The notes below the pieces were generated by a model. That model saw only the letters and a program-made list of their open reading frames with translations, was not told the origin of the DNA and ran no database searches. From NCBI RefSeq assembly GCF_003417465.1, contig NZ_QVMV01000029.1, positions 1 through 50,477 on the forward strand: a stretch of DNA of 50,477 nucleotides. Reading direction: 5' to 3'. This DNA is from Wenzhouxiangella sp. 15190. Its GTDB lineage: Bacteria > Pseudomonadota > Gammaproteobacteria > Xanthomonadales > Wenzhouxiangellaceae. Shown here in pieces: positions 1-50,477 of this stretch; the first letter of the stretch is position 1, and the number at the start of each line of letters is the position of its first letter. The position numbers and the translations under genes are program-made.

Positions 1-43
1 TCCCTTAGCAGGGGAGCGCCTTCAGCCACTCGGCCACCTCTCC
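1..43 (-). tRNA. tRNA-Ser(GCU), 3' part cut by window edge
   Basis: The minus strand reads GGAGAGGTGGCCGAGTGG from base 43, followed by the anticodon arm CTCCC-CTGCTAA-GGGA. This gives anticodon GCU and the start of a class II serine tRNA. The variable arm, T arm and acceptor 3' strand lie outside the window, so the integrity of this copy cannot be judged. All 43 bases are identical to 255-297, and the 5' flank is also similar (GTAAACCTGATTGTA versus GAAAACTGATTTTCA read on the plus strand). The pair is therefore a tandem duplication that includes upstream sequence. A TACAAT hexamer (minus strand, 53-58) sits about nine bases upstream of the 5' end. Confidence 0.8.
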
Positions 44-61
44 GTAAACCTGATTGTATCC

Positions 62-195
62 GCCGCACTCATGCGGCATCTCCCGGATTGTCGACCCGGG
101 CGGTCCTGCCGGACCGCGAGAGGTCGGGATGGACTGCGCGCCTTTCGGCGCTTGCCCTCCGCTTCGCTCCGGGTAGCTCCGCCGACTTCGTCGGC
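62..195. repeat. array of short GC-rich hairpins between the two tRNA-Ser copies
   Basis: Several perfect or near-perfect small inverted repeats follow one another: 62-77 (GCCGCA/TGCGGC, 4-nt loop), 82-100 (CCCGG/CCGGG), 100-117 (GCGGTCC/GGACCGC, 4-nt loop), 138-151 (GCGCC-TTTC-GGCGC) and 181-195 (GCCGAC-TTC-GTCGGC). A purine/pyrimidine-rich stretch with repeated CTCCG lies at 157-180. No credible reading frame is present. The array starts where the T arm of the right-hand tRNA-Ser should close. The function is unknown; it could be a processing or terminator region of the tRNA transcript, or a REP-like insertion. Confidence 0.7.
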
Positions 196-218
196 TGCGC
201 ATCGAACTCGCTGGCGCT

Positions 219-297
219 CGGTTCGAACCCTCGATGGAGCTACAAACCCCATACTCCCTTAGCAGGGGAGCGCCTTCAGCCACTCGGCCACCTCTCC
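219..297 (-). tRNA. tRNA-Ser(GCU)-like gene with interrupted 3' end
   Basis: From 297 on the minus strand come an acceptor 5' strand GGAGAGG, a D arm, anticodon stem-loop CTCCC-CTGCTAA-GGGAG (anticodon GCU), a long variable arm (GGGG..CTCC) and the T-arm start GAGGG-TTCGAAC. The T stem should then close with CCCTC and the acceptor with CCTCTCC-G-CCA. Instead the sequence runs C-GAGCGCC into the hairpin array. A possible displaced acceptor strand, CCTCTCG, occurs about 100 bases further on at 118-124. The gene is either a pseudogene broken in the T arm or a tRNA split by an insertion. The 5' half is clear; whether it makes a functional tRNA is doubtful. Confidence 0.6.
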
Positions 298-320
298 GGA
301 AAACTGATTTTCAGGCCCGC

Positions 321-356
321 CCGGCGTGAGCCGGGGAGCAAGGGCGAGCATTGTAC
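321..356 (-). promoter_or_regulatory. possible promoter and leader hairpin of the tRNA-Ser pair
   Basis: On the minus strand TACAAT (351-356) resembles a sigma-70 -10 box about 55 bases upstream of the right tRNA-Ser copy. A perfect hairpin, CCCGGC-GTGA-GCCGGG (321-336), lies between it and the tRNA. I see no convincing -35. The rest of 298-490 holds no gene. Confidence 0.35.
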
Positions 357-490
357 CGCATGCGTTTTGGCGATGCTCGCCGCCCGAGGCGCGAAAGGAT
401 AGCGGCAATTGCTTTTGCGGTAAACCCCGGCGATACCGAAATTTCGCGATAGAATGATTAGCTGATCTGCTGACTATCCAAGGAGCTTTC

Positions 491-1117
491 GTGGAAGGCA
501 ACGGCAAAGCGCCACCCAAGCGCTCGACGCGCAGCATCGATTTCTTTCGGGGCTTCCTGCGCAGCCCCGAGCAGGTGGGATCGATCATTCCGAGTTCTCG
601 CTTTCTGGAACGCCGCATCATCAATACTTCCGGAGTGGCCTCGGCCAGAACCGTGGTCGAACTGGGGCCGGGCACCGGCGGCACCACGCGCGCCATTCTG
701 GCCGCCATGCCGGAGGATGCGCGTCTTTTGACCATCGAGCTCGATCCGCAGTTTTCGTCCATTCTCGAGGCGATCGGCGACCCCCGCCTGATTCCGCACA
801 CCGGCAGCGCGGCTGACCTGGCCGATATCCTGGCCGAGCACGGCCTGGGCGCGCCGGACGTCGTGATTTCGGGTATCCCGTTTTCGACCATGCCGCGCGA
901 GATCGGGTTGGCGATCATCGCCGCCGTCCGCGACAACCTGGCGCCGGGTGGTCGATTCGTCGCCTACCAGTTCCGCGGGGCCGTGGGGCGCATGGGCAAG
1001 GAAGTCATGGGCGAGCCCGAGGTGGAGATGGAGATACTCAATATCCCGCCCATGCGTTTTTATACCTGGCAGGTAGACGGTGCGAGTTCAGAGGCCGAGC
1101 ACCGCACTGGCGATTGA
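491..1117 (+). CDS. class I SAM-dependent methyltransferase, phospholipid N-methyltransferase-like
   Basis: This is a protein of 208 residues. The glycine-rich SAM-binding motif I is seen as VVELGPGTGGTTRAI near residues 55-69, followed by an acidic motif II (LLTIELDPQF) and a later VVISGIPFSTMP segment. The N-terminal segment (RSIDFFRGFLRSPEQVGSIIPSS) resembles the PmtA/rRNA-dimethylase-like methyltransferases that act on phosphatidylethanolamine. That assignment is by family resemblance; the substrate is not shown by the sequence. The start is GTG, chosen because AGGAG lies at 481-485 with a 5-base spacer. The last 30 bases overlap the 3' end of convergent mgtE. Another small-molecule or RNA methyltransferase remains possible. 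Confidence 0.8.
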   Translation: MEGNGKAPPKRSTRSIDFFRGFLRSPEQVGSIIPSSRFLERRIINTSGVASARTVVELGPGTGGTTRAILAAMPEDARLLTIELDPQFSSILEAIGDPRLIPHTGSAADLADILAEHGLGAPDVVISGIPFSTMPREIGLAIIAAVRDNLAPGGRFVAYQFRGAVGRMGKEVMGEPEVEMEILNIPPMRFYTWQVDGASSEAEHRTGD

Positions 1118-2443
1118 GAAGTAGATCAGGATGCCGCCCACGTCGGCCACCGATGTGATCAGCGGTGTGCTTGCGGTGGCGGGGTCCAGTTTGAGGCGCT
1201 GCAGAAGAAACGGCAGCAGCACGCCGATCATGCCGCCCATGACCACCACCGCGAGCATGGCCAGGCCGACGATCAGCGCCAGCTCGAGGCCGATATCCGA
1301 CCCGCCGCGCCAGGCGCCGATACTGGCGACCGCGGCCGCCATGGTCAAACCCAGCATTACGGCAACCGACAGTTCCTTGCCCCACATTTTCAGCCAATCC
1401 GTGGCCGCCACGTCGCCGGTGGCCAGCGCGCGGACCATGAGCGTGGCCGATTGGCTGCCGGCGTTACCGCTGCCGGCGATGATCATGGGCAGGAAAAAGA
1501 CCAGGCCGATGACGGCCTCGATTGACGGCTGGTACAGGGCAATGGCCAGGCCGCTGAACAGGTTGACGACGATCAGGATCATCAGCCACCCGATACGTTT
1601 GCGGTACAGAAAGACCGGGCTGGCCTCACGCATCGACACGTTGAGGCGGCTGCTGCCGCCGAACTTGTGGAAGTCCTCGGTGATTTCGGCCTCGGCCACG
1701 TCCATGATGTCGTCGACCGTGACGATCCCGAGTAGCACGCCGCTTCGGTCGGTCACCGGCAGGGTGCTGATGTCGTAGTGCTGGATGGTCTGAACCGCCT
1801 GTTCGCGGTCGGCGTCCGCCTCGATCCGGATCACGTCTTCGTCCATCAGCGCTTCGACGTGCGCGTCCTGCTTCGTGAGAATGAAATCCTTTAGCCGGAT
1901 GGCATCGAGCAGCTTGCCCCGCTCGTCGGTGACGAACACGAAGTTGACGGTTTCCCCGCGATGGGCTTCGTGGCGGATGTGGTCGAGGGCACGGGTCACG
2001 GTCCACTCGGGTCGCACGGAGACGTACCGTGTCGTCATCAGTCGCCCGACCGATTCTTCCGGATAACCGAGCAACTTCAATGACTGCTTGAGATCCTCCG
2101 GGCCGAGCAGCTTGAGAACGCCTTCGAGCTCCTGCGGTGCCAGGCTTTCCAGGAAGGCGGTACGGTCGTCGGGTACCAGCTCTTGCAGGATGCGGCGGGC
2201 CTGGTCTGGCTCGAGGTCGCTGATGACTTCCTGCTGTAGCCCGTGGCTGAGATAGGAAAAGGCGTCGGCGCGTCGTTCATCGGGCAGGGTATCGAGCACC
2301 TGCAGGCGGCCTTCCCGCCCCATCTGCGACAAGGCCCTGGCGATGTCCTGAACGGCCGTTTCCTCGAGCCGTTGTTCAAGTTCCTCTTTCCGGCCCGAAT
2401 TCTGGAGGATGAGCAGTTCGTCGATGACGCCTTTTTCGGTCAT
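1088..2443 (-). CDS. mgtE: magnesium transporter MgtE
   Basis: This 451-residue protein has the full MgtE layout. An N-terminal cytoplasmic helical-repeat domain spans about residues 1-130. A CBS pair spans about 135-260 ([18 protein letters not shown], then [19 protein letters not shown]). Five membrane helices follow from about residue 285. The conserved pore-region signature [17 protein letters not shown] is visible in the membrane part. MgtE proteins are homodimeric Mg2+ channels gated by Mg2+ binding to the N and CBS domains. Length and domain order are normal. It runs divergently from rpsF and converges on the methyltransferase gene with a 30-base overlap. I saw no Mg-sensing riboswitch in the leader. 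Confidence 0.95.
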
Positions 2444-2519
2444 GCGCAGAGGGCCTCCCGCTGGCTGTGGATTTGGCGGTAGCAGATCGCTCCGTCAAGA
2501 AGGCAGGGCAACGGTGCTA

Positions 2520-2549
2520 TTGCCCGAAGCCCGACCCGCGGTATACAAT
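2520..2549 (+). promoter_or_regulatory. candidate promoter of the rpsF operon
   Basis: TTGCCC (2520-2525), an 18-base spacer and TACAAT (2544-2549) form a reasonable sigma-70 promoter about 120 bases before rpsF. The -35 is the right half of an inverted repeat GGGCAA/TTGCCC (2506-2525), which might be an operator or cruciform. The call rests on pattern only. Confidence 0.5.
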
Positions 2550-2599
2550 ACCCGGCTTGTCCAGAATTGGGCAATCCCTTGCTCCACGGCGGCTGTTTA

Positions 2600-2628
2600 C
2601 CGGCCTGGCCGGGGGCTTTGCAGGCCGG
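2600..2628 (+). promoter_or_regulatory. structured leader hairpin upstream of rpsF
   Basis: A perfect 8-bp stem, CCGGCCTG/CAGGCCGG, encloses 13 bases. It is followed directly by a second hairpin, CCGGGG-CCGGA-CCCCGG, ending just before the ribosome-binding site. S6 operons in many bacteria carry a leader RNA bound by the S6:S18 complex for feedback control, and this leader is a candidate. I cannot match the consensus motif with certainty. Confidence 0.4.
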
Positions 2629-2667
2629 GGCCGGACCCCGGACTTGGAAATCCACGAGGAGTCGACA

Positions 2668-3225
2668 ATGCGACATTATGAAATCGTTCTCCTGGTCCAT
2701 CCGGACCAGAGCGAACAGGTGCCCGGTATGCTCGAACGCTACCGCAGCCTGGTCGAGGAAAAAGGTGGCACTGTCCACCGCAGCGAAGACTGGGGCCGCC
2801 TGCAGTTGGCCTACACCATCGCCAAGCTGCACAAGGCGCACTACCTGATGGTCAACATCGAGTGCGACGGCGAAACCCTGTCCGAGCTCGAAAGCATCTT
2901 CAAGTTCAACGACGCCATCCTGCGTCATCTCATCGTCCGCAAGGACAAGGCCGAGACCGAACCTTCGGTGATGCTCAAGCGCAAGGAAAGCAAGGACGAG
3001 CGCGAAAGCGCCCGTCGCGAGCGCCCGGACGATAGCGACAATCGGGGTGAAGACGAATCCGAAACTGTTTCCGACACGGATTCCGCGGAAGATTCGGGCG
3101 ACGACGCCGCAGAAGATTCGGGTGTTGCCGCGGAGGATTCTCCGAGCGGCGAGTCGGACGATGAACCGGAAACCGAGTCGCCCGATGACGCGGACGACGA
3201 CGACAAGCACAAGGCGGAGGGCTGA
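2668..3225 (+). CDS. rpsF: 30S ribosomal protein S6 with long acidic C-terminal tail
   Basis: This is a protein of 185 residues. Residues 1-100 are a typical S6 fold ([19 protein letters not shown], then [20 protein letters not shown] and [12 protein letters not shown]). From about residue 120 to 180 the chain is almost entirely Asp, Glu, Ser and Ala, ending [13 protein letters not shown]. Usual bacterial S6 is about 95-135 residues, so the tail is unusually long. S6 binds S18 and 16S rRNA in the platform of the small subunit. The start is ATG at 2668, with ACGAGGAG seven bases upstream; the frame is open further upstream but that part is not S6-like. It is first in the rpsF-rpsR-rplI operon. 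No priB lies between rpsF and rpsR. Confidence 0.95.
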
Positions 3226-3228
3226 CCC

Positions 3229-3453
3229 ATGGCGCGATTCATGAGAAGACGCAAGTTTTGCCGTTTCACGGTCGAAGGTATCGAGGAAGTCGACTACAAG
3301 GACGTGGAACTGCTCAAGGACTTCATTGGCGAAACCGGCAAGATCGTCCCGAGCCGCATTACCGGCACCAAGGCGCGCTACCAGCGTCAACTGGGCACCG
3401 CGATCAAGCGGGCCCGTTACCTGGCCCTGCTGCCGTATACCGACAACCACTGA
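3229..3453 (+). CDS. rpsR: 30S ribosomal protein S18
   Basis: This 74-residue basic protein carries the family core RRRKFCRFT, followed by [22 protein letters not shown] and [23 protein letters not shown]. It binds 16S rRNA as a heterodimer with S6. It begins three bases after the rpsF stop, so the two are translated from one mRNA and possibly coupled. Length equals the usual family size. Nothing is unusual. Confidence 0.97.
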
Positions 3454-3470
3454 TCGCTTGAGGTGACGTC

Positions 3471-3926
3471 ATGAAGCTGATTCTGCTTGAAAACATCTAC
3501 AACCTCGGCGAGCTGGGCGACACGGTTACCGTGAAAGCCGGTTACGGCCGCAACTTCCTGCTCCCGCGCGGCCTCGCCGTGCCGGCGACGAAGGACAACG
3601 TCGAGAAGTTCGAGGCCCGCCGCGAGGAACTGCAGCGCCAGGCCGACGAACGCGAGGCGGCTGCCGAGGCCCGCAAGGAAGCCATCGACGCGCTAGAGGA
3701 TGTGCGCTTCGAAGTGCCGGTCAGTCCGGAAGGCCGCTTGTACGGCTCGATCAATCCGCACGAAATTGCCGGCAAGCTCACGGAAATGGGTTACCCCGTG
3801 GAGAAGTCCGAGGTCGACATGCCCGAAGGACCGATCCGCGAGCCCGGCGAGTTCGTCGTCGGCCTGATTCTGCACGCCGACGTGCAGACCGAGCTGAAGA
3901 TTACGGTCGCCGCCGCCGAGAGCTGA
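3471..3926 (+). CDS. rplI: 50S ribosomal protein L9
   Basis: This 151-residue protein has the L9 N-terminal rRNA-binding domain (MKLILLENIYNLGELGDTV, then AGYGRNFLLPRGLAVPAT). A long charged connecting helix follows at about residues 45-75 (EARREELQRQADEREAAAEARK), then a C-terminal domain ending VVGLILHADVQTELKITV. L9 sits near the base of the L1 stalk of the large subunit. The start has GAGGTGA seven bases upstream. It is the last gene of the rpsF operon. Length is normal. Confidence 0.97.
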   Translation: MKLILLENIYNLGELGDTVTVKAGYGRNFLLPRGLAVPATKDNVEKFEARREELQRQADEREAAAEARKEAIDALEDVRFEVPVSPEGRLYGSINPHEIAGKLTEMGYPVEKSEVDMPEGPIREPGEFVVGLILHADVQTELKITVAAAES

Positions 3927-3932
3927 TGGCCG

Positions 3933-3957
3933 GTACCCGGTCGAAGCGGTCGGGTAC
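3933..3957 (+). terminator. possible terminator of the rplI operon
   Basis: The inverted repeat GTACCCG/CGGGTAC has an 11-base loop and is followed by GGTTTCTC. The T run is poor. A longer-range inverted pair, GAAACCACCGA (3970-3980) with TCGGTGGTTTTC (4028-4039), lies just downstream. One or both may end transcription; no gene is present in 3927-4138. Confidence 0.35.
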
Positions 3958-4065
3958 GGTTTCTCAGGGAAACCACCGAAGACGCCGATTCCGATGGCTC
4001 TCGCCGCTTTCGGGCTGTTGGTCGAATCGGTGGTTTTCTCATTTCTGACAATCGGCCACGGACGG

Positions 4066-4096
4066 TTGGCCACGCACGCCGAATCGGGTCTATACT
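4066..4096 (+). promoter_or_regulatory. candidate dnaB promoter
   Basis: TTGGCC (4066-4071) and TATACT (4091-4096) are separated by 19 bases, and the GTG start of dnaB follows 42 bases later. The -10 is good; the spacer is long. Confidence 0.4.
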
Positions 4097-4138
4097 GATC
4101 GGCCCTTCGCCCACCATTCGTTCCGGTTCATAGAAACA

Positions 4139-6766
4139 GTGGCAGAACCCCGACTTTCCACACTCAGCAACGTCAAGGCGCCGCCGAACTCCAACGAGGC
4201 GGAACAGTCCTTGCTGGGTGCCCTCATGTTGGGGCCGGACGTTTGGGACCGGGTCGCCGACCAGGTCGATGAAGTCGATTTCTACCGCGAGAACCATCGC
4301 CTGATCTTCCGCGCCATCTCCGAACTGGCGCAGGAGGGGCAGCCCTGCGATGCCGTAACGGTGACCGAGTGGTTTTCGCGCCACGACAAGCTCGACAAGG
4401 TCGATTCCGGCGCCTATCTGACGATGCTGGCCAACGAAACGCCGGGGCCGGCGAATGCCGCCGGCTATGCGCAGATCGTGCGCGAGAAGTCGATCCTGCG
4501 CCAGCTGATCGAGATCGGTACCCAGATTGCCGACAACGCGCTGCAGACCGCCGGCCGTAATTCCAAGGAGGTGCTGGAAGAGGCCGAGCAGCGGATCTAC
4601 GCGATCGCCGACCAGGGCGCGCACCGGGCTTCCGGCTACGTCAGTGTTCGCGACGTGATGGCCGACGCCATGGACCTGCTGAATGAACTGCAGCAGAACG
4701 AGGGCGATCTCACGGGGGTGCCGACAGGCTTTAACGAACTCGACAAGCGCACATCCGGCCTGCAGGACACCGACCTGATCATCGTCGCCGGTCGTCCCTC
4801 GATGGGCAAGACCTCCTTTGCCATGAACATCGCCGAACGGGCGGCCATCCGCCACAAGGTGCCGGTCGCCGTATTCTCGATGGAAATGTCCGATACCCAG
4901 CTGGTCATGCGGCTGTTTTCGTCCCTGGGCCAGATCAATCAGGAGCGCCTGCGCACGGGCCGGCTCGAAGGTCAGGACTGGGTCAATCTGCGCTCGGCCA
5001 TGACCCTGCTCAAGGGGGCCAACATCTTCATCGACCAGACACCGTCGCTTACGCCCACTGATCTGCGCGCCCGAGCGCGACGGATGAAGCGCGAACATGA
5101 CATCGGGCTGATTCTGGTCGACTATCTTCAGTTGATGAAGGTGCCCGGTAATGCCGAAAATAGAACAAACGAAATCAGTGAGATATCGCGTAGTCTTAAA
5201 GCGCTTGCCAAGGAGTTGAGCGTGCCGGTGATCGCGCTCTCGCAGCTCAACCGCGCCCTCGAGCAGCGCCCGGACAAGCGCCCCAAGATGGCGGACCTCC
5301 GTGAATGCGTCACTGGCGAAACACGCGTGCTGCTGACCGATGGTCGGCCGGTCCCGGTTTCCGAACTGGTTGATTCCAAGCCGCAGGTCTGGTCGGTTAA
5401 TGCCGAAGGCCAGCTGGATGACGCTGAAACCGACCAAGTCTGGTCGGTCGGAACTCGGCCGGTTGTCAAGGTGTCCTTGGCCAGTGGCCGAACTATACGC
5501 TGCACGGTTGATCATCGTCTGCGTGCGCTGTGGGACTGGAAATGTGCCGGTGATCTTGAACCGGGCGACCGGCTGGCTGTGGCCCGATATCTGCCGGAAC
5601 CGGCCCGTCCGATACGCTGGCACGACCACGAGATTCGCTTACTGGCCCATCTCGTCGGAGACGGCAGCTACGTGAAAGGTCAGCCGATGCGTTACACCAC
5701 GGCCTGTGAGGAAAACAGCCGGGTCGTGACCGAAGCCGCCAGTGCCATGGGATCGACGGTTAGACGGTGCCCGGGGCATGGCAACTGGCATCAACTAGTC
5801 ATTAGCGGCAATGGTAATCGCTGGCATCCGCGCGGCGTCGGTAAATGGCTGAAGGATCTGGGGGTGTTTGGCCAGCGATCGCATAACAAGCGATTGCCTT
5901 CCGAGCTTTTTACTCTGGCCAACAAACAGCTGGCGCTGTTTATACAACACCTGTGGGCAACAGACGGCAGCATCACAAGGGCGGCCAGCGGCAGGGTGCG
6001 CATCTATTTTTCCACGGCTAGTCGCCATCTGATCGGTGATGTAGCCTTACTGCTTCTCCGCTTCGGTATTGTCGGCAGAATTCGTCATGTCAAGCGGGGC
6101 GACACGGAAGGCTGGTATACGCTAGATATTTCGGGCACCGCCGAGCAGAAGACATTTCTGGATCGAATCGGAGTGTTTGGCAGGCAGGCAATCTGCGCCG
6201 AGACTATCCGGCAGCAGCTCGAGCGTATGAATGACAATACCAATGTCGATACTTGGCCGGCTGAAGTCTTCGACTACATACGCGGCCAAATGGCCCGACA
6301 GGGCATTTCGCACCGCCAGATGGCGCGCAGCCGAGGCACGGCGTATGGTGGAAGCGCTCAGTTCAGTTTTTCGCCCTCGCGAGACACACTTTTAAGCTAT
6401 GCCGAAATCCTCAACGATGACCGCTTGCGTGCGCTTTGCGAAGGTGCCCTCTTCTGGGACCGGGTGGTGTGTGTGGAACCAGACGGAGAAGAGGAAGTCT
6501 TCGATCTGACCGTCCCAGGCAATGCCTGCTGGTTGGCTGATGGCATCATCAGTCACAACTCCGGCGCCATCGAGCAGGATGCCGACCTGATCCTGTTCAT
6601 CTACCGCGACGAAGTCTACAACGAGGATTCGCCGGACAAGGGCAAGGCCGAGATCATCATCGGCAAGCATCGCAACGGCGCCACCGGCAAGCTCGATCTG
6701 GCCTTCCAGGGTGAATTCGTGCGTTTCCGCGATTTCACCCCGGACTTCTACGGTCAGGACGGCTAA
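4139..6766 (+). CDS. dnaB: replicative DNA helicase DnaB with in-frame intein
   Basis: The translated precursor has 875 residues. The exteins are residues 1-389 and 808-875, giving a normal 457-residue DnaB after splicing. The N-terminal domain (NSNEAEQSLLGALMLG) is followed by a RecA-like domain with Walker A GRPSMGKT at 218-225, Walker B ILVDYLQLM, and the DnaB motif LSQLNRALEQRPDKRPKMADLRE. That motif is interrupted by the intein and resumes SGAIEQDADLILFIYR. DnaB is the hexameric helicase that unwinds DNA at the replication fork. The start is GTG at 4139; this gives the conserved N-terminus. The insertion lies in one of the most conserved DnaB motifs, as expected for an intein. A stretch at about 5150-5215 uses AT-rich rare codons unlike its neighbours. 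Confidence 0.97.
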   Translation: MAEPRLSTLSNVKAPPNSNEAEQSLLGALMLGPDVWDRVADQVDEVDFYRENHRLIFRAISELAQEGQPCDAVTVTEWFSRHDKLDKVDSGAYLTMLANETPGPANAAGYAQIVREKSILRQLIEIGTQIADNALQTAGRNSKEVLEEAEQRIYAIADQGAHRASGYVSVRDVMADAMDLLNELQQNEGDLTGVPTGFNELDKRTSGLQDTDLIIVAGRPSMGKTSFAMNIAERAAIRHKVPVAVFSMEMSDTQLVMRLFSSLGQINQERLRTGRLEGQDWVNLRSAMTLLKGANIFIDQTPSLTPTDLRARARRMKREHDIGLILVDYLQLMKVPGNAENRTNEISEISRSLKALAKELSVPVIALSQLNRALEQRPDKRPKMADLRECVTGETRVLLTDGRPVPVSELVDSKPQVWSVNAEGQLDDAETDQVWSVGTRPVVKVSLASGRTIRCTVDHRLRALWDWKCAGDLEPGDRLAVARYLPEPARPIRWHDHEIRLLAHLVGDGSYVKGQPMRYTTACEENSRVVTEAASAMGSTVRRCPGHGNWHQLVISGNGNRWHPRGVGKWLKDLGVFGQRSHNKRLPSELFTLANKQLALFIQHLWATDGSITRAASGRVRIYFSTASRHLIGDVALLLLRFGIVGRIRHVKRGDTEGWYTLDISGTAEQKTFLDRIGVFGRQAICAETIRQQLERMNDNTNVDTWPAEVFDYIRGQMARQGISHRQMARSRGTAYGGSAQFSFSPSRDTLLSYAEILNDDRLRALCEGALFWDRVVCVEPDGEEEVFDLTVPGNACWLADGIISHNSGAIEQDADLILFIYRDEVYNEDSPDKGKAEIIIGKHRNGATGKLDLAFQGEFVRFRDFTPDFYGQDG
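5306..6559 (+). mobile_element. DnaB intein with LAGLIDADG homing endonuclease
   Basis: This segment encodes 418 residues (precursor 390-807). It starts with Cys1 (CVTGETRVLL) and ends in His417-Asn418 (DGIISHN), with Ser as the +1 extein residue. These are the residues needed for standard protein splicing. Block B is CTVDH with His70; block F is VFDLTVPGNACWLADG. Two dodecapeptide motifs, LLAHLVGDGSY and FIQHLWATDGSI, carry acidic residues Asp119 and Asp220, the expected catalytic pair of a LAGLIDADG endonuclease. A putative DNA-recognition region (GISHRQMARSRGTAYGGS) precedes block F. All splicing residues and both endonuclease motifs look intact, so it may still be mobile. Codon use is less GC-biased than in the flanking exteins, consistent with horizontal entry. 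Confidence 0.95.
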
Positions 6767-6787
6767 GCCCGCCTATTATTCGCCCGC

Positions 6788-7897
6788 ATGGCCCGCAACA
6801 CCATCGCCCATATCGATCCGAGCGCGATCGCCCACAACCTCGGTCGCGTGCGCCAGTACGCGCCTGACAGCCGCATCATGGCGGTGGTCAAGGCCGACGC
6901 TTACGGCCATCGCATCGACCTGTGCCTGCCGGCCCTCGAGCAGGCCGACATGCTGGCGGTGGCCACCATCGAGGAGGCCCGTGCCATCCGCCGGCTGGGC
7001 AATGGGCTTCCGGTCCTGTTGCTCGAGGGCGTCAGCGATTACGGGGATCTGGCGGTTGCCGCCGATCTCGGCCTGGAGCTGACCATTCATCATCCACACC
7101 AGCTCGAGGCGCTCGAGCGTTTCGGTCGCTCACCGGCCCGCCGACTCTGGCTGAAGATCGACACCGGCATGCACCGGCTCGGCGTGCCGATTGATGCGGC
7201 CGCGGACATGCACCGGCGCCTGCTGGCGATTCCCGGTGTCGAGCAAGTCAACGTCATGAGTCACCTGGCCTGTGCCGAAACGCCCGATCACCCGCTCAAT
7301 GCCCTGCAACTCGAGCGCTTTCATCGCGCTACCGAAGGCCTGGAAGGGGAACGCTGCCTGGCCAATTCCGCCGGACTGATTAACTTGCCCGAGACCCGCC
7401 TCGACTGGGTACGCGCCGGCCTGGTGCTCTATGGCATTTCACCCCTGCCGGGACGGTCGGGTCCGGACCTGGGGCTGGAGCCGGCGATGACGCTGAGTGC
7501 CGAACTGATGGCCGTCAACCGCGTGGCTGCCGGCGAGAGCATCGGCTACGGGGCGCGTTTCACGGCTGATCGCGAGATGTGTGTGGGCGTGGCCAGCATC
7601 GGTTACGGCGACGGCTATCCGCGCAGCATGGCCGACGGCGCGCCGGTGCTCGTCGACGGTCAGGTCTGCCGGATGTGCGGGCGTGTGTCCATGGACATGA
7701 TCACCATCGATCTCGCGCCCTGTCCCGATGCGCGGGTCGGCGACGAAGTCGTGTTGTGGGGACAGGGCCTGCCGATCGAGACGCTCGCCGAGGCCGCCGA
7801 CACCATTTCCTACGAGCTGGTGTGCCGGATCACCCGACGGGTACGTTTCCGGAGTCACTCAGTGGTCGGCAGTGCCGGCCTTCGTGCGGTAAAATGA
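6788..7897 (+). CDS. alr: alanine racemase
   Basis: This 369-residue PLP enzyme interconverts L- and D-alanine for peptidoglycan synthesis. The PLP lysine is Lys35 in the motif MAVVKADAYGH. The catalytic tyrosine of the opposite subunit is in ESIGYGARFTA, and the C-terminal barrel domain contains CGRVSMDMITIDL. Length is typical. It begins 21 bases after dnaB, the same neighbour order as in several gammaproteobacteria. Alr and DadX forms cannot be separated by sequence alone; the position after dnaB favours the biosynthetic Alr. Confidence 0.95.
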   Translation: MARNTIAHIDPSAIAHNLGRVRQYAPDSRIMAVVKADAYGHRIDLCLPALEQADMLAVATIEEARAIRRLGNGLPVLLLEGVSDYGDLAVAADLGLELTIHHPHQLEALERFGRSPARRLWLKIDTGMHRLGVPIDAAADMHRRLLAIPGVEQVNVMSHLACAETPDHPLNALQLERFHRATEGLEGERCLANSAGLINLPETRLDWVRAGLVLYGISPLPGRSGPDLGLEPAMTLSAELMAVNRVAAGESIGYGARFTADREMCVGVASIGYGDGYPRSMADGAPVLVDGQVCRMCGRVSMDMITIDLAPCPDARVGDEVVLWGQGLPIETLAEAADTISYELVCRITRRVRFRSHSVVGSAGLRAVK

Positions 7898-7925
7898 CGG
7901 GTTCTTTCAAAACCTTGAGTAATTG

Positions 7926-9269
7926 ATGGCGGGCAAGCTCTACATACAGACACACGGTTGCCAGATGAACGAGTATGACTCGGAGAAAATGGCCGACGTA
8001 CTCGCGCACTCGCATGGGCTGGCGTTGACCGACAGCCCCGAAGAGGCCGACGTCATCCTGATCAACACCTGCTCGATTCGTGAAAAGGCCCAGGAGAAGG
8101 TCTTCTCGCAGCTGGGCCGCTGGCGGCCGCTCAAGGAATCCCGCCCCGACGTGGTCATCGGCGTGGCCGGTTGCGTGGCCAGCCAGGAGGGCGAGAACAT
8201 CGTCAAGCGCTCACCGTTCGTGGACATGGTCTTCGGGCCGCAGACCATTCACCGTCTGCCTGCCATGCTCGACAGCGTACGTGAGGGCAGCAAGCCGGCC
8301 ATCGACATTTCCTTTCCCGAAATCGAGAAGTTCGATCACCTGCCCAGCCCCGGCAAGCAGGGCGGCAGCGCCTTCGTGTCGATCATGGAAGGCTGCTCCA
8401 AGTACTGCTCCTTCTGCGTGGTGCCCTATACCCGCGGGGAGGAGGTCAGCCGGCCGCTCGACGATGTCGTCGCCGAAGTGGCCGAACTGGCTGCACAGGG
8501 CGTGGTCGAGATCAACCTGCTCGGGCAGAACGTCAACGCCTACCGCGGCCCCATGCACGACGGCGGCACCGCCGACCTGGCGTTGCTGATCCGCTACATC
8601 GACCATATCGAGGGCATCGAGCGCATCCGTTTCACCACCTCGCATCCGGTGGAGTTTTCCGACAGCCTGATCGAGGCTTTTGCCGATGTGCCCAAGCTGG
8701 CCAACTACCTGCACCTGCCGGTGCAGTCCGGCTCCGATCGCGTGCTGTCGCTGATGAAGCGCGGTCACACCATTCTCGAATACAAGCAGAAGATGCGTCG
8801 CCTGCGCGAGGTGCGCCCCGATATCGCGCTGAGTTCGGATTTCATCGTTGGCTTTCCCGGCGAGACCGAGCGTGATTTCCAGCAGACGCTCGATCTGGTC
8901 AAGGACCTGGAATTCGATCAGAGCTTCAGCTTCATCTATTCGGCCCGACCGGGAACGCCGGCGGCCTCGTTCCCCGACAACGTGATCCTCGAGGAGAAGA
9001 AGGGCCGCCTCAAGCGTCTGCAGGACCAGCTGAACCACCAGGCCCGCGCCTATGCCGAGGCCATGGTGGGCACGCGTGAGCGTGTCGTGGTCGAGGGTGC
9101 CAGCCGCAAGCAGGCCAACGAACTGGCCGGACGCACCGAGAACAACCGGGTGGTCAATTTTCCCGGGCCGCCCGAACTGGTCGGCCGCATGGTCGACGTC
9201 GTCATCACCGAGGCCATGGCCAACTCGCTGCGCGGCCGGCTGGATCATACGCAGGAAGCAGTCGCCTAG
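7926..9269 (+). CDS. miaB: tRNA-2-methylthio-N6-isopentenyladenosine37 synthase MiaB
   Basis: This 447-residue radical-SAM methylthiotransferase modifies A37 of UNN-reading tRNAs. The N-terminal MTTase domain binds an auxiliary [4Fe-4S] cluster through Cys12 ([11 protein letters not shown]), Cys49 ([13 protein letters not shown]) and Cys83 (AGCVAS). The radical-SAM cluster ligands are Cys157, Cys161 and Cys164 ([17 protein letters not shown]), the same numbers as in E. coli. A C-terminal TRAM domain spans about 375-440. ATG at 7926 is preferred to the in-frame TTG just before it because the family begins directly with the KLYIQTHGC strand. It abuts phoH. Confidence 0.95.
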
Positions 9270-10235
9270 ATGTCAGCCGCTCCGGAAACGGCCGTCACGC
9301 TCGAGCTCGAGCCGGTCGACAACGAACGCCTGGCCAATCTCTGCGGCCACCTCGACGAACACATCAACCTGATCGAAAAGAGGCTGGGCGTGGCGATTGC
9401 CGCGCGCGGCAATTTGTTCAGCATCGAGGGCGAGCCCGACGCGGTCGGGTCTGCACGGCGCGTTTTGCAGCAACTCTATCGCCAGTCCGAAGGCGAGATC
9501 CTGAGTCCGGCGACGGTCAATCTGCATCTTCAGCAGTCCGGACTCGATGAGCCCGAAAACGACGAGGTCGAGGCTGGTATTCGCACCCGCCGCGGCATGA
9601 TTCGCGGGCGTGGGCCCAACCAGAAACGCTACCTCAAGCGCATCAGCGAGAGCGACGTCAATTTCGGCGTCGGGCCGGCCGGCACCGGCAAGACGTTCCT
9701 GGCCGTGGCCTGTGCCGTCGATGCCCTGGAGTCCGATCGCGTGCAACGCATCGTCCTCGTGCGCCCGGCGGTCGAGGCCGGCGAGCGCCTGGGCTTTCTG
9801 CCGGGCGATCTGGCGCAGAAGGTCGATCCCTACCTCCGGCCGCTGCACGACGCGCTCTACGAGATGCTCGGCTTCGAGAAAGCCGCGCGATTGACCGAGC
9901 GCAATGTCATCGAGGTCGCGCCGCTGGCCTACATGCGCGGGCGCACGCTCAACGACGCCTTCGTGATCCTCGACGAGGCACAGAACACGACTTCCGAGCA
10001 GATGAAGATGTTTCTCACGCGCATCGGTTTCGGCTCCAGGGCGGTGATTACCGGTGACCTCACCCAGATCGACCTGCCGCCGAAGGTCAACTCCGGCCTG
10101 CGCCAGGCGATTGCCCTGCTCAAGGAAGTCGAAGGCGTGAGTACGACCTTCTTCGATGCCCGCGACGTGGTGCGTCATCCGATCGTGCGCCGCATCGTCG
10201 AGGCCTACGAGCGCGCCGATGAACGTGATCAGTGA
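9270..10235 (+). CDS. ybeZ: PhoH-like ATPase (YbeZ family)
   Basis: This 321-residue protein has a short N-terminal KH-like region ([20 protein letters not shown]) and a PhoH ATPase domain. Walker A is [11 protein letters not shown], Walker B is [10 protein letters not shown], and the signature [20 protein letters not shown] is present. YbeZ works with the endoribonuclease YbeY in RNA metabolism and ribosome quality control; the exact activity in this organism is inferred. The ATG directly follows the miaB stop, and the 3' end overlaps ybeY by 17 bases. This indicates a tightly coupled miaB-ybeZ-ybeY-corC operon. Confidence 0.9.
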
Positions 10236-10698
10236 CGTGGCCGCCACCGGCCTGTCCATCCAGCGCGAATGCGAGTCGGACTCTCTGCCCGACGACGAGG
10301 ACATACGCCGTATTGCGGCGGTGGCGCTGGCCGATCTCGACGAGCCCGTGCTGAACCTGCGTATCGTCGACGAGGCCGAGGGACGTGAACTTAACAGACG
10401 CTGGCGCGGACGGGATCGTGCCACCAATGTACTCAGTTTTCCGGCCGAGCTGCCCGAGGGCGTCGGCATCAATCTTCTCGGCGATATCGTGCTGTGCGCA
10501 CCGGTCCTCGAGCGCGAGGCCGCGGAGCAGGGCAAGTCGGCTCGCGCGCATTTCGCCCATCTGCTGATCCACGGCATCTTGCATCTGAGAGGCTTCGACC
10601 ACATGTCAGCCGAACAGGCCGAGGTCATGGAGTCCCGGGAAATCCGGCTCCTGGCCGATCTGGGTGTTGGCGACCCGTACTTGAGCGATTACAACTGA
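10219..10698 (+). CDS. ybeY: endoribonuclease YbeY
   Basis: This 159-residue metalloprotein acts in 16S rRNA 3'-end maturation and ribosome quality control. The zinc-binding motif [17 protein letters not shown] supplies the three histidines (HGxLHLxGxDH), and the family segment [13 protein letters not shown] is present. The ATG at 10219 lies inside the end of phoH; that start gives the normal family length, while the frame is open further upstream without homology. Neighbours phoH and corC are the classical YbeY partners. Confidence 0.92.
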
Positions 10699-10730
10699 GA
10701 TATCGTGATTTAGGCGGTATCCTCTCCAAT

Positions 10731-11579
10731 ATGAACGACGAATCCACCGACAGTTCGAACGACAGTAGCAGCGCCGGCTCTCGCGGCTGGCTGGAAAAAC
10801 TCGGACGCGCCTTCGGCAGCGAACCCAAAAGTCGGGAAGACCTGCTCGAACTGCTGCGCGCTGTCAGCGAGCAGGGTCTGATCGAGCCCGATACCCTCGC
10901 CATGCTGGAAGGCGCGCTCGAAGTCGACGAGCTTCAGGTGCGCGACGTGATGATCCCGCGTTCGCACATGGTCGTGATTCCCGACGGAACGCCGCTCGAC
11001 GAGATTCTGCCGATCATCATCGAGTCGGGCCATTCCCGATTCCCGGTCGTAGGCGAGGACCGCGATCAGGTCAAGGGTATCCTCCTGGCCAAGGATTTAC
11101 TCAAGCTGGTCGCCAACGGCGACGGCCTGAGCCTGGAGGACCTGGTCAGAACGCCGGTCATCATCCCCGAGTCGAAGCGCCTGAATGTCCTGCTGAGGGA
11201 GTTCCGCGTCAGCAAGAACCACATGGCGATCGTGGTCGATGAGTACGGCGGGGTTTCAGGCCTGATCACCATCGAGGACGTGCTCGAGGAAATCGTCGGC
11301 GACATCGACGACGAACACGACGCCGATGCCGTTCAGGATATTCAGAAGCTGGAGGAGGGCAAGTACCTCGTCCAGGCGCTGACGGCCATCGACGATTTCA
11401 ACGAATCGTTCGACAGTGATTTCAGCGATGACGAGTACGACACGATCGGCGGCCTCGTGGTGGCCGAATTCGGCCGCCTGCCCGAAGCCGGCGAGTCGGT
11501 CACAATCGACGGCTTGACCTTCGTGGTGACCAGCGCCGACGATCGCCGGCTTCAAGCCATGGAAGTCATGACGGATTGA
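10731..11579 (+). CDS. corC: CorC/HlyC family CBS-domain protein
   Basis: This soluble protein has 282 residues. A serine-rich N-terminus precedes two CBS domains (about 65-190: VRDVMIPRSHMVVIPD, then VDEYGGVSGLITIEDVLEEIVGDI) and a C-terminal CorC_HlyC transporter-associated domain (about 200-282, DEYDTIGGLVVAEFGRLPE). The family is linked to Mg/Co efflux and membrane ion homeostasis. The chosen ATG at 10731 follows ybeY by 32 bases. In many gammaproteobacteria the next gene is lnt, the apolipoprotein N-acyltransferase; here corC ends against a convergent gene instead. Confidence 0.92.
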   Translation: MNDESTDSSNDSSSAGSRGWLEKLGRAFGSEPKSREDLLELLRAVSEQGLIEPDTLAMLEGALEVDELQVRDVMIPRSHMVVIPDGTPLDEILPIIIESGHSRFPVVGEDRDQVKGILLAKDLLKLVANGDGLSLEDLVRTPVIIPESKRLNVLLREFRVSKNHMAIVVDEYGGVSGLITIEDVLEEIVGDIDDEHDADAVQDIQKLEEGKYLVQALTAIDDFNESFDSDFSDDEYDTIGGLVVAEFGRLPEAGESVTIDGLTFVVTSADDRRLQAMEVMTD

Positions 11580-12782
11580 TCAGAGGCTCCCTAGTTTCGA
11601 AGTCACCTCGATTTCGGACTCGAGGGTGCGGTGGACCGGGCAGCGGTCAGCGATTTCGAGCATGCGCTGGCGCTGATCGACATCGATGTCGCCCTCGATC
11701 GTGATTTCCCGCTCGAGCCGGTCGACCTTGCCACTCGTCGTCTCGCAGTGCTCGCAGTCTTCAGCATGAATCCTGCTGTGTCTCACCCGACAACTGACGC
11801 GCTCGACCGGCCACTTCTTGTGGCGTGCGTACATGTTGAGCGTCATCACCGTACAGGCACCCAGGGCCGACGCCAGGTATTGGTAGGGATCGGGTCCGTG
11901 GTCATTGCCGCCATTGGCCTGCGGCTCGTCCGCGATCAGGGCGTGACTGCCCGCCTGTAGCCGGCATAGAAAGCCGTCGGCCGTTCGGCCGCGCACCAGC
12001 ACGCCTTCTTCCGCTTCCGGCTTGTCGATCTCGAGAAAGCGGCCGGCCCAGGCGGCGATGACCCTTGCGGCATATTTTGCGTCTTCGGTTCGGCTGAGGA
12101 GGTGATCGGCATGGTCGAGACTGACGAAACTCTTGGGATGCCTGGCGGCGGCGAAGATGCGCTGGGCATGCTCGATGTAGACGGTCCGGTCGACCGGTGA
12201 ATGAAGCACCAGCAGCGCGCGCTTGAGGCGCGCCAGGCGCTCGTCGAGATCATGGGAGCGTGCATCCTCGACGAAGTCGCGGCGGATGCGGAAGGATCGG
12301 CCGGCCAGGTCCACCTCGGCGCTGCCGGATTCGGCGATCTCGTCGAGATGCTCGTCGAAGTGCTTGAGCACGTTGGTCGGGCTCGAGGGCGCGGCGATCG
12401 TGGCGATGGCCTGTACGCTGTCGAGGCGTTCGGCGACGGCCAGCACGGCCGCGCCGCCGAGCGAGTGGCCCACCAGGAGCTGCGGGGGCTCGAGTTCTTC
12501 GCCGAGATACTCGGCGGCATCCTCGAGATCGTCGAGATTGCTGGAGAAGGTGGTATCGGCGAAGTCGCCTTCGCTTTCGCCCAGGCCGGTAAAGTCGAAG
12601 CGCAAAACGGCAATGTCGGCATCCGCCAGGGCACGGGTGATCTCGCGCGCCGCCCGGATATCCCGGCCGCAGGTAAAGCAGTGGGCGAATACCGCCGTGG
12701 CGCGGTAGTGGCCTCCGGGGGGTAATTCCAGGGTGCCCGTCAGGGTAACGCCGTCGCGATTGTCGAACTGGATTCGGGACAT
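11580..12782 (-). CDS. alpha/beta hydrolase fused to OsmC-family domain
   Basis: This fusion protein has 400 residues. Residues 1-255 form an alpha/beta hydrolase with nucleophile Ser107 in VGHSLGGAA, an oxyanion-region stretch FAHCFTCGRD and a late His in LDHADHLL. Residues about 260-400 are an OsmC/Ohr-like domain with the paired cysteines GACTVMTLNMYARHKKW and DRCPVHRTLES, the site of peroxide reduction in the family. Such hydrolase-OsmC fusions are known, and the substrate is not established. The start is ATG at 12782; an in-frame ATG at 12794 adds four residues. Neither has a strong ribosome-binding site. The stop codon lies directly against the corC stop on the other strand. Confidence 0.88.
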   Translation of the reverse strand: MSRIQFDNRDGVTLTGTLELPPGGHYRATAVFAHCFTCGRDIRAAREITRALADADIAVLRFDFTGLGESEGDFADTTFSSNLDDLEDAAEYLGEELEPPQLLVGHSLGGAAVLAVAERLDSVQAIATIAAPSSPTNVLKHFDEHLDEIAESGSAEVDLAGRSFRIRRDFVEDARSHDLDERLARLKRALLVLHSPVDRTVYIEHAQRIFAAARHPKSFVSLDHADHLLSRTEDAKYAARVIAAWAGRFLEIDKPEAEEGVLVRGRTADGFLCRLQAGSHALIADEPQANGGNDHGPDPYQYLASALGACTVMTLNMYARHKKWPVERVSCRVRHSRIHAEDCEHCETTSGKVDRLEREITIEGDIDVDQRQRMLEIADRCPVHRTLESEIEVTSKLGSL

Positions 12783-12869
12783 TTCCTGAACCATATGTGG
12801 TGAGGTTGTGCAGCAGTATGGGGCACAATGTCGCTTTGCACGATACGGATTATCCGAGGGATGAAGGAA

Positions 12870-14036
12870 ATGATCGCGGCCCGGCTGCGGCTGCTTGTCA
12901 TGCTCGTGATCGGCATCCAGGCGCTGCCGGCCGTTGCCCAGGAAGCCTGGCTGGTGACCTACGGGCCGGGCCAGGAAGTATGGGAGCGCTTCGGCCACAA
13001 TGCGATCTGGCTGCGCGATGCCGAACTGGGTCTCGATCACGTCTACAGCTTCGGCTACTTCGAGATGGACCGCCCGGGCTTCTATACGGATTTTGCCCGC
13101 GGCATCATGAAGTATTTCGGTTCGGCGTCCTCCCCGGAAGATGAATTCGCGTTCTATCGGATGCGCGATCGTTCCATTCGCATTCAGAAACTCGATCTCG
13201 ATCCCGGACAGATTCGTGAACTGCACGGACTGCTGCACGAGAACGTCTTCCCGATTCCGCAGTATTACGACTACGACTACTTCTTCGCCAATTGCTCGAC
13301 CTGGCTGCGGGACCTGATCGACCGGGTCGTGGACGGCCAGGTTAAAACGCAGCTCGAATCCACACCCGCGAGACTCAATTTCCGCGATCACATCCGCCGC
13401 TACAACGAAAGCCGGCTCGAACTCCACGCCGGCCTGATGCTGCTGCTCGGCCCGATGGTCGATCGCCCGCGTACAGCCTGGGAGGAGGGTTTCGTTCCGG
13501 AGGCGCTGGCCGACTGGATGGCGACGGTCACGATCGACGGTGAGCCGTTGGTCGGCGAGACCGAAACACTTTACGAGTCGCGCCACCACAACATCCCGGA
13601 CGAGCCGGTCCTGCAGTGGTGGTCCTACGGCCTGGTTTCCCTGCTGGCGGCCTTGATGGTGGCCGTCGCGTTACGATTCGAGCCGGGTTTCTGGTCCCTG
13701 CTGCCGTGGCGGATTGCCGTTCTCGCGACCGGCCTGGGCGGCATCGTGGTTTTATTGATGTGGTTCGGCAGCGGCCACGAGGTCATCGACGGCAATCGGG
13801 TGGTGCTCTTGCTCAATCCCGTGTGGCTGCTGATGCTGTTGCCGCTGCCCCGGCCCGCACGGGCCGTGCTGTGGTGGTTGCTCGCGGCCGCTGCCGCTGC
13901 CGGCGCCATCCTGTTGGCCTGGCCGGGCAGCCCGCAGTACCGGCCGGAAGTCGTCTTCGGCCTGGTGCCGCTTCTGGCGGCCATGCTGTGGGTCGCCCGG
14001 GTGTCTTCTGCCTACAGGCGCAATACCCGGTCGTAG
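12870..14036 (+). CDS. DUF4105 membrane protein with Cys/His motif, possible lipoprotein acyltransferase
   Basis: This is about 388 residues. An N-terminal hydrophobic signal segment (MIAARLRLLVMLVIGIQALPAVAQ) leads a soluble domain with DUF4105 hallmarks: RFGHNAIWLRD with a conserved His, and DYDYFFANCSTWLRDLID with a conserved Asn-Cys. That pair resembles an NlpC/P60-like catalytic site. Three to five hydrophobic helices follow from about residue 245. A DUF4105 protein of Bacteroides, Lnb, has been reported as a lipoprotein N-acyltransferase; applying that role here is inference. ATG at 12870 is chosen because GAGGG lies nine bases upstream; ATGs at 12861 and 12828 are alternatives. The 3' end overlaps cydC by 25 bases. 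Confidence 0.75.
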   Translation: MIAARLRLLVMLVIGIQALPAVAQEAWLVTYGPGQEVWERFGHNAIWLRDAELGLDHVYSFGYFEMDRPGFYTDFARGIMKYFGSASSPEDEFAFYRMRDRSIRIQKLDLDPGQIRELHGLLHENVFPIPQYYDYDYFFANCSTWLRDLIDRVVDGQVKTQLESTPARLNFRDHIRRYNESRLELHAGLMLLLGPMVDRPRTAWEEGFVPEALADWMATVTIDGEPLVGETETLYESRHHNIPDEPVLQWWSYGLVSLLAALMVAVALRFEPGFWSLLPWRIAVLATGLGGIVVLLMWFGSGHEVIDGNRVVLLLNPVWLLMLLPLPRPARAVLWWLLAAAAAAGAILLAWPGSPQYRPEVVFGLVPLLAAMLWVARVSSAYRRNTRS

Positions 14037-15655
14037 CGCGGCAGCAGTTCCGGTTCGTGGCTGATCATCACGACGGTGCGAGACTCGATCCAGCGCTCCA
14101 GGCCCGATGCCAGGCTGCCGGCTGTGGTCCGGTCCAGTCCGGTCGTGGGTTCGTCGAGGATCACGACCGGCGGGTCGACGAGCATCAGGCGGGCCAGTCC
14201 GATACGCCGCAGTTCACCGCCGGACAGGCTGGCGCCCCCCTCGTCCAGCCAGGTTTCGAGCCCCTTCTCCAGGCTGGCCAGCCATTGGCCCAGGCCGGCA
14301 TCGTCCAGGGCCTTCGCCATCGCGGCTTCGTCGGCATCGGGGGCGGCCACGCGCAGGTTGGCGGCCAGTGTGTCGCCGAACAGGGTTGGCTGCTGCGGGA
14401 GATAGCCGATGCGGCGCCTGAGCGCGTCGGCGTCGATGTCGCGCAAATCCAGCCCATCCAGCCGGATGACGCCCGAATCCGGATCGATCTGGCGCATCAA
14501 CAAGAGCGCCAGGGTGGTCTTGCCGCTGCCGCTGACTCCCGTGACCAGCAGGCGTTCGCCCCGGCCGAGCTCGAGGTTCAGGTGTTCGATCAGCGGTTGC
14601 GGACTGTCCGGCCAGGCGAAGTGAAGCGCTTCGACTGAAAGTTCGCCGCCGTCGGCCGGGGGCAGCGCGTTGCCGGAATGTGCCAGCAAGGGCTTTCGCT
14701 CGGCCAGTTCCGCAACGCGCTCGGCGGCCAGGCGGGTGCGGGTCATCTGGCGCCAGGCGGAGGGCAGGGCCTGCCAGACCTCGATCAGGCCGAGTGTGAC
14801 GATCACGGCCATAACCGCCACCGGACCCGAAAACTGCTCCCCGGAGAATCCGGTGAGCGAGATCAGCAACACCCCCCACACGCCGAGAAAGCCGGCCAGG
14901 TCGACCAGGCCGCGGCCGGCGGCGTCGATCCGGTCGAGGGTCAACTGATGATCGATCTGCCGGGTGGACAGACGCTCGAGCGCCCGGCGATGATCCGGGA
15001 CACGCCGTTCGGCCACGAGGGACTTGAGCCCTTCCAGGCTGTCGGTGCACCGGCGTCGCAATGCCGGCTCCGACAAGGCACGGGCCCGGCCGGGTGCGCG
15101 ACCGATCCGGCCCGCCGACAGGGTGATGATCGCGCCCGTCAGGCCAACGCCCGCGATCACCAGCGCGGCCATGGGGGAGACGAGCAGCAGCAGCGTGGCG
15201 GCCACGCCAAGCGTTGTCAGCGCGGCCGTCACGATGGGGCCGACCACGCCCGAATAGAGATGGTCGAGCGCCTCGACATCGCGCGTGAATCGGTCCAGGG
15301 TCTCGCCTCGCCGTAGCCGCCGCAACTGAAGCTCGTCGAGTTTCAGCAGTCGCTCCAGCAGGCTCACGCGCAAGGAGGCGAGCAGGCCGAGCGTGGCTTG
15401 ATGCGTGGCCATGCGCTCGCCGTAGCGCGCCACGGTTCGGGTGATGGCGGCCAGCCGGATACCGCCGCCGGGCGTGAAGATGTCGACAGCGGCGATCATT
15501 CCGAGCCCCGCCATCGCACTGGCCGTGATCAGCCAGCCCGAAAGGCCGAGCAGCACCAGCGCGGCGGCACTCGAGGCCAGCATCAGGGTGATACCCAGCA
15601 GCAGCCAGGGCCACTGCCGTCGCCAGGTCGCGGCGATCAATCGGTTCAGCTTCAT
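14012..15655 (-). CDS. cydC: heterodimeric thiol-reductant ABC exporter subunit CydC
   Basis: This 547-residue half-transporter has six N-terminal membrane helices (about 1-310) and an ATPase domain. Walker A is VSGSGKTTLALLL, the Q-loop region is GYLPQQPTLFGD, the signature is ASLSGGELRRIGLARLM, and Walker B is PPVVILDEPTTGLD. With CydD it exports cysteine or glutathione, or traffics heme, for assembly of the bd oxidase. The ATG overlaps the cydD stop in an ATGA junction, so the two are translationally coupled. Its last 25 bases overlap the convergent DUF4105 gene. Order and length are normal. Confidence 0.93.
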   Translation of the reverse strand: MKLNRLIAATWRRQWPWLLLGITLMLASSAAALVLLGLSGWLITASAMAGLGMIAAVDIFTPGGGIRLAAITRTVARYGERMATHQATLGLLASLRVSLLERLLKLDELQLRRLRRGETLDRFTRDVEALDHLYSGVVGPIVTAALTTLGVAATLLLLVSPMAALVIAGVGLTGAIITLSAGRIGRAPGRARALSEPALRRRCTDSLEGLKSLVAERRVPDHRRALERLSTRQIDHQLTLDRIDAAGRGLVDLAGFLGVWGVLLISLTGFSGEQFSGPVAVMAVIVTLGLIEVWQALPSAWRQMTRTRLAAERVAELAERKPLLAHSGNALPPADGGELSVEALHFAWPDSPQPLIEHLNLELGRGERLLVTGVSGSGKTTLALLLMRQIDPDSGVIRLDGLDLRDIDADALRRRIGYLPQQPTLFGDTLAANLRVAAPDADEAAMAKALDDAGLGQWLASLEKGLETWLDEGGASLSGGELRRIGLARLMLVDPPVVILDEPTTGLDRTTAGSLASGLERWIESRTVVMISHEPELLPRYDRVLRL

Positions 15656-17340
15656 CGCCCAACCTCCTCGAGACGCCCGCTTTCCAGCTCGAATATCCGA
15701 TCGGCCCAGGCTTCGGCCTGCGGATCGTGGCTGGCGCAGATTACGGTCGGGCCGCGTTCCCTCGACAATGCGCCGAGCGTCGTCCAGAGCGACTCGGCGG
15801 TGTCGGCGTCGAGACTGGCGGTCGGCTCGTCGAGCAACACCAGAGGCCGCGGCCGCAGCATGGCGCGGGCCAGCAGAATGCGGCGCGCCTGTCCGCCGGA
15901 CAAACCCTCGCCGGAGGCGCGGATCGTCGTCGCCGTGCCCCGGGGCAGGGTCGCGATCCAGTCGGTCAGGCCGGCGGCCTCGATGGCTGATCCCAACGCT
16001 GCTTCGCCCGCTCCCGGCATAGACAACCGTATGTTGTCAGCCAGGCTGCCATCGAACAGGCCGCCGCTTTGTCCCATCCAGGCACGCAGCCGCGAGAGGT
16101 CCTGCGAGTCGATGCGCTGCAATTCGATACCGTCGATTCGGATACGGCCCGAGTCGGGCACGAGAAAGCCGCCGATGAGGTCGAGCAGGGTCGACTTGCC
16201 GCCGCCGCTGGGGCCGCGTAGCAGCACGCGTTGGCCGGGCTGGATATCGAGTTCGATATCGGTCAGCACCGCGCCGCGCCCCGGACGCTCCAGGATCAGG
16301 CCGTCGATCTCGATTCGGCAGGCCGTGCCGGGCGTGATTGCCACGGGATCAAGCGGTTCCGGTCGGGCCGGGGGCGCTTCCAGCACGGCGCGGATGGAAC
16401 CCGCCGCTGCCAGTCCGTCGGCGCGGTCGTGCCAGGCCTGGGAGAGCTGTCTGAGTGGCTGGAAGAATTCGGGTGCCAGCAGCAGCACAAAAAGGCCGCT
16501 ATGCAGGGTCAGCGCCGGGGCGGGGCCGAACTGGATGTAGCCGAGCAGGCCGAGTCCGACGTAGATCGCCACCGCGGCGATGGCCACGGCACTGAAGAAC
16601 TCGAGCACCGCCGTCGACAGGAAGGCCAGGCGCAGGACCGCCAGGGTGCGGCGGCGAAAATCATCAATCAAGGCACTCAACCGGCCGAGTTCGTGCGTTT
16701 CGCTGCCGAAGCGCCGGATGGTGTCGAGGCCGCGCAAGCGGTCGAGAAACACCCCGCCCAGGCGGGCAAGTTCGCGTTGCTGGTCGCGGCTGGCCTGTTC
16801 TGCCCCCCAGCCGACCAGGATCATGAACAGCGGGATCAGCGGTGCGGCCAGGGCGAGGAACGTGCCGGCCAGCCAGTCCTGCCAAAGGACCGCCATCAGC
16901 AAGACCGGGACGGTCACCCCGGCAGTGATCGTCTGCGGCACAAGGCGCCCGTACCAGCGCTCGAGCAGATCGACTTGTTCGACCAGCACGGTCGACAGGG
17001 CGCCGGCGCTGCGTCCGGCGACGAAGGTCGGGCCGGCATCGGCGATATGCTGGAACAGTCGCGGGCGCAACTGGCGTTGTATTCGGGCCGCGGCCCCCGA
17101 GGCGATCCAGCCTTTCATCGTCTCCGTCCCGGCTCGCGCGGCGAAAACGGGCAATAACAGCAAGAACGGCAGCGCCAGATCGCCGGGCGCACGTCCGTCG
17201 ATCATGACGGCGTGCACAATCCCGGCCAGCAACCAGGCCTGCATCACGATGAGACCGGACTGGATCAGCGACAGCGTGATCAGGCCGGCGCGGAAGCCCG
17301 TCGGCTCCCGCGCCGCCAACCATTGGCTCTCGCTGCTCAC
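15652..17340 (-). CDS. cydD: heterodimeric thiol-reductant ABC exporter subunit CydD
   Basis: This 562-residue half-transporter has a membrane domain at about 15-310. The ATPase domain shows Walker A GPSGGGKSTLL, signature EGLSGGQARRILLARAM and Walker B PLVLLDEPTASLDAD. It partners CydC. A GTG start at 17340 (VSSESQWLAA) is chosen: it gives a sensible N-terminus just before the first helix. The frame stays open 55 codons upstream into cydB, but that part is out of register with any protein. It lies 22 bases after cydB and overlaps cydC by 4 bases. The start has no strong ribosome-binding site, so exact placement is uncertain. Confidence 0.92.
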   Translation of the reverse strand: MSSESQWLAAREPTGFRAGLITLSLIQSGLIVMQAWLLAGIVHAVMIDGRAPGDLALPFLLLLPVFAARAGTETMKGWIASGAAARIQRQLRPRLFQHIADAGPTFVAGRSAGALSTVLVEQVDLLERWYGRLVPQTITAGVTVPVLLMAVLWQDWLAGTFLALAAPLIPLFMILVGWGAEQASRDQQRELARLGGVFLDRLRGLDTIRRFGSETHELGRLSALIDDFRRRTLAVLRLAFLSTAVLEFFSAVAIAAVAIYVGLGLLGYIQFGPAPALTLHSGLFVLLLAPEFFQPLRQLSQAWHDRADGLAAAGSIRAVLEAPPARPEPLDPVAITPGTACRIEIDGLILERPGRGAVLTDIELDIQPGQRVLLRGPSGGGKSTLLDLIGGFLVPDSGRIRIDGIELQRIDSQDLSRLRAWMGQSGGLFDGSLADNIRLSMPGAGEAALGSAIEAAGLTDWIATLPRGTATTIRASGEGLSGGQARRILLARAMLRPRPLVLLDEPTASLDADTAESLWTTLGALSRERGPTVICASHDPQAEAWADRIFELESGRLEEVGR

Positions 17341-17362
17341 GCCGTGGTCAAAGCCGGGGCGG

Positions 17363-18370
17363 TCAGTGCCCGGAGTAGCCTTCTCCCGGGCGGATCTTGC
17401 CCCGGAATACCCAGTAGGACCAGGCCGTATAGCCCAGGATGATGGGCAGCAGGAACAATACGCCCAACAACAGGAAGAGTTGGCTGCCAGGGTCGGAGGC
17501 GGCATCCCAGAAGGTATGCTCCGGCGGCACGGCGTAGGGCCACATCGACGCCAGCAGGCCGAAATAGAACAGCGCGAACAGGATCATCGAGCCGATAAAC
17601 GGCGTGGCGTCCGAACGCTGCTTCAGTTTTTGCAGAACCCAGACGGCGGTAATGACGGTCAGGACCGGGAAGACCCAGAGTAGCGAGGCCTGCCCGAACC
17701 AGCGTTCACGCACGTGTTCGCTGGCCAGTGGGGTCCAGAGGCTGACGAGGATGAAGAAGCCCATCACCACCGCCAGCAACCATGGCGCCATGCGATAGGC
17801 CCAGTCGCGCGTGGCGCCCTCGGTCTTGAGGATGGCCCAGGTGACACCGAGCAGGGCGTAGCCGGCGACCACGCCCAGCCCGGTCATGACCGTGAACGGG
17901 GTGAGCCAGTCGAAGGCGCCGCCGACATAGGAAAAGCCCTCGACCTCGAAGCCCTGAATGTAGGCGCCCACGACCGCCCCCTGGGCGAAGGCGGCAACGG
18001 TCGATCCGATCGAAAAGGAGCGATCCCACCAGTGACGCGAGTCGCGGGCCTTGAACCGGAACTCGAACGCCACGCCCCGAAAGATCAAACCGGCCAGCAA
18101 CAGGAATACGCCGATGTAGAGCGCGGGCAGAAAGACCGAGTAGATCATCGGGAAGGCGGCCAGCAGGCCGGCACCGCCGAGGATCAGCCAGGTCTCGTTG
18201 CCGTCCCAGACCGGGGCGACCGAGTTCATCAGGTCGTCCCGCGCTTCATCGCTGGGGGCGAAGGGGAAAAGAATGCCGACACCGAGGTCGAAGCCGTCCA
18301 TGAGGATATACATGAACACGCTGATGCCGATGATGACGATCCAGATCAGGGTCAGGTCGAACAGTTCCAT
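17363..18370 (-). CDS. cydB: cytochrome bd-type quinol oxidase subunit II
   Basis: This is a 335-residue integral membrane protein. Conserved features include YILMDGFDLGVGILFPF, with the Asp linked to proton and quinol function, then NSVAPVWDGNETWLILGGAGLL and FEFRFKARDSRHWWD near the quinol side. Its length is closer to CioB of cyanide-insensitive oxidases than to the 379-residue E. coli CydB. It forms the membrane oxidase with CydA. The start is four bases downstream of the cydA stop, within the cydABDC operon. No cydX-like small gene is visible after it, because cydD follows at 22 bases. Confidence 0.95.
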   Translation of the reverse strand: MELFDLTLIWIVIIGISVFMYILMDGFDLGVGILFPFAPSDEARDDLMNSVAPVWDGNETWLILGGAGLLAAFPMIYSVFLPALYIGVFLLLAGLIFRGVAFEFRFKARDSRHWWDRSFSIGSTVAAFAQGAVVGAYIQGFEVEGFSYVGGAFDWLTPFTVMTGLGVVAGYALLGVTWAILKTEGATRDWAYRMAPWLLAVVMGFFILVSLWTPLASEHVRERWFGQASLLWVFPVLTVITAVWVLQKLKQRSDATPFIGSMILFALFYFGLLASMWPYAVPPEHTFWDAASDPGSQLFLLLGVLFLLPIILGYTAWSYWVFRGKIRPGEGYSGH

Positions 18371-18374
18371 AATC

Positions 18375-19784
18375 TCAGCTCCTTCCTTCGGCAGCAGGTT
18401 TGTCCGAGCTGTCGCCTACGGCTGACCAGGGTCGCTTGGCGTGAGCCGATTTCATTTCGCCCTGGTCCGCTTTGGATGGCGGCCCCGTCAGGATGACCCG
18501 CCGCAGGTAGGTGATGCCGGCGGTAAAGACGGTTGCATAGACGGCGATATAGCCGATCAGGGTCGCCAGCACCATCCCGCCGCTCAGTGAGGGCGTGACG
18601 GCTTCGCTGGCGCGCATGAGCCCGTAGATGATCCAGGGCTGGCGTCCGACTTCGGTCACGAACCAGCCGGCCAGAACGGCCACGAAGGGCAGGGGAATCA
18701 TCCAGTTGATGACGCGCAGAAGCCGCGGCGAGTGCTCCAGGCGCCCGCGCAGGATCTGAATGGCGCCGAGAATCGATACGCCGATGAAGATCAAGCCAAC
18801 GGCGACCATCACGCGGAAACTCCAGAAGACGATACCCACCGGCGGTCGGTCCTCGGCCGGCACTGACTTGAGGCCCTGGACCTCGCCGTCGAGACTGTGG
18901 GTGAGGATCAGGCTGCCCAGGTTCGGAATGCCGATTTCGAAATGGTTCTTTTCAGCGTTGGAGTCGGGAATCGCGAACAGGATCAGCGGCGCGCCCTGCC
19001 TGGTTTCCCAGTGTCCTTCCATGGCCGCGACCTTGACGGGTTGCTCTTCGAGGGTATTGAGGCCGTGAAGGTCGCCGACGAACAATTGCAGGGGCGTGAC
19101 GACGGCCAGCATCAGCAGGCTCATTTTCAGGGCCGTCAGGCTGCTTTCGCGATGCTGTCCCTTTAGCAGGTACCAGGCGCTGACGCCGGCGACCACGAAG
19201 CCGCCGGTGATGAACGAGGCCAGGCCCATGTGGGCGAATCGATAAGGCAGGGAGGCGTTGAAGATGGCCTCGCCCCAGGAGGTGACCTTCAGGACCCCGT
19301 CGACCATGTCCACCCCGGCGGGAGTCTGCATCCAGCTGTTGGCCGCCAGGATCCAGAAGCTGGAGATGAACGTGCCGACAGCGACCATGCAGGCGGCGAA
19401 CAGGTGAACGCCCGGCGGCACCTTGTCGCGGCCGAACAGCAACACCCCGAGGAATGTGGCCTCGAGGAAAAAGGCGGTGACCACCTCGTAGCTCAATACC
19501 GGACCGAAGAAGTTGGCGGCCTGGTAGGAGAATGTGCTCCAGTTGGTGCCGAACTGGAAGGACATGACGATACCCGAGACCACGCCCATGCCGAAGACGA
19601 GCGCGAAAACGCGCGTCCAGAATTGCGACAGCTGAAGATAGACGGGGCGGTGAGTCCGAAAGAACAGACCTTCGAGAACCGCGATATAGGCTGCCAGGCC
19701 AATCGTGAAGACCGGGAAGATGGCGTGGAATGACACCACGAAGGCAAACTGGATTCTCGACAGCAGAACCGGGTCCAGATCCAT
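18375..19784 (-). CDS. cydA: cytochrome bd-type quinol oxidase subunit I, short Q-loop type
   Basis: This 469-residue membrane protein carries heme b558, b595 and d. Heme ligands are visible: His20 (VSFHAIFPVF), the His in RFAHMGLASF, and the Met in QPWIIYGLMRAS following the GRQPW quinol signature. The paired glutamates SYEVVTAFFLEATF match the b595/d proton path. The Q-loop (KVAAMEGHWETRQGAP) is short compared with E. coli (522 residues), the CIO type often tolerant of cyanide. That phenotype is inference. ATG at 19784 has AGGAG nine bases upstream. It is first in cydABDC. An AT-rich palindrome overlapping a TATAAT box lies just upstream. Confidence 0.95.
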   Translation of the reverse strand: MDLDPVLLSRIQFAFVVSFHAIFPVFTIGLAAYIAVLEGLFFRTHRPVYLQLSQFWTRVFALVFGMGVVSGIVMSFQFGTNWSTFSYQAANFFGPVLSYEVVTAFFLEATFLGVLLFGRDKVPPGVHLFAACMVAVGTFISSFWILAANSWMQTPAGVDMVDGVLKVTSWGEAIFNASLPYRFAHMGLASFITGGFVVAGVSAWYLLKGQHRESSLTALKMSLLMLAVVTPLQLFVGDLHGLNTLEEQPVKVAAMEGHWETRQGAPLILFAIPDSNAEKNHFEIGIPNLGSLILTHSLDGEVQGLKSVPAEDRPPVGIVFWSFRVMVAVGLIFIGVSILGAIQILRGRLEHSPRLLRVINWMIPLPFVAVLAGWFVTEVGRQPWIIYGLMRASEAVTPSLSGGMVLATLIGYIAVYATVFTAGITYLRRVILTGPPSKADQGEMKSAHAKRPWSAVGDSSDKPAAEGRS

Positions 19785-19814
19785 CTCGTGTGCTCCTTTT
19801 ACAGAAGATGCCTT

Positions 19815-19828
19815 GCATTATAAAATAC
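19815..19828 (-). promoter_or_regulatory. cydA promoter -10 with overlapping palindrome
   Basis: The minus strand reads GTATTTTATAATGC, containing a perfect TATAAT (19817-19822) about 33 bases before the cydA start. The 14-mer is an imperfect palindrome (10 of 14 positions symmetric), resembling the AT-rich half sites of Rrf2/NsrR-like or other oxygen or NO regulators. No clear -35 lies 17 bases upstream, which would suit an activated or repressor-controlled promoter. The regulator identity is a guess. Confidence 0.45.
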
Positions 19829-19894
19829 TAATATAACGCGTGGGCAGTCGATTTATTGGTTCGATTGAACCTTAGTATGCGCCTCTAAGCCTAG

Positions 19895-20302
19895 CTAACG
19901 GATCGTGACGACAATGTGGCGGCGGTGGGGCTGATAGCGGTGCTCCCACAGGAAGATGCCCTGCCAGGTACCCAGCGCCAGCCGGCCGGCAGCAACGGGT
20001 ATGGTGAGGTCGGTATGCGTGAGCGCCAGGCGCACGTGCGCGGCCATGTCGTCGGCGCCTTCGGCATCATGCCGAAAGCGCGCGTCGCCGTCGGGTACCA
20101 GGTCGGCGAAAAAGGTCTCGAGATCACGCTGGACGTCCGGGTCGGCGTTCTCGTTGATCAGCAGGGAGGCTGAAGTATGCTTGAGAAAGACGTGGCAAAG
20201 GCCGGTTTCGATGCCGCTGGCCGCCACTTCGCCGGCAACGCGGTCAGTAACATCAAGGGTGTCACGCCCGGCCGTTTCGATCGTTAGTTCGGATTGGTAC
20301 AT
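19895..20302 (-). CDS. yjbQ: YjbQ/UPF0047 family protein
   Basis: This 135-residue single-domain protein has the family core CHVFLKHTSASLLINENADPDV, followed by GTWQGIFLWEHR near the C-terminus. YjbQ-type proteins form trimers, and some show thiamine-phosphate synthase activity in vitro; the physiological role is unsettled. It lies upstream of cydA and downstream of prfA on the same strand, six bases from the prfA stop. It may be the last gene of the hemA-prfA transcript. Length is normal. Confidence 0.85.
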   Translation of the reverse strand: MYQSELTIETAGRDTLDVTDRVAGEVAASGIETGLCHVFLKHTSASLLINENADPDVQRDLETFFADLVPDGDARFRHDAEGADDMAAHVRLALTHTDLTIPVAAGRLALGTWQGIFLWEHRYQPHRRHIVVTIR

Positions 20303-20308
20303 GCGCCT

Positions 20309-21400
20309 TTAGTGGGAATGCGCCGTCAGTTCAGCGAGCAATTCGGCCTGGTGGGACTCCACCAGCGGCTCGATGACGGCGTCGAGTTCCCCGTCGATGA
20401 CCTTGTCCAGATCATACAGGGTCAGTCCGATGCGATGGTCGGTAACCCGGCCCTGCGGGAAATTGTAGGTGCGAATGCGTTCCGAACGGTCACCCGAACC
20501 GACCTGGAGCTTGCGTTCGGCGGCGCGCTCGTCCTTTTGCTGACGGACCCGGGCTTCGTGAAGGCGGGCGCTGAGCAGGCTCATGGCCCGGGCGCGGTTC
20601 TTGTGTTGCGAACGCTCGTCCTGGCACTCGACCACGATGCCGGTGGGCAGGTGGGTGATGCGGATGGCCGAGTCGGTGGTGTTGACATGCTGGCCGCCGG
20701 CGCCGGAGGAGCGGAAGGTATCGACGCGTAAATCGTTGGGATCGACGTCAATCGCTTCGACATCATCGACTTCGGGCAGGATCGCCACCGTGCAGGCCGA
20801 GGTGTGGATGCGGCCCTGCGATTCGGTCTCCGGCACGCGCTGGACGCGGTGCACGCCCGATTCGAACTTGAGCCTGGACCAGGCTCCCTTGCCGATGACG
20901 CGGGCGATGACTTCGCGGAAGCCCCCGGCCTCGTTTTCCTGGGCGGACATGATCTCGACCTTCCATCCGCACCGTTCGGCATAACGGGTGTACATGCGCA
21001 GCAGGTCGCCGGCGAACAGGCCCGCTTCCTGGCCGCCGGTGCCGGCACGGATCTCGAGAAACACGTTGCGTTCGTCGTTGGGATCGCGCGGCAGCAGCAG
21101 TTTCTGCAGTTTCCGTTCAAGCGCTTCGGTATCGGACTCCAGCGATTCAAGCTCCTCGCGCGCCATTTGCCGCACTTCCCCGTCACGGGCCTCGAGCAAC
21201 TCCCGTGCTTCCCGGCTCGCCTGCTCGTTGTCGCGGAACTGCTGCCAGACCTGGATGAGCGGTTCGAGCTCGGCGTATTCGCGCGAGAGCTGTTCGAACT
21301 GGTGACGGTCGCCGATGATCTCGGGGCTGGCAAGCAGGTGTTCGAGTTCCTCGAAGCGCTCCCGGGCCTCGGCCAGCCGCTGGCGCATGCTTTCGTTCAT
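20309..21400 (-). CDS. prfA: peptide chain release factor 1
   Basis: This 363-residue factor reads UAA and UAG. The catalytic GGQ motif is [20 protein letters not shown]. The stop-codon-recognition tripeptide is P-E-T in [18 protein letters not shown], the PxT form that marks RF1 rather than the SPF of RF2. The N-terminal helical domain and the C-terminal [15 protein letters not shown] segment are complete. The ATG overlaps the hemA stop as ATGA, the common hemA-prfA pairing. A prmC methyltransferase often follows prfA; here yjbQ does. Confidence 0.96.
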
Positions 21401-22653
21401 GAGTCGTCGTCGTTGAAGTAGAAACGTGCCGCGGCGAGCAGGTCCTCGTCTCCCGCTTCGGCCGCCTGGCGCAGCTTGATGCTCGGCCCGTGCAGCAGGC
21501 GGTTGACCAGGCGGTGGGTCAGGCGGCGCATGACGTCTTCCGGATCGCCGCCTTTGTCGAGTTCCTGGCGAGCGCGTTCGAGCAATTCATCGCGTTCGCT
21601 GTGGGCGCGCTGCCGCAGGTACTTGAGCGTGCCCGACGTTGCCTGAAGCCGAAGCCAGCGTTCGAAGGTGGCCACCTCCGATTCGACAATGGCGTTGGCT
21701 TTCTGCAGCGATTTCTGGCGCTTCTGCTGGGCTGACTCGACGATGGCGCGCAAGTCGTCGATGGTATAGAGATACAGGTCGTCCAGGCTGGCGCAGTCAG
21801 CGCTGATGTTGCGCGGCACCGACAGATCGAGTGCGAACATCGGTTGCCGGCGGCGCTTGCGCAGGGCATCGCGAATCATCTGCCGATCGATGATGGTCCG
21901 GGGGCTGGCGGTGCAGGCGATGACCAGGTCGCTTTCGCCGAGCAGCTCTGGCAGTGCGTCCAGCGTGGCCGCCCGGCCGCCAAAGCGATCGGCCAGCTTG
22001 CCGGCACGATCCTCGCTACGGTTGGCGATGGTCAGGGTGTTCATGCCGCTGGCGTGAAAATGCGTGGCGCAGTCCTCGATCATGTCGCCGGCGCCGATGA
22101 GCAGCACGCGCAGTTCATCGAGGCCGCCGAAGATCTGCCGGGCCAGCCGCAGCGCGGCAAAGGGCAGCGTCACCGGATCGCGTCCGATGCCGGTTTCGCT
22201 GCGTACCCGCTTGGCCGCGGCGAAGGCATGCTGGAACATGCGATCGAGCCGGCTGTCGAGTGTATCGGCGGCCTGGGCAAGCTGCCAGGCCTGCTTGGCC
22301 TGGCCGGCAACCTGGGGTTCACCGATGATCATCGAGTCCATGCCGGAGATCACCTTGATGAGATGATAGATGCAGGCGGCGTGTTCGAGTTGATAGACGT
22401 GCTCGCGGAACTGGCTCGGCGCCAGGCCATGCCACTCGTGCAACCAATCCGTCAGGCTGCGCGTGATAGCCTGTTCGGACGATACATACAGTTCAGTTCG
22501 GTTGCAGGTGCTCAGGATGCTGCAGCCTTCCACGCCTGGCACCGCCGACAGCGAGGCAAGCGCCTCGGGCAGCGATTCAGCCGAGAACGCCAGCCGTTCC
22601 CGAATGCTGATCGGGGCGGTCTGGTGGCTGATTCCCAGGGTTAATAACGACAT
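21397..22653 (-). CDS. hemA: glutamyl-tRNA reductase
   Basis: This 418-residue enzyme makes glutamate-1-semialdehyde from Glu-tRNA, the first step of C5 heme synthesis. The catalytic Cys50 is in [11 protein letters not shown]. The NADPH domain shows [16 protein letters not shown], and the ending [16 protein letters not shown] is typical. ATG at 22653 is chosen because [14 protein letters not shown] is the family N-terminus, although the frame is open for 204 codons upstream. It is only 13 bases from the divergent TPR lipoprotein start, so each promoter must lie inside the other gene. Confidence 0.96.
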
Positions 22654-22666
22654 GCAGGACCAGTTG

Positions 22667-24400
22667 ATGGACAAACGTACAATTTTCCTACCCGCAGCGC
22701 GGCAGATCAAGCAGACGCTGCTCGCCGGCGGCCTTTGCCTGTGGCTCGGCGCCTGCGCAACCAGCGGCCAGGGCGGTGACGATCCCGCAGGCACGCAAAA
22801 CGAGCAGGCCGAGTCGGAAGCGATGCTCCACATCACGACGGCCGAACGCCTCGCGGACGTCGGCGAATACGAATCCGCCCTCGAGGAGTACCTCGCGGCC
22901 GCCCGGATTTCCAACGACCCTGAAATCGCCCGGATGGTAACTCGCCTCGCCGGACAACTCGAGAACTGGCCCGCGGCTGCTGCTGCCGCGGAACGCTGGC
23001 TGGAACTCGATGAAGATGCCGACTCGGCCCACCACGTACACATTATAGCCCGCATCAATCTGGGGCAGCCGGAAGAAGCTGTCGACGCGATGACTAACTG
23101 GCTCGATCGGGACAGTTCGGCCGAATCGGCACGCTGGTGGCGTCGAGCGGCCATGTTGCTGGCCGCGACGAGCGACGATGGCACGGCCCGGGAGGCATTC
23201 GAACAACTGGTCGACGAGCGCGGAGATATGGCACCGGCCGGGGAGGTCGCCCACGCCGAAAGCATCCTGCTTTGGCGTCAGGGGGAGCAGGCACTTGCGC
23301 TGGAGCGCTCGCGTCTGGCGGCCGAATCCAGCAGTGACGTCGAACACCTGGTCTGGGCCGCCCAGTTGGCCGCCGACACCGATGATCTCGAGCAAGCGCT
23401 CGACCTCTACGAAAGAGCCAGGGAACGCGATCCCGACGATGTTTCGCTTGCGTTGTCGCAAGCCGAGGTGTTGAGGCAACTCGAACGCGACGAACAAGCG
23501 CTGGACTTGCTGCGCTCCCTGTCGGCCGACAGCGAGGTTCTCTATACGCTGGGAATCTACCTGGCAAGGCTCGATCGGGACTCCGAAGCCGATGCCGTCT
23601 GGCAGCGCATGCGTGATCTGCCCGAAGCGGCCCAGCGCAGCGGGCACGCCTACCTGGTCGCGCAGTTCGCCGAACTGGTCGGGCGTGACGAGGCGGCGCT
23701 TGAATGGTACGAGCGTGTCGATGATCCCGCCCGCCAGGAAGAGTCGATGTTGCGCCGGGCCGCGATATTGGGCCGAATGGGTCGGGTCGAGGCCGGTCGT
23801 TCGATCCTGGCCGAGTTGCGAGAGCAGGGCGATGATGAGTTGGTGCTCGACACCTGGCTGATCGAGGCCGAAATGCTGCGCAGCAACGGTCGAGCTGCCG
23901 AAGCGGTCGAGCTTCTGGCCGAACCGCTGGCAGAGAACCGCGGAAGCACTGAACTTCTATACGCACGGGCGCTGAGCGCGGCCACGGCCGGTAATGTCGA
24001 TCTTGCCGAACAGGATTTGCGCCGCATCATCCAGATGGACGGCGATAACGCCATGGCGCTCAATGCACTCGGCTACACCCTGACCGATCTCACCGACCGT
24101 CACCAGGAAGCCTATCGGCTGATCCAGCGCGCGCTTGAACTGGACCCCGAAGACCCGGCAACGCTCGATTCGATGGGCTGGGTTCTTTACCGGCTCGGCC
24201 GGGCCGAGGAAGCCGTCGATTATCTGCAACGGGCGCTCGAAGGCGATGAGAACCCGGAAATCATGGCTCACCTGATCGAAGTGCTCGACCATCTCGGGAA
24301 GGATGACGAAGCGGCTGAGCTGATCGAGCGGGCGTTGGCAGACTATCCTGACGACGACTATCTGCGCAATACCCTGGAAAGACTCGGCCGGCTGCCATGA
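22667..24400 (+). CDS. TPR-repeat outer-membrane lipoprotein
   Basis: This is a protein of 577 residues. The N-terminal signal ends in the lipobox LCLWLGAC, so Cys is acylated after cleavage by signal peptidase II. The rest is tetratricopeptide repeats; typical ones are EYESALEEYLAAARISNDPE, QALDLYERARERDPDD and the C-terminal pair AYRLIQRALELDPEDP and EEAVDYLQRALEGDEN. Proteins of this kind sit beside lolB in many gammaproteobacteria, and their exact function is not fixed; a scaffold in envelope assembly is plausible. ATG at 22667 has AGGA seven bases upstream; another ATG at 22652 would overlap the hemA start. It is coupled to lolB by ATGA overlap. Confidence 0.88.
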   Translation: MDKRTIFLPAARQIKQTLLAGGLCLWLGACATSGQGGDDPAGTQNEQAESEAMLHITTAERLADVGEYESALEEYLAAARISNDPEIARMVTRLAGQLENWPAAAAAAERWLELDEDADSAHHVHIIARINLGQPEEAVDAMTNWLDRDSSAESARWWRRAAMLLAATSDDGTAREAFEQLVDERGDMAPAGEVAHAESILLWRQGEQALALERSRLAAESSSDVEHLVWAAQLAADTDDLEQALDLYERARERDPDDVSLALSQAEVLRQLERDEQALDLLRSLSADSEVLYTLGIYLARLDRDSEADAVWQRMRDLPEAAQRSGHAYLVAQFAELVGRDEAALEWYERVDDPARQEESMLRRAAILGRMGRVEAGRSILAELREQGDDELVLDTWLIEAEMLRSNGRAAEAVELLAEPLAENRGSTELLYARALSAATAGNVDLAEQDLRRIIQMDGDNAMALNALGYTLTDLTDRHQEAYRLIQRALELDPEDPATLDSMGWVLYRLGRAEEAVDYLQRALEGDENPEIMAHLIEVLDHLGKDDEAAELIERALADYPDDDYLRNTLERLGRLP

Positions 24401-25008
24401 GCCAACGAGTTGCGCCTGCTCCGCGGGCTGTCATCGCACTCGCTGCCTGTCTTGTGCTGGCCGCCTGCGCCACGCGTGAACCGCGTCCCGCCGGAGCCTG
24501 GCTCGATGAGCGCCAGGCCTGGTTCGATGCACACCCGCAATGGCAGATTTCGGGCCGGGTCAGTCTGAGCGACGGTCAACGGGGCGGTTCTCTCGGTTTC
24601 AACTGGGAAGCCGAGGGTGATGAGCACCGCATCCATCTGCGCACTTCCGCCGGCGGGCGCCAGTGGCGGCTGAGATTTTCGCCCAATGAAGCCGTGCTCG
24701 AGGGTAGCGAGGTTGAACGCCTGAGCGGTTACAGTCCCGATCCGCTGGTCGAGCAGGCGGTGGGCTGGCCCATCCCCGTTTACGCATTATCGTGGTGGAT
24801 TCGCGGACTGGTGCCGCCGCGCGGTGGCGATGTCCGGTTCGCCGATGATGGGACCCTGGCGGGTATGACTGGCCCAGTCTGGACACTGGAGTACCAGCGC
24901 TTCAACCAGGTCGAAGGCCGGCTTCTTCCCACCCGCATGGAGGCCCGGTCAGACCGATACACGGTCCGTCTGGCCATTCGGGATTGGCAATTCGGGCCCT
25001 CTGAATAA
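24397..25008 (+). CDS. lolB: outer-membrane lipoprotein LolB
   Basis: This 203-residue lipoprotein receives lipoproteins from LolA and inserts them in the outer membrane. The lipobox is LVLAAC. The mature part has the family pattern WQISGRVSLSDGQRGGSLGFNW, SAGGRQWRLRF and a late WTLEYQRF. The ATG overlaps the upstream TPR gene stop. Family members are normally followed by ispE; here 97 bases lead directly to tRNA-Gln. Identity rests on motif pattern and context. Confidence 0.88.
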   Translation: MSQRVAPAPRAVIALAACLVLAACATREPRPAGAWLDERQAWFDAHPQWQISGRVSLSDGQRGGSLGFNWEAEGDEHRIHLRTSAGGRQWRLRFSPNEAVLEGSEVERLSGYSPDPLVEQAVGWPIPVYALSWWIRGLVPPRGGDVRFADDGTLAGMTGPVWTLEYQRFNQVEGRLLPTRMEARSDRYTVRLAIRDWQFGPSE

Positions 25009-25040
25009 CGCTTCGGGGTCGAAGCGCGGTAAAAAATCGT

Positions 25041-25046
25041 TATAAT
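25041..25046 (+). promoter_or_regulatory. -10 box of the tRNA-Gln promoter
   Basis: TATAAT is followed by the GC-rich discriminator GCCCGCC, as at stable-RNA promoters under stringent control. The tRNA begins 59 bases further on. No good -35 is seen at 16-18 bases. Confidence 0.5.
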
Positions 25047-25105
25047 GCCCGCCATCGCGATCGGCGCCTTAGACAGATTCGCGGGCTACTGAGTTTTCGT
25101 CTTGC

Positions 25106-25182
25106 AGGGACGTCGCCAAGTTGGTTAAGGCACGGGGTTTTGATCCCCGCATTCGCAGGTTCGAGTCCTGCCGTCCCTGCCA
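25106..25182 (+). tRNA. tRNA-Gln(UUG)
   Basis: This is a complete 77-base cloverleaf with an encoded CCA end. The acceptor stem is AGGGACG/CGTCCCT, with D arm GCCAAGTTGGTTAAGGC and anticodon arm CGGGG-TTTTGAT-CCCCG (anticodon TTG). The T arm is GCAGG-TTCGAGT-CCTGC. It lies between lolB and prs, the usual position of this tRNA in related gammaproteobacteria. Confidence 0.96.
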
Positions 25183-25203
25183 TTTTCAAAACGGGGTATT
25201 GTC

Positions 25204-26157
25204 TTGAGTCATCCCTCGCTGATGGTATTCGCCGGGAACGCCAACCCGGAACTTGCCCAGGCCATCGCCGCAAATCTGGGTGTACCCATGGGCCGTGCCA
25301 ACGTCGGGAGTTTCAGCGACGGCGAGGTCATGGTCGAGATCATGGAAAATGTTCGCGGTCGCGACATTTACCTGATTCAGCCGACCTGTCAGCCAACGGC
25401 CGAGAATTTCATGGAGCTGCTGGTGATGATCGATGCACTCAAGCGGGCTTCAGCCTATCGAGTGACCTCGATCATTCCCTATTTTGGCTATGCGCGTCAG
25501 GATCGTCGCCCGCGCTCCGCGCGCGTTCCCATCACGTCCAAGGTCGCCGCACGCATGATTTCCGTGGCCGGCACCGATCGGGTCGTGACGGTCGACTTGC
25601 ACGCCGACCAGATTCAGGGCTTCTTCGACGTGCCCGTCGATAACGTCTACGCCTCGCCGCTGACCCTGGCCGATATCTGGAAGCATTACACCTCCGACGA
25701 GATTATCGTGGTCTCGCCCGATGTCGGCGGTGTGGTTCGCGCCCGTGCCATCGCCAAGCGCCTGGATTGCGAACTGGCGATTATCGACAAGCGTCGCCCG
25801 CGCGCCAATGAGGCGACGGTCATGAATCTCATCGGCGATGTCGATGGCAAGATCTGCGTACTCGTCGACGACATGATCGATACCGCCGGAACGCTGTGTT
25901 CGGCCGCCGGGGCGCTCAAGGACAAGGGTGCTCAGAAGGTCGTTGCCTATTGTGTCCACCCGGTGCTGTCGGGCAAGGCCGTCGACAACATCAACAATTC
26001 GCGCATCGACGAAATCGTGGTCACCGACACCATCCCCTTGAGCCAGGCCGCCCGTGACACCGGGCGCATCCGCCAGTTGTCGGTCGCCCAGATGCTGGCC
26101 GAAACCATCCGCCGAATGGCCGAAGGGGAGTCCGTCAGCTCCCTTTACGTCGATTGA
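25204..26157 (+). CDS. prs: ribose-phosphate pyrophosphokinase
   Basis: This 317-residue enzyme makes PRPP from ribose-5-phosphate and ATP for nucleotide, His, Trp and NAD synthesis. The N-terminal [14 protein letters not shown] and the SFSDGE motif are standard. The ATP-binding loop is [13 protein letters not shown], the catalytic loop [18 protein letters not shown], and the PRPP-binding signature [13 protein letters not shown]. The start is TTG at 25204, which gives family length. It follows tRNA-Gln at 21 bases. The usual downstream rplY-pth-ychF genes are absent; a repeat-filled gap and an unrelated permease gene follow. Confidence 0.96.
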
Positions 26158-26187
26158 CACCCGCGGCGGACGACTATGCGTTTACTG

Positions 26188-26217
26188 AGTGTGAAGTGTT
26201 AAGTGTTAAGTGTTAAG
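26188..26217 (+). repeat. heptad tandem repeat, AGTGTKA type
   Basis: Four successive 7-mers, AGTGTGA then AGTGTTA three times, plus two bases lie 30 bases after prs. Degenerate opposite-strand copies (GTAACACCTAACACG, about 26254-26268) follow. The unit is the reverse complement of the TTCACAC array at 26330-26364, so the two arrays could pair across about 110 bases. Confidence 0.85.
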
Positions 26218-26329
26218 GATCAATGAGATAGCGTTCTGCTGGCACCTAAACACGTAACACCTAACACGCACCACGTCAGCCGCAAGCCGCAAAACACAAA
26301 ACTTGAACCTCTCGCCTAACGCCCGCCTC

Positions 26330-26364
26330 TTCACACTTCACACTTCACACTTCACACTTCACAC
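26330..26364 (-). repeat. five perfect heptads of TTCACAC
   Basis: Five exact tandem copies of TTCACAC (minus strand GTGTGAA) end 16 bases before the 3' end of the yfcC gene. The same unit recurs at 38409-38443. The gap 26158-26380 contains no gene. Confidence 0.9.
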
Positions 26365-26380
26365 TCATAACACGTTCAAA

Positions 26381-27760
26381 TTAGCTGTACCCGATTTGAA
26401 CCGCCACCACCATCGCCACGGCGGCCGCCGCCAGCAGTTTCAGGATCAGCGGAAAGATGAAGCGGAACCAGCGGTCATAGGGGATGCCCGCCAGGCCGAG
26501 AATTCCCATCAGCACCGGGTTCGTCGGCACGATCATGTTCATGAACCCGTCCCCGAACTGGTAGGCGAGCACCGAGACCTGGCGTGTGATGCCGACCAGG
26601 TCGCCGATCGGCGCCATCAGCGGCATGGTGAGGTAGGCCTGACCGCTGCCCGAAGACACGAAGATGTTCATCACGCTCTGGATGCCCAGCATGCCGACGG
26701 CCGACAGCTCCGCCGGCAGGTCGATCAGTGGCGAGGCCATGGCGTTGACGATGGTGTGCAGGACCTGACCGTCCTCGAGAATCAGGGCGATCGATTTGGC
26801 GAAGCCGATCAGGATCGCCGTTCCGGCCAGTTCGGATGCGCCGAGGGAAAAGGTCTTCGCCAGGTCGTCGAAAGTCATGCGGTCGATCAGGGCAACTGCA
26901 ATGGCCAGGGCGATGAACATCGCGCCCAGTTCCACCAGGTACCAGCCGTGCTGAACGATCCCGTAGACCAGAACGCCCAGGGCCAGGGCGGTGACCCCCA
27001 GGATTGCCTGGCGCCTTTTGGTCAGCTCCGGCAGCTCGCTCTGCGTCGGCGGCTGGGCCGATTCGATACCGTGGACCAGGCTGGCTTCCGGATCGCGCTG
27101 AACCTTGCGTGCGTAGGCCCAGACGTGATGGATGCCGATCGCCAGGAAGGGCCAGAAGATGATCGCTCGATACTGGATGCCCGAGCCCGGCTGCAGCTCG
27201 GCGATGTCCTGGGCGATGAACAGGGTGAATGGATTGAGGATGGCCGCCCCATAGCCGACACAGTAGCCGACGACCATGATGCCGATGGCGGCGACCGTGT
27301 CCATGCGCATGGCCACGCACAGCGAGATCAGGATGGCTGCCAGTGGAATGTACTCTTCGGCCATGCCGAGCGTGGCCGAAGCGGCAGCGAACAGGAATAC
27401 GCCCAGTGAAATCAGCCAGAAGGCATTGTTGCCGAAGCGCTGAATGACCGTGCCGAGGAACGCTTCGATGGCGCCGGTCCTGCGGATGACCGCCAGAGCG
27501 CCGCCGATGAGCAGCACGAAGAAGATGATGCCCTGAACATCGGCCATGGCCCTCGGGACGGCCGTGAAAAGGTGCCAGGGTGCCAGCGTATCGGCGTCCT
27601 CGATCAGGCTGAACGTACCCGGCTGGACGACTTCGCGACCGCTGTCGTTGGTGACGGTCTCGAAGCTGCCGGCCGGCAGCACCCAGGTCAGCACCAGTGC
27701 GACGATCATCATCATGAACATCAACACCAGCGTGTGCGGCATCCGCAGCGTCTTGGTCAT
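26381..27760 (-). CDS. YfcC-family anion/amino-acid permease
   Basis: This 459-residue membrane protein has roughly twelve hydrophobic helices. It begins MTKTLRMPHTLVLMFMMMIVALVLTWVLPAG and includes GYGAAILNPFTLFIAQDIAEL and SVMNIFVSSGSGQAYLTMPLMAPIGDLVGITRQV, the paired pore-like segments of the YfcC/DcuC-like ion-transporter superfamily. Relatives carry C4-dicarboxylates, acetate-type anions or basic amino acids; the substrate here is unknown. ATG at 27760 is chosen because GGGAG lies about nine bases upstream; a TTG 18 bases earlier is in frame. It occupies the place where rplY-pth usually follow prs, and is flanked by heptad repeats, suggesting a rearrangement. Confidence 0.85.
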   Translation of the reverse strand: MTKTLRMPHTLVLMFMMMIVALVLTWVLPAGSFETVTNDSGREVVQPGTFSLIEDADTLAPWHLFTAVPRAMADVQGIIFFVLLIGGALAVIRRTGAIEAFLGTVIQRFGNNAFWLISLGVFLFAAASATLGMAEEYIPLAAILISLCVAMRMDTVAAIGIMVVGYCVGYGAAILNPFTLFIAQDIAELQPGSGIQYRAIIFWPFLAIGIHHVWAYARKVQRDPEASLVHGIESAQPPTQSELPELTKRRQAILGVTALALGVLVYGIVQHGWYLVELGAMFIALAIAVALIDRMTFDDLAKTFSLGASELAGTAILIGFAKSIALILEDGQVLHTIVNAMASPLIDLPAELSAVGMLGIQSVMNIFVSSGSGQAYLTMPLMAPIGDLVGITRQVSVLAYQFGDGFMNMIVPTNPVLMGILGLAGIPYDRWFRFIFPLILKLLAAAAVAMVVAVQIGYS

Positions 27761-27892
27761 CCGCTTGCTCTCCCTCAAGGGTTCAAGTTCAACGCGTCAC
27801 CGGCGGCTATCGAGATGCAGCGCTCGATTCGAGGTTGGACCAAGCGCTGTATTGTGGCAGATCGCCGACCTGAATGCAGGCCGGCACCGCTG

Positions 27893-29683
27893 TCAGAATG
27901 CGTCCTGGTCGAGTGCCATGAGCGTATCGGCACCCGCTGCAATCTTGTCTACCAGTCCGAGCGCCTCAGGCAGCATGCGCTGCATGAAAAAACGGGCCGT
28001 GTGTGTCTTGTTTTCGACAATGGCATCGTTCAGCCGCCCGGCAGCCTGTGCCTTGCGTGCCGCATGAACCTGGGCCACCCAGGACCAGGCCATGGCGGTC
28101 AGCGCGAACAGATGCAGATAGTCCACCGAAGCCGCGCCGGCCTCCAGCGGGTTGGCAGCCATTCTTTGGTAGACCCCGGCCGTTGTCTTCTTGAGCCGTT
28201 CGGCGGCTTCGCTCAATGGCTCGATGAACTCCGACATGCCGTCATCGTCCCTGCATGCGCCAATCAGCGTGTCGACTTCGGTAAAAAAGGATTTCACCAC
28301 CTCTCCGTTGGCCGCCGTCAGCTTTCTTCCGACCAGATCGAGGGCCTGGATGCCGTTGGTGCCTTCGTAGATTCTTGAGATGCGCGCATCGCGCATGAAC
28401 TGTTCGACACCGGTGTCGACGATGTAGCCGGCACCACCGTGAACCTGCATGGCCAGGCTGGTGACCTCGAAGCCCATGTCGGTGAAGTAGGCCTTGATGA
28501 TGGGCGTCATCAGGGCGACCCAGTGGCTGGCGCGTTCGCGTTGGTCAGCATCGGGATGGTTGTGCTCGATGTCGAGTTGCAACGCGGTGTAGACGGCCAG
28601 TCCACGGGCACCTTCGACGAAGGCCTTCGAGGTCATCAACATGCGGCGGACGTCCGGGTGCACGATGATGGGGTCGGCGGGCTTGTCGGGATACCTGGCG
28701 CCGTCAAGGCTGCGGCCCTGCAGGCGTTCGCGCGCGAATTCAACCGCATTCTGGTAGGCCACCGAGGCCAGGCCCAGGCCCTGGATGCCGGTGCCCAGGC
28801 GGGCGCCGTTCATCATCGAAAACATCAGGGGAAGCCCCTGCTGCTCCTCACCAAAGAGATAGCCGACGGCCTTGTCGTAGACCATCTCGCAGGTGGCCGA
28901 GCCGCGGATGCCCATCTTGTGATCGAGGCCGGCGCAGGTCACGCCGTTGCGCTCACCGAGCTCGCCGTCTTCGTCTACCAGGAACTTGGGCACGATGAAC
29001 AGGCTCAATCCACGCGTTCCTTTCGGAGCGTCGGGCGTGCGGGCGAGTACAAAGTGCACGATATTCTCGGCCAGGTCATGTTCGCCGGCGGAAATCCAGA
29101 TCTTGGTGCCGGAGATGCTGTAACTGCCGCCGTCCCGTCGTTCGGCCCGGGTGCGCACCAGGCCCAGGTCGGTGCCGCAGTGCGGTTCGGTCAGGTTCAT
29201 GGTGCCGGTCCATTCGCCGGCGATCATTTTCGGGAGCCAGGTTCGCTTCTGTGCTTCGCTGCCGCGTGCACTGATCAGCTCCCAGGCACCGTGGGAGAGG
29301 GCAGCGTACATACCCCAGGAAGTATTGGCGGCGGTGATCATCTCCGACATGGCGATGCCGAGAATATGCGGCATGCCCTGACCGCCGAACTCCGGGGGGG
29401 CGGTCAGGCCGGGCCAGCCGTTTTCGCAGTAGGTCCGGTAGGCATCGCGAAAGCCCTCGGGCGTGGTGACCTCGTCGCCTTCGAGACGGCAGCCGGCCGC
29501 ATCACCGGAGGCATTGAGCGGTTGCAGTGCCGACTCGCAAAAACGCGCACCCTCGCCGAGTACAGCATCGATGAGGTCGTTGTCGAGGTCCCCGAGCGAG
29601 GGCAGGTCGCTGCAAGTCTCCAGGTCGAGGAATTCCTTGATCAGGAACTGGAAGTCTTCGACGGGTCCGGTGTAGCTCGGCAT
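27893..29683 (-). CDS. acyl-CoA dehydrogenase, DmdC/FadE-like
   Basis: This 596-residue FAD enzyme has an N-terminal extension, then the ACAD alpha domain (WPGLTAPPEFGGQGMP), the beta domain (GTMNLTEPHCGTDLGL, then YSISGTKIWISAGEHD) and a C-terminal alpha domain. The catalytic Glu is in RISRIYEGTNGIQALDLVGRK, followed by the extra C-terminal helical domain typical of about 600-residue long-chain or methylmercaptopropionyl-CoA dehydrogenases. The reaction is alpha,beta-dehydrogenation of an acyl-CoA; chain length is not readable here. A 16-base perfect-arm palindrome sits 40 bases upstream of the start, consistent with TetR-type control. The gene is divergent from a cNMP-binding protein gene. 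Confidence 0.9.
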   Translation of the reverse strand: MPSYTGPVEDFQFLIKEFLDLETCSDLPSLGDLDNDLIDAVLGEGARFCESALQPLNASGDAAGCRLEGDEVTTPEGFRDAYRTYCENGWPGLTAPPEFGGQGMPHILGIAMSEMITAANTSWGMYAALSHGAWELISARGSEAQKRTWLPKMIAGEWTGTMNLTEPHCGTDLGLVRTRAERRDGGSYSISGTKIWISAGEHDLAENIVHFVLARTPDAPKGTRGLSLFIVPKFLVDEDGELGERNGVTCAGLDHKMGIRGSATCEMVYDKAVGYLFGEEQQGLPLMFSMMNGARLGTGIQGLGLASVAYQNAVEFARERLQGRSLDGARYPDKPADPIIVHPDVRRMLMTSKAFVEGARGLAVYTALQLDIEHNHPDADQRERASHWVALMTPIIKAYFTDMGFEVTSLAMQVHGGAGYIVDTGVEQFMRDARISRIYEGTNGIQALDLVGRKLTAANGEVVKSFFTEVDTLIGACRDDDGMSEFIEPLSEAAERLKKTTAGVYQRMAANPLEAGAASVDYLHLFALTAMAWSWVAQVHAARKAQAAGRLNDAIVENKTHTARFFMQRMLPEALGLVDKIAAGADTLMALDQDAF

Positions 29684-29723
29684 TCGGTGGCTCCTAAACG
29701 GTGGGCTGTCACAACAAAACTAC

Positions 29724-29739
29724 CATACGGTAACGTATG
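29724..29739. promoter_or_regulatory. palindromic operator upstream of the acyl-CoA dehydrogenase
   Basis: CATACGGTAACGTATG has 6-bp perfect arms around GTAA and lies in the 157-base gap between divergent genes, close to the dehydrogenase start. Its size and symmetry fit a TetR-family fatty-acid regulator, but no such regulator is in the window. The rest of 29684-29840 shows no gene. Confidence 0.5.
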
Positions 29740-29840
29740 TTATCAGACTAGCACGTTCACGGTCGCGAAAGAATTGACGCGGCGCAAAGGAGTCCCCAGA
29801 CTTATATGAGATTCTTCCGCCGCCGCAACGGAGTCCCGTC

Positions 29841-30314
29841 ATGACAGCAAACGAGATCGCGAAACGTCTGGAAAATGTGGAGTTCTTCGGCGAGTTGGAA
29901 GCGGAATATCGCGAGTGGCTGGCTGAACATGCCACCGAAAGCCGATTCGAGGACGGCCAGCTTCTGGCCCGGCACGGCGATACAGCCGACCGATTCTTTT
30001 TGGTCCTGGAGGGGGAACTGGTCGTGGAGGTGCCGGCCCTGACCGGGCCGTCAATGGAGGTCACGCGGCTGGGGCCGGGCAAGATCTTCGGCTGGTCCTG
30101 GCTGATCGAGCCCTACCGCTGGCATTTCAATGCCCGGGCGTCGGGCAAGACCCGAGTGCTGGATTTCGACGGGCTGGCGATTCTCAAACGCGCCGAGGCC
30201 GAACCGAAGTTCGGCTATGCCCTGCTCAGGCACTTTTCCGCGCTGATGGGAACGCGCCTTGAATCGGCTCAGCGCAAGATGATGGACCAGTGGGCGCCCG
30301 ACGGGTTGCCCTGA
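29841..30314 (+). CDS. cyclic-nucleotide-binding-domain protein without HTH
   Basis: This is a protein of 157 residues. Nearly the whole chain is a Crp-type cNMP-binding beta-barrel: FFGELEAEYREWLAEHA, then GQLLARHGDTADRFFLVLEGELVVEV, then LGPGKIFGWSWLIEPYRWHFNARA. The family phosphate-binding-cassette arginine is not obviously in its usual place, so the ligand is uncertain. There is no DNA-binding domain. A sensor or regulatory subunit role is inference. The last 89 bases overlap the 3' end of the convergent PLP-enzyme gene. Confidence 0.8.
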   Translation: MTANEIAKRLENVEFFGELEAEYREWLAEHATESRFEDGQLLARHGDTADRFFLVLEGELVVEVPALTGPSMEVTRLGPGKIFGWSWLIEPYRWHFNARASGKTRVLDFDGLAILKRAEAEPKFGYALLRHFSALMGTRLESAQRKMMDQWAPDGLP

Positions 30315-31470
30315 GCGCGTCCGAGAGGTCTTCCCACAGATCGTCAGCCTCTTCCAGGCCGACCGACAGTCTCAGCAGCCCGTCACCGATCCCGCCCGAT
30401 TCGCGCCCGGTTTCGGAAACGACGCGGTGGGTCAGGCCGGCTGGATGCTGGATGAGGGTGTCGACCGAGCCCAGGCTGACGGCCGGCATCATCAGCGATA
30501 CGTTCTGCATCACCGTTGAGGCCGACCGGTAGCCCGCTTCCAGCTCGAAGGCCAGGATGCAGCCGCCGCCGCTCATCTGGCGCTCGAGAAGGTCGCGCTG
30601 CGCTGCGTCGTTCCATCCCGGATAAAAGACCCGGCCGACGGCCGGATGGCCGGACAGCCTTTCGGCCAGGTCCATTGCCGTCTGCTGGGCGCGTTCGACG
30701 CGCAGCTTCAGGGTCGGCAGGCTGCGATGCAGCAGGTAGGCCGCCCAGGGATGCATCAGCGCACCGGTGGCGACACGAACTTGGCGCAGCTTCGCCGCCC
30801 GCGCCTCGCTGCACGCGACGGCGCCGGCGATCACGTCGCCATGGCCGCCGAGAAACTTGGTCGCGCTGTGAAGCACAATCGCAGCGCCCAGTTCGAGCGG
30901 CTGCTGCAGGACCGGTGTGGCGAAGGTCGAATCCACCACTACCGGCACGTCGCCGGCCTGGCGAACCACATCGGCAATATCGACGAGTTCCAGGGTCGGG
31001 TTGGCCGGTGTCTCGATCAGGACGAAAGCCGTCTCGTCGGAGACCGCTTCGGCCACCTGATCGGCGGTGGTCCAGGTCACCCGGTTGCCCAGCAAGCCAC
31101 TGTCGAGCAGGTGGTCGCTGGTCCCGTAAATGGGCCGCACGGCGACGATCTCGCGTCCGGATTCCTGCGTGGCCAGCACGATGGCCGTCAGCGCGGCCAT
31201 GCCGGAGGCGAAGCCCACGGCGGCTTCGGCGCGCTCGAGCCGCGCCAGCGCCTTCTCGAAGCGCGCTACCGTCGGGTTGAGCAGCCGGGCGTAGACGGGA
31301 TTCTCGGCTTCGGCCTGGCCGGCGACCAGGGCATCCAGGCTCGCCGTACCGCTTGCCAGATCCTGTAGCGGATAGGTGGTCGAAAGGTCGACCGGCAGGG
31401 CATGGACGCCCAGCTGGCGCAGGTCCTCGCGACCGGCGTGCACGCCGGTGGTGTGGTCGTAGCTGCTCAT
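30226..31470 (-). CDS. PLP-dependent trans-sulfuration enzyme (cystathionine gamma-synthase/lyase family)
   Basis: This 414-residue fold-type I enzyme carries the PLP Lys in LHSATKFLGGHGDV, a phosphate-binding YARLLNPTVARFE, and the GMAAL stretch. The active-site tyrosine is in RPIYGTSDHLL; the Cys that marks classical methionine gamma-lyase (YGC) is replaced by Thr. The chemistry is gamma-elimination or gamma-replacement on cystathionine, homocysteine derivatives or methionine; which one is not decided. It is divergent from an Lrp-type regulator at 82 bases, an arrangement also seen for Pseudomonas mdeA-mdeR. It converges with, and overlaps by 89 bases, the cNMP-binding gene. Confidence 0.88.
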   Translation of the reverse strand: MSSYDHTTGVHAGREDLRQLGVHALPVDLSTTYPLQDLASGTASLDALVAGQAEAENPVYARLLNPTVARFEKALARLERAEAAVGFASGMAALTAIVLATQESGREIVAVRPIYGTSDHLLDSGLLGNRVTWTTADQVAEAVSDETAFVLIETPANPTLELVDIADVVRQAGDVPVVVDSTFATPVLQQPLELGAAIVLHSATKFLGGHGDVIAGAVACSEARAAKLRQVRVATGALMHPWAAYLLHRSLPTLKLRVERAQQTAMDLAERLSGHPAVGRVFYPGWNDAAQRDLLERQMSGGGCILAFELEAGYRSASTVMQNVSLMMPAVSLGSVDTLIQHPAGLTHRVVSETGRESGGIGDGLLRLSVGLEEADDLWEDLSDALRATRRAPTGPSSCAEPIQGAFPSARKSA

Positions 31471-31535
31471 GTTGCGGCTCCCGGGTTGTCAAACGGGTGC
31501 CATTGTAGGAGCATATTCGGTAATAATGTTCTATC

Positions 31536-31550
31536 CCGAAATAATATCGG
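31536..31550. promoter_or_regulatory. candidate Lrp-type operator between divergent genes
   Basis: CCGAAATAATATCGG is an AT-centred palindrome (CCGA/TCGG arms), ending two bases before the regulator start. A related stretch, TTCGGTAATAATG, lies at 31516-31528. Together they span the 82-base divergent gap. The size and AT-rich core fit Lrp/AsnC boxes. Confidence 0.5.
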
Positions 31551-31552
31551 TT

Positions 31553-32041
31553 ATGAAACCAAATATTGAACTGGATTCGAAAGATGCCCGAATCGTGCAG
31601 CTTCTGCGGAAGAATGCTCGGATGTCCAACAAGGAACTGGCCGCCAAGACGGGTCTGGCACAATCGAGCTGCCTGGAGCGGGTGCGCCGGCTGCGCATGG
31701 CTCGCGTACTGACCGGTTATCACGCCGAAGTGAATCCGGATGCGCTGGGTATCGGCCTGCAGGCGATGGTGGCGGTGCGCCTGTCCCGACATGCGCGCTC
31801 GGACGTCGAGGCCTTCGAACGGCATCTGGATTCGGTGACCGAAGTGATCACAATCTTCCACGTGGCCGGTGCCAACGATTACCTCGTACACGTAGCCGTG
31901 CGCGACTCGGCCCATCTTCGTGAACTCGCCCTGTCGGCCTTTACCGAACGCCCGGAAGTCGACCACATCGAAACCCAGCTCATCTTCGCCCACCGGCGAA
32001 ACCACGAGCTGCCGGTTTACCTGGATCTGGACGAAGCCTGA
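31553..32041 (+). CDS. Lrp/AsnC family transcriptional regulator
   Basis: This 162-residue protein has an N-terminal winged HTH (DSKDARIVQLLRKNARMSNKEL, then GLAQSSCLERVRRLR at about 25-45) and a C-terminal RAM/AsnC effector domain (VRLSRHARSDVEAFE, then VIT-IFHVAGANDYLVHVAV). ATG at 31553 gives the family N-terminus; the frame is open 28 codons upstream, but that reaches into the regulatory gap. It is divergent from the trans-sulfuration enzyme and likely senses an amino acid to control it. A 26-bp-arm hairpin begins 12 bases after the stop. Confidence 0.92.
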   Translation: MKPNIELDSKDARIVQLLRKNARMSNKELAAKTGLAQSSCLERVRRLRMARVLTGYHAEVNPDALGIGLQAMVAVRLSRHARSDVEAFERHLDSVTEVITIFHVAGANDYLVHVAVRDSAHLRELALSAFTERPEVDHIETQLIFAHRRNHELPVYLDLDEA

Positions 32042-32052
32042 GTCTGGGGGGC

Positions 32053-32131
32053 GGCGGGTGCCGGGTTGCATGCCGGGCTCATACGAAATCCGAGATTTCC
32101 AAATCGCCCGGCATGCAACCCGGCACCCGCC
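32053..32131. repeat. large perfect inverted repeat with conserved-loop core, copy 1
   Basis: The left arm 32053-32078 and right arm 32106-32131 are 26-bp perfect reverse complements (GGCGGGTGCCGGG...). The 27-base loop (32079-32105) itself holds GAAATC/GATTTC. The loop matches the loop of copy 2 at 25 of 27 bases on the opposite strand, while the arms are unrelated. Position just after the lrp stop suggests it could also act as a terminator. Confidence 0.95.
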
Positions 32132-32160
32132 TTGAGTGAGCAGAAGGTGCCTGAGCGGAG

Positions 32161-32242
32161 GGTGGGGAGACGGGGCATGGTTCGAGTGATTTGGAAATCT
32201 TCGATTTCGTATGAACTCGAAGCATGCCCCGTCTCCCCAACC
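32161..32242. repeat. large inverted repeat with conserved-loop core, copy 2 (inverted)
   Basis: Left arm 32161-32187 (GGTGGGGAGACGGGGCATGG...) pairs with 32215-32242, with one mismatch and one bulge. The 27-base loop (32188-32214) is the reverse complement of the copy-1 loop except for two bases. The arms share no sequence with copy 1. Twenty-nine bases separate the copies. No gene is present in 32042-32324. Confidence 0.93.
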
Positions 32243-32278
32243 GCAGCGCCCCAAAAGAACCCAACCCACAACAGAAAA

Positions 32279-32297
32279 GGCCCGCCAGTGGCGGGCC
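32279..32297 (-). terminator. intrinsic terminator of acnA
   Basis: An 8-bp perfect stem, GGCCCGCC/GGCGGGCC, has loop AGT. On the minus strand it is followed by TTTTCTGTT. It lies 28 bases past the acnA stop. Confidence 0.8.
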
Positions 32298-32324
32298 CTT
32301 ACTTCAAAGTTGACTTGAAGGGGG

Positions 32325-35069
<2,745 letters not shown>

Positions 35070-35198
35070 GGGACTCTCCTTCAGTCAGAATCGGGTGAAC
35101 CGGGCGAATGTGGTCGTGGCGACCGGGCCCGGCGCCATTCAATCATTTTAGCATGGCGGTTGTCGCGCATCGGCCCGGTTGGGGCCCGATGGGGGCGC

Positions 35199-35810
35199 TC
35201 AGGCCGTCAGCAATGAACGGGCCTGCTCGAGCATCTTCTTTCGCTGGAAAACGAGCCGCCACTGGCGGCCGCCGACCTGGTGCCAGAGGATGGCCGAGCG
35301 CAGCCCGGCCAGCAGCAAGGCGCGCACGAAGGCGACCTTGTCGGCTTGCTTGAGATATTCGGGGCGGCCATTGACCGACAGGCGGAAACCCAGGGTGGAG
35401 ATGTGGCGCTGATAGACGTCGGCCAGCTGGGAGGTCACGCTGTCGTCCAGCGTCTCCGAGGCATCGCGCCAGGCCTTGCCGACCAGTTCGAGTTCTTCAC
35501 CGACGGCATTGAGCCTTTTCTTGTCCCGCCGCAGTTGCTTGCCCAGCTTGGCCAGTCCCAGCGCGTAGTTGAGGGACTGAAGGCTTTCGTGGTTGTTGCG
35601 CGCGCTGAACAGCTCGGTCATCACGCGCAAGCCCATCCTCACGCCGCCGATACCCCCGTAGACATCCTCTGTGGATTCCGGGTCGCGATTGAAGATGCTG
35701 GCCACGCTGGCCTGGGCCGCCTGGCCCGAGCAGGTGCCGGATGTGGCGATCTGGCGGACGAGCTCGCTGGCCTGGAGCATGCCGGCGAAGGCGATGGTGG
35801 CGTCTCTCAT
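35199..35810 (-). CDS. hflD: HflD-like protein
   Basis: This 203-residue all-helical protein starts [25 protein letters not shown], the family opening, and ends [28 protein letters not shown]. HflD is a membrane-associated protein named for its effect on lambda lysogeny through CII; its normal cellular role is unclear. ATG at 35810 overlaps the mnmA stop (ATGA), the conserved mnmA-hflD pairing. purB, the usual third gene, is absent and acnA follows. Confidence 0.9.
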
Positions 35811-36943
35811 GCTTTGACGGATTCCGTTTGCGTTGTGTTTCGGAGCTGTTCGGGCAACGGCGCATTGTTGGCCGTGATGGTGCCGCCGCCGAGGCATTCT
35901 TCGTCATCATAAAGAACTACAGCCTGACCGGGCGTCACCGCCCGTTGTGGTCGTTCGAATGCAAGCACCAGGCGATCCTCGTCGATCGCCTCGATGCGGC
36001 AGGCCTGGTCGGGTTGACGATAACGCACCTTGGCGTGCAGGCGCTCGCCGATTTCCGGTTGGCGGCGAACCCAGTTGAGTTCGCCGGCCTTGAGTTCGGT
36101 CGACATGAGGGTCGGATGATCGGTTTGTTGCTCGGCGTAGAGCACGTTGTTTTCGATATCCTTGAAGGTTACATACCAGGGGGCTTCGGGAAAGTCCTTG
36201 AGTCCGCCGATATTGAGGCCCTTGCGCTGGCCCAGCGTGTAGTGAATCAGCCCCTGGTGGGTGCCGATCACCGTGCCGTCGGATGTACGAATCTCGCCCG
36301 GCTCGGCGTCGAGATAGTTGGCGATGAACGAATCGAAGTTCCGCTCACCGATGAAGCAGATGCCGGTCGAGTCCTTCTTGTCGGCTACCGGCAGGTCGGC
36401 CCGTGCTGCCAGTTCACGCACTTCGGGCTTGGTCAGTTCACCCAGCGGAAATAGCGCGTGCGACAACTGTTCCTGGTCGAGGGCATAGAGAAAATAGCTC
36501 TGATCCTTGTTGTGGTCGATGCCCTTGAGCAGCGAGACCGTCCCGTCGTCGTTATCGCGTCGCCGTGCATAGTGGCCGGTGGCGATGGCCTTCGCACCCA
36601 GATCGCGGGCGTGCTCGACGAAGGTGCGGAACTTGATCTCGCGGTTGCACAGGATGTCCGGGTTGGGCGTGCGCCCGGCCTTGAGTTCGGCCAGGAAGTG
36701 CTCGAACACGTCGTCCCAGTATTCGGCGGCAAAGTTGCGGCCGTGAAACTTGATTCCGAGGATCTCGGCCACGCGTCGCGCATCGGCGGCATCGTCCTCG
36801 GCCGTGCAGCCGCTGACGGTGTCTTCCTCTTCCCAGTTCTTCATGAACATGCCGGCGATATTTTCGCCTTGCTGCTTCAACAGCCAGGCCACGGTGGACG
36901 AATCCACCCCGCCGGACATGGCCACCATGATCAGATCACTCAT
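35807..36943 (-). CDS. mnmA: tRNA-specific 2-thiouridylase MnmA
   Basis: This 378-residue enzyme makes s2U34 in tRNAs for Glu, Gln and Lys. The N-terminal PP-loop ATP site is [15 protein letters not shown]. Catalytic Cys99 ([12 protein letters not shown]) and Cys196 ([12 protein letters not shown]) form the persulfide pair, close to E. coli 102/199. The C-terminal barrel domain is complete ([18 protein letters not shown]). It is first of the mnmA-hflD unit. The 550 bases upstream contain only inverted-repeat elements. Confidence 0.96.
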
Positions 36944-37012
36944 GCTTTCGCATATGGGGTTTGGGTTGGCGGTTTGCGAGGGTTCATTTTGGCGCTTCGA
37001 GTTGTGCGGGCG

Positions 37013-37223
37013 AGGTGGTGAGCAGCGGGTGCTGTCTGGAAAAACTCGGGCGAACGGCCGTAACGGGCCCGCTCACCTGGAGTCGTCTGATTTCAGTCAT
37101 GTTACCGCCTTGCTTGCTTAGAGGTTGATGCTTCCTCGATGTGCACAGGTGCGGAAGGCGCGGAGAACCTGGCGGCTCTTCCGCGCCCGACTTTTTGCAG
37201 ACAGCACCCACTACTCACCACCT
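37013..37223. repeat. MITE-like element with 40-bp terminal inverted repeats
   Basis: Left arm 37013-37052 (AGGTGGTGAGCAGCGGGTGC...) and right arm 37184-37223 match at 36 of 40 bases in inverted orientation. They enclose about 130 bases with an internal hairpin, GGCGCGGA/TCCGCGCC (37157-37187). No transposase is present, and no clear target duplication is seen. It lies upstream of mnmA in a gene-free stretch. It could be a non-autonomous mobile element or a long-hairpin RNA. Confidence 0.8.
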
Positions 37224-37287
37224 GTAAGGTTGGAGGAGGCTGCTGCTCACCGTGAATAGCCACCCAACCCGTCAGAGCGGGTGGTGT

Positions 37288-37470
37288 CGGGCGAAATGGG
37301 TTCCTGAATGATGCGGAACCCTCTCCGTTACCTTCCGTTTTTGAGCGCCGTTATCTTGCTAGTTGCAGTGTTGGTGAAACGGCAGCAATACGAATCATAA
37401 TGGTGCCAAAACGACTCTAGGCGAGAGGTGCCCGCCGGGCCGTACATCATTCAGGGGCGCATTTCGCCCG
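37288..37470. repeat. second inverted-repeat element, 26-bp arms
   Basis: CGGGCGAAATG-GGTT-CCTGAATGATG at 37288-37313 recurs inverted at 37445-37470 with 22 of 26 matches; the four variable bases sit together in the middle of the arm. The interior (37314-37444) is less GC-rich and holds no gene. A small hairpin, GGGTTCC/GGAACCC, overlaps the left arm. With the preceding element it fills most of the 36944-37495 gap. Confidence 0.7.
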
Positions 37471-37495
37471 GCACTGCCCGTGACAACTCCAATCC

Positions 37496-38401
37496 TTACT
37501 CCCCGAACAAATCCGGGCTCATCAAATCGATGAACCGCTCGGCCTGGGGTGAGAGATAGGCGCCGCGGCGCAGCACCACCCCGTAGGAGCGAGGCGGAAA
37601 ATAGCGGCTCATGTCGCGCACCACCAGTTGCTTTCGGTCGGTCTCGGTCAGGCAGATACTGGTGACGATCGAAATACCCATGCCGAGTGCGACATAACGC
37701 TTGATCACCTCCCACCCACCGACTTCCAGGTTCACCCGGAAGGGCAGGCCGTGCTTCTGGAAGACCAGGTCGACCAGTTGGTACGTGCTGAGCCTGCGCG
37801 GCGGGAGAATCAGGCCGTGCGGGCTGATGTCGGTCAGGTCGATGTCCCGGCGGCGGGCCAGGGGATGATCGCTGCTGGTGATCAGCGCGGGATTGAAATG
37901 CCAGATCGGACGGTAGTCGATGTCGTCGGGCACGTCGAGCATCGAGCCGACGGCGAAATCGACATCGTCATTGCGGATCATGCCCAGGCCGTCCGCGCCG
38001 GTGACGTTGTGCAGGTGCACGAAAATGCCGGGATGCTGGCGGCGGAAGCGCATCATCAGCGACGGCAACAGGTGGAGAATGGTCGATTCGCCCGCCGCGA
38101 TGCGAACCTCGCCGGTATCGAGCGAGCCGTAACGGCGCTGGAATTCGTCGGGCAGGGCATCGAGGCGGTCGACCAGGGGACGGGCCATTTCCAGCAAGGC
38201 CTTTCCGGCGGGGGTGAGCTGCAGGCGGGGCCCGTGTCGTTCGAACAGGGGGCGTCCGAGTTCCTCTTCCAGGGCCCGGATCTGCTGGCTGACGGAAGGC
38301 TGGCTCAGGAACAGTCGTTCCGCGGCTGCGGAGACGCTCCCGGTTCGCGCCGTCTGGATGAATGCGCGCAGGTGCTTGTGGAGATTGCCCTTGTAAGCCA
38401 T
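37496..38401 (-). CDS. LysR family transcriptional regulator
   Basis: This 301-residue protein has an N-terminal HTH (FIQTARTGSVSAAAERLFLSQPSVSQQIRALEEE at about 14-47) with the standard linker helix. A periplasmic-binding-like effector domain follows (about 95-290, GEVRIAAGESTILHLLPSLM). It is divergent from aceB with 136 bases between, so it is a candidate regulator of the glyoxylate shunt; that is inference from position. The effector is unknown. The divergent gap carries the heptad repeat seen after prs. Confidence 0.9.
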   Translation of the reverse strand: MAYKGNLHKHLRAFIQTARTGSVSAAAERLFLSQPSVSQQIRALEEELGRPLFERHGPRLQLTPAGKALLEMARPLVDRLDALPDEFQRRYGSLDTGEVRIAAGESTILHLLPSLMMRFRRQHPGIFVHLHNVTGADGLGMIRNDDVDFAVGSMLDVPDDIDYRPIWHFNPALITSSDHPLARRRDIDLTDISPHGLILPPRRLSTYQLVDLVFQKHGLPFRVNLEVGGWEVIKRYVALGMGISIVTSICLTETDRKQLVVRDMSRYFPPRSYGVVLRRGAYLSPQAERFIDLMSPDLFGE

Positions 38402-38408
38402 TGAAACA

Positions 38409-38443
38409 AGTGTGAAGTGTTCAGTGTGAAGTGTGAAGTATTA
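38409..38443 (+). repeat. heptad tandem repeat, AGTGTGA type, second locus
   Basis: Five successive 7-mers (AGTGTGA, AGTGTTC, AGTGTGA, AGTGTGA, AGTATTA) start eight bases outside the LysR start codon. They are the same unit as the arrays at 26188 and 26330, 12 kb away. The remainder of 38402-38537 is AT-rich and should hold the aceB and lysR promoters; no clear -35/-10 pair stands out. Confidence 0.85.
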
Positions 38444-38537
38444 CATAAAGTGATATATAAGATCGGAAGATTTAATTCGACAAATAGTTGCTCGGGCTCT
38501 AGGCTTCACGTATCCATACGCCACGGAATGGGAGTTG

Positions 38538-40163
38538 ATGAACAAGCAGTCGAAACATCACGATCTCGATCAGCCCGGAGGCAGGGAACTCGAATTGAGC
38601 CGGGAATTGCCCGCAGCGGCGAAACCGCTTTTCTCCGACGGCCTGCGGCGGCTCCTGGTGCGCCTGGGCAGCCGCTATCGCGAGCGTGTGGATGCCTTGC
38701 TTGAAGCCCGCCAGACGTTTCAGGCCCGCCTCGACGAAGGCGCGGTTCCGGATTTTCCCGCTGAGACCGCCGATATCCGTGAAGCGGATTGGAAAGTAGC
38801 GCCGATTCCCGAGGATCTTCGTGACCGGCGCGTGGAAATCACCGGTCCGGTCGATCGCAAGATGATCATCAACGCCCTCAATTCCGGCGCAAAGGTGTTC
38901 ATGGCCGACTTCGAGGATTCATCGACGCCGACCTGGGACAACATGGTCGACGGGCAGGTGAATCTGTTCGATGCCGTGCGCCGCAATATTGAATTCACCG
39001 CTGACAACGGCAAGCAATATCGGCTCGATCCGGACCCGGCGGTTCTGATCGTGCGTCCGCGCGGCTGGCACCTTGACGAAAAGCACGTGCAAGTCGACGG
39101 TCGGTCCGTCCCGGGCGGCATCTTCGACGCCGCGGTTTACCTCTACAACAATGCGCACGCGCTTATCGATCAGGGCAGCGGTCCCTACCTTTACCTGCCC
39201 AAGCTGGAGAACCGGCACGAGGCTGAACTATGGGAAAGGGTGCTGACCGATATCGAGGGCACGCTGGAACTCGAGCCGGGCACGATCAAGGTCACCGTTC
39301 TGATCGAGACCATCACCGCGGTTTTCGAAATGGACGAAATCCTGCACGCGCTCAAGAGCCGCATCGTCGGCCTCAACTGCGGTCGCTGGGACTACATCTT
39401 CAGTTATATCAAGCGGTTCTGCGCACATGCTGACAAAGTGCTTCCGGATCGTGCACAAGTCGGCATGACCGTTCCCTTTCTCAAGGCCTACTCGCAACTG
39501 CTGATCAAGACTTGCCACCGGCGTGGCGCTTTCGCCATGGGCGGCATGGCCGCGCAGATCCCCATCAAGGGTGACGAGGCGGCCAACGAATCAGCCATCC
39601 AGAAGGTCGTCGACGACAAGGAGCGCGAGGCTGGCGATGGTCATGACGGTACCTGGGTCGCCCACCCGGGCTTGATCTCTCTCGCGATGGAGATTTTCGA
39701 CAAGCACCTCGGTGACAAGCCGAACCAGCTTGACCGCAAGCGCGAAGACGTGGAAGTCAGCGCCGCCGACCTGATCGCTCCCTGCGAGGGCAGCATTACC
39801 GAAGCGGGGGTGCGCGGCAACATAAACGTCGCCATCCGCTACATGGGTGCCTGGCTGGGCGGGCAGGGCTGCGTGCCGATCAATCACCTGATGGAAGACG
39901 CCGCCACTGCCGAAATCGCCCGCGCCCAGTTGTGGCAATGGGCCCGGCATGCCCGTGGCGTACTCGAGGACGGCCGCGACATCGACCTCGACCTGATCCG
40001 CCGCTGGCAGGGCGAAGAGCTCGAGAAGATTCGCGCCGACGTCGGCGACGAGGCTTTCGCAAGCGGCCATTTCCTGCATGCGGCCGAACTGCTTTTCGAA
40101 GTCACCGCCGATGACGACTTCGTCGAATTTCTAACCCTGCCGGCCTACGACCGGCTCGACTGA
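38538..40163 (+). CDS. aceB: malate synthase A
   Basis: This 541-residue enzyme condenses glyoxylate with acetyl-CoA to malate. The TIM-barrel active site is visible in VFMADFEDSSTPTWDNM, LIVRPRGWHLDEKH, TVLIETITAVFEMDEILH with the catalytic Glu, and LNCGRWDYIFSYIK. The C-terminal plug is VRGNINVAIRYMGAWLGGQGC. Its length marks isoform A rather than the about 720-residue G. ATG at 38538 follows GGGAG; a TTG one codon earlier is also possible. It is followed at 18 bases by aceA, a glyoxylate-bypass operon. Confidence 0.96.
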   Translation: MNKQSKHHDLDQPGGRELELSRELPAAAKPLFSDGLRRLLVRLGSRYRERVDALLEARQTFQARLDEGAVPDFPAETADIREADWKVAPIPEDLRDRRVEITGPVDRKMIINALNSGAKVFMADFEDSSTPTWDNMVDGQVNLFDAVRRNIEFTADNGKQYRLDPDPAVLIVRPRGWHLDEKHVQVDGRSVPGGIFDAAVYLYNNAHALIDQGSGPYLYLPKLENRHEAELWERVLTDIEGTLELEPGTIKVTVLIETITAVFEMDEILHALKSRIVGLNCGRWDYIFSYIKRFCAHADKVLPDRAQVGMTVPFLKAYSQLLIKTCHRRGAFAMGGMAAQIPIKGDEAANESAIQKVVDDKEREAGDGHDGTWVAHPGLISLAMEIFDKHLGDKPNQLDRKREDVEVSAADLIAPCEGSITEAGVRGNINVAIRYMGAWLGGQGCVPINHLMEDAATAEIARAQLWQWARHARGVLEDGRDIDLDLIRRWQGEELEKIRADVGDEAFASGHFLHAAELLFEVTADDDFVEFLTLPAYDRLD

Positions 40164-40181
40164 CATTACCGGAGCGAATGC

Positions 40182-41477
<1,296 letters not shown>

Positions 41478-41483
41478 AGGGGA

Positions 41484-41524
41484 TTTCCCCGGCCGCCACG
41501 CTACCGTTGCGGCGGCCGGGGAAA
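41484..41524. terminator. bidirectional stem-loop between aceA and kaiB
   Basis: The arms TTTCCCCGGCCGCC and GGCGGCCGGGGAAA are 14-bp perfect complements around a 13-base loop, between convergent genes. There is no long T run on either side, so efficiency as an intrinsic terminator is uncertain. Confidence 0.65.
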
Positions 41525-41567
41525 GCGATGCGCCAAACCGGAGGGGGCGGCGAGGACTGCTGGCCGA

Positions 41568-41873
41568 TCAATCGTTGAAGCTGCCGAGAAAATCAAGCAA
41601 CTTGCTTTCGTCGGAGAGATCGCCGTAGATGACCGAGATCTCGCCGTCGTTCCTGGCTCTCAACAGGGCGGGGGTGGCGAATACGGAGTGATTGATCGAT
41701 TGTTCGGGGTGCTCGAGCAGATCGATCTCCAGCGGCTTGATCGAATCCTGGCCAAGCTTCTTCAGTGCGGCGTTGAGGTGTCTGCGTGCGCGTCGGGAAC
41801 GCGGTGCATCTCCGGTGACGAAGAGCGTCAAGGCCGGGACAGTCGATTCGACTTGTTGTTTGCCCGAATTCAT
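41568..41873 (-). CDS. kaiB: KaiB-domain protein
   Basis: This 101-residue protein has a thioredoxin-like KaiB fold: PALTLFVTGDAPRSRRARRHLNAALKK, KPLEIDLLEHPEQSINHSVFATPALLRA, then a C-terminal KLLDFLGSF. The conserved ATPALLR segment, including its cis-Pro context, matches KaiB. In cyanobacteria KaiB binds KaiC and drives dephosphorylation; outside them KaiB-KaiC pairs act in stress or timing without KaiA. The ATG overlaps the kaiC stop by one base (TAATG), so it is coupled to kaiC. No kaiA is nearby. Confidence 0.88.
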   Translation of the reverse strand: MNSGKQQVESTVPALTLFVTGDAPRSRRARRHLNAALKKLGQDSIKPLEIDLLEHPEQSINHSVFATPALLRARNDGEISVIYGDLSDESKLLDFLGSFND

Positions 41874-43564
41874 TACCCTTCACCTCCTTCATCGTCCTGT
41901 GCATCGGGTTGCCGCCCTCGGGTCACAGCCTCTGCATGACGGTATGCGATCCGGCTGGACTCTTTGGCCTCCTGTTCCTGAAGCTCCAGTTCGGTTGTCA
42001 GACGGGACAGCTCGTTGCGCGCCTGTTCAACGCGGCGTTCGAGATCCTTGCGGCGTCGCTCCCGTTCCATGGCGGCGCGGCGCATGGCCGACTGCTCTTC
42101 ACTCTGCTTCTGGGCGCGGGCGGTTCCCATCAGGACTTCGGTGCCGAATTCGTAGACGTCGGCGAGATCAACGCCGTCGTCGGAAAGCAGCAACTCGCGC
42201 TGCTGGTTGGAGTGCGCGGTACCGCGGGACTTGACGATCGAAATGGAGCGATTACGCTCGCCGGCGCGCACGTTGTAGTCGAGCGAAATCCAGGTGTCGG
42301 CGATGGTCGATACCTGTCCCAGCGTGGACTCGCCTTCCGGGTCGCCCTCGTCGGTGAGCGCCGTCATGACGGCGGTTATGCCTTCCTTGCGGGTCAGATC
42401 GATCAGCCATTCGATCGCCGGGCGGGGGCCCTCGGAGCCGGGCGCCTTGAGCAGCGCCGAGATGGGGTCGATGACCAGGCAGTGCGGCCGGAAGTCTTCG
42501 ATCAGCCGCTGCAGTTCCAGCAGGTGCTCGCTGATCAGGCAACCCGTTGCCGAACGCGAATAGAAGCGAATGCGCTCTTCGTCGATCTGGGGTTGAAGCT
42601 CGAGACCCACGGAGACGAGGTTGCGGACATAGGGCGCCTCCATCTCGTCGAAACTGACCAGCAGGGCTCTCTCGCCCCGCTCTGCCGTCGCCTGCGCGAT
42701 GCTCGCCGCCAGCGTGCTCTTGGCCGTGCCGGGACGGCCGGAAATCAGCAGGCTCGAGCCGCGGTAAAGGCCGCCGCCGAGCAGCTTGTCGAGGCGCTCG
42801 ATGCCGGTGCTGACACGCTCGGTATCGGCTTTGGCACGCCATTCGCCCGGAGCCGTTACGTACGGCAGCTGGATGCCCCGGGAATTCATGACCATGGGGA
42901 TCTCGTCGGTCATATGATCCGATCCCCGGTACTTGGCCACGCGCAGGAACCGGTTGAGGCGCCGGTCGATCACCCTGGCCGTCAGCAGCACCATGGTGGG
43001 GAGCATGAACTCGATGCCCTCGAGGTACCGGGGCGACAGCCCCGAATCGCCGGTCTTGCCGCTGAGCAGCAGGGTCCAGCCGTGCCTTTCGCAGTGATCA
43101 TTGATCTGCCGCACCTGGTCGATGGCGGCCCCTGGCTCGGGCTGGCGCTGCAGCAGCTGGTCGATGCCGTCGATGACGATCCATGGATCTTTCCGCCCCT
43201 TTACGCGGCTCGTGATCACCGCCAGCAGGCCGTCGATATCAAAGCCGCCGGCGATTTCGGTGCCGATACTGCTGCGCGCGTCGATCGCCGACCAGGCTTT
43301 GGATTCGGTCAGCGTGCCGCCCCAGGAGAACGAGTCGGCGTTTCGCTTGAGCTGGGCCGGCGATTCCTCGAAGGTCACGAACAGACCTCCCTCGCCCTGT
43401 TCCACCGCGTTCGCCAGAATCTGGAGACCGAGCACGGTCTTGCCGGTCCCGGGATCGCCCAGGACCAGGGTCGCCTGGCCCCTGGGCAGACCGCCGTGGG
43501 TGAGCCGGTCCAGCCCCGGGATGCCGGTTGCCTGTTTCTGGAGGCGCCAATCCGCTTCGCTCAT
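41873..43564 (-). CDS. kaiC: KaiC-family double-ATPase with C-terminal coiled coil
   Basis: This is a protein of 563 residues. The CI domain has Walker A GDPGTGKT at 36-43 and the paired catalytic glutamates FEE at 66-67. CII has Walker A GRPGTAKS at 276-283, where the usual EE pair is DE. The CII phosphorylation pair is kept as Ser419-Thr420 in GQVSTIADT. After CII come about 60 residues of charged heptad-like helix (QKQSEEQSAMRRAAMERERRRK...) in place of the KaiA-binding tail of cyanobacterial KaiC. ATG at 43564 is preferred because AGGTGG lies about eight bases upstream; ATG 43570 and GTG 43576 are also in frame. It is 22 bases after the GGDEF-EAL gene. Confidence 0.92.
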   Translation of the reverse strand: MSEADWRLQKQATGIPGLDRLTHGGLPRGQATLVLGDPGTGKTVLGLQILANAVEQGEGGLFVTFEESPAQLKRNADSFSWGGTLTESKAWSAIDARSSIGTEIAGGFDIDGLLAVITSRVKGRKDPWIVIDGIDQLLQRQPEPGAAIDQVRQINDHCERHGWTLLLSGKTGDSGLSPRYLEGIEFMLPTMVLLTARVIDRRLNRFLRVAKYRGSDHMTDEIPMVMNSRGIQLPYVTAPGEWRAKADTERVSTGIERLDKLLGGGLYRGSSLLISGRPGTAKSTLAASIAQATAERGERALLVSFDEMEAPYVRNLVSVGLELQPQIDEERIRFYSRSATGCLISEHLLELQRLIEDFRPHCLVIDPISALLKAPGSEGPRPAIEWLIDLTRKEGITAVMTALTDEGDPEGESTLGQVSTIADTWISLDYNVRAGERNRSISIVKSRGTAHSNQQRELLLSDDGVDLADVYEFGTEVLMGTARAQKQSEEQSAMRRAAMERERRRKDLERRVEQARNELSRLTTELELQEQEAKESSRIAYRHAEAVTRGRQPDAQDDEGGEG

Positions 43565-43586
43565 GTTCATATCCACCTGTATTCAG

Positions 43587-46500
43587 TCAAAGGTCGCTGC
43601 GACCGGCCGCGTCCCGTTTTGAAGCGCCCAAGGGCAGCTTGCTGCGCTGGCGAAGCAACCAGCGAAAATCTTCCGATTCCAGGGGCATACTATAATAAAA
43701 CCCCTGTCCGACTTCACAGCCCATCTCGAGCAGGGCTTCGGAAATCTCTTTTGATTCAATGCCTTCGGCGACGACCTCGGCATCGAGCGCGCGCGTCAGG
43801 TTCATGACGGCGAGCACGATGTCACGGCTGTACGCATCGTCGAGCAGGCGATTCACGAAGCCGCGATCGATCTTGATTTCGTCGAAGGGATAGCGCTGCA
43901 GGTACAGCAGCGAGGAATAGCCGGTGCCGAAATCGTCCAGAGACAGCCGCACACCCAGCTTGTGCAATTCGTGGATCTCGGAAAGCAATCGCTCGGACTG
44001 TCGTTCGAAGACGCTCTCGGTGATCTCGAGTGAAAGATGTTCGGGGGCGACGTCGAACTCCTCCAGCGCCGAACGAACCTTGGCCGAGAAGTCGCCCAGC
44101 ATGAACTGGACCTGCGAGACGTTGACCGACACGGGAATGGCGTCGAGTTTGTCGCGTCGCCAGTCGCGCAACTGCCTGCAGGCGGCGCGTAGCGCCCAGT
44201 CGCCGATCGGTCCGATCAGCTGGCTCTGCTCGGCCACCGGAATGAAAAGTCCGGGGGAAAGCAGTCCGCGTTCCGGATGCCGCCAGCGAATCAGCGCCTC
44301 GGCCGAAATCATGCTGCCGTCTGAAAGATTTACCTTCGGCTGAAAGTGCAGCTCGAACTCCTCGGCCTCGAGCGCGCGGCCCAGCTCACGGGTGAGCCGA
44401 ATGCGCTGGCGTGTCCGCTCGTGGATGTCGTGAGTGAAGGGAATGCGGCCTTCCCCGGCCGAAGCGCGCCGGCGATGCTCGAACAGGGCCAGTTCGGCTT
44501 CCCGGATCAGATCGTGGGCATCGCGCGATTCTTCTCCCAGGGTGGTGTAGCCGATCCGCAAGTCGATCTCGATGGCGAGATCGCCGTCGTCGAGGTGGAA
44601 AGGCTTTTCGACGGCCTGTTCGAGCCGGTCCAGAAATGCGTGCGGTCTGTCCGTGTCCGCAAGTGTGGAATAGACGACGAACTCGTCTCCGCCGGTGCGG
44701 CCGGTCAGACCCCGGTCACCCGCGAGGTTCTGCAGGCGCCGGCTCAGGGCGACCAGCAGACGGTCGCCCCTGTCGTATCCGTGAGCGTCGTTGATATCGT
44801 GCTGGTTGACCACGTCGACGATGGCGACGACGCCATTGTCCGGCCAGCCTTCCTGCTCGAGCCGCTCATTGAGGGATCGGACGAAGCCGTTGCGTGACAG
44901 CGTGCCGGTCAGCGGATCCTGGTAGGCGAGGCGATTGATTTCCTGCTCGGCGCGCTTGCGCTCGGTGATGTCGATATGCATGGCGACGGCACCCCCGGTT
45001 ACGGTTCCCTCCGTCGACAACCTGCTGAACATCACGCGGAACCAGCGTTGCTTGTCGGGGGAATGGCATGGATATTCGAGTGCAAAGGTTTCCCGCTCGC
45101 CCTGAAGTACGTCCCTGAGACCGTCCGCCACGATCTTCGCTTCCTCCGAGCCCTCGCCTTCGGCGGCTTCGCATAGCTCGACGTAGTTGGTGCCGACGCC
45201 GAAATCGGAACTGCCGTTGTGGAATTGGTTCTGTTCACCGTAGTGGCGCCACTGGTCATTGACATCGAGGACGGTGCCGTTTTCATCCAGCATGGCGATA
45301 TGGGCGGGCAGGGAGTTGATCAGGATCTGGCGGGTATTCAGTGCGGCATCCAGTTCGTCGCGGGAGGCGCGCAGTGCGGCTTGATGCGCCTGGAGCTGCT
45401 CGAGCATGCGCCGGGTTTCTGTAACGTCACGGAAGAACACGGCCACGCCTTCTTCCGACGGATAGGCGTGCGCCTCGAACCAGGCATCCAGGGGTTCGAA
45501 GAATTCCTCCGCCGTACTGGAGACGCGCTCGTGCATCGACTCCTTCAATGCCCGTTCGGTGGGCGTTCCGGCGAGGTCGGGAAACTGCTCCCAGACGCTG
45601 GTTCCGAGCAGTTCCCTCGCCGATTTGCCGAGCATCCGTTCCGCCTCGGCATTGACGTACGTATACCGCCATTGCTCGTCGAAAGCGACAAAGCCGTCGG
45701 TAATGGCTTCGAGCATGGCCGCCAGGCGGTCGGCCAGACGACTCTTTTCCGACTCCAGCTCCTTTCGCGGGGAGATATCCTGGAACGCCCCCTGTACGCG
45801 AATGACGTCGCCCTCTTCGTCACGTACCGCTTCGCCGACTACCCGTACCCAGCGGCGTTGACCGTTTGCATCGATGACCTGCAGCTCCTCGTCGTAAGGC
45901 TCGCCGAGTTTGGCACAGGCCCAGAAGAGATCGGCAATCCGCTCGCGATACTCCGGCGCATAAAACTGGATGCCTTCTTCAACCGTCGGCGAATAACTGT
46001 GCGGCATGCCGTGTAGCTCGGCCACCACGTCCGACCACTCGATCCGGTTCGACTCGAGATCGACTGACCAGGCGCCGAAGCGGGCGGCCCGGCCGGCCAC
46101 GTCGAGTAGGCGGCCCTGCCGCTCTACCTCGGCTTCAGCCCGCCGCACGTCGGTGATATCGGTGATGACTGCACCCAGCAGGCGGGTCGTTCGCCCGAGC
46201 ATATCCACGGGATAGTAGCGAACCAGCAATTTCCGGTCAGGTTGCCCGGGCAAATCCCGTGTTGTTTCGAAACGCTGTATTTCTCCGCCAAGACAGGCAT
46301 CGACACGCGGTCGAAGTACGCTTTCGAAATAGGTCTGGCCGACGATATCGGCGAGTGGCGTTCCCGGCAGGGCGTCCGGGTCGAGGCCATACCGCTCGAT
46401 GTAGGCGCGATTGGCCCAGAGGAATCTGTAGGATTCGTCGATGATGCCGTACCAGTCATCCGAGCTTTCGATGAGCAGCTGGAGTTGTTTCACACGCTCG

Positions 46501-47492
46501 TCTAGGCGGTGCTGGTCGGTGATGTCCTGCACCGTGCCTGTCGTGGAAGCGGGTCGACCGTTCGGGTCCGGGATGACCTGCGCCTGCTCCCGGACCCAGC
46601 GGACGTCCCCGTTCGGCCGTACAATTCGGTGATCCACCTCGAGCACACCGCCGCTGTCCAGCCATTCGGTCATTTGCTGGCGCAGCCATTCCCGGTCCTC
46701 GGGATGGACGCATTCGAAGAAGGTCTCCAGCCTGCCGTCGAACTCGTCGCGTCTTAGGCCGAGAATCCTGAACACCTGGTCGCTCCACTCGAGCCGCTCG
46801 TTCTTGAGATCGAAATCCCAGCTGCCGATATCGGCGATGGCCTGGGCCCGGACCATGCGGTCGCGGGTATCGGCGAGGCGTTCCAGCGCGGATTGCAACT
46901 TCTCCTGGCGTTCGATCAGCTCCGCGTCCGCCGCATCGCGTTCGTCGAGCGTCTTGTTGAGCGTCTCGGCCAGGCGCCGCTGCTCGTCGTTTCCGGTCAC
47001 CGGTGCACGAGCGCCGGTTTCACCCTTGCGCAGTCGTTCGAGCGTGTTTGTGATCGAGCGTGTGGGGCGGGCAACACGGCGGTGAATGAAACCGATGACA
47101 ATGACAGACAGGGCACCAAAGATCAGTGCCGCGGCGGCCAGGGTGGCGTCGGCCCAGGTCGCCTCGCGCGGATGGATATCGCGGCCGCGCCGGGACGGTT
47201 CATTGACGGCATCACTGGTGCCCGGTGGCTCGCCGTCGCGCAGTTTCGCCATGCTCAGCTTGCCCGATGCGTGATGCGTTACTTCGGCCTGATTGCCCTG
47301 ATCGGCGAACAAGCCGCGTTCCTCGGCGACGACGGTTGGTGCATCCTCCAGATAGACTGCGCTGGCAATGTGGCCCGCATCCGTTGGTTGCTGGGCATGC
47401 AAGTCAGTGCGCGAGTACAGGGTCAACAACAGCGACAAAATGGCCGCCACGCTCAGCGAGAAGGACATCACGAATTTGCTCCGAATGTGCAA
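43587..47492 (-). CDS. membrane-bound five-PAS GGDEF-EAL c-di-GMP protein
   Basis: This is about 1301 residues. TM1 is near 9-26, and a periplasmic segment to about 115 contains a truncated NMT1/ThiY-like stretch (VVAEERGLFADQGNQAEV then HHASGKLSMAKLRDGE). TM2 is at about 117-137, followed by a HAMP-like linker and coiled coil. PAS domains lie at about 215-330, 335-450, 455-580, 590-695 and 720-845. A GGDEF domain (855-1005) has intact RTGGDEF, but its upstream metal motif is altered (VDVVNQHDIND). An EAL domain (1030-1280) keeps EAL, NVS, EITES, LDDFGTGYSS, KID and AEGIE. Phosphodiesterase activity is likely; cyclase activity is uncertain. The start is TTG 47492 with GAGGGGG five bases upstream; TTG 47525 is an alternative. 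It heads the cluster with kaiC and kaiB. Confidence 0.88.
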   Translation of the reverse strand: MHIRSKFVMSFSLSVAAILSLLLTLYSRTDLHAQQPTDAGHIASAVYLEDAPTVVAEERGLFADQGNQAEVTHHASGKLSMAKLRDGEPPGTSDAVNEPSRRGRDIHPREATWADATLAAAALIFGALSVIVIGFIHRRVARPTRSITNTLERLRKGETGARAPVTGNDEQRRLAETLNKTLDERDAADAELIERQEKLQSALERLADTRDRMVRAQAIADIGSWDFDLKNERLEWSDQVFRILGLRRDEFDGRLETFFECVHPEDREWLRQQMTEWLDSGGVLEVDHRIVRPNGDVRWVREQAQVIPDPNGRPASTTGTVQDITDQHRLDERVKQLQLLIESSDDWYGIIDESYRFLWANRAYIERYGLDPDALPGTPLADIVGQTYFESVLRPRVDACLGGEIQRFETTRDLPGQPDRKLLVRYYPVDMLGRTTRLLGAVITDITDVRRAEAEVERQGRLLDVAGRAARFGAWSVDLESNRIEWSDVVAELHGMPHSYSPTVEEGIQFYAPEYRERIADLFWACAKLGEPYDEELQVIDANGQRRWVRVVGEAVRDEEGDVIRVQGAFQDISPRKELESEKSRLADRLAAMLEAITDGFVAFDEQWRYTYVNAEAERMLGKSARELLGTSVWEQFPDLAGTPTERALKESMHERVSSTAEEFFEPLDAWFEAHAYPSEEGVAVFFRDVTETRRMLEQLQAHQAALRASRDELDAALNTRQILINSLPAHIAMLDENGTVLDVNDQWRHYGEQNQFHNGSSDFGVGTNYVELCEAAEGEGSEEAKIVADGLRDVLQGERETFALEYPCHSPDKQRWFRVMFSRLSTEGTVTGGAVAMHIDITERKRAEQEINRLAYQDPLTGTLSRNGFVRSLNERLEQEGWPDNGVVAIVDVVNQHDINDAHGYDRGDRLLVALSRRLQNLAGDRGLTGRTGGDEFVVYSTLADTDRPHAFLDRLEQAVEKPFHLDDGDLAIEIDLRIGYTTLGEESRDAHDLIREAELALFEHRRRASAGEGRIPFTHDIHERTRQRIRLTRELGRALEAEEFELHFQPKVNLSDGSMISAEALIRWRHPERGLLSPGLFIPVAEQSQLIGPIGDWALRAACRQLRDWRRDKLDAIPVSVNVSQVQFMLGDFSAKVRSALEEFDVAPEHLSLEITESVFERQSERLLSEIHELHKLGVRLSLDDFGTGYSSLLYLQRYPFDEIKIDRGFVNRLLDDAYSRDIVLAVMNLTRALDAEVVAEGIESKEISEALLEMGCEVGQGFYYSMPLESEDFRWLLRQRSKLPLGASKRDAAGRSDL

Positions 47493-47707
47493 CGCAACCC
47501 CCTCTTTTCTCGCAAATTTTTTCAATTGTGTAATAAACCGAGCGTGCCACTTCCCGGCGGCAATTGCAATTTCATGAATAGTTTTGAATATAGGGTGTGG
47601 ACGAGGCCTTCAGCGGGGGTCGGGGAGCCTGCATTGAGGTGCTTGAAAAGCCCTCACGGCTGCCGCAGTATGATGAGCGTGAGCAACGTCATTCAACGCA
47701 GCATTCG

Positions 47708-48043
47708 ATGAGCGATAACGAACAGCATCACGACCCCAATAGCGGCGACGGCCTGGCGCTCGAGGAAGCCCGCCCGAAAGTACGCAAGCCGCCGCTCTAC
47801 AAGGTCGTCATCCTCAATGATGATTTCACCCCGATGGAGTTCGTGGTGGAGGTTCTGCAGCGCTTTTTCAGTCTCTCGAGGGACAAGGCCACGAGCGTCA
47901 TGCTGCATGTGCACACCCGGGGCCGCGGGGTGGCCGGCGTCTACACCTACGAAATCGCCGAGACCAAGACCGTGATGGTCAATGACTACGCCAGAGAGCA
48001 CGACCATCCGCTACAGTGCACCCTCGAGGAGACGGATGACTGA
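47708..48043 (+). CDS. clpS: ATP-dependent Clp protease adaptor ClpS
   Basis: This 111-residue adaptor binds N-degron substrates and hands them to ClpAP. A flexible acidic N-terminus leads the core [24 protein letters not shown], with the Asn-Asp-Asp substrate pocket, then [23 protein letters not shown] at 47708 is chosen as the usual short N-terminus; the frame is open upstream in the divergent gap. clpA follows at 83 bases. The gap 47493-47707 holds the divergent promoters and no other gene. Confidence 0.95.
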
Positions 48044-48126
48044 TACAGGCCGTGGAATCATCGGCGACGTTCAGGGTCTCACCATTTTGAAGTCACATAA
48101 TTTGCCGTACGCGCAAGGTTGCCCAG

Positions 48127-50403
<2,277 letters not shown>

Positions 50404-50477
50404 AAAACCTGTGAAAAACTACTGCGCGTGCGCCTGACGGCGTCCGGCGGTGCTCGGAATCCTCATGTATTCGCACA

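Follow-up and report, generated by a model that had tools for sequence, protein, structure and literature searches.

A constant 27-nt tip on variable arms: long hairpins of a probable REP-like extragenic family in Wenzhouxiangella

Two long hairpins stand side by side where the ends of acnA and of an lrp/asnC-type gene converge in the window, that is, in the whole analysed stretch of 50,477 nucleotides of Wenzhouxiangella sp. 15190. Their loops are nearly identical in opposite orientation and their arms are not, and the locus thus raises the question of what is kept in such an element: the loop, the arms or the folded structure, and on which strand. The original prediction took the hairpins for members of a dispersed family in which a constant, recognised loop stands between self-complementary arms that are copied locally, for example by template switching.

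The two hairpins between lrp and acnA

The features of the locus are given below. The F strand, assigned to each hairpin as the putative folded form that is kept, is the complement of the strand as first written: 5'-GATTTSGAAAYC NNN GRTTTCGYATGA-3'.

31469..32041, plus strand: Lrp/AsnC-type regulator gene (PF13404, PF01037); 11 nt from its stop to hairpin 1
32053..32131, F strand minus: hairpin 1, whole; 26 of 26 arm pairs
32053..32078, plus strand: left arm of hairpin 1
32079..32105, plus strand: 27-nt constant tip of hairpin 1, TCATAC GAAATC CGA GATTTC CAAATC read on plus
32106..32131, plus strand: right arm of hairpin 1
32132..32162, no strand: spacer separating hairpins 1 and 2
32163..32239, F strand plus: hairpin 2, whole; 24 of 25 arm pairs
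32163..32187, plus strand: left arm of hairpin 2
32188..32214, minus strand: 27-nt constant tip of hairpin 2, 25/27 identical to tip 1
32215..32239, plus strand: right arm of hairpin 2
32273..32303, minus strand: terminator-like hairpin with a T-run behind acnA; ordinary, separate from the element and lying before it
32325..35069, minus strand: acnA, aconitase gene (PF00330, PF00694); 85 nt between its end and hairpin 2

The coordinates of the Lrp/AsnC-type gene are those of the longest open frame, and its real start possibly lies later. The perfect 26-bp arms predicted for hairpin 1 were recovered in full, the same count of 25 identical positions out of 27 was obtained for the two oppositely oriented loops, and the small GAAATC/GATTTC stem, with a 3-nt end loop, is present in both tips. 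Hairpin 2 is a long hairpin as predicted, but smaller than thought: its arms, put at about 27 bp, comprise 25 positions with 24 paired, and it ends at 32239, not at 32242. The statement that the arm sequences share nothing holds for the left arms of hairpins 1 and 2 in so far as their best ungapped match amounts to 11 positions (a figure without chance estimate); it does not hold for the family, where some arm positions are fixed over 27 copies.

Both hairpins fold far better than shuffled sequence. On the plus strand none of 200 shuffles was as good for either hairpin, and the z-scores are -9.1 (plus strand) and -9.3 (minus strand) for hairpin 1 and -9.5 (plus strand) and -8.9 (minus strand) for hairpin 2. 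Allowing up to 3 mismatches, the tip pattern did not occur in any of 100 shuffles of the window. The window holds one pair only, and the weight of the evidence comes from relatives.

Copies in the genus and paired change of their arms

In the window's own genome (G000) the tip was matched twice at up to 3 mismatches, both matches being the present hairpins, and structure models found only those two places; the predicted loop copies elsewhere in this genome are thus missing and only relatives carry more. Tip matches at up to 3 mismatches were present in 5 of 43 genomes of the family Wenzhouxiangellaceae, and a structure model built from 18 copies matched 9 of these 43. A refined structure model matched 10 of the 30 Wenzhouxiangella genomes, one of them (G021) doubtful at an E-value of 0.4. 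The consensus TCATRCGAAAYCNNNGRTTTCSAAATC was found with at most 1 mismatch in 9 of 398 genomes of the order (a draw from a larger group), all of them Wenzhouxiangella (9 of the 30 of the genus), and in none of the 368 order genomes outside Wenzhouxiangella. An exact scan for the tip in one genome per species for 84,980 species matched three stretches, two in Wenzhouxiangella sediminis XDB06 and one in a gammaproteobacterial MAG. Hits of a shorter pattern, GAAATCNNNGATTTCCAAATC, in viral contigs were rejected: there are 7, of which five share one sequence; in six of the 7 no more than 7 of the 24 flanking positions pair, the seventh lies too near a contig end for scoring, and as far as could be seen no member is among them.

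At least 28 copies were scored in 9 of the 30 genomes of the genus, 27 at E ≤ 1.4e-9 and the copy of G037 at 7.1e-7; the counts are lower bounds, with 103 or 148 candidates scored out of some 200-3200 first-look candidates per genome. A weak copy of G025 (C108, E 0.016) and a copy behind acnA of G035 with N in its tip are left out of the 28. In the latter (L077) a run of 22 N breaks the tip, probably an assembly gap at the hairpin or else a masked stretch, and the gene on the far side of the copy is other than lrp. At the lrp-acnA place of G034 (L003) hairpin 1 is absent and a stretch like the outer part of its right arm (GCACCCGCCT) is left, which suggests either loss of hairpin 1 or an earlier state. 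In the broad sense, as dispersed intergenic palindromes at several places in a genome and in its relatives, these elements are REP-like. The dispersed family with a constant tip between variable self-complementary arms hence exists in the relatives, with the tip as its best-kept part, although the own genome has only two copies.

The elements are about 79-87 nt long, with arms of 23-26 bp and a tip of mostly 27 nt (20 nt in two copies of locus L063). In an alignment of 27 copies, from which the weaker copy of G037 was left out, 92% of the cells are paired compared to 64% in shuffles, and the covariation score amounts to 0.62, compared to 0.14 in shuffles and about 0.10 at most when the partner is slid by 1-3 columns; 22 of 29 pairs have changed on both sides. 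At each of the arm pairs 2, 4, 15, 16 and 23, counted from the tip, at least 23 of the 27 copies agree (all 27 have G-C at pair 15), a weaker constancy is found at pairs 5, 14, 17 and 21, and the spacing between the main clusters of fixed positions would correspond to about one turn of the helix.

Between orthologous copies 12 comparisons were made, drawn from four genomes for acnA, from three for lrp and from two each for ahpC, gltA and DUF502; those within a group share copies and are not independent events. Here the arms are 64% identical and the tips 94.5%, whereas the arms of 339 non-orthologous comparisons show 49% identity. The arm changes of the orthologous copies comprise 82 two-sided and 32 one-sided ones, with 37.6 two-sided changes expected if the sides were independent. 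Since the arms, at 64% identity, change in matched pairs while the tip stays at 94.5%, we conclude that the arms drift in place under a pairing constraint and that the tip is held. The structure is kept more than the arm sequence. Local copying of the arms by template switching, as originally proposed, does not agree with orthologous arms that resemble each other more than arms elsewhere, change in matched pairs and keep their fixed positions.

The 28 copies are located at 16 places (18 gene ends, counted by hand) in the 9 genomes, among them the ends of acnA, lrp, citrate synthase, metK, recX and others. According to counts that rest on a crude frame caller and were read by hand, 20 of the 28 copies lie at most 50 nt from a stop codon, those of acnA at 80-140 nt; 7 of the 16 places have convergent genes on either side, and one (L067) has divergent genes. 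Of the 12 placements that could be scored, 10 have the adjacent gene on the read strand (two-sided p about 0.04, by hand); the figure is 8 of 10 if inverted pairs are counted once (two-sided p about 0.11, by hand), and copy orientation relative to the genes is only suggestive; single copies at the closely convergent ends L072, L070, L036 and L045, as well as L050 (285 nt away) and L067, were left unscored. At the inverted-pair loci (acnA/lrp and gltA/DUF502) the paired F strands point away from each other, and at the recX locus of G035 two copies stand in tandem. A regulon of related genes was rejected as an explanation, the ten neighbour genes scanned (aconitase, Lrp/AsnC, redoxin, citrate synthase, DUF502, S9 peptidase, SAM synthetase, RecX, radical SAM and aldo/keto reductase) having no apparent common theme. 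The gene neighbourhoods of the copies differ between species. No clean empty site with a target-site duplication was definable, as the intergenic regions are too diverged for boundaries, and we therefore can only infer mobility of the element.

A second family of hairpins was first met by chance at the acnA-lrp place in G023 and G037. It has a 27-nt tip, GAAGGCCTCGCCACCGCGTCGAACTGA, of the form GA...TGA, and arms of about 26 bp, also occurs as inverted pairs, and was present in 6 of 11 genomes searched (of the 30 in the genus), with 5 copies in the own genome.

G000:C6:89117 and 89232; C24:75258 and 75383; C26:181498: copies of the second family in the own genome
L095, L082, L170-L204: loci of the second family

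Its arms are variable among G000, G016 and G036 and near-identical in G028. In that genome (L185-L202) the hairpin is central in an element that measures about 185 bp and has terminal inverted repeats close to the consensus CCTGATTAGCGTCGTGTCTCAG; the element is present in many near-identical copies, despite which no Y1 transposase is among the matches listed for G028. In about 450 kb of the own genome (the window plus a sample skipping the places of the second family) no other such hairpin was found besides the two of the window. The six other hairpins listed in this survey have simple-word arms, loops of 6-40 nt, or arms of 19-31 nt that enclose neither of the two tips. Long intergenic hairpins with simple-word arms, e.g. 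AGTGTGAAGTG or GGTTTCAGG, were seen at L209:2765-2853 (behind metK of G000), at L132 and at L066:1433-1517 (G036); L209 and L132, the latter being the G000 counterpart of the L072 place, occupy places where relatives carry the element. In 400 kb sampled from G036 (L231-L245) further palindromes of medium size were observed; their loops measure 35-61 nt, and several of them recur.

The folded strand and possible roles of the element

The mismatches that remain in the arms are unequally distributed. On the read strand 42 A.C and 6 G.T mismatches were counted (37 and 4 after removal of five gapped or variant rows), where a composition null lets a G.T share of 0.40 be expected (p = 4e-5); when each of the 19 loci was represented by a single copy, p was still 0.003 in the least favourable of 200 draws. 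The alignment model was derived from the read strand, so that any bias from it would be expected to favour G.U on that strand. The 42 A.C mismatches of the read strand correspond to 42 wobble pairs on the complementary strand, and it is the F strand that has the more stable fold, in 24 of the 27 copies under RNA energies and in 26 of the 27 under DNA energies. A C-to-T bias of the ordinary transcription-linked kind, acting on the coding strand, would shift the asymmetry in the opposite direction, and we therefore read it as selection for the folded F strand. For the second family all listed copies together show 54 G.T to 11 A.C, mostly contributed by the near-identical copies of G028 (35 to 1); with redundancy removed 22 G.T to 11 A.C are left (p = 0.08, not significant), and for this reason the asymmetry of the second family is not used as evidence.

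On the F strand the tip has GA at both of its ends, i.e. opposed GA dinucleotides, with a pyrimidine before the tip in 25 of 27 copies and a purine after it in all 27. A sheared G.A step prefers a pyrimidine before and a purine after it. Judged from these letters, the opposed GA at the base of the tip together with the flanking bases may form a tandem sheared G.A step. The two short-tip variants of L063 read GGGA and GUAA on the F strand, which we take to be GNRA-type tetraloops.

We consider it fairly probable that both hairpins belong to a low-copy, genus-restricted, REP-like extragenic family of which the complementary strand is kept folded and the tip is probably recognised. The kept form would be the F strand as a folded single strand, the arms of which would tolerate G.U/G.T wobbles and the tip of which would join the arms via the opposed GA dinucleotides, perhaps as tandem sheared G.A, followed by the small inner hairpin. 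A host or element protein would bind this folded strand, contacting the tip and the fixed positions of the arms; such binding would leave the other letters of the arms free to change if they stay paired. Copies would have spread rarely and would then have been kept in place beside gene ends. A protein-bound loop had been among the original proposals, and it is possible on a folded single strand, which would be the strand opposite to the one first considered. No protein candidate for the element was found. A linked transposase, which the original prediction had proposed to look for, was likewise not detected: a Y1 transposase (PF01797) has no match in six of the nine carriers (G016, G034, G035, G025, G026 and G030, of which four are 65-85% and two 97-99% complete), PF01797 matches are present in the carriers G000, G036 and G037, and a RAYT link was rejected as a general explanation on account of the six carriers.

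Alternatively, the F strand could be transcribed as antisense or read-through RNA into the 3' end of the adjacent gene, where hairpin and tip would act as a protein-binding site, in RNase III-type processing or as an antisense guard. Such a function would agree with the tolerance of G.U pairs, the opposed-GA step and the GNRA-type short tips of the F strand, with the proximity of 20 of the 28 copies to a stop codon and with the acnA/lrp and gltA/DUF502 loci, where each F strand enters the 3' end of the nearest gene. We nevertheless regard it as rather unlikely. In five of seven tandem-gene loci (those of the redoxin gene, the S9 peptidase, metK, recX and the radical-SAM gene of L038) the genes on both sides are antisense to the F strand, the loci L071 and L037 are oriented oppositely, and among the 29 Rfam matches listed for positions 31900-32400 none reaches the gathering score; the Rfam leads are sub-threshold and mostly microRNA precursors, which are drawn by any long hairpin. 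Because F strands point both ways in inverted pairs and are antisense to both neighbours in these five of seven tandem settings, we lean slightly toward single-stranded DNA (or a cruciform arm) and away from antisense RNA as the folded strand. An RNA element of the sense strand in the 3'UTR, which the position of most copies behind a stop on the read strand might suggest, was rejected, as the mismatch asymmetry favours the other strand; copies at convergent ends are uninformative on orientation.

The hairpins could also be quasi-palindromes that are kept paired by replication template switching and are recognised by nothing, the tip being conserved only from youth of the copies. Correction of this kind would leave matched-pair changes, and the genus does contain other long hairpins, some with simple-word arms. 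However, the difference between tip (94.5%) and arms (64%) is found in the same orthologous copies and youth therefore cannot explain the tip; neither the A.C/G.T asymmetry nor the fixed arm positions is predicted by template-switching correction, which makes this origin improbable. Ordinary intrinsic or bidirectional terminators of convergent genes, for which the closeness to stop codons and the 7 of 16 places between convergent genes would be expected, are very improbable in view of the scarcity of T-runs (at least 4 within 20 nt past the foot for 3 of the 28 copies along the read direction and for 0 of 28 along the F direction), of the terminator-like hairpin that acnA of the own genome has for itself before the element, and of a kept 27-nt tip, which a terminator does not call for.

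The attC sites of integrons act as a folded single strand, have a variable stem, lie behind stop codons and carry constant boxes at their foot. We give hardly any credence to an attC-like or other recombination site acting here as a folded bottom strand, since the resemblance in variable arms, one-strand preference and place behind a stop codon and an integron integrase above the curated cut-off in 12 of the 30 genus genomes are opposed by constancy at the tip instead of the foot, by RYYYAAC / GTTRRRY box pairs at the feet of 0 of 28 copies, by an integrase that does not track the element closely (5 of the 9 carriers and 7 of the 21 genomes without the element have it above the cut-off) and by copies that stand alone or in pairs at scattered places and form no arrays. 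In G000, two short end fragments at C28:47794-48026 are among the integron integrase matches listed, possibly a remnant.

Going beyond the REP-like family with a recognised tip, the two tip families might represent a class of at least two families in the genus, each with a mostly free arm of about 25 bp and a fixed apical module of 27 nt. They would be kept, and perhaps spread, by a putative factor, neither a Y1/RAYT transposase nor an integron integrase, that recognises the folded strand antisense to the adjacent gene, and a possible role of theirs would be to mark the 3' ends of genes against antisense transcription coming in. We offer this as speculation that, taken as a whole, is unlikely.

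Comparison with known systems

REP elements of the GTAG and CGTC super-families have stems of 5-13 bp and loops of 2-20 nt in Table 1 of the published account, with loops up to 27 nt in some Bradyrhizobium (PMC3733652). The Wenzhouxiangella elements share with them the nature of extragenic palindromes, the frequent inverted dimers, the restriction of many of them to a species or genus and complementary changes in the stem. They differ by arms of 23-26 bp with a 27-nt tip, by a constancy that resides in the tip and not in stem or foot, and by the lack of a conserved GTAG or CGTC foot: among the 28 copies CGTC occurs near the feet in 5, GTAG in 4, GACG in 4 and CTAC in 3, counts that are roughly at chance level as estimated by hand.

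In REPINs the outer ends are constant and the inner spacer varies with compensatory changes (PMC3116915; recognition by TnpAREP, PMC8266576). REPINs and the present elements alike are long hairpins in which part of the stem shows compensatory changes; in the present family, however, the tip is conserved and not the ends, each unit forms a hairpin of its own instead of two inverted units forming one larger hairpin, and, unlike in the REPIN/RAYT system, six of nine carriers are without a Y1 transposase match.

The LIMP and HyLIMP elements of the Lobosphaera mitochondrial genome have a constant loop, self-complementary arms, both orientations and intergenic positions in common with our hairpins, and HyLIMP stems show complementary mutations (PMC4524435). 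The arms of LIMP are repeats of one pentanucleotide around a 7-nt loop, and both are organellar, in contrast to a bacterial element with a 27-nt tip. A kept loop motif on a variable stem is also found in the hairpins of the rhizobial sRNA EcpR1/SmelC291, where the motif is short, UCCUCG, and belongs to one trans-acting sRNA gene (PMC4414408, PMC3927594); the copies of the present family are dispersed and not part of a single sRNA gene.

In the literature searches made no matching element was found, which is no proof of its being unpublished. A constant 27-nt tip on variable arms of 25 bp is matched by none of REP, REPIN and LIMP. The extragenic palindromes considered here keep stem, foot or ends constant, and the Wenzhouxiangella family does the reverse. 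The paired drift of its arms amounts to a natural compensatory-mutation experiment that suggests which strand is kept, and the 27-nt tip of the F strand is a clear target for finding the maintaining factor, a gap for repeats without a known transposase.
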